43,520 bases of DNA from an uncultured Anaerolineae bacterium. GTDB lineage: Bacteria; Chloroflexota; Anaerolineae; Aggregatilineales; Phototrophicaceae. Of this stretch, positions 1-43,520 are shown in pieces. Every line of letters starts with the position of its first letter. Within the stretch, counting starts at the first letter, position 1. The position numbers and the translations under genes were made by a program. The stretch lies in assembly GCA_937922795.1 (NCBI GenBank), contig CALAJK010000041.1:1-43520 (forward strand), read 5' to 3'. The notes beneath the pieces are model-generated. The model made no database searches. It was not told where the DNA came from and saw nothing but the letters and a program-made list of their open reading frames with translations.

Positions 1-154
1 GCTACTATACAGGTGAGGAATGGCGACAGATCGCATGTGCTTCTCCAGGTTGGTTTCGTTTCGCAACTCAACCTTACTGGAAAATCGCTGGCTTTCCTAC
101 CCATTCCTCTCGCTCATCTGTTCAGTGTCCGGTGGCTAGACCCTCCCCGTTAGT
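1..154 (+). pseudogene. Possible 3' end of a preceding gene, with an apparent frame change
   Basis: Frame 3 reads open from the left edge with protein-like content (YYTGEEWRQIA ... FATQPYWKIA). Around position 95 the sense appears to move to frame 1, which reads SLAFLPIPLAHLF and ends at TAG 152-154. Read together this resembles the C-terminus of a small enzyme such as a methyltransferase, but that is a guess. It lies upstream of the polysaccharide genes on the same strand. It could be a frameshifted gene end, a sequencing error, or chance. Positions 155-231 show nothing recognisable. Confidence 0.3.
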
Positions 155-231
155 CATCTGCAAGGCGACGCATCTACGCTGGGAACATCACAAGAGATAT
201 TGTTCGCCTACAAGGTTTCAGAATACGCCCT

Positions 232-669
232 ATGACCGTAGTGGACGCCAACCCCGACCTCGTCCGATCGCACTCTAAACCGAAGATAGCTGGCCGCACA
301 GCCAACGCCCGCGCGATTGGTCTGGTGCTGCTCAGCGTCGCTTTCGGCGCTGTGGGACAGCTCGTCCTCAAGGCCGGCATGAACAGCCTGGGCAAGCTGC
401 AGTTCTCGCCCGAAGCGCTGCTGGCCATGGCGACCAGCCCGCTGCTGCTGGCGGGCGTCGCCATCTTCTGCGTCAGCACGCTGCTGTGGCTGCTGGCGCT
501 TAGCCGGGCGGATTTGAGCTTCGCCTACCCCTTCCTCAGCCTGACGTATATCGCCGTACTGATCGGCGGCGCGGTGCTGTTTCACGAACACATCACCGTC
601 GACCGCGTGCTGGGCTTCCTCATCATTGTGGCCGGCGTGTGGATCGTCGCGCGCAGCGCGAAGGCTTAA
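232..669 (+). CDS. Small 4-TM EamA/SMR-like transporter protein
   Basis: A 145-residue protein with four predicted membrane helices: about residues 25-47 (GLVLLSVAFGAVGQLVLKAG), 62-84, 88-110 and 118-138. The GQLVLKAGM segment and the size match the SMR/EamA fold, including ArnE/ArnF-like subunits that flip lipid-linked sugars across the membrane. It lies three bases upstream of an FAD oxidoreductase and heads a run of polysaccharide genes, so a role in lipid-linked sugar movement is inferred; drug export is the alternative. The first 25 residues are hydrophilic and no clear Shine-Dalgarno precedes the ATG, so the start could lie further downstream. Confidence 0.75.
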   Translation: MTVVDANPDLVRSHSKPKIAGRTANARAIGLVLLSVAFGAVGQLVLKAGMNSLGKLQFSPEALLAMATSPLLLAGVAIFCVSTLLWLLALSRADLSFAYPFLSLTYIAVLIGGAVLFHEHITVDRVLGFLIIVAGVWIVARSAKA

Positions 670-672
670 GCT

Positions 673-1989
673 ATGTCCATCGGCATCGTCGGCGGCGGGT
701 TGATGGGCCTCAGCCTGGCCTATTTTCTATCCCAACAGGGCGAGCAAGTGACCGTGCTAGAGCAGAGCGCTGAGCTCGGCGGGCTCAGCGGCGAGGTCAC
801 CTTCAATGACGGGCTGGCGGTCGCGCGCTATCAACACGCCATCCTACCCCAGGACTACGCGATCCGGCAGTTGTGCCACCAACTGGGACTGGCTAGCGAG
901 CTCATCTTTCGCGATGTTCGCACCGGTTTCATCCATGATAATGTGCTCTACCCGCTCAGCAATATCGCCGATTTCATGACGTTTGCGCCGCTCAGCCCGC
1001 CTAGCCGGGTGCGATTAGGATTGGCGCTGCTGCAAGCGCGACGAGAACGCAACTGGCAGGCGCTGGATGCGCTCACTGTCAAAGCCTGGCTGCTGCGCAT
1101 CGGCGGCAGCGAAACTTTTGAACGCATCTGGCGTCCGCTGTTGGAGGCCAAATTCGACAGCCTCTACGACCAGGTGCCGGCCACGTTCGTTTGGGCCTGG
1201 ATGAACCGAATGATGGCCATTCGCCGCGCGCCGGATCTGAAGGGCAAGGTCGGCTATCTCAAACGTGGACACTACGCGTTGATCCGCGCTCTGGCCGAGG
1301 CGGTAGAAGCGCGCGGCGGGCACATCGAGACGCTGGCGCGGGTACGTGAGATCGAGGTGCACACCGGCGCAGTCGGGCTAGTGCGCACTCACAGCCAGAC
1401 CTACCGGTTTGACGTGGTCATCGCGGCTGTGCCTACGCCCGTGTTCAGCCATCTCATTCCGGGCGCGGATGACGATTACCTGCAGACGCTGGCCAACGAC
1501 CGCTATCTCGGCCTGATCTGCCCGATGCTGGTGCTGGATCGTCCCCTCACCGGTTACTGGACGCTCAACATCATCGACCCGAACAGCCCGTTCTCCAGCA
1601 TCATCGAAACACCACACCCGGAATGGGAGGGACGACACATCGTCTATCTGCCGCGTTATACCGCCTCAGACAACGACTGGATGGGCGTCTCAGACGGCGA
1701 TATCTTGTCAGCCTGGCTGGAGCATCTCCAGCGCATTTTTCCGCACTTCGACACGCATCAGATACAGCATCAGGCGGTCAGCCGATCGCGCTACGTGGAA
1801 CCGATCTACGGCGTGAACGCCGCGCGCAGCATCCGCCAGCCCGAAACCCCCTACCAGAACTTGTATCTGGCCAACACCACCCTGGTGTATCCCGAACTGC
1901 CTACCAGCGAGTCCGTGGTCGTTTTCGCCCAGCGTCTGGCCCAGTCCATTCGCGGTCGGCAGCCTGCGCGCGTCGCCCTCGCCTCATGA
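673..1989 (+). CDS. FAD/NAD(P)-binding amine-oxidase-like oxidoreductase
   Basis: A 438-residue protein opening with a Rossmann dinucleotide-binding motif (GIVGGGLMGLSLAYFL, residues 4-19) and the acidic end of strand 2 (VLEQS), followed by GGLSG. This is typical of the protoporphyrinogen oxidase/amine oxidase/UDP-galactopyranose mutase-like superfamily. The C-terminal part (PIYGVNAARSI ... LYLANTTLVYPELPTSE) fits the returning FAD domain seen in homologues inside exopolysaccharide clusters. The substrate cannot be read from the sequence; a cell-surface sugar or polyprenyl-linked intermediate is inferred from context. Its stop overlaps an ATG of the next glycosyltransferase reading frame (ATGA at 1986-1989), indicating one transcript. 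Confidence 0.8.
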   Translation: MSIGIVGGGLMGLSLAYFLSQQGEQVTVLEQSAELGGLSGEVTFNDGLAVARYQHAILPQDYAIRQLCHQLGLASELIFRDVRTGFIHDNVLYPLSNIADFMTFAPLSPPSRVRLGLALLQARRERNWQALDALTVKAWLLRIGGSETFERIWRPLLEAKFDSLYDQVPATFVWAWMNRMMAIRRAPDLKGKVGYLKRGHYALIRALAEAVEARGGHIETLARVREIEVHTGAVGLVRTHSQTYRFDVVIAAVPTPVFSHLIPGADDDYLQTLANDRYLGLICPMLVLDRPLTGYWTLNIIDPNSPFSSIIETPHPEWEGRHIVYLPRYTASDNDWMGVSDGDILSAWLEHLQRIFPHFDTHQIQHQAVSRSRYVEPIYGVNAARSIRQPETPYQNLYLANTTLVYPELPTSESVVVFAQRLAQSIRGRQPARVALAS

Positions 1990-2012
1990 CCTGGAGCGAT
2001 CAGAGGTCGGCC

Positions 2013-3221
2013 ATGCGCGTCTTGCTACTCACACAGGTGCTCCCCTACCCGCCTGACAGCGGGCCCAAAGTGAAGACTTACTACGTCCTGAAATACCTGG
2101 CGCAGCGGCATGAGGTCACGCTGGCCTCGTTCATCCGTGAAACGGATAAGCCCGAATACATCCAACACCTGGAAACGCTGTGCGAGCGCGTCATCACCGT
2201 CCCTATCACCCGCTCAAAATTTGACGATTTGCGCTTCCTGGGTCAAAGCCTGCTGACAGGCCAACCATGGATGATGCTGCGCGACCAGCGCGCCGACATG
2301 CGTCACGCGCTGACTGCACTCACGGCCGCTGAGCCGTTCGATATCATCCACGCCGACCAGCTCAACATGGGCCAGTATGCCCTGCCGCTGCCGGCGCGCC
2401 GGCGCGTGCTCGATCTCCATAACGCGCTGTGGGTACTCTACCGCCGTATGGCCGAAACGCTGCCGCCAACCAACCCGATGAAATACCTGGTCGGGCGCGA
2501 CTGGAAGCTGCTCAAACGCTATGAAGGCCAGATGTGCCGCGATTTCGACGCGGTGACTGCTGTCAGCGAAGAGGATCGACAGGCGCTCATCGAAGCCGGC
2601 GCGCGCGACGACATCGTCGTCATCCCCATTGCCATCGACACTGACCAGCAGGCGTTCATCCCTCGCCGGCCGTCTGGCCCGCACATCATCCATATCGGAA
2701 CCATGTATTGGCCGCCGAATATCGCCGGCATCACCTGGTTTTTAGATCAAATCTATCCGATCATCAAGCGGCGCGTGCCAGACGTGCGCTTCACCATCAT
2801 CGGCGCGCGTCCACCCGCTAGCCTGGTCGAGCGCGCGCAGAGCGACCCCTCGCTGACCGTCACTGGCTACGTAGATGACCCGCTGCCTTACTTCCAGGAT
2901 GCCAGTTTGATGGTCGTGCCGCTGCTGGCCGGGGGCGGCATGCGCGTCAAGATTCTGAACGCCCTGTCGCAGGGCATCCCGATGGTGACGACCACCGTCG
3001 GCTGCGAGGGGATCGCCGTCACTCATGGCAAAGACATCCTGATCGCCGATGAGCCCGACCCCTTCGCCGAGGCCGTCATACGCCTGCTGAACGACGCCGA
3101 ACTGAACGCCTACATCGCCCAGAACGGCCGGCGCACAGTCGAAGAACGCTACGATTACCGCCAGGTATGCCGCCCGCTGGACGAAATCTATCAGGCGGCT
3201 GCGCTGGAACATCGAGGCTGA
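2013..3221 (+). CDS. GT4-family glycosyltransferase (first of two)
   Basis: A 402-residue GT-B glycosyltransferase. The N-terminus MRVLLLTQVLPYPPDSGPK is the usual first strand and acceptor loop of GT4 enzymes. The C-terminal donor domain has HIGTMYWPPN, VTGYVDDPLPYF and a GGGMRVKILNALSQG segment. The start at 2013 is chosen because AGAGG sits six bases upstream; an ATG at 1986 overlapping the previous stop is the alternative. In the EX7E-like donor motif the first glutamate is replaced by Asn (KILNAL). The protein probably adds a sugar to a polyprenyl-linked repeat unit in the cytoplasm; neither donor nor acceptor can be named. Confidence 0.88.
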   Translation: MRVLLLTQVLPYPPDSGPKVKTYYVLKYLAQRHEVTLASFIRETDKPEYIQHLETLCERVITVPITRSKFDDLRFLGQSLLTGQPWMMLRDQRADMRHALTALTAAEPFDIIHADQLNMGQYALPLPARRRVLDLHNALWVLYRRMAETLPPTNPMKYLVGRDWKLLKRYEGQMCRDFDAVTAVSEEDRQALIEAGARDDIVVIPIAIDTDQQAFIPRRPSGPHIIHIGTMYWPPNIAGITWFLDQIYPIIKRRVPDVRFTIIGARPPASLVERAQSDPSLTVTGYVDDPLPYFQDASLMVVPLLAGGGMRVKILNALSQGIPMVTTTVGCEGIAVTHGKDILIADEPDPFAEAVIRLLNDAELNAYIAQNGRRTVEERYDYRQVCRPLDEIYQAAALEHRG

Positions 3222-3226
3222 AACCG

Positions 3227-4459
3227 ATGCGCTTGCTGTTTCTCAGCCCGTATGTCCCGTCTTTGATCCGCGTCCGCCCGTACAATTTCGTGCGCGCGCT
3301 GTCCCGCCGGGGAAACCAGGTGACGCTGCTGGCGCTCCAGCCGCCGGGCGATGCCGCAGAAGCGCTGAGCGAGCTGCAGACCTTGTGTGAGATGGTGGAG
3401 GTTGTGCCGCATCCCCGGCTTCAGACTTTGATCAATGGTCTGCAGGCGCTGCCCAGCTCCATGCCGCTCCAGGCGGCCTACTCACGATCGACCGCCTTGG
3501 CAGCCCGCGCTCGCCGCCTGGCGGCCCAGGCGCGCTACGACGCCGTCCACATTGAACACCTGCGCGGCGCTGTGCTGGCAGAAGCTCTGCCTCATCTGCC
3601 GGCCGTCTTCGATTCGGTGGACAGCATCTCGCTGCTGTTCAGCAAAGTGCTCCAAGACGCGCCCAGCCTCAAGAGCCGGCTGATGGCGTGGCTCGATCTG
3701 GGCCGCACACGCCGGTTCGAGGGCGCGCTCACCCAACGCTTCGACCAGGTCACCGTGACCAGCGACGCCGACCGCCGCGCCTTGATCGAACTCGGCTGTG
3801 ATGACGCCCGCGTCACAGTGATCCCCAACGGCGTTGATCTTGATTATTTCAGCCCACTGCCCACGCCGCGCGATCCTCTGCGGATCGTGTTCACCGGCAA
3901 GATGAGTTATCATGCCAACGTCGCCGCCGCCGAAGATTTAGTCAATGCCATCATGCCGCGGGTCTGGGCGGAAATGCCCAATGTCCACTTAGACATTGTG
4001 GGCAAAGATCCATCGCCCACGGTCCAGGCCTTCAGCGAACGGCCGCAGGTGACTGTCACCGGCTTCGTCCTGGATATGCGCCCGTATCTGGCGCGCGCGG
4101 CCATCGCCGTCAGCCCGGTGCGCTACGGCGTCGGCATCCAAAACAAAGTTCTGGAGGCCATGGCGATGAGAACTCCGGTGGTGTGTTCGCCGCAGGCCTG
4201 CTCCGCCTTGCAGGCGCGGCATGGCGATGAGCTGTTGGTGGGCGAAACGCCTGAAGCAATTGCCCGCCACCTCCTAGATTTGCTGCGATCGCCGCAGCAG
4301 CGCGAACGCCTGGGCGAATCCGGGCGCAGATATGTTGAAACTCACCATTCTTGGGACAGCGCCGCCGCCGCCCTAGAGAGGCTGTATCAGGCGGCCATCA
4401 ATCGGCGGCAGCAGACTGCCGCTTCTCAGGTCATGACGCTGGGTGAGAGACGAGGGTGA
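3227..4459 (+). CDS. GT4-family glycosyltransferase (second), exopolysaccharide type
   Basis: A 410-residue GT-B glycosyltransferase beginning MRLLFLSPYVPSLIRVRPYN, five bases after the previous stop. The donor domain contains FTGKMSYHANVAA, VTGFVLDMRPYLA and GIQNKVLEAMAMRTPVV. The last segment is characteristic of the sugar-transferase subgroup associated with exosortase/Eps loci (TIGR03087-like). Unlike its neighbour it keeps the glutamate in KVLEAMA. The stop overlaps an upstream GTG of the next gene. It is probably cytoplasmic and works in sequence with the preceding transferase. Family certain, substrate unknown. Confidence 0.9.
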   Translation: MRLLFLSPYVPSLIRVRPYNFVRALSRRGNQVTLLALQPPGDAAEALSELQTLCEMVEVVPHPRLQTLINGLQALPSSMPLQAAYSRSTALAARARRLAAQARYDAVHIEHLRGAVLAEALPHLPAVFDSVDSISLLFSKVLQDAPSLKSRLMAWLDLGRTRRFEGALTQRFDQVTVTSDADRRALIELGCDDARVTVIPNGVDLDYFSPLPTPRDPLRIVFTGKMSYHANVAAAEDLVNAIMPRVWAEMPNVHLDIVGKDPSPTVQAFSERPQVTVTGFVLDMRPYLARAAIAVSPVRYGVGIQNKVLEAMAMRTPVVCSPQACSALQARHGDELLVGETPEAIARHLLDLLRSPQQRERLGESGRRYVETHHSWDSAAAALERLYQAAINRRQQTAASQVMTLGERRG

Positions 4460-4467
4460 CTTCCTGT

Positions 4468-5991
4468 ATGGACACACCGGCTGCCATTGCTCAGTTTGAT
4501 GAACGCTCGCGCGGCGCTGGCCGGACGACACTGCTCCAATCGCTCCGCCAGAGCAGCCAAACCAAGTTTCGGGCGGTGCGCGTCGCCCTGGTCATCGCCG
4601 ATGCGTTGATGATCACCTTGGCTTTCTGGATGGCGTTCAACATCCGGTTCAACCTGCCAACCGCCCAGTTCTTCGATCCTGCCGGCGGCGACACAGGCTT
4701 TTACTCTACCGTGGTCTATGCGCTCATCCCGCTGTGGTTGATGCTCTTCGCGGCGCTGCAGCTCTACGACCCGGCCGTGTTGTTCGGTGGCCATCAGGAA
4801 TACATGAACGTCTTCAATGCCTGCACAGCAGGCATGATGCTGGTCATCATCGCCAGCTTTCTCGATCCCAATCTGCAGATCGCCCGCGCCTGGCTGCTGA
4901 TCGCGTGGATGCTCACTGTGTCGCTGGTATTCATCGAGCGTTTCACCGTGCGCCGGATCATCTACGCGCTGCGCCGGCGCGGCCATTTCATGGCGCCGGC
5001 CTATGTGGTGGGCGCCAACAGCGAGGGAATCGCCATCGCCGAGCAGCTCATGAGCGCGCCGATGGCCGGCATCAACGTCGTGGGCTTCCTCGACGACACC
5101 ATCCGCCCCGGCGAGGAAGTGCTGCCCGGCGTGGTCGTCCACGGCTCGACCAGCCGCGCCAAAGATTTGGTGGAGCGCTTCGGCATCGAGCGGCTGATCG
5201 TGGCCACCAGCGGCATTCATCGCGAGAATATGGTGGAGCTTTTCCGCAGCTTTGTCAACTCCAACCAAGTCTCGCTGTGGCTGTCCTCTGGGATTTACGA
5301 GATTCTGACGACCGGCGTCCGCGTCCAGGACGTCGGCTCTGTCCCGATGGTCAGCGTGAACCGCGTCCGCCTGACGGGATTGAACGTGGTGGCCAAAACC
5401 GTCCTGGACTACGTCGGCGCTACCTTGGGGTTGATCGCCCTGTCGCCTCTGTTTCTGGCCATCATCATCATCATGAAGCGCACCGATCCCGGCCCGATCA
5501 TCTACCGCCGGCGCGTCGTCGGCGTGGGCGGCAAGGAGTTCGACGCCTTCAAGTTCCGCACCATGGTGGTCAACTCGCAGGAAGTGCTGGAGGAGCTGCT
5601 GGCTCGCGATCCCGAAGCCCGCGCCGAATATGAACAGTTCTACAAGCTGAAGAATGACCCGCGCATCACCCGCATCGGCGCGTTTTTACGCAAGACCAGC
5701 ATTGATGAACTACCGCAGCTCATCAACGTGCTGCGCGGCGAGATGAGCCTGGTCGGCCCGCGCATGATCACCATGGCCGAGGTCGAGAAGTACGGCAAGT
5801 GGGGGCTGAACCTGCACACCGTCAAGCCCGGCATCACCGGCCTGTGGCAGGTGACCGGTCGCAGCGACATCACCTATGAGGAGCGTGTGCGGCTGGACAT
5901 GCGCTACATCCGCAACTACTCAATCTGGCTGGATCTCCAAATCCTGTTCCAGACCATCCCAGCCGTGCTGATGAGCCGCGGGGCTTATTAG
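4468..5991 (+). CDS. Exopolysaccharide polyprenyl glycosylphosphotransferase
   Basis: About 507 residues. The N-terminal half has membrane helices ([20 protein letters not shown], a segment near [15 protein letters not shown], and two more) followed by a Rossmann-like region around [17 protein letters not shown]. One further helix ([17 protein letters not shown]) leads into the bacterial sugar transferase domain, with [44 protein letters not shown] and [16 protein letters not shown]. This is the WcaJ/CpsE-type enzyme that transfers a sugar-1-phosphate from a nucleotide sugar to undecaprenyl phosphate, starting repeat-unit synthesis. GAGGG lies 11 bases before ATG 4468; a GTG at 4456 overlapping the previous stop is an alternative start. 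Confidence 0.93.
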
Positions 5992-6002
5992 CCGCGCTGC
6001 GA

Positions 6003-7667
6003 TCACGCCCGGATCTCAACCACGACGCCTTCTTCGGCCCAATCGTACAGCAGCCGGCTGTTATCGGTGCTCAGCAGGATGCAGCCGTAGGTCACGCGCG
6101 TGCCCAGGCTGTTCGTCCACAACAGTTGGCTGCCCCCGCGCGTCGGGAAGCCATGAAAACCGTTGGTGAAATCAGCGCCGGGGACAGGCCGGTACACGCC
6201 CAAAAAATAGGGCATCCACAGGTTCCAGTTGGCGGCATAGGCGTTCGGCACGTGGGAGATGATCTGGTAAATGCCCGGCCAGGTCGGGCTGGAGGGAATG
6301 CCTGTGCTCACCGGCCATTCCCATTTCACCGCGCCGCCCTCGTAAATCCAGGCGCGCTGCCGGCTGATGCTGACGACGATGCGCTTGTCGGGAATTGGCG
6401 GGTACAGCAGGAACTTATCGGGTGATGGCACAACCAGCGTCTGCCCGACTGACACCCGGTCAATGCCGCCGTTCGCCTGTTGAATCCACGGGTAGGGCAC
6501 GCCGTAATCCCAGGCGATGCTGATGATCGTCTCGCCCGGACGGACGACATGCTGCCGGTCATGATGGTAAACGCGCACCGTCGCCGTCGTCTGCCCAGCG
6601 CGCAGCGCCTTCTGAACCGCCGCCGCCGCTTCATCCAGATCGAGATAGCGGCTGGCGTCCAGCGCCACGTTGGCCTGCCCGGCCAAATAATCGCGCACCT
6701 GCGCTGCGTCCGCCGCCAGCGCCAGCCCCAGCGGGCTGCTGGCATCCGGCTCGGCTGTCAGCCACCGCCCCCACTGCGCCGGCGGCAGCGACCAGTAGAC
6801 GATGTCGCCCGTCACCGGGTCGAACACCCGAATATCGAGAAAGTTGGCCAACACGCGGTTGGCCTGTTCAACCAGCGGCGAGGCGTCGGTCACAGTCGGA
6901 CGTGTCGGCTGCATCACCAGTTCCAACATCCCGTCGGCCAGCGCTGCGCCCGCATTCTGAATCAGCGGCGCCAGGGTAGCCCTCACGTTCAGCGACCAGC
7001 CATCAGCCGGCGGCGTGGCCTGCACGCTGCCATTCACCAGCCGCACGCCTGCGTTCACCGGCGGCTGCTCGACCTGCGGCGCAAACGCCATCAGCGCCTG
7101 CTCAGCAGCGGTCACATCCACCTGCACGACCGGCGGCAGCATCACCCGTGTCAGGATCGCTCCTGGCGCAGCGGCCAGGTTTGAACGTCCTATATCATAG
7201 GCCGCTCGCGCCGTCGCCTCTGCGTCCAGGGTGATGCCCAGTTCAGACGGCGATACGCGCCAGACGCGCTCGCCATCGCGCAGGCGAATCGTCGCCCAAC
7301 CGGCCAGCAACGCCGCGGCCGCCTCCTGGCGAGAAAGGCCGCCCAGCGCCACGCCCCCGCTGTGCACGCCCGGCAGGATGCCGTCAGCGTACAGGATGCC
7401 CACTCCCAGCGCCAGCGCCGCGCATGACAGCAGGCCAAACGCCAGAGCGCTCAACAGCCCCAACGCCAGCCAGTTCTGACGCGGCTGACGCGACTGTTGG
7501 CGTGGGACTGGCCGGCGCGCGCCGGGCATGGGCGGAGGCGGCATCGCTGGGCGTGGGGGCGCGAGGCGGCGCTCAGCGCGCCGCACCGGCGGATAGGCGC
7601 GCGGCGGAGGGGATTGTTGACTCCGCGCAGGCGCATGAGGGACAGATCGGCGAGGCCGCGTAGACAT
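6003..7667 (-). CDS. Membrane-anchored L,D-transpeptidase-like wall enzyme with VanW-like and LysM domains
   Basis: 554 residues. A Pro/Arg-rich cytoplasmic tail (1-65) precedes one membrane helix (about 67-92). Next come a VanW-type peptidoglycan-binding-4-like segment (GGVALGGLSRQEAAAAL onward), a LysM module near 365-415 (HVVRPGETIISIAWDYG) and a C-terminal YkuD domain. The presumed catalytic region keeps His505 (FHGFP) and Cys529, but reads TYGC where the family consensus is [S/T]HGC. Known family members make 3-3 crosslinks or attach proteins to peptidoglycan outside the membrane. The gene runs convergently against the polysaccharide operon, with only 11 bases between stops. Confidence 0.87.
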   Translation of the reverse strand: MSTRPRRSVPHAPARSQQSPPPRAYPPVRRAERRLAPPRPAMPPPPMPGARRPVPRQQSRQPRQNWLALGLLSALAFGLLSCAALALGVGILYADGILPGVHSGGVALGGLSRQEAAAALLAGWATIRLRDGERVWRVSPSELGITLDAEATARAAYDIGRSNLAAAPGAILTRVMLPPVVQVDVTAAEQALMAFAPQVEQPPVNAGVRLVNGSVQATPPADGWSLNVRATLAPLIQNAGAALADGMLELVMQPTRPTVTDASPLVEQANRVLANFLDIRVFDPVTGDIVYWSLPPAQWGRWLTAEPDASSPLGLALAADAAQVRDYLAGQANVALDASRYLDLDEAAAAVQKALRAGQTTATVRVYHHDRQHVVRPGETIISIAWDYGVPYPWIQQANGGIDRVSVGQTLVVPSPDKFLLYPPIPDKRIVVSISRQRAWIYEGGAVKWEWPVSTGIPSSPTWPGIYQIISHVPNAYAANWNLWMPYFLGVYRPVPGADFTNGFHGFPTRGGSQLLWTNSLGTRVTYGCILLSTDNSRLLYDWAEEGVVVEIRA

Positions 7668-7759
7668 GTTTCAGGGTTGGCAGGCTGATTTCGGTATAGA
7701 CAGTATAGACGAAAAACCGCCTGGGTGTGCTGCGCCGCCGTCCTAGCGTCGGCTGAGCG

Positions 7760-9136
7760 TCAGCGTCGCGGCACGACGGCGCTCAACGCTTCGGCCAGGC
7801 TGCGCGCTTCGATCACCTGCAGCCCGCTGGGCAGTCCGTCCAGCTTGCGGCGCAGGCGGGGGACCAGCGCCCGCTTGAAACCCAGTTTGGCTGCCTCGTT
7901 CAGCCGCGCCGGGAGCTGGCCCACCGCGCGCAGTTCGCCGCTCAGGCCGATCTCGCCGATGAACGCCAGGTCGGCCGGGATCGGCTGGTCGTAGTAGCTG
8001 GAGGCCATCGCCGCCGCCATCGCCAGATCCGAGGCCGGCTCGCTCACCTTCAAGCCGCCGATCACATTGACGAAGATATCCTGCTCGTGCAGCTTCAGCC
8101 CGACGCGCTTGCTGAGCACGGCGCTGATGAGCAGCAGCCGGTTGAAGTCCACGCCGTTGGGGGTGCGGCGCGGGTTACCGAAGGCGGTCGGGCTGGTCAG
8201 CGACTGGATTTCGACCAGCAGCGGCCGCGTGCCCTCCATCGTCACGGCGATAGCTGACCCCGGCGCGTTGACCACCCGTTCGGCCAGAAACGCCTCAGAC
8301 GGGTTGGGCACTTCGACCATGCCGTCGCCGCCCATCTCGAACACGCCCACCTCGCTGGTCGCGCCGAAACGGTTCTTCACGCTGCGCAGCAGCCGGAACG
8401 CCTGGAACGGGTCGCCCTCCAGATACAGCACGGTGTCCACGATGTGCTCCAGCACCTTCGGGCCGGCGATGCTGCCCTCTTTGGTGACATGGCCGACCAG
8501 GAACACGCTCATGCCGCTGGCCTTGGCGAGCTGCTGCAAGCGGCTGGCGCACTCCCGCACCTGGGTGACGCTGCCCGGCGACGATTCGCTCTCCTCGATG
8601 TAGGTCGTCTGGATCGAATCGATCATCAGCACCGTCGGGTTCAGCCGGTTGACCTGCTCAAAAATGCTGCTGAGGTTGGTTTCAGTCAGCAGGTACAAGT
8701 CATCGGCCTGCACGCCCAGCCGGTCGGCGCGCATCTTGATCTGCCGTGCCGATTCCTCGCCGCTGACGTACAGCACTGTCCCGGCGGTCTGCGACAGCAG
8801 CGCGCTGACCTCCAGCAGCAGCGTGCTCTTGCCGATGCCGGGATCGCCGCCCAGCAGGATCAGGCTGCCCGGCACGATGCCGCCGCCCAGCACTCGGCTG
8901 AACTCCTCCAGCGGCACGTACAGCCGTTCGCCCACTTCGCTGCTGATCTCGCTCAGCCGCTGGGGAGCCGCCCGCAGCATCCCCGGCGGCTGGCGGTTCT
9001 GCTTGGCCGGACGTGCCGCCTCGACCGCCTCTTCGACCATGGTGTTGAACTGGCCGCAGTTAGGGCAGCGCCCGTAGCCTTTAGGCGACTGGTAGCCGCA
9101 GTTCTGGCAGACATACTTGACGCGCGTTTTCGCCAT
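7760..9136 (-). CDS. radA: DNA repair protein RadA
   Basis: 458 residues. A C4 zinc finger at the N-terminus (C10, C13, C24, C27) is followed by a RecA-like ATPase with Walker A GDPGIGKST and Walker B-like TVLMIDSIQT. The RadA signature KNRFGATSEVGVFEM and a C-terminal Lon-protease-like domain (IGEIGLSGELRAVGQLPAR) complete the family layout and length. RadA promotes branch migration and processing of recombination intermediates. ATG 9136 is chosen because GGAGG lies seven bases upstream; the frame extends to 9220, but that part is not conserved-looking and contains the promoter. Confidence 0.97.
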   Translation of the reverse strand: MAKTRVKYVCQNCGYQSPKGYGRCPNCGQFNTMVEEAVEAARPAKQNRQPPGMLRAAPQRLSEISSEVGERLYVPLEEFSRVLGGGIVPGSLILLGGDPGIGKSTLLLEVSALLSQTAGTVLYVSGEESARQIKMRADRLGVQADDLYLLTETNLSSIFEQVNRLNPTVLMIDSIQTTYIEESESSPGSVTQVRECASRLQQLAKASGMSVFLVGHVTKEGSIAGPKVLEHIVDTVLYLEGDPFQAFRLLRSVKNRFGATSEVGVFEMGGDGMVEVPNPSEAFLAERVVNAPGSAIAVTMEGTRPLLVEIQSLTSPTAFGNPRRTPNGVDFNRLLLISAVLSKRVGLKLHEQDIFVNVIGGLKVSEPASDLAMAAAMASSYYDQPIPADLAFIGEIGLSGELRAVGQLPARLNEAAKLGFKRALVPRLRRKLDGLPSGLQVIEARSLAEALSAVVPRR

Positions 9137-9179
9137 GCGCCGGCCTCCGCCAGCAGCTTTATTGGAACAGATGTGCGGA

Positions 9180-9187
9180 ATTATAGC
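9180..9187 (-). promoter_or_regulatory. Extended -10 promoter for radA
   Basis: On the minus strand TGC directly precedes TATAAT (9180-9185), a perfect -10 with the extended TGn element. No good -35 is seen 16-18 bases upstream. The predicted start would leave a leader of roughly 35-40 bases before the radA ATG. Confidence 0.6.
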
Positions 9188-9225
9188 ACAGTTCAGCCCG
9201 CCGCGCCGGTCGCTACCCACTAAAG

Positions 9226-10578
9226 CTAAAGCGGCAGCTCAAACGCGAACACGGTCTCCTGGTCGCGGCGTTCCGCCCAGATGCGCCCACCGTGCAGCAG
9301 CACGAACTGCCGGCTGATCGCCAGCCCCAGCCCGCTGCCGCCCCGGTCGCGCTCGCGGGCCGCCTCGGCGCGCCAGAACGGCTCAAATGCCCGCTGGGCG
9401 TCCTCGTCGGCCAGGCTGCCGGTGTTGCTGACGCTGAAGCGCACGCATCCGTCGCGCCGCACCGCCGTGATGACGATTGCGCCGCCGGCGGGCGTATGGC
9501 GTAGAGCGTTGGTCAGCAGATTGTCCAGCACCTGCCGGATGCGGGTCGCATCCGCCCAGAGCGCCGGCAGATCGGCCTGCACCTGCTGCTCCAACCGGAT
9601 GCCGGCGTCCAGCGCCAGCGGCGAAAACGCCTCGACGGCCTGCGCCACCAGCTCCGCCGGGATCACCGCGTCCCGCTCCAGCGGCAGCCGGCGCATCTCT
9701 GCCTGGGTGAGTAAGCGCAAATCCTCCACCAGCCGCGCCAGATGGATGGTCTGGTCGTAGGCCACCGCCAGATGATCACTGTCCAGCGGATACACCCCAT
9801 CCATCATGGCTTCCAGGTGTCCTCGCAGCACGCTCACCGGCGTGCGCAGCTCGTGGGCGACATCGGCGGCCATGCGCTGGCGCAGCGCCTCGCCCGCCGC
9901 CAGATCGCGCGACATAGCGTTGAAAGCGTCCGCCAAATCGTTGATCTCAAGCGTGCCCCGCACCGTCACCTGTTCGCCCAGCCGCCCGGCGGTCAGACGC
10001 TGGGCCGCCGCCGTCAGCATCCGCAGCGGGCGGGCAATGGCCCAAGCCAGCGCTGCCCCCACCAACAGCGACAGCGCCGTGGCGCCGCCGGCCGCCGCCA
10101 GCAGCCAGCGGTTGGCTTCTGCCAAAAAGGCAGTCTCTGCCGCGCCCAGCGCCGCTTCGCCGGGCGTGCGGCGGACCAGCCAGCCTACCGTTCGGCCGTC
10201 TACTACCAGCGGCGCAGCCTCGGCCAGCTCATCTGACGTCAGCATCTCCCCTACCGCCGCCGGATCGGTGGCGGCCTGCACCACGCCATTCGTCCCGGCG
10301 ATCAAAAGCTGGGCTCCGCGCCGGCTGGAGCTGTGCGCCCCGCCCTCGCCGCTCCGGGCGTATAGAACCGCCTCCGCGCCCTGCCAGCCGCCTTGAGCCG
10401 CATAGTACGCTTGCAGCCGTGCGACCTGGTCAGGATTACCGCCGGCGGCCTCACGCTGGTCGAGATACTGCCGGAAGCCGGCCTCAGTCGCCTGGCGCAC
10501 GATCAGCGCCACCGCGCCGATGCCCACCCAGGCCACCAGCAGGAACGCCGCCGACAAGCGCACCCACAGCCTATTCAT
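9226..10578 (-). CDS. Sensor histidine kinase of a two-component system
   Basis: 450 residues. Membrane helix 1 (about 7-27) and helix 2 (about 158-182) flank an extracytoplasmic sensor region of roughly 130 residues without a recognised fold. HAMP follows (IARPLRMLTAAAQRL...), then HisKA with the phospho-acceptor His in DVAHELRTPV, and HATPase_c with the N box DNLLTNALRHTP and G box RGGSGLGLAISRQF. The start at 10578 (MNRLWVRLSAAF) overlaps the end of the regulator gene by eight bases, so the two are translationally coupled. It sits behind the cytochrome bc genes, so sensing redox state or oxygen is a reasonable but untested inference. Confidence 0.95.
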   Translation of the reverse strand: MNRLWVRLSAAFLLVAWVGIGAVALIVRQATEAGFRQYLDQREAAGGNPDQVARLQAYYAAQGGWQGAEAVLYARSGEGGAHSSSRRGAQLLIAGTNGVVQAATDPAAVGEMLTSDELAEAAPLVVDGRTVGWLVRRTPGEAALGAAETAFLAEANRWLLAAAGGATALSLLVGAALAWAIARPLRMLTAAAQRLTAGRLGEQVTVRGTLEINDLADAFNAMSRDLAAGEALRQRMAADVAHELRTPVSVLRGHLEAMMDGVYPLDSDHLAVAYDQTIHLARLVEDLRLLTQAEMRRLPLERDAVIPAELVAQAVEAFSPLALDAGIRLEQQVQADLPALWADATRIRQVLDNLLTNALRHTPAGGAIVITAVRRDGCVRFSVSNTGSLADEDAQRAFEPFWRAEAARERDRGGSGLGLAISRQFVLLHGGRIWAERRDQETVFAFELPL

Positions 10579-11260
10579 CGCTGCGCATCCGGTAGCCGAC
10601 GCCGAACACCGTCTCAATGTACTGTGGATCGCGCGGGTCGTCCTCGATCTTGGCGCGCAGGTTCTTGATATGCACATCAATCGCCCGCTCATATGCGGCG
10701 TAGCTCTGACCTTGCAGCCGGTCGAGCAGCTCGTTGCGCGTGAACACCCGCCCTGGCCGGGCGATCAGCGCCGCCAGCAGGTCAAACTCGATCGGCGTCA
10801 GGTCAATGCGCCGCCCGCCGCGCGTCACCAGCCGCGTCTCCGCGTTCAGCTCCAGATCGCCCACACGCCAGACGGCGGCTGGCGCGGCCAGCTCGCCATA
10901 CGCCCGCCGTAGCAGCGCCCGCACGTGCGCCACCAGCACGCGCGGGCTGAAAGGCTTGGTCAGGTATTCGTCCGCCCCGATCTCCAATCCCGTCACCTGG
11001 TCAATATCATCTACCCGAGCCGTCAGGAACAGCAGCGGCACCTGGCTGTCTTTACGGATCAAGCGGGCGACTTCCCAACCGTCCACCTCCGGCATCATCA
11101 CATCCAGGATGACCAGATCAGGGTGCTCGTGGCGGAAGATGAACCAAGCGTCCCGGCCGTTGCGCGCCGTCAGCACCTGGAAACCGGCCTGTTCCAGGTA
11201 GCCGCGCACGGTATCGAGCAGCGCCGGCTCATCATCGGCAATCAGGATCTTATATGCCAC
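10571..11260 (-). CDS. OmpR/PhoB-family response regulator
   Basis: 229 residues. The receiver domain (1-118) has acidic residues D9, D10 and E11, phospho-acceptor D53 (LVILDVMMP), Thr in FLTAR and Lys in LTKPFSP. A winged-helix DNA-binding domain (about 130-226) shows the PhoB-type ending ERAIDVHIKNLRAKIEDDP and VFGVGYRM. The start is GTG at 11260 with AGGAGG and AGAGG upstream. It is phosphorylated by the kinase encoded directly downstream. Lying 39 bases after the cytochrome c gene, it may regulate the respiratory operon; no operator is evident. Confidence 0.96.
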   Translation of the reverse strand: MAYKILIADDEPALLDTVRGYLEQAGFQVLTARNGRDAWFIFRHEHPDLVILDVMMPEVDGWEVARLIRKDSQVPLLFLTARVDDIDQVTGLEIGADEYLTKPFSPRVLVAHVRALLRRAYGELAAPAAVWRVGDLELNAETRLVTRGGRRIDLTPIEFDLLAALIARPGRVFTRNELLDRLQGQSYAAYERAIDVHIKNLRAKIEDDPRDPQYIETVFGVGYRMRSDE

Positions 11261-11289
11261 CTGGCCTCTATCCTCCTACGACAGCTCGC

Positions 11290-11295
11290 ATTATA
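11290..11295 (-). promoter_or_regulatory. Possible internal promoter for the two-component genes
   Basis: A perfect TATAAT hexamer on the minus strand lies between the cytochrome c stop and the regulator start, about 30 bases upstream of the GTG. No matching -35 or TGn is seen, so it could be chance. If real, it would let the regulator pair be transcribed apart from the cytochrome genes. Confidence 0.35.
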
Positions 11296-11299
11296 CCGC

Positions 11300-12370
11300 T
11301 TAGCCGCCGGTGGGCGCGGCCACAGCCGGCGCGGTAGGTTCCAGACTGCGCAGGTAAGCCGTCAGCGCGGCGATGTCGGCTTCGGACAGATAGCCACGCC
11401 AGGCCGGCATCTTGGTCCCGGCCACGCCCAGCGCGATGATCTGCTGGATAGCGCTGTCCGGCGTCTGGCTGAGGAAGGTTTGGTTGTTGAGCGCCGGCCC
11501 CAGCGGCGTGCCAAAAGCCTGAGCGCCGTGACATTGAACGCACAGCAGAGCGTAAAGCCGCTGGCCGGCGGCGACTGCCTCTGGGCTGAGGTCAACCGGC
11601 ACGGCCTGGATGACGGGCAGTTCCACGCCGGCGGCGGTCAGCTCGTCCCACCGCCGCAGCAGCGTGACCAGATCAGCCGTCTGCTGATCGTCCAGAGCGC
11701 GATCCCAAGCGGCCATCAACGTGCCGGGGACGCCCTGGTTGATGATACGGGTGAGATCGGCATCGGTCAGGCGAGCGCGCAGGTCAGGCGTGTTGAGCGC
11801 CGGGGCAATGCCCGAACCTTCGCCGTTGGCGCCGTGGCAGGCGGCGCAGTGAGCGGCGTACAGCGTCAGGCCGCTCGCGAGCGACTCGCCGGATGGCAGT
11901 TCGGCGGCCAGCGCCAGCATCTCCGGCGGCACTTCAGCGGCGACCAGTGACGGCGGCGTCAACCCTAATTCGTCTACTCGCGCCGCCACCGTGTCCCAAG
12001 ACCCCGCCTGAATCAGCGTCACCAGGCTGGTGATCTGCATATCGGTGAAGATACCGCCTTCGTCAGCGCCATAGGCCGCCATGGCGGTGTTGTAGCGACC
12101 GCGCTCAATGGTGCGGAACAGATCGTCCGCTTCCATCCCCTGTACACCCGCGCTGTTCAGCGGTGGATAGGCGGCCAGCCCTTCGCCGGCGGCGCCGTGG
12201 CAGGCCACACAATTCTGCGCGTACAGCTCTATACCTTCGCTGATGGCTGCCGCCCTGATCCGCTCAGCAGCGGCGACCCGGCGCGCCGGTTCTCGCAGCG
12301 CCGCCAGCCCTAGCGCGGCGGCGATCAAGAGCGTACCCAACAGCGACAGCATGGTCATCGAACGAGTCAT
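11300..12370 (-). CDS. Membrane-anchored triheme cytochrome c
   Basis: 356 residues. An N-terminal membrane helix (about 7-25) is followed by three cytochrome c domains, each with a heme attachment site: CVACH 54-58, CAACH 175-179 and CVQCH 277-281. Candidate axial methionines lie in NTAMAAYG, GTLMAAWD and GTKMPAWRG. AlphaLeu-Tyr-x-x-x-C lead-ins (LYAQNCVACHG, LYAAHCAACHG) are typical of class I cytochromes. The product should sit outside the membrane and carry electrons from the Rieske/cytochrome b complex to a terminal oxidase or further carrier. GAGGAGG lies ten bases before ATG 12370, just after the Rieske stop. Confidence 0.93.
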   Translation of the reverse strand: MTRSMTMLSLLGTLLIAAALGLAALREPARRVAAAERIRAAAISEGIELYAQNCVACHGAAGEGLAAYPPLNSAGVQGMEADDLFRTIERGRYNTAMAAYGADEGGIFTDMQITSLVTLIQAGSWDTVAARVDELGLTPPSLVAAEVPPEMLALAAELPSGESLASGLTLYAAHCAACHGANGEGSGIAPALNTPDLRARLTDADLTRIINQGVPGTLMAAWDRALDDQQTADLVTLLRRWDELTAAGVELPVIQAVPVDLSPEAVAAGQRLYALLCVQCHGAQAFGTPLGPALNNQTFLSQTPDSAIQQIIALGVAGTKMPAWRGYLSEADIAALTAYLRSLEPTAPAVAAPTGG

Positions 12371-12385
12371 TTTTTTCGTTCCTCC

Positions 12386-12877
12386 TCAGGCGTAAACCGC
12401 GTCTTCCCGGTTGGTACGATCGCGCTGAATCGGCGCGCTAGTATCTACTTTGACGACGCCATCCGCGATGATCACCGCGAACCGGTCGAGCGGGCGCGGC
12501 GCCGGTGGGTTGATGATTTGGCCATCCATCTCAAACGCTGAGGCGTGGCATGGGCACACGAACCGCCCTTCAGCCGGGTTCCAGGGGACAGCGCAGCCTA
12601 GATGCGTACATTTGCGGTACAGCGCCAGGAATCCGCCATCTGCTAACCGCACCAGGTAAAAACGCCCGTTGTTGAACGGCGTCACGCTGCCTGGCGGGAA
12701 ATCCTCCACCCGCCCCACCGTGAACACGCCGCCGAACTCGCCCTCGGTCGTACGCGGCGAGAAGAAGCTCAAGGCCACGCCGCTCGCTTCGACCAGCGCC
12801 ACTAAGCCGGCAGCGCCCCAGGCGCACTTGAGAAAATCGCGACGCGTCGATTGGGCAGTGTTATTCACTTCACTCAT
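12386..12877 (-). CDS. Rieske [2Fe-2S] protein of a cytochrome bc complex
   Basis: 163 residues. A twin-arginine motif (STRRDFLK, residues 10-17) and a hydrophobic anchor (about 19-39) indicate Tat insertion of a prefolded, membrane-anchored protein. The cluster-binding boxes are CTHLGC (C90, H92, disulfide C95) and CPCH (C108, disulfide C110, H111), complete for a high-potential Rieske centre. It takes electrons from quinol at cytochrome b and passes them to the cytochrome c encoded next. The start is fixed by GGAGG seven bases upstream and overlaps the cytochrome b stop (ATGA), so translation is coupled. Upstream frame extension to 13222 lies inside cytochrome b and is not used. Confidence 0.96.
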
Positions 12878-14286
12878 CGCCACACCTCCCAGGGCCACAT
12901 CAGCGCCATGCCCTCGCCGCGAAAAGCGATGCCGATCACGGTTAGCGTCACGAAGCTCACGACCAGCAGCACGAAGACGCTCTGGCGTGTTTCGCAGGCG
13001 GTCGCTTTGAAAGCGCGCCGCAGCGCCGCGTAGTAACCGAGCAGCAGCAGCAGCAGCGCCGCCAGCGGCACCCAGCCGTTGCTGATGATCGTCGGCAGGC
13101 TCGGCAGCAGACGGGGCAGATCGAGCGCGTATTCGTCTACCAACACCAGCGCGACTGTTCCAGCCAACCCAAACACAGCTCCTACGATCGCCATGATGCG
13201 CCCTTTGCGTGACCGGAACCACACGCCTTCAGCCTGCAGATCAAAGCGCTGATAGGGCAGCAGCGTCAGCGCCCCCAGCGCCAGCGCTGGGATGACAATA
13301 GCGCCAAAAACCGGATGAAAATGCAGCAGCAGTTCTTGCAAGCCCATGAAATACCAGGCGGCTTTAGCCGGATTCGGGCTGTGATCCGGGTTGGCAGCCG
13401 CTTCCAGCGGCGCGTCTACCCAGGTCGCCCACAGCAAGATCAGGCCGGTCATCACCAGCGCGAAGGCCAGCTCACGGGCGACCAGATGGGGCAGCGTGGT
13501 CACCTTCTCAACCGAGCGCGACCCAGCGCTGGCCAGATCGTCTATCGTCCCATCCAGCCGCCGCGGGACGCTGAGCGTATCTTTGCGCACCCGCCAAATG
13601 TGGAACGACACGATGCCCATCAGCGTCAGCGGGATGATAGCGACGTGCAGGCCGTAGAAATTGGTCAGCGTAGCCGCGCCCACTTCCGGACCGCCAAGCA
13701 GGAAGCTGCGCAGTCCCTCGCCCACCAGCGTCACATAGCTCAGCAGGCTGGAGCCCACCGTCACCGCCCAGTAAGCCAGTTGATCCCAGGGCAGCAGATA
13801 GCCGGTGAAGTTGGCCGCCACCACCAGCAGCAGCAGCGCCACCCCCAATACCCAGTTGAACTCGCGGGGTGTGCGGAAGCCGCCGGTGAAGAATACCCGC
13901 AGCAGGTGCAGGAAGGCCACGATGACCAGCAGGTTGCCGCTCCAATGGTGCAGGTTGCGGACGAGCTGTCCGAACCAGACTTCTGTCTGAAGTTTGAGCA
14001 TGTCCTGATAAGCGGTCTCCGGCGAGGGCGTGTAGACGAACATCAGCATCACGCCGGTGATGACCAGCAGCGCCACCAGGAGGATGGCCAGCCCGCCCAG
14101 CCCCCAGGTATAGGTGAACTTGAGCGTCGGCCGGGCGACTTTGCTAGGGTGAAGATGCAGCACCAAGTTGTTCATCACCACTCGCATCCGGCCCCGATCA
14201 TCAGCGGGGGGGAGTTCATCCCGCTGGATGGACTCCCACACCCGTTGTGGTAGGCTTTCTGGCCGAGGATCTTGAGGGTCAATCAT
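12874..14286 (-). CDS. Single-chain cytochrome b, b6/subunit IV fusion type
   Basis: 470 residues with a set of hydrophobic helices. Heme ligand pairs are His113/His127 ([16 protein letters not shown], spacing 14) and the two His of [18 protein letters not shown] (spacing 15). The second spacing is that of cytochrome b6 rather than mitochondrial-type cytochrome b (14). The later half is subunit IV-like with [17 protein letters not shown], where the quinol-site PEWY-type motif reads AAWY, followed by three more helices. It is the quinol-oxidising core of the complex with the adjacent Rieske protein. ATG 14286 is chosen because GGAGG lies eight bases upstream; the longer frame to 14427 lies inside the previous gene. 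Confidence 0.94.
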
Positions 14287-14305
14287 CGCCTCATCCTCCA
14301 TGATC

Positions 14306-15274
14306 TCAGTTGCTGCCGCCTGCGCCATAGCGGTTGCCCTGGCCATTGCGATTGTCATTACGATTATCCTGGCCGTTGCCGCCTTGAGCGCCGCCGGCGT
14401 TCCCATTGCCGTTTCGCCCTGGACCACCCCACAGCGGCCGGCCGTTCGGGTCGCGCAGCAGAATGCGTTCGCCGGTAGCGGTGCGGGTCACCTGCGCCGC
14501 CTGGAACTGGTTGCCCTGCCAGAAACCGAGCGCCGAGACCGCATCGCCTACGGTGAAAGCCACCGCCTGCCCCTGCCAGAAGTCTGAACGACCGAATTGC
14601 AGCGTCAGGAGTTGGCCATCTTGCGTTTGCAGCGTCAGGCCGTTGCGGTTGACTGTCGCTACCGTCCCCTCAACCGTGACCCAGTCCTCAGGCGCCACTT
14701 CAACCTGGCCAACGCCAGCGCCGCCCTGACCGTTTTGGCCGTTGCTCTGTCCACCCGACCACAGCGGCTGCCCGGCCTCTGTCCGCAGCGCGATCTGCGC
14801 CCCGGACGCGGACGTCACCAGCCGCGCATGATAGTTGTCGCCGTTGAAAAAACCTTCGATGGCGACGCTGTCGCCGGCTTTCAGTTCCACGCCCTGCCCC
14901 TGCCAGAAGGCGGTTGGGCCGAGTTCCACATAGACGGAACTCCCATCTGGCAGATTGAGCGTCAAACCCACTGCATCCAGCGTGGCGATGACGCCGCTGG
15001 CCGACCACGGCTGTCCGACATTAGCCAGTGACTGCTGCTGCTGTACCGGCCCAGACCCATCTCCTGCCCCCTGGCCATACCCGCCGCCCCCCCTAGCGAA
15101 GGGGACTGGGGTCGGATCAGGCATGCTGACCGTCACGGAGGCCTGCTCCGGGATGGCGGTGTCTGCGGCAGCTTCAGCATTCAGCGCCGCCTGGCTGCGG
15201 GCATCCAGCAGCGCGATGCCGGCCGCGCCGATGATAGTGATGACCAGCGCCCCAACTATGATTTTCTGCAACAT
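14306..15274 (-). CDS. Membrane-anchored DUF5666-like protein with two repeated beta domains
   Basis: About 322 residues. One N-terminal membrane helix (IIVGALVITIIGAAGIALL) is followed by a Gly/Gln-rich stretch. Two homologous domains follow, about 95-170 and 195-270: each has W...G.....d..GLTL, a FWQGQ motif (TAFWQGQGVEL; SDFWQGQAVAF), a GDxV segment, and an ending near LRTEAGQPLW or LRDPNGRPLW. The tail is Gly/Asn/Gln-rich and disordered. The repeat resembles DUF5666-type small beta domains; function unknown. It heads the cytochrome bc operon, 20 bases from cytochrome b, suggesting a role in assembly or electron transfer outside the membrane. ATG 15274 has AGGAG eight bases upstream; a GTG at 15280 is possible. 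Confidence 0.75.
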   Translation of the reverse strand: MLQKIIVGALVITIIGAAGIALLDARSQAALNAEAAADTAIPEQASVTVSMPDPTPVPFARGGGGYGQGAGDGSGPVQQQQSLANVGQPWSASGVIATLDAVGLTLNLPDGSSVYVELGPTAFWQGQGVELKAGDSVAIEGFFNGDNYHARLVTSASGAQIALRTEAGQPLWSGGQSNGQNGQGGAGVGQVEVAPEDWVTVEGTVATVNRNGLTLQTQDGQLLTLQFGRSDFWQGQAVAFTVGDAVSALGFWQGNQFQAAQVTRTATGERILLRDPNGRPLWGGPGRNGNGNAGGAQGGNGQDNRNDNRNGQGNRYGAGGSN

Positions 15275-15391
15275 AATCACCGCTCCTGACTACACTTACC
15301 GAACGACACTGATAGTATGGAGAGCAGTTATGTAGAACTTGTGAAGATGGCGTGTGGGGGTTGTGTCGTATCGTCAGCCGAGCGGCGAATC

Positions 15392-15421
15392 AAAAAGCCG
15401 CCGGCGTCCAGCACCAGCGGC
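15392..15421 (-). terminator. Rho-independent terminator after the HEAT-repeat gene
   Basis: On the minus strand a nine-pair stem (GCCGCTGGT with GCCGGCGGC, two G-U pairs) with a seven-base loop is followed by TTTTTG. It lies 23 bases beyond the HEAT gene stop and separates that gene from the respiratory operon. Confidence 0.75.
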
Positions 15422-15443
15422 CCTGAAATGCTCCGGTTCACTT

Positions 15444-16208
15444 TCAGTGACCTAGCTTTTGCAGCGCCTCAGTCGTCCGTCGCTTTAAAAACTGATCATC
15501 GGTCTCCGACGCCCGGATGAGCGGCTTAACCGCGCGCGCATCGCCGATCTGCCCCAGCGCCCAGGCCGCGTTGTAGCGCGTCCACTGGCCTTCGCTTTGC
15601 AAATAGGCTAGCAGCCGGTCCACTGCCCCTGTTGCGCCCAGTTGGCCGAGCGCCGTGGCGATGCTGCCGCGCACCCAATCGTCCAGATCGTCGGCGGCAT
15701 CCAGCAGCGCCGGCACACATGACGCATCGCCGATCAGCCCCAGGGCGTTAGCGGCAGCGCCGCGCACCAGCGGATCGGCGTCTTTCAGCGCGGCGGTCAG
15801 GCCGGGCACGGCGTCTTTGCCGCCGATATAGCCCAGAGCTGAAGCCGCGTTCCGGCGCACCGACGCTTGAGGATGGCGCAGCGCCTGCAACAGCGGCGGG
15901 ATGCCGCGCGCATCGCCGATCTCGCCCAGGGCGGAGGCAGCCCAATCCTGCACGACGCTGTCAGGATCGCTCGTCAGAACTTTGATCAGCGGCTCGACCG
16001 CGCGCGCATCGCCGATCTGCCCTAACGCCCAGGCCGCGTAATAGCGTGTCCGCCAGCCTGCGTGCTGCAGGGCTTCAATCAGCGGTTCAACCGCTGGCGC
16101 GCCGATTTCCAGGAGTTCGATCGCCGCCGATTCCCGTGTATCCGAGTCCTCGGCATCGAGCTTGACAATCCAGGCTTGGATTGACTCCGGTGATGGCTGA
16201 TCGCTCAT
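15444..16208 (-). CDS. HEAT-repeat (PBS lyase-type) protein
   Basis: 254 residues made almost entirely of about seven HEAT-like helical repeats of 31 residues, recognisable by RxxAAxALGxIGDARAVxPLI units (YYAAWALGQIGDARAVEPLI, ASALGEIGDARGIPPLL, and so on). No catalytic residues are visible; such proteins act as scaffolds or, in phycobilin systems, as lyases, and no phycobiliprotein gene is present here. A 68-base segment at 15516-15583 recurs at 15984-16051 with eight mismatches, showing a recent internal duplication. GAGGAG six bases upstream supports the start. It is followed by its own terminator. Confidence 0.9.
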   Translation of the reverse strand: MSDQPSPESIQAWIVKLDAEDSDTRESAAIELLEIGAPAVEPLIEALQHAGWRTRYYAAWALGQIGDARAVEPLIKVLTSDPDSVVQDWAASALGEIGDARGIPPLLQALRHPQASVRRNAASALGYIGGKDAVPGLTAALKDADPLVRGAAANALGLIGDASCVPALLDAADDLDDWVRGSIATALGQLGATGAVDRLLAYLQSEGQWTRYNAAWALGQIGDARAVKPLIRASETDDQFLKRRTTEALQKLGH

Positions 16209-16227
16209 CGCTCGCTCCTCATCCGCC

Positions 16228-17229
16228 TCACACTTCTGGTTCAGTCACGCGCCCAAACGACTCCAGCGTCTGCTGCTCCCAATCCAACAAATCGGGATCC
16301 ACATAGGCCCTCAGCAGTTGGTTCAGCCGGCGATGGTTATCCTGGTACTCTTTCGCCCATTCGCGGGCGAAGCTGCCGGCCTGGATCTCATCCAGCGTCA
16401 CTTCTAACAGCCGGTCGAGCTTGAGGTCACTGAAGCGCTCCATCCGGCTGAGGATGCCGTACTGGGCAATCGGCGGCGTCTGGCGCAGCGCCGATGCCAA
16501 ACCGCGCTGTTCGGCATGGTGGAGATAGGCAGCAAACTCGCCAGAGAGATACAGCTCGGTCAGCACCGCTTCCGGCGGGAAGCCCCGGCTGATGAGCAGG
16601 TGCGCAGCCTTGTCTAGCAGATCATGCAGCACGGGCATCACCGTCTGCTGGATGAACAGATCGAGCGCCGCTTCCTGCTCAAAACTGACCTCAATCGCTC
16701 CTGGCTCCAGCGCCCCGACCGCCCGCGCTAACGCCAGCAGCGTCCGCCACGCCTGGCCGCTGGCATCCTGGCCGACGGCCACATAGCTGCAGTAGCCCGC
16801 GCCGGCTTCGAAACGTTCGCGCACGGCAGCCGCCATCAACCGAGGGGCGATCAAACCTACATCCACGAACGGCGGCGCTTCGATGTAGCCGAAAGCTACA
16901 TTGTAGGCATTGGCGAATACCAGCATGTCGCCTCGCCGCAGATGCGGCGCAATGCTCTCTAGATAGACCGCCGGCATCACTTCATCTGGCATCAGCAGCA
17001 GCAGAATACGAGCGGCGCGAGCGGCTTCCTCAATGCTGGTCGCCGTCAAGCCATCCGCCTCGGCCGTCTCCCGGCTGGCTCCGCTGCGCCCGCCCACGAT
17101 CACTTGAACGCCGCTGTCGCGCAGATTGAGGGCAAATGCCCGCCCCAGGCTGCCATAGCCGATCACACCGACCGGTTTGCCTGCCAGGTATGCTAGGTCG
17201 CCATCATCTTGATGGTAGATCATCGTCAT
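16228..17229 (-). CDS. Ketol-acid reductoisomerase-like paralogue with altered active site
   Basis: 333 residues, the length of class I IlvC. The NADPH-binding Rossmann motif is intact (VIGYGSLGRAFALNLRDSGV, residues 22-41), and IlvC-like segments continue throughout (EIQAGSFAREWAKEY, IAQYGILSR). By eye alignment to class I enzymes, Asp190 is kept, but the metal ligand equivalent to Glu194 is Gln (DLFIQQ), the Glu230 equivalent is Ser (ELYLSGE), and the catalytic His of FAHGFN is Asn (FANAYN). It therefore probably does not perform the branched-chain amino acid reaction and may be a reductase for another substrate. No ilvB, ilvN or leu genes lie nearby. Confidence 0.8.
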   Translation of the reverse strand: MTMIYHQDDGDLAYLAGKPVGVIGYGSLGRAFALNLRDSGVQVIVGGRSGASRETAEADGLTATSIEEAARAARILLLLMPDEVMPAVYLESIAPHLRRGDMLVFANAYNVAFGYIEAPPFVDVGLIAPRLMAAAVRERFEAGAGYCSYVAVGQDASGQAWRTLLALARAVGALEPGAIEVSFEQEAALDLFIQQTVMPVLHDLLDKAAHLLISRGFPPEAVLTELYLSGEFAAYLHHAEQRGLASALRQTPPIAQYGILSRMERFSDLKLDRLLEVTLDEIQAGSFAREWAKEYQDNHRRLNQLLRAYVDPDLLDWEQQTLESFGRVTEPEV

Positions 17230-17280
17230 AGGGTTCAGCCTATTCGCTTCAATTTCGGCCTGCGCCGCTGCCCGTCGTTT

Positions 17281-18129
17281 CTACAGTGTGACCACCCAAT
17301 AGGGTAGATTATGACCGTTAGGCCGGAAACCATACCGAGCGTACAGCCGCTGCGAACGCTGGTTGCTCGCCTGGGTGTTGAGCGTCATACTGAAGATGCC
17401 GCGCCGGAAGAACCGGCGGATGACATCGCCCAGCAGCGCGCCGCCTAAACCCTGACCCTGCATATCAGGCAGCACCGCCAGCCGCGCCAGATGCGCGCCG
17501 TCGAAATACACGGTAGCGAGCTGATAACCGACAATCGTCCCGTCTAGAACGCCCACAGTACAGCTCGCAGCAGCGCACAGCGCAATCTGCAGTTCCTCCA
17601 ACCGGAGCTGCCAGGGCGGCGCAAACGCCATCTGGTCGACCACGGCCATTCGCTCCAGATCGGCTTGTTCCGCCGCGCGGATCACCAGCCGGTTGGGCAG
17701 CGCCGTCGGGATATCCGGACCGGAACGCGCCAGCGTGATGATATCCTCCACGTATTGAAAACCCAATGCCGGCGCATAGCGCCCGATCCAATCGTGAATG
17801 GCCAGGAGCGCCACCTGCCGGACTTGGCGCTCGCGCAGCTCATCGACCGCCGCCTCCCATAAAGCGCGCAGCACGGCCTGGTGATCAGTATAATCCTGCA
17901 CTGCCGCCAACCGCACCCAGGCCATGTGATTCAAAGGCTCGGAAAACGCCAGGATGCCCGTCAAACGGCCGCCCTGCCACGCCAGGCGAATGGGTGAGGT
18001 CTGCGTCTCCAGCCAAGAGTCGGTGTCATGCCAGTCTAAATGGGTGTGCACCAGATGGCTGTAGAACAGCAGGTCACGGGTAGGCCGCAGGTAGCGCCGT
18101 TGAAACGGCGTGATGGTGAGCACAGCCAC
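17281..18129 (-). CDS. GNAT-family N-acetyltransferase
   Basis: 282 residues. The C-terminal domain (about 150-280) carries the acetyl-CoA-binding signature LARLAVLPDMQGQGLGGALL and the closing NQRSQRLYARYGF, typical of RimI-like GNAT enzymes. The N-terminal 140 residues look like a second, degenerate GNAT half (DWHDTDSWLETQ... IGRYAPALGFQYVEDI). The substrate is unknown; ribosomal proteins, small amines or antibiotics are all possible. The start is GTG with GAGG seven bases upstream. It lies 27 bases downstream of the helicase-loader gene on the same strand and may be co-transcribed. Confidence 0.88.
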   Translation of the reverse strand: MAVLTITPFQRRYLRPTRDLLFYSHLVHTHLDWHDTDSWLETQTSPIRLAWQGGRLTGILAFSEPLNHMAWVRLAAVQDYTDHQAVLRALWEAAVDELRERQVRQVALLAIHDWIGRYAPALGFQYVEDIITLARSGPDIPTALPNRLVIRAAEQADLERMAVVDQMAFAPPWQLRLEELQIALCAAASCTVGVLDGTIVGYQLATVYFDGAHLARLAVLPDMQGQGLGGALLGDVIRRFFRRGIFSMTLNTQASNQRSQRLYARYGFRPNGHNLPYWVVTL

Positions 18130-18156
18130 AATTCAACCTCGCTGCCTTCAGGCGCT

Positions 18157-19578
18157 TCAGGCGCGGCGGTGCGCCCGCAGCGCATAACTGCGCGCCGTGA
18201 TGGCAAAAATCGTGCACAGCCGCCGGTCAATCAGCCGGCTGATGATGCGCTCGTCAATGGCGCGCGCCGAGGCATCGCCGGCGCGGCCTTCAGTCTCGGC
18301 GTTCACATCCAGCAGTCGGGCGGTCGTGATGACCGTTGGCAGCTCAGCCACATACCGATAATCAATGATCTGAAAGAGTTTTTCCCTGGCCCAGGCGCTG
18401 GTTTTCTCTGTGCCCAGGTCATCCAGAATCAGCAGCGGCACTTCGCGCACCGCCTGGAAACGCTGGTCAAAACTCACCGGCGCGTTCGGGCTGAAGGTGA
18501 AGCGCAAATAGTCCATCAAGTCGGGCACGGTGACGAAGATCACATCTTTGCCGCGCTGTTCCTGCAGGTTGCCGATGGCCGCCGCCAGATGCGTCTTGCC
18601 GCAGCCATATGGCCCGGTCAGCACTAGCCAGCCCTGCAGCGCATCCGCATAGCGCTGCGCCACCTCATAGGCGCGCCGCAGGTTCGCCTGCTCGTCCGGC
18701 GTGGCATTCCGGTTCAGCTCGAACGTCTCAAACGTCATGTGGCGGTACAGATGCAGGTTCGACACGCGCTCGCGCGGCTTCTGCGACCAGGTGCGGTAGT
18801 CCGGCGCGGTGATTTTGGCGCGGTGCACCAGGCTGCTGTCGAGCAGGCGGCTGTGCAGGCGCGGATCCAGCCCGCTCAAATCGACGTTGGTGGTGATGAC
18901 GGTCGGCAAGCGGCGCGTGTAGCGGTGGTTGAAGAGCTGAAACAGCTTCTCCTGCGCCCAGGGGCTGCTGTTCTCCGCCCCCAGATCGTCCAGAATCAAC
19001 AGCTTAATGCTGCGCACGCGGTCGAACAGCTCATCATACCCTACTTCCGACGACGGCCCGTAGGTGCTGCGCAGATGGTCGAGCAGATCGGGGACGGTGA
19101 CGAACAGCACTGCCTCGCCGCGCCGCAAGCGGGCATGGCCGACCGCCGCCGCCAGATGCGTTTTGCCGCAGCCGAACGGCCCTTCCAGCAGCAGCCAACC
19201 GTCCGGCTCCTCAGCAAAACTCATCGAGACGCGCAGCGCCTGCTGCAGCGACATCTCCTGTGCCGGCGTCAGCCCAACCGGATTGATGACGAAATTTTCA
19301 AAGCTCTTATCGGCGTAGGCGTCCAGATTGCTGTGGCGGCGCAGCCGTTCCTGGCGGTCAAGATCGGTCTCGACCGGATTGTTGGGGCAGCGAAACAATT
19401 TGCCAAAGTAGGGATGGCCAACCGGGACATCGTAACGCACCACGCCCAACCCCTGGCAGATCGGCTCGCCGCCGCAGATCGGGCAGACGGTCATCTCCTC
19501 AGTGTTCGATGAAGTCGGCGTATTTCCCGGAGATATACCGCCGGCCATCTGGTTCATCAGCTCGTCCAGAGACTTCAC
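18157..19578 (-). CDS. DnaC/DnaI-like helicase loader with two tandem AAA+ modules
   Basis: About 473 residues. An N-terminal cysteine-rich region (C32, C35, C41, C64) resembles the zinc-binding domain of DnaI-type loaders. Two complete DnaC/IstB-type AAA+ modules follow. Module 1 has Walker A GPFGCGKT (133-140) and Walker B LLILDDLG (193-200). Module 2 has GPYGCGKT (322-329) and LLILDDLG (382-389). Each is preceded by an FExF linker and an amphipathic helix, so the whole unit was duplicated. Known DnaC/DnaI loaders have one AAA+ domain. The neighbouring DnaD-like and dnaB genes support a role in loading replicative helicase; a transposition ATPase is less likely, with no transposase nearby. 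GTG 19578 overlaps the previous gene by 80 bases; ATG 19494 would remove the first 28 residues. Confidence 0.88.
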   Translation of the reverse strand: MKSLDELMNQMAGGISPGNTPTSSNTEEMTVCPICGGEPICQGLGVVRYDVPVGHPYFGKLFRCPNNPVETDLDRQERLRRHSNLDAYADKSFENFVINPVGLTPAQEMSLQQALRVSMSFAEEPDGWLLLEGPFGCGKTHLAAAVGHARLRRGEAVLFVTVPDLLDHLRSTYGPSSEVGYDELFDRVRSIKLLILDDLGAENSSPWAQEKLFQLFNHRYTRRLPTVITTNVDLSGLDPRLHSRLLDSSLVHRAKITAPDYRTWSQKPRERVSNLHLYRHMTFETFELNRNATPDEQANLRRAYEVAQRYADALQGWLVLTGPYGCGKTHLAAAIGNLQEQRGKDVIFVTVPDLMDYLRFTFSPNAPVSFDQRFQAVREVPLLILDDLGTEKTSAWAREKLFQIIDYRYVAELPTVITTARLLDVNAETEGRAGDASARAIDERIISRLIDRRLCTIFAITARSYALRAHRRA

Positions 19579-20209
19579 GGCTCCTACCTTCCGCTTCCCA
19601 ACGCTTGAGTATGGATTGAATATAACGCCAACTGCGCTTGTTGCGCTCGACCGCTTCCCGCATCGCGTCCTCAATCCATTCTGGCGGATAGTCGCGCTCA
19701 GCGGCTTTGAGCGCATCCGCGATCATGGCCGTCAGCGGGCCGATGTTCGCCTCGTACAACCGGTAGATATTCGGGCGCTCCGGCAGGATTTCGACCGGGT
19801 TGGCCGCGTCCCCTGGTCGCCAGGCGCCCGCCTGAACCTGTTTAGCGCCCGCCCGGCCCAGGGGCGTATTCATAAAATACAGCGTCTCTGCGCCGCCCTG
19901 CAGGTTCAACTCTGCGCGCAGCAGCGCGCCGCGCTGCACCGCCCGCTCCAGAGCCGCGGTCAGGACGGCGTCGGGATCGCCGCCGGGCGCACAGGCGGCC
20001 AGCCCGCGCATCAGCGCTTCATTCGCCGCGAAGTCCTGTCGGCGCAGGTAGCGATACTTCTCATCTTTCTGCGGCAGGGACCAAAAGCAGAACAGGATGA
20101 CTTTCAGCTCCGCCAGATCGTCCACCAACGGCAGCAGATCGCTGAAGAAGGCCGACGGGACCTCGACCATGCGCGCCTTGCCTGGAGAAAAGCCGGCAAA
20201 TCGGTCCAT
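19499..20209 (-). CDS. DnaD-domain replication protein
   Basis: 236 residues. The N-terminal part (about 15-90) is a winged-helix-like region (VPSAFFSDLLPLVDDLAELKVILFCF...). The C-terminal DnaD/DnaB_2 domain (about 148-205) has YEANIGPLTAMIADAL, AEERDYPPEWIEDA-like sequence and the closing NKRSWRYIQSILKRW. It ends in the short conserved-looking tail YISGKYADFIEH. DnaD proteins remodel origin or restart-site DNA and recruit the helicase and its loader. Its start overlaps the dnaB stop by one base (TGATG) and its end overlaps the loader gene, so the three are tightly linked in one operon. Confidence 0.9.
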   Translation of the reverse strand: MDRFAGFSPGKARMVEVPSAFFSDLLPLVDDLAELKVILFCFWSLPQKDEKYRYLRRQDFAANEALMRGLAACAPGGDPDAVLTAALERAVQRGALLRAELNLQGGAETLYFMNTPLGRAGAKQVQAGAWRPGDAANPVEILPERPNIYRLYEANIGPLTAMIADALKAAERDYPPEWIEDAMREAVERNKRSWRYIQSILKRWEAEGRSREVSGRADEPDGRRYISGKYADFIEH

Positions 20210-21576
20210 CAGATACGGCTCAGATCGACGCTGCGCTCGGCGGCGTTGAGGAATTTGGTCAGCGTCTTGTCAAAATACAAGGAAACCGACCCAGTCGGCC
20301 CATTACGATGTTTGGAGACCAGCACGTCCGCTTGGTTAGGGACATCGGTCGCGTCATTATACACTTCATCGCGGTACAGGAACATCACCACGTCGGCGTC
20401 TTGCTCCAGAGACCCGGATTCTCTCAAATCGCTGAGCACGGGCCGTTTGTCCTGGCGCTGCTCGACCGCGCGCGAAAGCTGCGCCGCCGACAGCACCGGC
20501 ACATTCAACTCGCGCGCCAGCTCTTTCAAGCTGCGGCTGATGAAGCTGACCTCTTGGACGCGGTTGTTCGAGTACGCCCCGCCCGCGTTCATCAACTGCA
20601 AATAGTCGACGATGACCAGATCAATGCCGTGCTCCCGCGCCAGGCGGTGGCACTTCGTCCGCATCTGCATCGGGTTCATGGCGGGGGTGTCATCAATGAA
20701 AATGCGGAAATCGCTCAACAGCCCCACCGCGCGCACGAAACGCGACCACTCCTGCTGCGTGAGCTGGCCAGCGCGCAGGTTTTGGCTGTTGATCCCCGCC
20801 TCCATCGAAACCAGGCGCTGGACGATCTGCTCAACGCCCATCTCCATGCTGAAGATGGCGATGCGCGCCCCCAGCCGCGCCATGTTGATGGCCGCCGACA
20901 GCATGAAGCTGGTCTTGCCCATGCCCGGACGTCCAGCGAAGATCAACAGGTCAGTCCGCTGTAAGCCGCCCAGGAGCTTATCCAGATCTTTGAAGCCGGT
21001 CGGCAGGCCGATCGCCTGGTCTTGATACCGCATCAGATGCTCGATGCGATCGAAGTAGTCGCCCACGGCCTGGCGCAGCGGGATGAGCTCGCGCGAGAGC
21101 TGGCGCTCGGTGACCTCGAACAGTTTGGTCTCTGCGTCGTTGATGACCTGTTCGATCGACAGCGAGTCATCCAGCGCCAGCGCTTTGATCTGGTCAGCCG
21201 TAGCCATCAGGCGGCGGCGGATTGCGGCGCGCTCCACCAGCCGGCCGTAGACTTCGGCGTGCACCGAGGTGGGCGTGCTGTTCACCAACTGGGTCAGGTA
21301 GGCCGGCCCGCCGATCTCATCTAAACGTCCAATGTCGCGGAGCTCATTCAGGACAGTCAGGTATTCCAGCGGCTGATCCCGATCGACCAGGCGTTGAAAC
21401 GCCTCCCAGATATATCGGTGGCGCAGCAGGAAGAAATCGTCCGCCTTGAGGAATGCTGCCAGGCTGTAGTAAGCCGACGGATCAATCAAGACGGCGCCGA
21501 TAGTGGCTTCTTCGGCCTCCAAGCTGTACGGCGCGGGCTGCGCCCCAGGCACGTCGAACAGATCGCTGTTGATCAT
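20209..21576 (-). CDS. dnaB: Replicative DNA helicase DnaB
   Basis: 455 residues, normal for the family. The N-terminal helical domain begins PYSLEAEEATIGAVLIDPSAY. The RecA-like C-terminal domain has Walker A GRPGMGKTS, the H2-like segment RIAIFSMEMGVEQIVQRL, Walker B IDLVIVDYLQLM, and the later motifs LSAAQLSRAVEQR and LRESGSLEQDADVVMFLYRDE. It unwinds DNA as a hexameric ring at the replication fork. The ATG has no obvious Shine-Dalgarno, and a strong hairpin lies 30 bases upstream. No intein is present. It heads an operon with the DnaD-like protein and the double loader. Confidence 0.97.
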   Translation of the reverse strand: MINSDLFDVPGAQPAPYSLEAEEATIGAVLIDPSAYYSLAAFLKADDFFLLRHRYIWEAFQRLVDRDQPLEYLTVLNELRDIGRLDEIGGPAYLTQLVNSTPTSVHAEVYGRLVERAAIRRRLMATADQIKALALDDSLSIEQVINDAETKLFEVTERQLSRELIPLRQAVGDYFDRIEHLMRYQDQAIGLPTGFKDLDKLLGGLQRTDLLIFAGRPGMGKTSFMLSAAINMARLGARIAIFSMEMGVEQIVQRLVSMEAGINSQNLRAGQLTQQEWSRFVRAVGLLSDFRIFIDDTPAMNPMQMRTKCHRLAREHGIDLVIVDYLQLMNAGGAYSNNRVQEVSFISRSLKELARELNVPVLSAAQLSRAVEQRQDKRPVLSDLRESGSLEQDADVVMFLYRDEVYNDATDVPNQADVLVSKHRNGPTGSVSLYFDKTLTKFLNAAERSVDLSRI

Positions 21577-21605
21577 GAGCGGCTTGCAGCATCAAACGCA
21601 GCATA

Positions 21606-21641
21606 GTCGGCGCCAGCATGCTGAAGCATGTCGCCGCCGAC
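21606..21641 (-). promoter_or_regulatory. Long hairpin in the dnaB leader
   Basis: GTCGGCG (21606-21612) pairs with CGCCGAC (21635-21641), and inside it CATGC (21617-21621) pairs with GCATG (21626-21630) around a TGAA loop, with a symmetric 4x4 internal loop. No U-tract follows in either direction, so it is not a simple terminator. It may shape dnaB mRNA translation or stability, or be a protein-binding palindrome. The remaining gap, 21642-21812, shows no convincing promoter or gene. Confidence 0.45.
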
Positions 21642-21812
21642 GGCTGCAGGACAGATTGTGAGGACGCCCGCGCAAACTTGCATTCGATACAACCTAGTTG
21701 GTCTAGAGACAGAAAACGGCGCGGATCATCGAGGCGAAGCGCACCGTTTCGGAGTTGGCCAGCAGTCGATCAAGCCTGGCCGCGCGCAGAAGATTGCACG
21801 CGGATCAGGCGC

Positions 21813-22334
21813 TCATTCATCGTTGTCGTCGAGGTCGTCGAAGTCCAGCGTGTCCACAAAATCGGCGAAGGCGCTCAGGCGCGACTCGTCCACCTCGCCG
21901 GTTGTTTCCTGCGGCGCTTCCTTCTCCACATCCTCGTCTGGCTCAGTCGCCGCCCGGTCCATCACCGCATCGGCCACGAAGATCGGGACGCTGACCCGCA
22001 CCGCCAGCGCGATCGCGTCGCTGGGCCGCGAGTCAATCTCGATCTGCTCGCCCGCCACGTCAATCACGATGCGGGCGTAATAAACGTCCTGGCGCAGATC
22101 GTTGATGAGAATGTGCACGACTCGGCCGCCCAACTCGCGGATGACCGACTTCAGCAGATCGTGGGTGAGCGGGCGCGGGGTGGGCATGTCCTGGAGCTTG
22201 ACCGTGATGGCTTCTGCCTCGCACGGGCCGATCCAGATGGGCAGGTAGCGCTCGCTGTTGACGTCTTTCAGGACGACCACCCGATGCTGTGACATCAAGC
22301 TCACGCGGATGCTGTCAATGATGACCTCAATCAT
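21813..22334 (-). CDS. Bifunctional nuclease (BFN/DUF151) family protein
   Basis: 173 residues. The first 135 residues form the DUF151 domain: [61 protein letters not shown] and [19 protein letters not shown]. Members have been reported as bifunctional nucleases in plants and are widespread in bacteria, often of unclear role. The last 35 residues are strongly acidic (FDDLDDNDE end), suggesting a flexible tail. A good promoter on the minus strand precedes it (22393-22420). It is transcribed toward dnaB, but a 236-base gap separates them. Confidence 0.92.
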
Positions 22335-22392
22335 AACGCTTATTTGGATACCTCACTCAACGCCCAATCCCGCACACTGGTCTACACTTGCG

Positions 22393-22420
22393 ATTATACC
22401 CCGAAGCGGCATCTCAGCAA
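22393..22420 (-). promoter_or_regulatory. Sigma70-type promoter for the DUF151 gene
   Basis: On the minus strand TTGCTG (22415-22420) and TATAAT (22393-22398) are separated by 16 bases. The predicted start leaves a leader of about 50 bases before the ATG at 22334. It is back to back with the flavodoxin promoter. Confidence 0.65.
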
Positions 22421-22501
22421 TACGTAAACCAGCGTTTCTCATATGTCATGACTCGCCAATCCAGCCCACCGCCCCCTATAATAAACCTTAGAAGCTATTT
22501 C

Positions 22502-22530
22502 TTGAAGGTCTTTGCTAGGCTAAATAGAAT
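22502..22530 (+). promoter_or_regulatory. Sigma70-type promoter for the flavodoxin-lipoprotein pair
   Basis: TTGAAG (22502-22507) and TAGAAT (22525-22530) are separated by exactly 17 bases, and GAGGAG follows shortly before the ATG at 22552. The leader is only about 15 bases. A TATAAT at 22477 lacks a -35 and is less likely. Confidence 0.65.
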
Positions 22531-22551
22531 AATACTTTTGAGGAGCAGATT

Positions 22552-23079
22552 ATGAAAGTCCTTATCGCTTACGCTAGCGCTCACGGCTCGACCGCTGAAG
22601 TGGCGGAGTTCATCGGGCACGTACTCAGCGAACGCGGCCTCTCGGTGACTGCAGCCAGCGCTGACACGCTGTCCAACATCAAAGGCTATGATGTGATCGT
22701 CCTAGGCACGGCGATCCATGCCGGTACTTGGCTGCCCGCCATGACCGACTTCGTCAGCCGTTTCGCCGATGAACTAGCGCAGCGCTCCGTCTTTATGTGG
22801 GTCAACTGCATCCGGGTGATGGAACAGTACGGCGAAGAGCATGTCATGGAACATTACATGGTGCACGAGCTGCTGCGCAAGATCAACCCGAAAAGCGTCA
22901 CCGCCTTCGCCGGCAAGCTCGACCTGCAAAGCGTAGACTGGAACGAACGCTGGACGCTGGCCGCGCGCTACGACGGCATGACCTGGCCCAGCAGTTTCGA
23001 CGGCGACTTCCGTAACTGGGATGAAATTCGGACCTGGGCGCACCAGATCGCCGATACGCTGAAGACTGCACAGGCCTGA
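22552..23079 (+). CDS. Flavodoxin-domain protein (HemG-like)
   Basis: 175 residues with the flavodoxin fold. The FMN phosphate loop is near the start (IAYASAHGSTAEVAEFI, residues 5-21), followed by YDVIVLGTAIHAGTWL and a terminal helix (NWDEIRTWAHQIAD). Length and layout match the protoporphyrinogen oxidase HemG/menaquinone-dependent flavodoxin group. The usual HemG activity depends on quinone; whether this enzyme uses protoporphyrinogen is not shown, and no other heme gene is adjacent. GAGGAG lies six bases before the ATG. One base separates its stop from the next gene, so the two are co-transcribed. Confidence 0.85.
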   Translation: MKVLIAYASAHGSTAEVAEFIGHVLSERGLSVTAASADTLSNIKGYDVIVLGTAIHAGTWLPAMTDFVSRFADELAQRSVFMWVNCIRVMEQYGEEHVMEHYMVHELLRKINPKSVTAFAGKLDLQSVDWNERWTLAARYDGMTWPSSFDGDFRNWDEIRTWAHQIADTLKTAQA

Positions 23080-23080
23080 G

Positions 23081-23749
23081 ATGCGCCGCCTGTGGTTCTG
23101 GTTGGTCGTCTGCCTGACGCTGATAGGATGCGAGCTGTCCACCGAACGTCCGCCCCGTCCGTCAGCCTGGGTCAGCCAGCAGGGCTTGACAGCTCGGGAG
23201 CGCTTTGATGCGCCCGATCCACGCTGGGAAGTGTTCACCCTTGCTGGAGACCAGGCGTTGTTCCAGGTGCGCGATGGCGCGCTGGAAGGCGCGGTCATCC
23301 CCAATCGCGGCTACATCTGGTCGCTCAGTCAAGCGTACTATCGCAATGTCACCATCGAGCTGACCGTCCAGCAGACGCGCGGCGGCCCAAGCAGCGGCTT
23401 CGGCCTGATGTGCCGGACGGACGCCGACGGCAACGGCTACTACTTCGTCATCTCCGGCAACGGCCGCTTCGCCATCCTCAAGGCCACACCCGCCGCCGCC
23501 GACCCACAGCCGCTCGTGCCCTGGCAGGCGCATCCAGCCCTGCGAACGGCCGGCTCCCCCAACCGGCTGCGCGTCCACTGTGTCAGCGATTATCTAGCCC
23601 TGTGGGCCAATGACCGCTTCCTAGCCGACGTCCGCGACGCAAATTACAGCTTGGGCCAGCTTGGGCTGGTGATCGGCGCGGTCGAGGAGACGGCCTGGGT
23701 GCGCTTCGACGACCTGCTCGTCTACGATGCCGCGCTCGCCCCAGGGTGA
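23081..23749 (+). CDS. Lipoprotein with a concanavalin-like (DUF1080/LamG-type) domain
   Basis: 222 residues. A lipoprotein signal peptide ends at the lipobox LIGC (MRRLWFWLVVCLTLIGCEL, Cys17). The rest is a beta-sandwich: RFDAPDPRWEVF, FQVRDGALEGAV, SGFGLMCRTDADGNGYYFVI, FAILK and RLRVHCVSDYLALWANDRFLADV. This is the pattern of the 3-keto-disaccharide hydrolase/LamG-like sandwich that binds or processes sugars outside the cell. No catalytic residues can be assigned. Its coupling to the flavodoxin gene is unexplained. Confidence 0.78.
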   Translation: MRRLWFWLVVCLTLIGCELSTERPPRPSAWVSQQGLTARERFDAPDPRWEVFTLAGDQALFQVRDGALEGAVIPNRGYIWSLSQAYYRNVTIELTVQQTRGGPSSGFGLMCRTDADGNGYYFVISGNGRFAILKATPAAADPQPLVPWQAHPALRTAGSPNRLRVHCVSDYLALWANDRFLADVRDANYSLGQLGLVIGAVEETAWVRFDDLLVYDAALAPG

Positions 23750-23847
23750 TCAACTAACGCACTAGCCAAAACACACGAATATTGCTATGTGAGGATGCAG
23801 ATGTAGGCCAAAGCTGATATTCTGCAACTGTTCAAACCTGAATCAAA

Positions 23848-23869
23848 CTAGGGGCTGTCGCGCCCCTGG
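23848..23869. terminator. Bidirectional terminator between convergent genes
   Basis: CTAGGGGC (23848-23855) pairs with GCCCCTGG (23862-23869) over a six-base loop, with TTCTC following on the plus strand and TTTGATT on the minus strand. It lies between the convergent stops of the lipoprotein and the LysM gene and can serve both. Confidence 0.6.
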
Positions 23870-23898
23870 TTCTCAACTGCTCTCATCCTGGGCAGGTT

Positions 23899-24771
23899 TC
23901 AGTTGCCGGCGGGCGGGATGATCAACTGCTGGCCGACATCCAGCCGGTTAGGGTTCGCCAGTTTATTAGCTTTCACCAGCGCCTGCACCGTGACGCCGTA
24001 GCGCCGAGCGATGCCGTACAGCGTATCGCCGCGCTGTACCACATACGTCACGCCGCCCGGCGGCTGAACGCCGACCGCCTCAGGCGGCAGGTCGGTCGGG
24101 GCGGCGATGCTGGTCGCAGCCGGGAGCAAATTGGCGATGTCTGTATCGCAAGCGGGCAGCTTCAAGACTTGTCCCGGCTGGATCAGGTCGCCCGTGACCT
24201 GCGGGTTGGCCTCGCGCAGCGCCGCCACCGTCGTGTCGTTGGCGCCGGCGATGCGAAACAGCGTGTCGCCCGGCTTGACTGTGTAGGTGCAGCTCGTCGC
24301 CGCAGCGGCTGCGCCCCCGCCGCCTTCGCCGAACGCGGTGGGCGTGATCAAGCCGGACGGCGTGGTCGTCGGTGGACCGAGGGGCACAGGCGTCTGAACC
24401 GGCGTCACCGGCCCCAGCGGGCTGACCGGCGTGCGAAATGTGACATCCATCGTCGGCTGTACATCCTGGGCCAGCGCTTCGGTGGGGAGCGGCATGGCCA
24501 GCACAGCGCGCGTCGGGGCGATCAACGTGATCGGCGGCAGCGTGGGCGTCACCGGCAGATCCAGCCCCTCCATAGTTGGCGCCGCGTCCGGCGGGAGCGT
24601 GCTCAACTCGCTGGCGGGCAGCAGCGTGCTGCTCACCGGCTGAAAGGCTTCACCGGCCTGTTGAAAACAGCCTGAGAGCGCAAGCGCCAGCGGCAGCAGC
24701 GCCAGCCGCCGTCCGCATCGCATCCAGATCCCTGGCTTCATTCGCCGTTCTTGCCTCTTGCTTGCCTTCAT
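23899..24771 (-). CDS. LysM-repeat lipoprotein
   Basis: About 290 residues. A basic N-terminus and hydrophobic stretch end at a lipobox (LALSGC). A long Thr/Pro-rich linker leads to two LysM modules, near 160-210 (YTVKPGDTLFRIAGAND) and 242-288 (YVVQRGDTLYGIARRYGV). LysM binds N-acetylglucosamine chains, so the protein probably anchors to the membrane and holds peptidoglycan. No catalytic domain is seen. ATG 24771 is used; ATG 24741 would give a more ordinary 25-residue signal peptide and is equally plausible. Single gene, convergent with the lipoprotein gene. Confidence 0.85.
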   Translation of the reverse strand: MKASKRQERRMKPGIWMRCGRRLALLPLALALSGCFQQAGEAFQPVSSTLLPASELSTLPPDAAPTMEGLDLPVTPTLPPITLIAPTRAVLAMPLPTEALAQDVQPTMDVTFRTPVSPLGPVTPVQTPVPLGPPTTTPSGLITPTAFGEGGGGAAAAATSCTYTVKPGDTLFRIAGANDTTVAALREANPQVTGDLIQPGQVLKLPACDTDIANLLPAATSIAAPTDLPPEAVGVQPPGGVTYVVQRGDTLYGIARRYGVTVQALVKANKLANPNRLDVGQQLIIPPAGN

Positions 24772-24912
24772 GAACACTTCTGATGAGCTTGAGCATACAC
24801 CCGCGCCTGTTTTTGAGCAACCATCAGCCGAAAGGCTGAGTCAAGTCTCTGGGCATCAAGTGCTAACCGCAGCGATTCTAAGCGTCCGCGCGCTCACGAC
24901 TGTGTGTACGCC

Positions 24913-25797
24913 TCACGCTTCCAGCCAATCTGGGCGGCCAGGACCAGCCCACGCCTCGCCCAAGCGGCGGTAGGTGGTCGGACGGCGCTGGTGCAGCAGC
25001 GGGAACAGACGCCGCCAGCGGTGGAAGGTGGCGGCGTCCAGGTCGGCCACGATGACCTCGATCGTGTCGCGCCCGGCCTGCGCCAAGATGCGGCCGGTGG
25101 GATCGCAGACGAAGCTGCTGCCATAGAAACGCAGGCCGTTCTCCGTGCCCACCCGGTTGGCCGCGCCGACGAATACGCCGTTGGCGACGGCGTGCCCGCG
25201 CATGACCGTCTGCCAGGCGTCGCGGCTGTCGAAGTCGGGATCAGTCGGCTCAGAGCCGATGGCCGTCGGGTAGAAGATGAACTGCGCGCCGTTGAGCGTG
25301 TAGATGCGCGCCAGTTCCGGGAACCACTGGTCGTAGCAGGTGGGCGTGGCGACTGTCAGCGGCCCCAGGTCGAACACCGGATAATCGTCGCCCGGCTGAA
25401 AGTAGTCGGTCTCGTGGTAACCGGCGCCGGACGGGATGTGCACTTTGCGGGTGACGCCGATCAACCGGCCGTCCGGGCCGTGCAGCGTGGCCGTGTCGTA
25501 CAGCTCGCCGTCGAGCGTCTCCTCGAACAGGCTGCCAATCAGCGCCACCTGGTGTTCGCGAGCCATGACGCTGAAAAACGTCTCCGACAAGCCGCCCGGC
25601 AGCCGCTCCGCCCAGGCGAAGCCGGCTGGGTCGCGCACTGCCGGGAAGTAAGGCGTCAGCGACAGCTCCGGCAGGCACACCAGCGCCGCGCCCGCTGCAG
25701 CGGCCTGGGCGATCAAAACGCGATACTGCGCCTGCATGGCCGCTTGGTCGCCCAACCAGGCGACCTGCACCAGGGCGACGCGGATCGAGTCTTTCAT
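24913..25797 (-). CDS. Nitrilase-superfamily amidohydrolase, N-carbamoylputrescine amidase-like
   Basis: 294 residues. The catalytic triad is visible: Glu44 (LPELSLTPYF), Lys118 (TRKVHIP) and Cys154 (TCYDQWFPE). The segments KVHIPSGAGYHETDYFQPGD and YDQWFPELAR closely match the N-carbamoylputrescine amidase (AguB) subgroup, which releases ammonia and CO2 to give putrescine. The partner enzyme agmatine deiminase (aguA) is not in the window, so the pathway is not established; another carbamoyl or amide substrate is possible. It lies 35 bases downstream of manA on the same strand. Confidence 0.88.
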   Translation of the reverse strand: MKDSIRVALVQVAWLGDQAAMQAQYRVLIAQAAAAGAALVCLPELSLTPYFPAVRDPAGFAWAERLPGGLSETFFSVMAREHQVALIGSLFEETLDGELYDTATLHGPDGRLIGVTRKVHIPSGAGYHETDYFQPGDDYPVFDLGPLTVATPTCYDQWFPELARIYTLNGAQFIFYPTAIGSEPTDPDFDSRDAWQTVMRGHAVANGVFVGAANRVGTENGLRFYGSSFVCDPTGRILAQAGRDTIEVIVADLDAATFHRWRRLFPLLHQRRPTTYRRLGEAWAGPGRPDWLEA

Positions 25798-25831
25798 AGG
25801 CTAGACGCCTCCGGATCAGGTAGTCGAGCGT

Positions 25832-26800
25832 TCAAGCGGTTTCAGGCTGAAAGGCGCGCAGCACCCGCGCCGTCCCGGACAGCGTATAAGCCCCGATGCA
25901 GGCCGGCACGAGCGCCGTCTGCCCGGCCGCCAGCTCAACGCGCACGCCGCCGGCCTCCACAGTCGCCGTGCCTTCGATGCACGTGAGCGCGTGAAAGCGC
26001 CCGCGCGTGTCGAGCGCGACGCGAGCGCCGTTGCGCGGGTTGAGCTGGTGCAGCAGGGTATGAAAATACGAGCACTGGACGATGTCCACGACGGGCAGCG
26101 CGCTGTCGCCGGTGCGGCGAATGACCGGCAGCGTCTCCAGGTTGGCCACCGCCAGCCCTTTTTCGATGTGCAGCGGGCGCGGCTGGCCGTCCAGCCCCAC
26201 CCGTCCCCAGTCGTACAGGCGGTAGGTGGTATCGGACGACTGCTGGATCTCGTAGATCAACAGCCCCGGACCCAGCGCGTGGATCGTCCCGGCTGGGGTG
26301 AACAGCACATCGCCCACGCCCACTTCGGCGTACACCAGCAGGTTGTGCAGCCGGCCGTCATGGATGGCCCGCGCCAGCACCGCCGCCGGCGTCCCCGGCT
26401 GTACGCCGATCACCAGCCGCGCGCCCGGCTCGGCGGCCAGCACGTACCACGCTTCGGTCTTGCCGCGCGGCTCTCCTTCCAGCTCGCGCGCCTGCTGATC
26501 GTTAGGGTGCACCTGCACCGACAGCCACTCCGAGGCGTCAATCAGCTTGGCCAGCAGCGGGAAGCCGTCGGCCGGGTCGTTGCCAGTCCCGATCAGATCC
26601 GTCCCGTACTCGCGCAGCAGATCCCCTAGCGTCCGGCCGGTCAACGGGCCATCGGCGACCGTCGCCGTGTCATGCAGCTCCCATGATTCGCCGTAGGGTT
26701 CGTCGGTCGGCAGCGCCTTGCCCAGGACGGTATGCAGCCGCCGCCCGCCCCACACCTTGACGTGCAGCGCCGGCTGAAGCCGTAACGGATAGAGGGTCAT
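25832..26800 (-). CDS. manA: Mannose-6-phosphate isomerase, class I (short form)
   Basis: 322 residues, as in short bacterial ManA/Pmi. It starts PLRLQPALHVKVWGGRRL, carries the substrate-site ESWELHD, and has the metal-binding segments SVQVHPND, GKTEAWYV and PAGTIHALG. It interconverts fructose-6-phosphate and mannose-6-phosphate, supplying GDP-mannose for glycans. The C-terminal beta domain is complete. The divergent neighbour is a PIG-V-like mannosyltransferase, which fits a mannose theme. GAGGAGAGGTG precedes the ATG. Confidence 0.93.
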   Translation of the reverse strand: MTLYPLRLQPALHVKVWGGRRLHTVLGKALPTDEPYGESWELHDTATVADGPLTGRTLGDLLREYGTDLIGTGNDPADGFPLLAKLIDASEWLSVQVHPNDQQARELEGEPRGKTEAWYVLAAEPGARLVIGVQPGTPAAVLARAIHDGRLHNLLVYAEVGVGDVLFTPAGTIHALGPGLLIYEIQQSSDTTYRLYDWGRVGLDGQPRPLHIEKGLAVANLETLPVIRRTGDSALPVVDIVQCSYFHTLLHQLNPRNGARVALDTRGRFHALTCIEGTATVEAGGVRVELAAGQTALVPACIGAYTLSGTARVLRAFQPETA

Positions 26801-26902
26801 GCGGTTTCACCTCTCCTCAGGATGCCGTAGAATACATTTGCGAGGATATAGTTCACTTTACCCCATGTGTATTATACGCCGAACCGAGACGGCTGCCGGG
26901 AC

Positions 26903-28072
26903 ATGAACGGGGGATTGAGGGCGTTGGCGACTGGGCGCGTCTGGCCGCCGCAGGCGGTGATGCTGACGTGGCTGGCGCACTTGGCCATCAGCCTGGGGTT
27001 TGGGCTAGCGCTCCAGGCTAACCCAGAGCTGCCAGAAGCGCCTTGGTTCTTCGCGCCCGACTGGGCCAACAATCTGGCGCACTGGGACGTCCAGTGGGAA
27101 GTCACCATCGCCGAGCAGGGCTACGGCCCGGACTTCCAGCCGCAGACCAGCGCCAAGTTCCCGCTGCTGGCGCTGACGGCCCGGCTGCTGGCACAGCTGT
27201 CCGGCCTCAGCATCCCAGCGGCGCTGTTCGCCCTCAACAAGCTGGGGACGCTGGCCGGGCTGTGGGCGGTGTGGGCGCTGGCCGACGACCTGTACGGCCG
27301 CTCCGCCGCAAACCGCGCCGTCGGCTACATGGCCTTCCCGCCCACCGGCACGGCCTATGTCTACTGGATGAGCTACCCAGAGCCGTTGTTCTTGGCGCAG
27401 TGGACGCTGGCGTTCTTGTTCGTCGCCCGCCGACAGGATGCCCGCGCCGGGCTGATGGCCATCCTGGCCGTCTGGACGCGGCCGCAGGGGGCGCTCCTAG
27501 TTGCAGCGCTGGGGCTGGCCATCCTAGCCGATGAACGACGGCTGAGCGCGCGCCTCGTACAGCGGGCGCTGGCGGTCTGCCTGCCGCCGGCGCTGGCGCT
27601 GGCCGCCTGGCTGGCGCATATCAGCGCTTTGACCGGCATCCCCTTCAGCCCATACGTCGCCCAGGCCGAGTCGGGGCGGGCGCTGGCCTGGCCGTGGGAG
27701 CGCGTGCTACGGCGGGCAGCCTGGATGATCGAGAACCCCGACGCGATCTGGCCAGGCCATTGGTTGGAGGCCTGGCAGTTGACGCTCATCGGGCTGGGGC
27801 TGGCGGCGCTGCTGGTGCTGTGGCGGCGCGGGCGCGTGCCGGGGGCGCTGGCGGCCTTCACGCTCCTGGGCGTAGCGCTGCCGCTGGCGACGCGCATCCT
27901 GGCGATCGGGCGTTTCAGCGCGCTCACCTGGCTGCCGGTCGTGCCAGCGCTGCTCATCCCGGCGCGCTGGCGGGCGCTCGACTGGGCGCTGTGGGCACTG
28001 GGTGCGGGGCTGGCGCTGTGGGTGCTCGTCGGCATCAATACGGCGCCGCTGGTGACGCTGTACGTGCCATGA
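26903..28072 (+). CDS. PIG-V-like mannosyltransferase (multi-pass membrane protein)
   Basis: About 389 residues with eight or more hydrophobic helices. The first lumenal loop has the acidic GT-C motif HWDVQWEVTIAEQGY, followed by KFPLLALTARLL. SYPEPLFLAQWTLAFLF and TRPQGALL complete a pattern typical of PIG-V/GPI mannosyltransferase II homologues in bacteria. These use polyprenyl-phosphate-mannose outside the membrane. ATG 26903 is preferred over GTG 26867, but neither has a strong Shine-Dalgarno. A TAGAAT box at 26828-26833 may be the -10. The stop overlaps the next start (ATGA), so the two genes are coupled. Confidence 0.83.
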   Translation: MNGGLRALATGRVWPPQAVMLTWLAHLAISLGFGLALQANPELPEAPWFFAPDWANNLAHWDVQWEVTIAEQGYGPDFQPQTSAKFPLLALTARLLAQLSGLSIPAALFALNKLGTLAGLWAVWALADDLYGRSAANRAVGYMAFPPTGTAYVYWMSYPEPLFLAQWTLAFLFVARRQDARAGLMAILAVWTRPQGALLVAALGLAILADERRLSARLVQRALAVCLPPALALAAWLAHISALTGIPFSPYVAQAESGRALAWPWERVLRRAAWMIENPDAIWPGHWLEAWQLTLIGLGLAALLVLWRRGRVPGALAAFTLLGVALPLATRILAIGRFSALTWLPVVPALLIPARWRALDWALWALGAGLALWVLVGINTAPLVTLYVP

Positions 28073-28977
28073 GACGCGCCGACTGGTCTCTGCTGCTGGG
28101 TGTCTTGCTGTTGGGCGGCTGGATTTTCACCCAGGCCGGGCGGCCGCTGACGCCAGAAGCTGATCTAGCGCAGCGCTGGTATGACGCGCTGTGCGCCCCC
28201 GGCGGCCAGACGGCGCTGGCGGCGCTCACCTATGCCGGCGACCTGGACGCGGCGCAGGTAACCGCGCACATTGAACGCTGGCGGCGCGACCGGGGCGCGG
28301 ATTTCCCATGCCGCGCGGCGGTCAACCGCAGCTTCATTTTAGGCGAGACGCCGCCCCCTGGCCTGCCAGCCGATCTCGTCCGCATCCGGTTCGTGCCAGT
28401 GGATGTAGTCCCCGCCGGCGCGCCATCAGCGCGCATTCCGGTGCTGGCGATGCGGGACGGCGTCCATGTGCTGTTCTTCGCTTCCGGGGCAGCGCAGGTG
28501 CTGCCAGGGTTTCTGGGCAGCTCGCCCGTTCCGCTCACCCCGCCTGGCGCGACAGCAAGGCTGGCCAACAACGATGGCTTGCCGATGGGCGTGGCTCGCA
28601 CCGTCGGCCCAGTCGTGCGGCTGCTGGACGGCTCGGTGACGCTGCTGGGCGTGCCGGTGGCGCTGACAGCGGGCCGGACATGGGGCGCGTATGAACTGCG
28701 GCTGTTTGTGGACGGCTACCCTGCCGGGCGCATCTTCGACGACCAACTGCCGCCCGTCTATCAGACGACGTCCTTGCCGCCGGCGGGCACGAACGTCGCC
28801 GCCGGAACGCGGCTGACTGGGCTGGTGTGGTTCCAGGCCAGCCCACCGCCGGCGTCAAACGCCGACCTGCGGCTGTGGGTCGAGGCTAAGCAGACGCCCT
28901 GGGACGGCCGGGCGCTCGGCAGTTGGCTGCGGCTAGAAGGGTGGGCAAATCACTCCAGCAAGATAGCCAGCGGCTGA
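28069..28977 (+). CDS. Unknown membrane-anchored extracytoplasmic protein
   Basis: 302 residues of no recognised family. One N-terminal membrane helix (SLLLGVLLLGGWIFTQA, about 6-23) is followed by a mainly beta-rich region with many Pro and Gly. It contains ELRLFVDGYPAG and DLRLWVEAKQ, which look like two similar strands of a repeated fold. Translation is coupled to the PIG-V-like mannosyltransferase by a four-base overlap, so it may assist or accept that mannosylation. Its last 28 bases overlap the end of the convergent TPR gene. Alternative: a secreted glycan-binding protein. Confidence 0.68.
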   Translation: MRRADWSLLLGVLLLGGWIFTQAGRPLTPEADLAQRWYDALCAPGGQTALAALTYAGDLDAAQVTAHIERWRRDRGADFPCRAAVNRSFILGETPPPGLPADLVRIRFVPVDVVPAGAPSARIPVLAMRDGVHVLFFASGAAQVLPGFLGSSPVPLTPPGATARLANNDGLPMGVARTVGPVVRLLDGSVTLLGVPVALTAGRTWGAYELRLFVDGYPAGRIFDDQLPPVYQTTSLPPAGTNVAAGTRLTGLVWFQASPPPASNADLRLWVEAKQTPWDGRALGSWLRLEGWANHSSKIASG

Positions 28978-29777
28978 TAGACGTCTTGATCGAGCAGGCC
29001 CCGCAGCAGCGCCAGCAGATCGGCGCGTTCACGCGGACTGCCGTTCTCCAGCGCCGCGCGGCAGTCCTCCAGCGCTCGCGCCGGGTCGCCGCGGCCAGCA
29101 GCGGCCAGCCCGCGCAGAAAGCGAGCGCGGCGGTCATCTGGGACTAGCGCCAGCGCCGCGTCGTAGTCAGCCTCAGCCAAAGCGAAGCGACCCAGAGCAG
29201 CAGCCGCCCGCGCCCGCGCCAGCAGCAGACCGGCTTTCAGCGGTCGGGCGAACGGCTTCGCTTCAACATCGAAATGCTGGTCGAAGTCCTCCAGCGCCGC
29301 CGTGAAGTGGGCGATAGCCGCCGGCTCATCGCCAGCCTCGGCCTCCAACTCGCCGGCTGCTGCCAGCCAATCCCAGACGCGCGGCTGAGCCGCCAGCAGT
29401 CGGCGCGCCGCCTCAAAATTACGGCGGCGCAGCAGCAGTCCAAAATGCCGCCGGGCAGCCCGCTGGTCATCCGGTCGAGCGGCGCAGACGCGAGCGGCGG
29501 TCACTTCCGCGCCCTCAACATCACCCAGCGCTTCCAAGATGACTGACCGCTGTAAATCATCGTCAGGCTGAGGAGCGCGCAGCGCGGCCAGGTCAGCCAA
29601 CGCCGCCCGCAAGTCATCAGCGCCGCGCCGCCGCTGGCGCACCGCTGCCCGCAGCCGTCGAGCCGCGTCGTCATCCGGCGCTTCGCGCAGCAGCCCATCG
29701 AGCGCCGCCAGCGCTTCCTCAAGCTGGCCAAACTGGAGGTAGGCTTCAGCCTGGCGCAGCCGACTCTCAGCCATCAT
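28950..29777 (-). CDS. Tetratricopeptide-repeat protein
   Basis: 275 residues made of TPR-like helix pairs: RLRQAEAYLQFGQLEEALAA, RRHFGLLLRRRNFEAARRLL, AIAHFTAALEDF, AEADYDAALALVPDDRRA and FLRGLAAAGRGDPARALEDC. No signal peptide or membrane segment is present, so it is probably a cytoplasmic scaffold. Its start (tandem ATGATG) overlaps the upstream stop, and it is co-expressed with the unknown protein before it. The end overlaps the convergent gene by 28 bases. Strong Ala/Arg/Leu bias. Confidence 0.82.
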   Translation of the reverse strand: MMAESRLRQAEAYLQFGQLEEALAALDGLLREAPDDDAARRLRAAVRQRRRGADDLRAALADLAALRAPQPDDDLQRSVILEALGDVEGAEVTAARVCAARPDDQRAARRHFGLLLRRRNFEAARRLLAAQPRVWDWLAAAGELEAEAGDEPAAIAHFTAALEDFDQHFDVEAKPFARPLKAGLLLARARAAAALGRFALAEADYDAALALVPDDRRARFLRGLAAAGRGDPARALEDCRAALENGSPRERADLLALLRGLLDQDVYQPLAILLE

Positions 29778-30403
29778 TCGTCGCCGGGCAGACCGAACAC
29801 GTAGGCGCGTTTGCGAGCGTCCATGGCCACGCCCAACGCGGTCTCGGCGCGGACGCGCCAGGTCGTATGAATGTCCTTGACGAAACTGGCCAGCAGTTCA
29901 TAGGCCAGCGCCCGGAAATTGGTCTCCTGAATGGTGGACGCCTGCCGCGGCCAGCCGTAGCCCCAAGCAAACCAGGCGCCAGTGGGCAAGATGAGGAAAT
30001 CATAGAACGACGGCGTGTCTGGCTCACTGCCGATGAAGACGGCGATGCGCCCGCACAGCTCGCGGAAGGCCGAGCCGGGAATCTGCGCTTCATCGCGGGC
30101 GTTCGGCCAGGCCGTGCCCACCAGCGGCACGAAGATCACGCTCCAATCCTCGATCGGGATTTGCAGGGCGCGGCGCCCGCCGCCCGCCGGATGCTCGATC
30201 AGGCGCGGCTCGCCCAGTTCGGTCAGCCCACGCTGACGACATTCCACTACCGCCGCCTGGAGCGCGCCGAATAACCCTTCAGTGAAAGCGGCTGTCTGCT
30301 TTTGTAGGAAAGCGCGCTGCGACCGGCGCTGGGTGAGGGTGGCTTCCAGCGTCTTGAGCGCGTTCTCGACCGGCTTTTTCTCATCGCGCGTTTGAAAATC
30401 CAT
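29774..30403 (-). CDS. Conserved-looking protein of unknown function
   Basis: About 209 residues of no recognised family. The N-terminal 60 residues form amphipathic helices (ENALKTLEATLTQRRSQ...). The rest is mixed alpha/beta with IPIEDWSVIFVPLVG, GRIAVFIGSE, FYDFLILPTGAWFAWGYGW and a final helix region. No membrane segment or signal peptide is seen. It overlaps the downstream TPR gene (ATGA), so the two proteins probably work together. ATG 30403 is preferred; a GTG three bases upstream of it is possible. Confidence 0.7.
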   Translation of the reverse strand: MDFQTRDEKKPVENALKTLEATLTQRRSQRAFLQKQTAAFTEGLFGALQAAVVECRQRGLTELGEPRLIEHPAGGGRRALQIPIEDWSVIFVPLVGTAWPNARDEAQIPGSAFRELCGRIAVFIGSEPDTPSFYDFLILPTGAWFAWGYGWPRQASTIQETNFRALAYELLASFVKDIHTTWRVRAETALGVAMDARKRAYVFGLPGDE

Positions 30404-30486
30404 CACCTCTGCCCCATAGTCTCCAGAAGTTCATCTCATCTTACCGCCCCCACAGGCGGCCAGCAACCGAAACCGATATGTCGCGG

Positions 30487-30996
30487 CTAGGACGACTGCG
30501 AAATAGGGAACTGCTCGATGAACAACAGGTAGCGGGTGAGATAATGGAGCAAGTCGCGGCGCTCATCGCGGGTGAGCACGCTCAGAACAGCATGCAGCTC
30601 CGCTTTCAAGTCGGCCTGCACCGCGAGGAAGCGTTCGATGCCGGCCTCAGTCAGCGTGACGTACACCGAGCGACGGTCGGCGGCATTCGGCTCGCGCATG
30701 ACCAGCGGCGGCCGCATGGTCTCCAGACGCTTGACCAGCCCAGTCATGGTGGCGTTGGTCAGGTGGTGCGCGCGCGCGATCTCGCCGATCAGGCAGCGGC
30801 CGCCCCGCTCGACCAGCGTCTTCAGGACGTAAAACTGCGGCGGCGTCAGGTCATGCGCCGCCAGATAAGCGCTCATGCGCTTCTCGCTGTCCAGCACAAT
30901 GCGGAACAGCAGCGACCAAAAGGTCGCGATATCCTGCTCAAGATCGTTCGTCACCTGCTGGTCAGCGTCAGGATGGATAGTCGAGGTCATCATCAT
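30487..30996 (-). CDS. MarR-family transcriptional regulator
   Basis: 169 residues with the MarR winged helix-turn-helix: LTPPQFYVLKTLVERGG, IGEIARAHHLTNATMTGLVKRLE, and the wing EPNAADRRSVYVTLTEAG with the usual D-x-R-[R/S] residues. Terminal helices form the dimer interface. MarR proteins typically repress nearby genes and release on binding small aromatic ligands. No effector gene is clearly paired here; the creatininase lies upstream on the same strand. Three consecutive ATG codons begin the frame, so the exact start is uncertain by two residues. No clear inverted-repeat operator was found. Confidence 0.93.
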   Translation of the reverse strand: MMMTSTIHPDADQQVTNDLEQDIATFWSLLFRIVLDSEKRMSAYLAAHDLTPPQFYVLKTLVERGGRCLIGEIARAHHLTNATMTGLVKRLETMRPPLVMREPNAADRRSVYVTLTEAGIERFLAVQADLKAELHAVLSVLTRDERRDLLHYLTRYLLFIEQFPISQSS

Positions 30997-31089
30997 GCCG
31001 GCACTACGCGCCCGTCAGCGCAGCTTACGATTCGGTGTTCACGCCGCCTAACTATACCCTGTCGGCGCGTTTAGCGCGAATTATGGCGC

Positions 31090-32241
31090 TCACCGGAGGG
31101 GGATGGCCGCCTCGATAGTGGCGTATTTCTTCGCCGCCCGCCGCGCCAACCGCCGGCGCTGCTGCTCGTGGATCTCCTCCACATGGTCTACCTTCTCCTG
31201 GATAGCGATCTCCAGCCAGCGCGCGCCGTTTTCGGCTGTGGCCAGGCTGCCGGCGCCATAGCTGCCAGAGGTCGTATCGTCCTCCCAGGGTGGATTGGCG
31301 ATCAGCGCGCCGTCCTCGACCCAGTCCATGTAGTAGTTGGGGGTGCTGATGAAATCAGTCTCGTCCACGACTCGTTCCATCCGGCACAGGTCAGGCCGCA
31401 GGTGCAGCAGGTAAGACGTCTCCAGCTCGCAGGCGTGGCCCATGCCGCCGCGCCCTGACCGGCGGTAGCGTTCCAGCGCAGGCGCGCCCAGGTGGCCAGC
31501 CGTATGCAGCCAGGCGGTGGCGGCGAAGATGCCCCGGTAGCGTTCGCCGGCATACTTAACGGCATTGACTAAAAACGAGCAGTTGCCGCCATGGCCGCTC
31601 ATCAGGTAGAAGCGGTCGGCGCCGCGCGCGACCAGCGCCCCGATGACCGTCAGCATCCAGTCCTCGAACACCCGCCCGCCGACGTTGAAAGTGCCGGCGA
31701 AAGCCCGGCGATGCGTGCTGACGCCGTAGGGCAGCGTCGGCAGCATTTCAGCTCGCTGCGGGACGGCTTGCACCACGCCGCGGGCGATGGCGTCGATGAT
31801 GAGTGTGTCGGTGTTCAGCGGCAGGTGATAGCCGTGCTGCTCAGTGTGGCCGCAGGGGATCAGCACAACGCGCTCAGAGGTAGCCATCACCAGCGCATCC
31901 GGTGTCGTCTCGGCGCGATCTAGCCGAAACTGGCGCACGCCCGGCGACTCCAGGTCTTCGCAGCCCGCATGAACGACGAACAGCCGCTCAAAGCCTTCCT
32001 CCTGCGGGCCGCTGAAGATGCCAGCCACATAGCGCCACAGCATCTCCGCCCCCACCGGGAGCAGGCTGTCTTCCCAGCCGTAAGGGACAGCCGGCAGCAG
32101 GGCAAAACGCTCTTCGCCCAGCGCGGCGGCGATCGCCTCCGGAGCATAGCCGCCGCCAATCGGCAGCACCAAGGGCAGCGAACGCGGCAGATCGGCGACC
32201 TCCGGCCAGGTGAGTTCGTCATAACGGATGATATCCGGCAT
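31090..32241 (-). CDS. Creatininase-family amidohydrolase with an N-terminal extra half
   Basis: 383 residues, against about 250 in ordinary creatininases. The catalytic domain starts near 125 with RVVLIPCGHTEQHGYHLPL and continues with NTDTLIID, FAGTFNVGG, LMSGHGGNCSFL and MGHACELETSYLL, giving the metal-binding Glu/His/Asp set. The first 120 residues contain DELTWPEVADLPRSLPLVLP and LLPAVPYGW, which resemble the opening and an inner strand of the same fold. They lack the HTEQHG ligands, as if an inactive half-copy had been fused in front. GGGAGG precedes the ATG by four bases. The substrate is unknown. Confidence 0.88.
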   Translation of the reverse strand: MPDIIRYDELTWPEVADLPRSLPLVLPIGGGYAPEAIAAALGEERFALLPAVPYGWEDSLLPVGAEMLWRYVAGIFSGPQEEGFERLFVVHAGCEDLESPGVRQFRLDRAETTPDALVMATSERVVLIPCGHTEQHGYHLPLNTDTLIIDAIARGVVQAVPQRAEMLPTLPYGVSTHRRAFAGTFNVGGRVFEDWMLTVIGALVARGADRFYLMSGHGGNCSFLVNAVKYAGERYRGIFAATAWLHTAGHLGAPALERYRRSGRGGMGHACELETSYLLHLRPDLCRMERVVDETDFISTPNYYMDWVEDGALIANPPWEDDTTSGSYGAGSLATAENGARWLEIAIQEKVDHVEEIHEQQRRRLARRAAKKYATIEAAIPLR

Positions 32242-32386
32242 ACATCCTCCCAGAACGGCTCTCTGTATACCTTCACTGTAGCATACTCCAGCCGTGCCGC
32301 ACCTTGAGAAGCGCCGCCATGCGAGCGCCTTGCTGCTTACGCGGTCACCCTCAACAGCGCATACATTTTCCCCGGCGGGCTGAGCC

Positions 32387-32415
32387 TTGACCCGGCAGGC
32401 TGCTCGTGCTACGAT
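32387..32415 (+). promoter_or_regulatory. Promoter of the tRNA-Arg gene
   Basis: TTGACC (32387-32392) and TACGAT (32410-32415) are separated by 17 bases, with a TGC extended element just before the -10. The predicted start is about eight bases before the mature tRNA 5' end. The rest of 32242-32386 shows no gene. Confidence 0.75.
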
Positions 32416-32429
32416 ATGCGTGTTGATGA

Positions 32430-32502
32430 GTGCCTGTAGCTCAGCGGATAGAGCATTTGCCTACGGAGCAAAGGGCCGGGGGTTCGAATCCCTCCAGGCA
32501 CG
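32430..32502 (+). tRNA. tRNA-Arg (anticodon ACG)
   Basis: A full cloverleaf is seen. The seven-pair acceptor stem is GTGCCTG with CAGGCAC. T8 and A9 are followed by the D arm GCTC...GAGC. The anticodon stem TTTGC/GCAAA holds loop CTACGGA with anticodon ACG at positions 34-36. The T arm GGGGG-TTCGAAT-CCCTC contains one G-U pair. The discriminator is G. CCA is not encoded (CAC follows). It reads CGU and, after A-to-I editing of position 34, CGC and CGA. Confidence 0.97.
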
Positions 32503-32511
32503 CACCCCGCA

Positions 32512-32540
32512 GCGCCCGCCTGACGCGGGCGTTCTTTTAT
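32512..32540 (+). terminator. Rho-independent terminator after tRNA-Arg
   Basis: CGCCCGC (32513-32519) pairs perfectly with GCGGGCG (32525-32531) around a five-base loop, followed by TTCTTTTATT. It lies ten bases beyond the tRNA and ends a single-gene transcript. Confidence 0.85.
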
Positions 32541-32906
32541 TGCGCCAAAACCGAGCATCTCATGAAAATTGCGTTTGACGGACAGATCTCACGACTCGCA
32601 GACCGCGCTTAGGTATACTGGCGCGATCCGATCGAGAAGGCCAATTTGAGGATCCGTCTGGCGCAGATGCGGTCGGCGCAGGAAATCGTCCACGGCTTCG
32701 CTGTATGTCCTACATGCGGCTATGACCAAGCGCGCATCAGCCCACCCACCGCCGAGACTTATCCGTTCGTTTCGGTCGCCCGCCCTCAGTGCAGCTTCAC
32801 GCTGGACACCGTGCACCAGGACGATATACCCGCCGCCCCATCTTAAAGGTATAAGGGACCGCCGCGCTGCGGTGTGCTGGCGCACTGGATTTTCAGGAGG
32901 CGAGCC
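32541..32906. other. Intergenic stretch with no supported gene
   Basis: About 365 bases between the tRNA terminator and the next small gene. A plus-strand frame starting with TTG at 32646 and a minus-strand frame crossing the whole region exist, but neither has a ribosome binding site or a recognisable domain. A TATAAG at 32850-32855 could be a -10 for the small gene, with no -35 found. Confidence 0.5.
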
Positions 32907-33089
32907 ATGACATATCGGATCACGCTCAATGTGACGGTGATCCTGGAGACCGATGATCCTCTGGAATTCCGAGACATCCTGGACGATCCGGTCTACTACG
33001 CCTCGCTCGACGGCGAGATCGTCGACGCGGAAGTCGTGTCGGTCGAAGGCGACGACGGCTATCCAGACCCGTCCTTGGACCAAGACTGA
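32907..33089 (+). CDS. Small acidic protein, 60 residues, unknown
   Basis: The ATG is preceded by AGGAGG at six bases, an ideal ribosome binding site, which supports this very short gene. The product starts MTYRITLNVTVILETDDP and alternates as beta-strand, helix (PLEFRDILDD) and beta-strand (EIVDAEVVSVEGDD), ending in an acidic Asp-rich tail. No signal peptide or cysteine is present. No known family can be assigned. It may be a small binding or inhibitor protein; no partner gene is adjacent. Confidence 0.7.
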   Translation: MTYRITLNVTVILETDDPLEFRDILDDPVYYASLDGEIVDAEVVSVEGDDGYPDPSLDQD

Positions 33090-33228
33090 TTTTAGCGCTG
33101 CCCACACCGCCGCCGGCCTTCAGCGGTAGGACGAACCGGAGCCTATTTGCGCCTCATTTCACATTGTTTGGGCAGACAGGCCGTGGTAGACTTCGTGTCA
33201 ATCTGTCCGCTAAGATGAGGCATCGTTC

Positions 33229-33684
33229 ATGAACGCAGACCGCGCGCTGGCTATCGCCGCCTGCGCCGCTGAGTTAACGCGGCTGGTGACGCTCTTCCAG
33301 GCCAAGTATGGCCATGTCCCCGCCGTCCCCCTGGAACTTCCCGCCGAAGCCCACCGTCTGCAAACCGCCATCTTCAGTCAACAACTCGCAATCGCCCGTC
33401 TGCTCGACCCTGAGGCACTGGCCAATCCGCTTGAGCCGCTGTCTGGTTGGCATCAGCGCCAGCCGGTGCCGGCGGCGACGGCTGTGAGCGAACTGGCGCG
33501 TGAGGCCAACCATCTGATCGCCTGCTGCACCTTCCAGGAAGCCGCGCCGACCCAGGGCGAATTCTGGGACGTGGCCGATGCCCAGGCAGCCATCGCCGGC
33601 CTGCTGCCCCCAGACGTCCGCCGCGCCGCCGCTGCGCGCTCGCGCAGAGCTCCCCAGCTCGATCATCTGATCTCCTGGAACTGA
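33229..33684 (+). CDS. Small helical protein of unknown family, paralogue A
   Basis: 151 residues, no recognised domain. Clearly paralogous to the protein at 34068: shared blocks include AELTRLVTLFQAKYG, LLDPEALANP, VSELAREANHLI, FQEA and AIAGLLPPDV in the same order and spacing. Predicted mostly alpha-helical and soluble, without signal peptide. A weak promoter (TTGTTT-17-TAGACT, 33164-33192) precedes it. The C-terminus is extended and Arg-rich compared with paralogue B. Function unknown; the retained pair suggests a selectable role. Confidence 0.72.
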   Translation: MNADRALAIAACAAELTRLVTLFQAKYGHVPAVPLELPAEAHRLQTAIFSQQLAIARLLDPEALANPLEPLSGWHQRQPVPAATAVSELAREANHLIACCTFQEAAPTQGEFWDVADAQAAIAGLLPPDVRRAAAARSRRAPQLDHLISWN

Positions 33685-33711
33685 CGTTATGATGATTGAC
33701 GAACGCCAGCC

Positions 33712-33920
33712 TCAGCCGTCATGGCGGTGACAGCTGGCGATCATGCCGGCCACCCGCTTCTCGCAGGCGCTGGCCATCTTCTCCTCGGCGCTGCTGTCAA
33801 AGCGGGCGAGTAGGACGCCGGCGATACTCTACGTCCATTCGTTCCGCATCCGCAATTCGCCACAGCGCGAGGACCGCCGTGTAGTACAGGCTGCGCGCAG
33901 CCTGTGCCCCGCTGCGCCGC
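33712..33920 (-). pseudogene. Degraded minus-strand gene fragment
   Basis: On the minus strand two overlapping frames read as protein but do not join. An upstream frame gives AARSLYYTAVLALWRIADAE and runs to TGA at 33797-33799. A second frame gives IAGVLLARFDSSAEEKMASA then CEKRVAGMIAS, ending at TGA 33712-33714. A single frameshift near 33825 would connect them into one helical protein of at least 60 residues. The family is not recognised. The sequence has no start or ribosome binding site. It fills most of the 383-base gap between the two paralogues and may be the remnant of a third, unrelated gene. Confidence 0.35.
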
Positions 33921-33971
33921 ATCCAGATGCCTGCTTTAAGAGAAATATTCAGAATCTGCACAAATCTTGTA

Positions 33972-34000
33972 TTGACATGATATTTAAGAAAAAGTAAAAT
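33972..34000 (+). promoter_or_regulatory. Near-consensus sigma70 promoter for paralogue B
   Basis: TTGACA (33972-33977) and TAAAAT (33995-34000) are separated by exactly 17 bases, matching 11 of 12 consensus positions. It lies in an AT-rich island, unlike the surrounding high-GC sequence. The leader to the ATG at 34068 is about 60 bases. Confidence 0.8.
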
Positions 34001-34067
34001 TTATTAAATCAAGGTTAAATGACCTCGCGTCGTCGCGTCGGTCATCGTAGGCGAAAGGAGCAACACC

Positions 34068-34502
34068 ATGAACACTACCCGCGCTTTAGAGCTTGCGATG
34101 AAGGTCGCCGAGTTGACGCAGTTATGTACCACGTTTGAGGCCAAATACGGCCGCCGGTACGAATTAACGCCGGCCAGCCCACAGGAGGCTCTGACGCTCC
34201 ATCGCCGCGTAGTGACCGGCCAGCAGGCTGTCGCCAAGCTGCTCGATCCAGCAGCGCTGGAGAACCCACGCCAGCCGCCGTGCGCCTGGTGGCGGCGGCA
34301 CACGACGATGGACAGCGCCAGCGTCGGCGAATTGGCTCGTGAGGTGAATCGTCTGATCTCTTACTGCGCTTACCAGGAGGCCAACCCTGGCGCTCAAGAC
34401 TCGTCGTATGCAGTGCAGGCGTCTCAAGAGGCGATCGCCGGCATGCTGCACCCTGACGTGCTGCAAATGACCATCAGCGAACTGGCGGCTCAACCCGCCT
34501 AG
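34068..34502 (+). CDS. Small helical protein of unknown family, paralogue B
   Basis: 144 residues, paralogue of the protein at 33229 with shared blocks AELTQLCTTFEAKYG, LLDPAALENP, VGELAREVNRLI, YQEA and AIAGMLHPDV. Predicted soluble and helical. AAAGGAG lies seven bases before the ATG, the promoter upstream is near consensus, and a hairpin terminator follows, so it is a well-expressed single-gene transcript. Function unknown. The strong expression signals suggest an abundant small protein rather than a regulator. Confidence 0.78.
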   Translation: MNTTRALELAMKVAELTQLCTTFEAKYGRRYELTPASPQEALTLHRRVVTGQQAVAKLLDPAALENPRQPPCAWWRRHTTMDSASVGELAREVNRLISYCAYQEANPGAQDSSYAVQASQEAIAGMLHPDVLQMTISELAAQPA

Positions 34503-34528
34503 CCGCTGCCAGCCAACCGTTCAGTAGG

Positions 34529-34558
34529 GGGGTGGGGCTTAGCGCTCCACCCCTATTT
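34529..34558 (+). terminator. Terminator after paralogue B
   Basis: GGGGTGGGGC (34529-34538) pairs with GCTCCACCCC (34544-34553), ten pairs with one G-U, around a five-base loop, followed by TATTTGATT. The downstream T-run is short. Confidence 0.65.
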
Positions 34559-34585
34559 GATTCCTGGCCGCCGTCGTCGTAGAAT
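34557..34585 (+). promoter_or_regulatory. Promoter of the secreted PPC-like gene
   Basis: TTGATT (34557-34562) and TAGAAT (34580-34585) are separated by 17 bases, immediately after the terminator hairpin. The leader to ATG 34620 is about 27 bases. Confidence 0.6.
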
Positions 34586-34619
34586 TCCGGCAGTGATTGT
34601 GAGCATATGAGACAGACCG

Positions 34620-35789
34620 ATGCGGCTCATCTTTCTGTTAGCGGTGCTGGCGCTCAGGGCTTTCTGGCCGGCGCTGGCGCAGGACGCCCCGACAGTCAGC
34701 CCGATTCAATACGATGCTGTCGTCGAGGACAGCATCACGGCGGCGGCGTTCTTCGACTGGTGGCAGGTGCAGGCCGCCCGCGGCGACATCCTGGTGCTGG
34801 ACATGGCCGCTGCCGGCGGACTGGAACCGATGCTGGCCATCCTCGGCCCCAGCGGCGACGCGCTCGCGCGCAGTGAAGAGGGAGCCCCTAACGCGACAGT
34901 GCGGCTGGAATATACCGCCCCAGCAGATGGCCAGTACACCATCGTGGCGACGCGCGCCGGCAGCGCCGAGGGCACGTCCACCGGGACATATATGCTGCGG
35001 CTGCGCCGCGCCAATCCGCCCCCAGCCGCTCAGGGCGCAGTCCAGCCGGTAGTCTTTCGCTGCCAGGATTTTGAGGCCACGACCGTCGCCACGCTGCAGT
35101 TCGCCGACGATTTCATCGCTGATCGACTGCACCGCATCACTATCTACGGCCTGGATGGGCTCAAGCCAGCCATCCGCGCCACTTTCGCCAACCAACCAGA
35201 CTTCGAAGAATGCACCACCGACGCCCAGCGGACGGTGGGCGACGCCTTCACGCTGCCCGGCGGCGAGACGCGGCAGATCACGGCTGAGACGCTGGACACA
35301 GCGGCGCAGTTAGCCATCAGCGGCGCTGAAAACGCCGGGACGATCACCCTCACGCTCGCCAGCCGCGACGGCGCGCCAGGGCGTTACTTGGCGCTCATCG
35401 AGGGCTTCACCATTGACCCGGCGCGGGATGTGGACACCGTCGAAGTGGGCGTCGGCCCGCTGGCGGCTCGCAGCACCGAGCTGCTGGTCTACATGGTCGC
35501 CGCCCCAAACAGCCGGCTTGACCCGTTCATGAGCGTCATCGAGGCTGATCAGATGTGCGACGACGCCGGCCGAGGGGACTGCGGCGATGTGCCCACTTTC
35601 GACGGCGCGGTCATCACGCTCAACGACCGCGGCGGCGCTACGCTGCGCGGCGACCGCAACGATGCCGGCTTGCGGCTGACGCCGGGCAGCCCTGATCTGC
35701 TGACGCTCGAACTGCGCAGTCGGGGCGGTGGCACTTTCGGCGGCTACGCCCTAGTGCTGATTGGCGAGCTGCCGCCGCGCCGGCCGTGA
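34620..35789 (+). CDS. Secreted protein with PPC-like beta-sandwich domains
   Basis: 389 residues. A Sec signal peptide (MRLIFLLAVLALRAFWPALA, cleavage after about residue 20) precedes several bacterial pre-peptidase C-terminal-like (PPC) modules. Module 1 (about 30-125) shows the diagnostic FDWWQVQAARGDILVLDM and LEYTAPADGQYTIVATR...GTYMLRL. A second (about 140-260) is weaker, and a third (about 265-385) has ELLVYMVAA and GGTFGGYALVLIG. Such domains mediate binding or secretion in proteases, but no protease domain is present. Four or more cysteines could form disulfides outside the cell. Single-gene transcript. Confidence 0.82.
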   Translation: MRLIFLLAVLALRAFWPALAQDAPTVSPIQYDAVVEDSITAAAFFDWWQVQAARGDILVLDMAAAGGLEPMLAILGPSGDALARSEEGAPNATVRLEYTAPADGQYTIVATRAGSAEGTSTGTYMLRLRRANPPPAAQGAVQPVVFRCQDFEATTVATLQFADDFIADRLHRITIYGLDGLKPAIRATFANQPDFEECTTDAQRTVGDAFTLPGGETRQITAETLDTAAQLAISGAENAGTITLTLASRDGAPGRYLALIEGFTIDPARDVDTVEVGVGPLAARSTELLVYMVAAPNSRLDPFMSVIEADQMCDDAGRGDCGDVPTFDGAVITLNDRGGATLRGDRNDAGLRLTPGSPDLLTLELRSRGGGTFGGYALVLIGELPPRRP

Positions 35790-35898
35790 GCTGCGGCGAG
35801 CAGCCTGGAAGACAGCACGCGCTGTGGGCGTCAGCCTTTGATGCCAATGGGGGACTAGCTGACCTGGACTTTAGTGAGGGGAGGCTGTCCCGTTCAGA

Positions 35899-36150
35899 TC
35901 ACTCCGCCGGCGGCGGCACTGGCAGATCCTCTACCGCCACGTCTTTCCATTTCGCGCCCTCTTCCACCAGCATGATCGGCAGCCCATCGCGGATAGGATA
36001 CTTGTAGCCGGAGTCGGCGCACACCAGCCAACAGCCTTTGACCAGTTCCAGCCGGCCGGGGTCATCGCCTTTGTCTTTGTAGTGGACGGCGACCGGGCAG
36101 CGCAGCAGCGCCAGCAGTTCGGGATCAATCGGGGGAGCGGCTTCGCTCAT
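35899..36150 (-). CDS. Trm112-family zinc-ribbon-like small protein
   Basis: 83 residues. The core IDPELLALLRCPVAV ... LELVKGCWLVCADSGYKYPIRDGLPIML is the Trm112/DUF343 pattern. Cysteines lie in LLRCP, KGCW and VCAD; one position of the usual four-cysteine site is missing, which is common in bacterial members. In eukaryotes Trm112 activates methyltransferases; the bacterial role is unsettled. A minus-strand promoter (36187-36216) precedes it. The C-terminal tail is acidic and proline-rich. Confidence 0.88.
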   Translation of the reverse strand: MSEAAPPIDPELLALLRCPVAVHYKDKGDDPGRLELVKGCWLVCADSGYKYPIRDGLPIMLVEEGAKWKDVAVEDLPVPPPAE

Positions 36151-36186
36151 GGTTCTACCTGTTGAATATCAAGCGCATCTGAGGCA

Positions 36187-36216
36187 AGTATAGCTGGCGC
36201 GCCTTGAGAGCGTCAA
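36187..36216 (-). promoter_or_regulatory. Promoter of the Trm112-like gene
   Basis: On the minus strand TTGACG (36211-36216) and TATACT (36187-36192) are separated by 18 bases. It points away from the adjacent plus-strand promoter at 36225-36253, with only eight bases between the two -35 elements. Confidence 0.65.
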
Positions 36217-36224
36217 TGCGCCTT

Positions 36225-36253
36225 TTGCCGGGCAGTCGTCATCTGGCTACAAT
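36225..36253 (+). promoter_or_regulatory. Promoter of the micropeptide/cytochrome c pair
   Basis: TTGCCG (36225-36230) and TACAAT (36248-36253) are separated by 17 bases. The leader to GTG 36288 is about 28 bases. Confidence 0.6.
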
Positions 36254-36287
36254 TAGGGCGCGCTCATCATCTTTCAGGCCGAGGTCT

Positions 36288-36407
36288 GTGTTGGTCGAAC
36301 GCCCACTCTTGTTCAGCATCGGCTGGCGTCTGGCAGCCTGGTTGTGCCTGGTCGCGCTGCTGGCCGCCCTGGTCTACGCGGCCCTGCGGCTGGCCAGGGC
36401 GTTGTGA
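36288..36407 (+). CDS. Predicted 39-residue membrane micropeptide
   Basis: A GTG start gives a 39-residue peptide with one hydrophobic helix (RLAAWLCLVALLAALVYAAL) flanked by basic residues. GAGG lies three bases upstream and AGG slightly further, so initiation is weakly supported. Its stop overlaps the GTG of the next gene (GTGA), and a promoter lies just upstream, which together suggest a real, translationally coupled gene. Small single-helix subunits like this occur in respiratory oxidases and cytochrome complexes; that role is inferred. Confidence 0.5.
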   Translation: MLVERPLLFSIGWRLAAWLCLVALLAALVYAALRLARAL

Positions 36408-36790
36408 ACACTCTGCGCGCCTTTTTCATCGGCTGCCTAGCGTTCGGCGGCGGACTGCTGGTCAGCGTGAGCGCTAGCCTACCCATCGCCCGCCCGCTGC
36501 CGTCCGAGATCGCTGCCGGCATCGGGCTGTGGCGTCTGCACGGCTGCGAGGGCTGCCACGCGTTGTACGGGCAGGGAAGCATGTACGCTTCGGACTTGAC
36601 CGGCGTGGCAGTCCGCCGCGCGCCGGACGATCTGCGCCGGCTGCTGACATCGCCGGAAACCGTCGCCGCTAATGGACGGCTGATGCCGCCGCTGGGGCTG
36701 GCCCCTGCCGAGGCCGAGGCGCTGCTGGCGTTCCTCGCCTGGGTAGGTGAACAACCGCCTAGGGACGTTTGGCCGCCGACCGCCCGATGA
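36404..36790 (+). CDS. Membrane-anchored monoheme cytochrome c, NorC-like
   Basis: 128 residues from GTG 36404. One N-terminal membrane helix (about 5-24) is followed by a single class I cytochrome c domain with CEGCH (C48, C51, H52). GIGLWRLHGCEGCHALYGQG, DLTGVAVRR, LMPPLGL and AEALLAFLAWVGE follow in the order seen in NorC, the cytochrome c subunit of nitric oxide reductase. No norB or oxidase gene lies nearby, so it may serve another partner. It is coupled to the micropeptide before it. Its stop lies 37 bases before the serA-like start. Confidence 0.85.
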   Translation: MNTLRAFFIGCLAFGGGLLVSVSASLPIARPLPSEIAAGIGLWRLHGCEGCHALYGQGSMYASDLTGVAVRRAPDDLRRLLTSPETVAANGRLMPPLGLAPAEAEALLAFLAWVGEQPPRDVWPPTAR

Positions 36791-36827
36791 TGAGTCGTCG
36801 CTCAGGGATTCGACGCGAGGAGATGCT

Positions 36828-37790
36828 ATGACCTACCGTGTATTAGTGCCTGACAGCGTGCACCCGCGCGCCGTCGAAATCTTGGCCGCCGCCGGGCTGG
36901 AGGTGACCGCGCCGGGACAGATGAAACGCGCGGAGACGCTGGCCGCCATCGCCGACGCCGATGCGCTCATCATTCGCAGCGCCACCAAAGCCGACGCCGA
37001 ACTGATCCAAGCCGCGCCCCGGCTGAAGGTGATCGCCCGCGCCGGCGTCGGCGTGGACAACGTCGATCTGGAAACCGCCACCGCGCACGGCATCGCCGTC
37101 ATGAACACGCCTGACGGCAACACGGTCGCCACCGCCGAACTGACCTTCGGCTTGATGCTGGCGCTGGCGCGGCACATCCCGCAGGCGCATGCCTCGCTGG
37201 CCAGCGGCCAGTGGGATCGCAAAAGCTATATGGGCACTGAACTGCGCGGCAAGACGCTGGGCATCGTCGGCTTTGGCCGCATTGGCCGGGCTATCGCCAA
37301 ACGGGCGCTGGCCTTCGAGATGACGGTCATCGCCCACGATCCATTTGTGCCGGCCGATCTAGGCCGCGATCTGGGCGTGGAGATGGTCAGCCTGGACGAC
37401 TTGTACGCCCGCGCCGACTACATCACGCTACACAGCGTCGTCACCGACGAAACCCGCCACATGATCAATCGCGAGACCCTGGCCCGCATGAAGCCCGGCG
37501 TCCGCCTGATCAACGCCGCTCGCGGCGCGCTCATCCACGAGGGCGACTTGGCCGAGGCGATCCGCAGCGGGCGGGTGGCTGGCGCGGCGCTGGATGTGTA
37601 CGAGGACGAACCGCCTCCTCCCGATCATCCGCTGATCGGGCTGCCAGGCGTGATCGACACGCCGCATCTGGGGGCGAGCACCGAAGAGGCTCAGGTGGCA
37701 GTGGCGATTGAGGCGGCGGAACTGGTGGTCGCCGCGCTGACGCGGGGCGAGTACAAGAACGTCGTCAACCCGGCGGCGCTCCCCCGATAG
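36828..37790 (+). CDS. D-3-phosphoglycerate dehydrogenase-like 2-hydroxyacid dehydrogenase (short form)
   Basis: 320 residues. The substrate domain begins YRVLVPDSVHPRAVEIL, and the NAD-binding domain has GKTLGIVGFGRIGRAIAKRA. Catalytic residues are seen: Arg in INAARGALIHEGDL, Glu in DVYEDEPPPPDHPL and His in DTPHLGAST. The sequence is closest to SerA, which makes 3-phosphohydroxypyruvate for serine synthesis, but it ends after the catalytic core and lacks the intervening and ACT domains of full-length enzymes. It would not be inhibited by serine through ACT. GAGGAG lies five bases upstream. No serC or serB is adjacent, so another hydroxyacid is possible. Confidence 0.88.
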   Translation: MTYRVLVPDSVHPRAVEILAAAGLEVTAPGQMKRAETLAAIADADALIIRSATKADAELIQAAPRLKVIARAGVGVDNVDLETATAHGIAVMNTPDGNTVATAELTFGLMLALARHIPQAHASLASGQWDRKSYMGTELRGKTLGIVGFGRIGRAIAKRALAFEMTVIAHDPFVPADLGRDLGVEMVSLDDLYARADYITLHSVVTDETRHMINRETLARMKPGVRLINAARGALIHEGDLAEAIRSGRVAGAALDVYEDEPPPPDHPLIGLPGVIDTPHLGASTEEAQVAVAIEAAELVVAALTRGEYKNVVNPAALPR

Positions 37791-38074
37791 CCAGACTAGC
37801 CATACTTGGAGTCGTCGGGGCGCGGCCGCATCCTCGCCTGTTTCAAGACAGCGCAACGTCTTTGCGACGGCAAACGCATCAAAACTCAGCGCAGGTCTGC
37901 GAAAGGCTGCAATGGTTCTTGCAGGGACAAACTGATGTATCTGCCTCGGCCCCGTCAGGCGCACACACCGGCGCGCCCCTGCAACACCTCCTGACCGGCT
38001 GTGATCCACCCATGTGTGTTGATGCATAAGCTCCAAGCCTGGCGCTGTTCCATCTCTTCAGCGCGGAAAGGTTC
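37791..38074. other. Convergent intergenic region, nothing identified
   Basis: Between the converging serA-like and glycoside hydrolase genes. No gene, promoter or clear terminator hairpin with a T-run was found on either strand. Confidence 0.5.
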
Positions 38075-39862
38075 TTAAACCAATCTAGCTTGGGCAGGCC
38101 GCGCCTGCCGCCGCTCGCGCAGACCGCGCCAGCACGCCAGCGCCAGCACGCTCAGCGGCGCGCCGATGGCGGCGACCAGCGGGGCGAGGTTCTCATACGT
38201 CCGATTGACCACCGTGATCGAGTCCAGCAGGAACGGCTCATCGGCTACTGGCGTCAGGCGGAACGTATGCCGTCCCGGCGTGAGCGCGCTGCACAGCAGC
38301 GTGAAGTGCCACTCGTCGCCGCCCAATGGGCGGGTACAGTGCCCGCCGATGGCGGTATTCCGGCCGTCAACTTCCACGTTGAGCGCCTCGCCGCCGCCCC
38401 GCCAGCGCACCCGCACCGCCGTGCCGACCGCGTCAAAGGTGACCTCGCGGGATTGCAGCGCCTGGCCGAACTGAGCGCCGGGCGCGTCCACCAGCCGGGC
38501 GTCGCGAGCCCGTACCGCCCAATGTTCACCTTGGTAGACGCCGGGATACAGCGCTGGCTGCTGGTTAGCGACGAAGGCCTGCATAGCGTGGTAGACCGGC
38601 AGCGGCGTGAAATCTGGCTCAACCATACGGAAGTAGTAGAAGGCCTGGCCGCGTTCCGAATCGTCGGCGCGTTTGAAGAACCAGGCGCTGATGTTGCCTA
38701 CCCACGGCCACTCTTCTTGAGCACGCTGATACGCCAGCGGCAGGTAGCGCGCCGCCTGGGCCTCGGTCACCTGGCCGAAGTTATAGCGCCCGACGATCTC
38801 CGGCGCTTCGTCTGGGCCGGGCACTGGGTTCCAGCCGGCCTCGCTGATCCAGATCGGCTTGTGAGCGTCGCCGTTGGCCACCATCAAGTCACGGATGTAC
38901 AGGTGGCGGGCGTAGGTCAGCGTCAGCGGGCGCAGCCGGCGGTCAGTCGGCCCGCTGAAGAAGCCGTATCCCTGGGCGGACATCACATCGAAACACGCGC
39001 CTGCGCCAGCGTCATACATCCGCTGTAGGAAGATCAGATCGCTCAAGTTTTCGGGCGTTAAGGACACGGTGGGCGACAGCGGCCCGCTGATGACCACGAT
39101 CTGCGGGTCAACCGCCTTTAGTGCCCGGTAGGTGCGGCACAGCAGGTCAGTGTAGGCTTCCGGGTTCACCGGCCGTTCGCCCCACTCCGGGTAGATGTTC
39201 GGCTCGTTCCAGATCTGGTAGTAGCGGATGCGACCTCGGTAGCGCTCGGCAACCGTCACGGCGTAGTTAACGAAATCCTGCACGTCATCCGGCGGGGCGA
39301 ATGAGCCGATGGCGGGGTCAGCGTGCGTCCAGGCCGGCGGGTTATCCAGCCGCGCTTGAATGGTCAGGCCGTACTGTTCGGCCAGGGCGACGATCTGATC
39401 GTACTTCGCCCAGGCGTCCACGGCGTCGGGTTGGCCGTCGCCGTCCAGATCGTTGCGCCGGTCGGTGAAATCGCCGCGCCCGTGAATCTCGATGTCTTCC
39501 CAGGGGAACTGCTGGCGGATCATAGTGAAGCCGGCGGCGGCGATCATCTGCACTTGGTGTTCGCGCTTGGCCGGCTCGACCTCCTGCTGCAGGAAGGTAT
39601 TGACGCCATAGGGGTTGACGCCGGCGTGGTTGACCGGTACATCAGGGGCTGTGCGCGGCGGGACGCGCAGGAAGTTGCCCAGGTACTCGACCAGGCCGCG
39701 CGCCTGCGCCAGCGGCGTCTCCTCGCCGGTCAGCCACCACAATCCCTGCCAGACCAGACCCTGTCCGCGCAGATCGAGCGCCAGCAGCGCCGCTAGGATG
39801 ACGACGATCAGCAGCGCGCCGCTCGTCCACCGGCAGCGGATAGATGACAGTAAATGGCTCAT
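38075..39862 (-). CDS. Membrane-anchored glycoside hydrolase (GH39/GH5-like clan A)
   Basis: 595 residues. An N-terminal membrane helix (about 14-31) and a C-terminal helix (LAPLVAAIGAPLSVLALACW) flank an extracytoplasmic TIM-barrel. The acid/base is Glu220 (YYQIWNEPNIYPEW) and the nucleophile Glu341 (IWISEAGW), the strand-4/strand-7 pair of clan GH-A. A calcium-binding loop DLDGDGQPD (138-146) is inserted in the barrel. A beta-sandwich, galactose-binding-like region follows (about 455-565). Substrate unknown; turnover of own or foreign polysaccharide is inferred. ATG 39862 is used since the upstream extension to 40051 has no membrane or domain sense. Confidence 0.88.
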   Translation of the reverse strand: MSHLLSSIRCRWTSGALLIVVILAALLALDLRGQGLVWQGLWWLTGEETPLAQARGLVEYLGNFLRVPPRTAPDVPVNHAGVNPYGVNTFLQQEVEPAKREHQVQMIAAAGFTMIRQQFPWEDIEIHGRGDFTDRRNDLDGDGQPDAVDAWAKYDQIVALAEQYGLTIQARLDNPPAWTHADPAIGSFAPPDDVQDFVNYAVTVAERYRGRIRYYQIWNEPNIYPEWGERPVNPEAYTDLLCRTYRALKAVDPQIVVISGPLSPTVSLTPENLSDLIFLQRMYDAGAGACFDVMSAQGYGFFSGPTDRRLRPLTLTYARHLYIRDLMVANGDAHKPIWISEAGWNPVPGPDEAPEIVGRYNFGQVTEAQAARYLPLAYQRAQEEWPWVGNISAWFFKRADDSERGQAFYYFRMVEPDFTPLPVYHAMQAFVANQQPALYPGVYQGEHWAVRARDARLVDAPGAQFGQALQSREVTFDAVGTAVRVRWRGGGEALNVEVDGRNTAIGGHCTRPLGGDEWHFTLLCSALTPGRHTFRLTPVADEPFLLDSITVVNRTYENLAPLVAAIGAPLSVLALACWRGLRERRQARPAQARLV

Positions 39863-40017
39863 GCTGCGTATTATATCGTGCCCCTTGGCTGCACCTATAA
39901 GAACCGCCGCGTCATTCACTATGAAAACCATCGTGATCTGTCGTAGACCTGTCCTCAATTCGGATTTGATAGCCCTGCTCAATGTTCTGGCCAGCCTACC
40001 CCCACCCCTCCAAACTG

Positions 40018-40026
40018 TGCTATACT
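40018..40026 (+). promoter_or_regulatory. Extended -10 promoter of the YqjD/DUF883-like gene
   Basis: TGC directly precedes TATACT (40021-40026); no -35 is evident. The leader to ATG 40054 is about 20 bases. The sequence TGTGCTATA is identical to that in the radA promoter. Confidence 0.6.
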
Positions 40027-40053
40027 CTTCGTAATGGTGAGGAGGGAACAACC

Positions 40054-40431
40054 ATGACTGACAGCACCAATGGGGTGGGCGAAACGCTGGCCGACGCCGC
40101 CCAGGATGTGGCCGCCAAGTCCCGCGAGTTGGGGCGCGAGCTCCGCCAGCGCGCCAACGACGTGCGCAAAGAGGCCGCCAAGCAGTTGTTCGCCGCCGCC
40201 GAAACCATCCGCAAGGAAGCCCGCGAGGCCGGCGCTGCTGGCGACGTGAAACAGGGCGCCGACGAGATCGCCAAAGGGCTGGAGAAGGCGGCTGCTTTCC
40301 TGCGCGACCGTTCGGTCGAGCAGATGGGCGATGAAGCGGTGCGCGTGGTGCGCAAGAACCCGATGCGCGCCGTCATCGTGGCCTTCATCGTCGGCCTGAT
40401 CATCGGGCTGCTGCTGCGCGAAGACAAGTAG
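40054..40431 (+). CDS. YqjD/ElaB (DUF883)-like tail-anchored membrane protein
   Basis: 125 residues. Residues 8-95 form one long Ala/Glu/Lys/Arg-rich amphipathic helix with likely coiled-coil character (AAKSRELGRELRQRANDVRK). A single C-terminal membrane helix follows (RAVIVAFIVGLIIGLLLR). This is the plan of ElaB/YqjD/DUF883 proteins, some of which tether and silence ribosomes at the membrane in stationary phase; LEA-like stress proteins are the alternative. GGAGGG lies seven bases upstream. It is followed by a strong terminator. Confidence 0.82.
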   Translation: MTDSTNGVGETLADAAQDVAAKSRELGRELRQRANDVRKEAAKQLFAAAETIRKEAREAGAAGDVKQGADEIAKGLEKAAAFLRDRSVEQMGDEAVRVVRKNPMRAVIVAFIVGLIIGLLLREDK

Positions 40432-40452
40432 GGAGTCCTGCCAGCCGCGCGT

Positions 40453-40458
40453 TATAAT
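40453..40458 (+). promoter_or_regulatory. Candidate -10 for the EthD-xpt-guaA operon
   Basis: A perfect TATAAT lies three bases before the terminator hairpin and 57 bases before the EthD start. No -35 is visible. Transcription from it would begin near 40465, inside the 5' arm of the hairpin. Confidence 0.4.
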
Positions 40459-40460
40459 GC

Positions 40461-40491
40461 AGCCGGGTTGTGCGCAGCAGCCCGGCTTTTT
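40461..40491 (+). terminator. Rho-independent terminator after the YqjD-like gene
   Basis: AGCCGGG (40461-40467) pairs with CCCGGCT (40481-40487), with a 13-base loop that can form further pairs (TGCGCA), followed by a T-run (TTTTTC). It overlaps the start region of the next transcript. Confidence 0.8.
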
Positions 40492-40514
40492 CGTATCCCA
40501 GCGGGGGCCATCAC

Positions 40515-40847
40515 ATGGTCAAATTCATGATCATCTTTCTGAAGCCGGCCAATACGACCGCCTTTGAAGACGCTTACAACGCTTTTTTGGCGCAGGCAGA
40601 GCGCATGCCGCACCTCATCCGGCGGCAGGTGGTGGACGTGCTGGGCAGCCCGCTGGGCGCTGCACCCTACCATCGCATCCTGGAACTTTACTTCGACGAC
40701 CAGGCGCAGATGGAGGCCAGCCTGCGCTCGCGTCCAGGGCAGGAAGCCGGGGCCGAACTGCAAAAGCGCTTCCCGGCGCGCTCGTTCGAGGTCATCTACG
40801 CCGAGGTCTATGAGGAGGCCGGCGGCGGCTCACCAGCAGGGGGATAG
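40515..40847 (+). CDS. EthD-family protein
   Basis: About 110 residues with a ferredoxin-like alpha/beta barrel pattern: MVKFMIIFLKPANTTAFEDA, YNAFLAQAERMPHLIRRQVV, PYHRILELYFDDQAQMEASL and FEVIYAEVYEE. The phrase layout, with a distal His region, is that of EthD proteins, found near ether-degrading monooxygenases but widespread and usually of unknown role. No monooxygenase is nearby. It lies seven bases before xpt, so it may simply share that operon. The first in-frame codons upstream of ATG 40515 overlap the terminator and are not used. Confidence 0.82.
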   Translation: MVKFMIIFLKPANTTAFEDAYNAFLAQAERMPHLIRRQVVDVLGSPLGAAPYHRILELYFDDQAQMEASLRSRPGQEAGAELQKRFPARSFEVIYAEVYEEAGGGSPAGG

Positions 40848-40854
40848 GACAGAC

Positions 40855-41439
40855 ATGCAGGCGTTGAAAGACCGCATCTTAGCCGAGGGACAGAACCTCG
40901 GCAGCGGCATTCTCAAGATTGACAGTCTTCTCAACCACCAGATTTACCCCAGTTTGATGATGGATATGGGGCGAGAGCTGGCGCGGCGCTTCGCCGGTGT
41001 GCCGGTTGACCGCATCCTCACGGCGGAGATCTCCGGCATCGCCCCGGCGCTGACCACCGCCATGGTGATGAATGTGCCATTGGTCTACGCCCGTAAGCTC
41101 AAGCCGATCACCATGTCCGGGCCGGTATTCCTGGAGACCGCCCCCAGCCACACTAAAGGCGGCGAGGTCAACCTGCTGGTGTCAGCCGAGTTCCTGCGCG
41201 CCGGCGAAAACGTGCTCATCATTGACGATTTCCTGGCGTCTGGCAAGACGCTGCTGGCGCTGGCTCGCATGGTCAAGAGCGCCCAGTCGAAGCTGGTCGG
41301 CGTGGGCGTGGTGGTCGAAAAGACCTTCGAGGGCGGGCGCGCAGCGCTGCACGAGGCCGGCTATACCGATATCCCGATCGAAGCGCTGGCCACCATCATC
41401 AGCATGGACGACGGCCAGATCGTGTTCGCCGACCGATGA
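40855..41439 (+). CDS. xpt: Xanthine phosphoribosyltransferase
   Basis: 194 residues, exactly the usual length. [30 protein letters not shown] is recognisable at the start, the PRPP-binding motif is [13 protein letters not shown], and [15 protein letters not shown] with [11 protein letters not shown] matches Xpt. It converts xanthine and PRPP to XMP in the cytoplasm. XMP is the substrate of GuaA, encoded next with a four-base overlap (ATGA), so salvage feeds directly into GMP. No purine riboswitch is visible upstream. Confidence 0.96.
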
Positions 41440-42989
41440 CCGACCCCCGCCACGGCGGCATCGCCGTCCTCGACTTCGGCTCACAGTACACCCAGCTCAT
41501 CGCGCGGCGCGTACGCGAACAGGGCGTGTACGCTGAGGTGTTCCCGTACGACGCCGATCCCGCTCAGGTGACGCGCCACAGCCCGCGCGGCGTCATCCTG
41601 TCTGGAGGACCTAGCAGCGTCTACGAGCTGGGCGCGCCTCAGCTTCCGCGCTGGCTGCTGGCCGGCGACGCCCTGCCCATCCTGGGCATCTGCTACGGCA
41701 TGCAAGCGCTGACGCACGCTCTGGGCGGGGTAGTCGCTCCGGCGGCCGCCCGCGAGTACGGCCTGGCGCGTATCGTCCGCCGCGCCGACAGCCCGCTGCT
41801 GGCCGGCCTGCCGGAGTCGCTGGACGTGTGGATGTCGCACGGCGACCGCATCGAGACGCCGCCGCCGGGCTTCGTCGGCCTGGCCGCCTCGGATAACGCC
41901 GCCTACGCCGCCATAGGCGACCCGGGGCGCCGACTGTACGGCGTACAGTTCCACCCGGAGGTGGCGCACACGCCGCGCGGGGCGGACATCCTGCACAATT
42001 TCCTGTTCGGCGTGTGCGGCTGCGCGGCGGGCTGGTCGCCATCATCGTTCATCGAGGACGCCATCGCCGCCGTGCGCCGGCAGGTCGGCGGCGAAAGGGT
42101 GCTGCTCGGCCTCAGCGGCGGCGTCGATTCGGCCGTCGCAGCGGCGCTGCTTCAGCGGGCGGTCGGCGACCAACTGACCGCCATCTTCGTCAACACCGGT
42201 CTGCTGCGCAAAGATGAGCCAGCCGAGGTGGTGCGGGTGTTCCGCGACCAGCAGGGCGTCAACCTAATCGCCGTAGACGCCGCTGAAGACTTCCTGGACG
42301 AGCTGCGCGGCGTCACCGAGCCGGAAGCCAAGCGCAAACTCATCGGTAAACTGTTCATCGACACCTTCGCCGCCGCCGCTTGCCGGTTGGAAGGGGTTCG
42401 CTTCTTGGCGCAGGGCACGATCTACCCGGATGTGATCGAAAGCGCCGCCAGCAGTCAGCAGTCCAAGATGATCAAGAGCCACCACAACGTTGGCGGGCTG
42501 CCGCCTGACTTGCAGTTCGAGCTGGTCGAGCCGCTGCGCGACCTGTTCAAAGATGAAGTGCGCAAAGTCGGCAGCGCGCTCGGACTGCCCGACTCGATCG
42601 TATGGCGGCAGCCATTCCCCGGCCCCGGTCTGGCGGTGCGCTGTCTGGGCGAGCTGACTTGGGAGCGTCTGGAGACGCTGCGGGCGGCGGACGCCATCTT
42701 CACCGAGGAGCTGGCCGCTGCCGGCCTGCTGCGCCAGGGCACAGCCCAGGCGTTCGCCGTGCTGCTGCCGGTCAAGAGCGTGGGCGTGATGGGCGACAAC
42801 CGCACCTACGAGGAAGTCATCGCCCTGCGCGCCGTGACCACCGACGACTTCATGACCGCCGACTGGGCGCGGCTGCCCTACGACCTGTTAGCCCGCGCCA
42901 GCAGCCGCATCGTCAACGAGGTCAAGGGCGTCAACCGCGTGGTCTACGACATCACTAGCAAGCCTCCTGGCACTATCGAGTGGGAATAG
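41436..42989 (+). CDS. guaA: GMP synthase (glutamine-hydrolysing)
   Basis: 517 residues. The N-terminal class I glutamine amidotransferase domain has [20 protein letters not shown], the nucleophile Cys in GICYGMQ and the His/Glu in FHPEVAHT. The ATP-pyrophosphatase domain has the P-loop [14 protein letters not shown], and the C-terminal dimerisation domain shows [12 protein letters not shown] and ends KPPGTIEWE. It aminates XMP to GMP with glutamine and ATP. Complete and intact; translation is coupled to xpt. Confidence 0.98.
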
Positions 42990-43054
42990 CGCTCAGACTT
43001 TCCAGTAGAATTAATTTAGAGAAGAGGCGAAACCGTTCACGAGGTGCACAGCCG

Positions 43055-43520
43055 ATGGCGACACTGGTGATCCCAACCGATGCCAGCGCGGTGGTCGGGC
43101 CGCCGCAGGGGCAGTGGACACGCGCCGACTGGGAGGCGCTGCCCGGTGACGGCCGCCGCTACGAGATCATTGACGGGAGCTTGTACATGTCCACCGCGCC
43201 GAGCTATTACCACCAGTGGATCATCAAGCGGCTGGTGATGCTGGTCGGGCTGCCGGCGGAAGAGCGCGGTTTGGCCGAGGTGATCTTCGCGCCGGTGGGG
43301 GTGTTCATGCCGAACTGCGACCCGGTGCAGCCCGACTTCGTGGCGGTGCGCGCCGAGCGCCGGGACATCATCCACGACAGGCGCATCTTCGGCGTCCCCG
43401 ACTTGATCATCGAGGTGCTGTCCCCCGGCAGCGCCGACTACGACGAGAAGGTCAAGCTGTTCGCCTATGCCCGCGCCGGCGTGCCGGAGTACGGCATCGT
43501 CGACCCAGCGCGGCGGGAGC
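43055..43520 (+). CDS. Uma2-family (DUF820) protein, 5' part
   Basis: The reading frame opens at ATG 43055 with GAGG ten bases upstream and runs off the right edge, giving 155 residues. The restriction-endonuclease-like fold is recognisable: WTRADWEALPGDGRRYEIIDG, SYYHQWIIKRL, VGVFMPNCDPVQPDFVAV, DLIIEVLSPGSADYDEKVKL, and GVPEYGIVDP at the edge. The acidic and Glu-x-Leu residues of the PD-(D/E)XK-like site (QPDF, IEVLSP) are present. Members are very abundant in Chloroflexota and Cyanobacteria, and their role is largely unknown. Truncated only by the window. Confidence 0.92.
   Translation, partial: MATLVIPTDASAVVGPPQGQWTRADWEALPGDGRRYEIIDGSLYMSTAPSYYHQWIIKRLVMLVGLPAEERGLAEVIFAPVGVFMPNCDPVQPDFVAVRAERRDIIHDRRIFGVPDLIIEVLSPGSADYDEKVKLFAYARAGVPEYGIVDPARRE

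Follow-up and report, generated by a model that had tools for sequence, protein, structure and literature searches.

The gene described here lies on the minus strand of the window, the whole stretch of 43,520 nucleotides that was analysed, at positions 18157–19578. It encodes a predicted tandem AAA+ helicase loader of 473 residues, with a GTG start codon at 19578 and the stop codon at 18159–18157. The start is the one chosen in the initial annotation and alternative in-frame starts are possible; the frame is listed as open from 19716, and matches begin at residue 1 of the query in 43 rows among the best 80 of 564 relatives. On the plus strand, the first frame of 18157–19578 contains stops. The same strand as the loader carries a DnaD-domain gene (19499–20209, 236 residues) and dnaB for the replicative helicase (20209–21576, 455 residues), the two neighbours that had been named initially. 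If the loader starts at 19578, its gene and dnaD overlap by 80 nt (19499–19578) in different frames.

Translation of 19578–18157 bears out the two complete ATPase modules, with Walker A and Walker B intact in both, and the Cys-rich N-terminal part that had been read from the sequence. The Cys-rich segment (19381–19485) contains C32, C35, C41, and C64, with a family consensus CPxC...PCxC; C32, C41, and C64 are invariant in 94 aligned two-module proteins. AAA+ module 1 (18775–19317, residues 88–268) carries Walker A GPFGCGKT at residues 133–140 and Walker B LLILDDLG at residues 193–200, followed by the sensor-1 residue Asn231, the Arg-coupler Arg240, and the Arg-finger Arg244, all named after DnaC (PMC8213410, in part). 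A linker of residues 269–281 (18736–18774) leads to AAA+ module 2 (18169–18735, residues 282–470), with Walker A GPYGCGKT at residues 322–329 and Walker B LLILDDLG at residues 382–389. Here Ala420 occupies the sensor-1 position, and Arg444 and Arg448 stand at the coupler and finger. Positions of the ssDNA locus are R170, Y173, S206, and W207 in module 1 and R359, F362, S395, and W396 in module 2. The two modules are 46% identical over 185 columns (E 4e-58), which excludes a chance likeness.

An FExF linker had initially been described ahead of each module. The motif is real, but it marks where the AAA+ unit starts and is no special linker, since F-[ED]-[NTS]-[FL] opens both modules in most relatives, as well as those single-module proteins whose row extends that far, and E. 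coli DnaC has E-N-Y at these columns (the preceding residue being trimmed off).

Module 2 of the window's protein has an insert of 15 residues (425–439, positions 18262–18306) between the sensor-1 position and the coupler. It is found in one of 110 aligned sequences, the window's own, and AlphaFold2 confidence is lower there.

Family assignment and gene context

Pfam IstB_IS21 (PF01695) matches the protein in two stretches with 139.9 bits (cut-off 24.1), in agreement with the proposal of two modules in one chain. A search of the loader's own genome with PF01695 likewise gave two separate matches inside its single open frame, and the only other matches in the assembly are a DnaA and an FtsH-like protein. 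Among NCBIfam models the best is PRK08116 (232.1 bits, cut-off 189), which represents a subfamily named 'hypothetical protein'. Scores for the DnaC and DnaI equivalog models fall below their cut-offs, as does that for the DnaA model (92.9 bits, cut-off 343.9); the DnaA of this genome is a separate gene scoring 469 bits. PHROG 50, 'DnaC-like helicase loader', matches with E 3.8e-93, and the sequence relatives among solved chains are DnaC, DnaI, and IstB. Genes labelled 'IstB' or 'hypothetical' by family models can be a chromosomal helicase loader.

An AlphaFold2 model, computed with 94 two-module proteins, has a pLDDT of 90.2 and a pTM of 0.75. The individual modules match the folds of DnaC (6qem, TMt 0.66, 3.0 Å), Aquifex DnaC (3ec2, TMt 0.80), and DnaI (2w58, TMt 0.72), and single modules also match the IstB fold. 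PF01695, PHROG 50, and these fold matches agree with the DnaC/DnaI-like loader that had been suggested at the outset. No tandem loader occurs among the 57 sequence hits to solved chains (E <= 0.001) or among the 50 fold matches listed.

The protein is an AAA+ ATPase of the DnaC/IstB family encoded by a resident chromosomal gene in a conserved context, and it lacks the features that define membership of IstB, DnaA, or DciA. It shares with E. coli DnaC the AAA+ fold, the Walker motifs, the positions of the ssDNA tetrad, and a coupler and finger spaced by four; Walker A and B, sensor-1, coupler, and finger are as in DnaC throughout module 1, where sensor-1 is Asn, and the tetrad residues are of equivalent type in both modules. 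Loaders of the DnaC/DnaI type are two-domain proteins, with an N-terminal helicase-binding domain and one AAA+ domain (PMC3290774, in part), whereas the chain described here has two AAA+ modules. DnaC, with one module, acts at 6:6 with DnaB, to which it binds by a small N-terminal helix (PMC9912922, in part); the tandem protein has the Cys-rich segment instead. DnaI of Bacillus subtilis and Geobacillus is also an AAA+ loader acting with DnaD, again with one AAA+ module rather than two. Its N-terminal domain binds zinc (PMC3290774, in part), and the likeness to our Cys-rich segment is one of description.

The gene neighbourhood is conserved. Among two-module loci with at least 1 kb of upstream sequence, 123 of 128 have dnaD adjoining the loader upstream and on its strand; of those with at least 3.5 kb, 70 of 80 have dnaB near it. 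Single-module loci have dnaD adjoining in 29 of 30 and dnaB near in 17 of 21. These counts include some genomes twice and the window as one locus. An overlap of at least 40 nt between loader and dnaD is found in 105 of 129 two-module loci, most commonly of 80 nt (36 loci), with starts set by a script rule that takes the first start codon in a set stretch. A DnaD gene directly upstream is also present in the Listeria phages LP-030-3 and PSU-VKH-LP041, with overlaps of 38 and 47 nt. Phage DnaC-like loaders of PHROG 50 therefore resemble the tandem loader both in sequence family and in the overlapping upstream DnaD-domain gene. At three two-module loci (L125, L129, and L132), dnaB lies directly upstream and the profile found no DnaD-type gene.

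We also compared the distribution of the loader (match threshold E < 1e-20) with that of DciA (PF05258) in a sample of 301 Chloroflexota genomes. The loader alone is present in 182, DciA alone in 95, neither in 24, and both in none, in agreement with the published rule that DciA and DnaC/DnaI are mutually exclusive (PMC9912922, in part). No match to PF05258 was found in the loader's own assembly, which is 85% complete. A Ser/Gly position in DnaB has been described as separating the helicases served by DciA from those served by DnaC/I (PMC9912922, in part); our comparison of 105 loader-type with 27 DciA-type DnaB rows is confounded by ancestry.

A profile search of the 24 genomes with neither gene, together with four genomes of family f3, recovered single-module loaders in f3. 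In the 24 genomes the best match had E 4.7e-16 and a few matches are pieces, which may be loaders broken at contig ends. Among the genomes without a strong loader or PF05258 match are six of family f19 (G008, G021, G040, G099, G107, and G227) and five of family f58 (G141, G173, G197, G245, and G273); one f19 and one f58 genome do have DciA. The named genomes perhaps have a diverged DciA, or another loader.

The exclusion of DciA, the dnaD and dnaB context, and the phage-like overlap with dnaD point to a chromosomal loader of phage origin. Judged from sequence, the gene very probably encodes the chromosomal DnaB loader, a domesticated DnaC of phage type, and the tandem protein would almost certainly load the helicase. 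The replication role that had been considered likely is strengthened by the conserved dnaD and dnaB context in relatives and by a loader that never occurs alongside DciA.

Distribution of the tandem form and origin of module 2

In a scan of GTDB contigs, both modules share one open frame at all of the best 80 loci among 564 relatives. The titles of these 80 records name Chloroflexota or its subgroups, except for L027 ('Pleurocapsa minor') and L032 ('Deltaproteobacteria'). Both of these encode full-length two-module proteins with dnaB and dnaD beside them as in the window, and they are probably misnamed bins. We classified 171 of the 182 loader-positive Chloroflexota genomes by module count, leaving out eleven. 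Two modules are present in 81 and one in 90, the latter comprising 86 counted directly and 4 with a second, weakly matching open reading frame taken for DnaA. Within the class of the window, two modules occur in 34 of 38 genomes, and family f3 accounts for all 4 singles. The tandem form also occurs in one-contig assemblies (e.g., G208, G005, G112, G226, G007, and G039). A search of reference genomes for the double architecture, which had been proposed with the initial annotation, thus shows that it is no peculiarity of the window's genome; it is widespread in Chloroflexota, where the tandem pair is retained in many families.

Outside the phylum, no tandem loader is present among the phage and plasmid matches listed (25 of 752 and 25 of 3780), which span less than 0.8 kb and therefore contain one module. 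A first viral scan for tandem loaders found nothing, and a second found single-module proteins throughout, in 80 of 80 cases (the best 80 of 505 relatives), against two modules here. The literature searched, mostly outside subscription, yielded no description of a tandem helicase loader. None is described in the available parts of PMC11208146, which deals with IstB, or of PMC8213410, PMC9912922, and PMC3290774, and the words 'tandem' and 'duplicat' are absent from the main text of PMC5109545 as far as available.

Some single-module loaders (L126, L127, L128, L131, and similar ones) lie in frames of ~430–660 residues with the module at the C-terminus. In the two that were scanned, L128 and L131, the first 320 residues match no Pfam family; these frames may include a real extension, or open sequence upstream of the true start.

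A FastTree phylogeny of 311 modules shows two groups of modest support. One (support 0.75) brings together 134 of the 136 first modules, 27 of the 32 singles, and 6 second modules; the other (support 0.59) contains 129 of the 136 second modules along with 4 singles and 2 first modules. With IQ-TREE (106 rows), the backbone is not resolved. We then used AU tests on competing topologies. A single clade of first modules and all singles is rejected (p 0.027). Not rejected are one duplication, in a set of two-module proteins only (p 0.417), and a separate duplication in the Anaerolineae-like group, in two reduced sets of our own selection: one of 64 rows of two-module proteins with 9 loci dropped (p 0.394), the other of 60 rows, obtained by dropping 28 long-branched, odd, or near-duplicate loci from the 106-row set (p 0.41). 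A clade of second modules alone was tested as first versus second modules among two-module proteins.

In a larger tree with 85 single-module outgroups, including 80 viral relatives (IstB and one weak row were dropped), a single clade (support 0.93) unites 130 of the 136 second modules with 4 singles and 1 first module. This clade sits inside a Chloroflexota clade (support 0.89) that is nested among phage loaders; the latter clade includes one viral row and lacks one second module. The first modules form no clade, being interspersed with 28 of the 32 singles and a small number of second modules. Since singles mix with both first and second modules, losses or hybrid deletions must be assumed. 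Among the module-specific residues common to both big lineages, 21 column–residue pairs agree in direction and 17 disagree, which weakly supports a single origin. The trees and residues suggest that module 2 probably arose once and was lost later in some lineages. In such an event, the AAA+ unit and the short SNL-containing stretch before it, recognized by eye, would have been duplicated in tandem without the Cys-rich segment. A single domestication of a dnaC/dnaI gene has been counted in Chloroflexi (PMC5109545, in part).

Catalytic and ssDNA-binding positions of the two modules

The active site of DnaC is defined by Walker A K112, Walker B E170, sensor-1 N203, coupler R216, and finger R220, and its ssDNA tetrad by K143, F146, S177, and Y179 (PMC8213410, in part). 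MAFFT places DnaC R216 in the column of the window's R244; we assigned coupler and finger, R240/R244 and R444/R448, by eye from the spacing of two Arg four apart. In a survey of 136 two-module proteins, the window included, the catalytic residues (Walker A Lys and Thr/Ser, Walker B Asp and Asp/Glu, and the finger Arg) are all present in 131 first modules, 127 second modules, and both modules of 122. The ssDNA tetrad is kept in 131 first and 133 second modules, and in both of 128. Ratios of dN/dS over 27 close pairs are well under 1 for module 1 (0.015–0.295, 26 finite values) and module 2 (0.018–0.398, 25 values), indicating that module 2 is under selection and not decaying.

The two modules differ at sensor-1: of the 136 proteins, 112 have Asn there in module 1 but 13 in module 2, and 30 of 32 singles have it. 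Second modules have mainly Ala (46), Ser (39), or Arg (11) at this position. Because four phage loaders, E. coli DnaC, and IstB all have the Asn, its loss looks derived. The asymmetry is weaker in the 81 two-module proteins sampled by genome, with Asn in 55 first and 18 second modules. Some lineages retain it in both modules, and in a small-genome group it is largely gone from both, so that the pairing of a strong module 1 with a weak module 2 does not hold throughout.

The modules are thus asymmetric in most relatives, at sensor-1 and in some lineages also at the coupler or finger. In 12 of 16 proteins of family f2 (example loci L224, L227, L234, L236, L246, and L247), the finger of module 2 is Lys and its coupler is lost; the P-loop of these 12 modules is altered too, and sensor-1 is not Asn in 10 of them. 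Module 1 is intact, and both ssDNA tetrads are kept, in all 16. Conversely, four small-genome proteins have changed both the finger of module 1 and its own sensor-1. An Arg or Lys at sensor-1 of module 2 accompanies the loss of that module's own coupler (13 of 14, versus 27 of 145). With three well-supported independent pairs behind it, we treat this co-variation as a lead.

In DnaC, the substitution N203A abolishes ATPase activity and gives the active-site mutant most compromised in loading (PMC8213410, in part). By analogy, the replacement of the sensor-1 Asn makes it fairly likely that module 2 would be a weak hydrolyser.

Possible arrangements on DnaB

The explanation that we favour as a whole, still tentatively, is a chromosomal tandem loader acting as a spiral of three chains, with module 2 as the weak hydrolyser. 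The N-terminal segment would tether the chain to DnaB, and the two AAA+ modules would lie side by side, filling adjacent positions in a spiral like that of DnaC; about three chains, with six modules between them, would then cover one DnaB hexamer. Both modules would grip ssDNA. ATP hydrolysis would fall mainly to module 1, which is chemically complete. Module 2 would bind ATP and ssDNA, but in lineages like that of the window its hydrolysis would be slow or absent, the sensor-1 Asn having been replaced. In published complexes, DnaB binds DnaC and DnaI at a ratio of 6:6 and lambda P at 6:5 (PMC9912922, in part), and three two-module chains would therefore suffice. Retention of the tetrad in both modules fits two neighbouring spiral positions per chain. 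The three-chain spiral itself is possible, though less well supported than the weak hydrolysis of module 2; the covalent dimer with half the number of subunits, as first suggested, would be such an arrangement.

How the modules meet in the ring bears on this arrangement. The finger and coupler act on the site of the neighbouring subunit, so changes confined to one module hint at contacts of like with like. A Lys finger in module 2 of f2 beside an intact module 1 fits contacts between first modules better than strict alternation, and the joint change of sensor-1 and coupler in module 2 hints at contacts between second modules. These residue patterns are some evidence against strict alternation of the modules in the ring, and the co-change within modules places three-chain and six-chain arrangements at similar likelihood.

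If six chains served each DnaB hexamer, the spiral would be built from first modules in contact with one another, and the second modules would make up a tier or arc of their own, giving a longer loader without halving its number. This arrangement is a serious if doubtful competitor. It accounts for finger and sensor-1 changing in the same module (module 2 in f2, module 1 in the four small-genome proteins) and for coupler and sensor-1 changing together in module 2, although few independent events underlie this co-variation. The 6:6 binding of DnaC and DnaI (PMC9912922, in part) suits it as well, and two tiers on one strand would be equally compatible with a tetrad in both modules. The predicted structure, however, does not superimpose on stacked two-ring AAA+ proteins. 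Tandem AAA+ proteins of the p97/VCP type also have two modules per chain, but belong to a different AAA+ clade and form stacked rings. Among the 50 matches listed for the full chain, the alignment to p97-type and other tandem AAA+ proteins is bad (rmsd 9.5–18.3 Å and TMq <= 0.38 for the stacked p97-type), and the model is therefore not a p97-like stack.

Alternatively, module 2 might stand outside the DNA-gripping spiral and serve docking or regulation, for example with DnaD or DnaA, as a nucleotide-dependent control of loading. Its greater drift at sensor-1 and coupler, the loss of finger and coupler in f2, and the overlap of the loader gene with dnaD speak for such a role. We regard it as unlikely, because module 2 keeps the ssDNA tetrad in 133 of 136 proteins (16 of 16 in f2) and because single-module loaders adjoin dnaD in 29 of 30 loci, which argues that DnaD needs no module 2. 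An IstB-like transposition helper with a duplicated domain, as the best Pfam name would have it, is barely credible: the NCBIfam IstB model scores 155 bits against a cut-off of 200, dnaB and dnaD are neighbours in most loci, the loader excludes DciA, and both modules have a coupler, whereas IstB, the IS21 helper ATPase with a related AAA+ module and a transposon context, has no clear one (PMC8213410, in part). We rejected this assignment on the score, the replication-gene neighbours, and the coupler. An erroneous joining of two genes in this draft assembly of 127 contigs, for which the initial annotation had allowed, is refuted for practical purposes by the single frame at all 80 of the best 80 of 564 relatives and by the one-contig assemblies.

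For the tandem spiral of three chains, one further consequence would be an asymmetry built into the chain. Three covalent AAA+ pairs would match the threefold symmetry of the DnaB collar, each pairing a hydrolyser with an ATP-held clamp on ssDNA; this is a speculative and rather improbable reading. If it were true, ring opening and release would be ordered by sequence, not by chance. The tandem form is common in the phylum, and what surprises is the asymmetry between its modules. A fused pair in which one half has changed at a position of known catalytic importance can be used to probe how many ATP sites a loader needs, which of them have to fire, and whether it matters that the subunits are identical. 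Single-module Chloroflexota loaders (e.g., L120, L133, and L139), which share the dnaD neighbour and lack module 2, are natural controls with matching gene neighbours.
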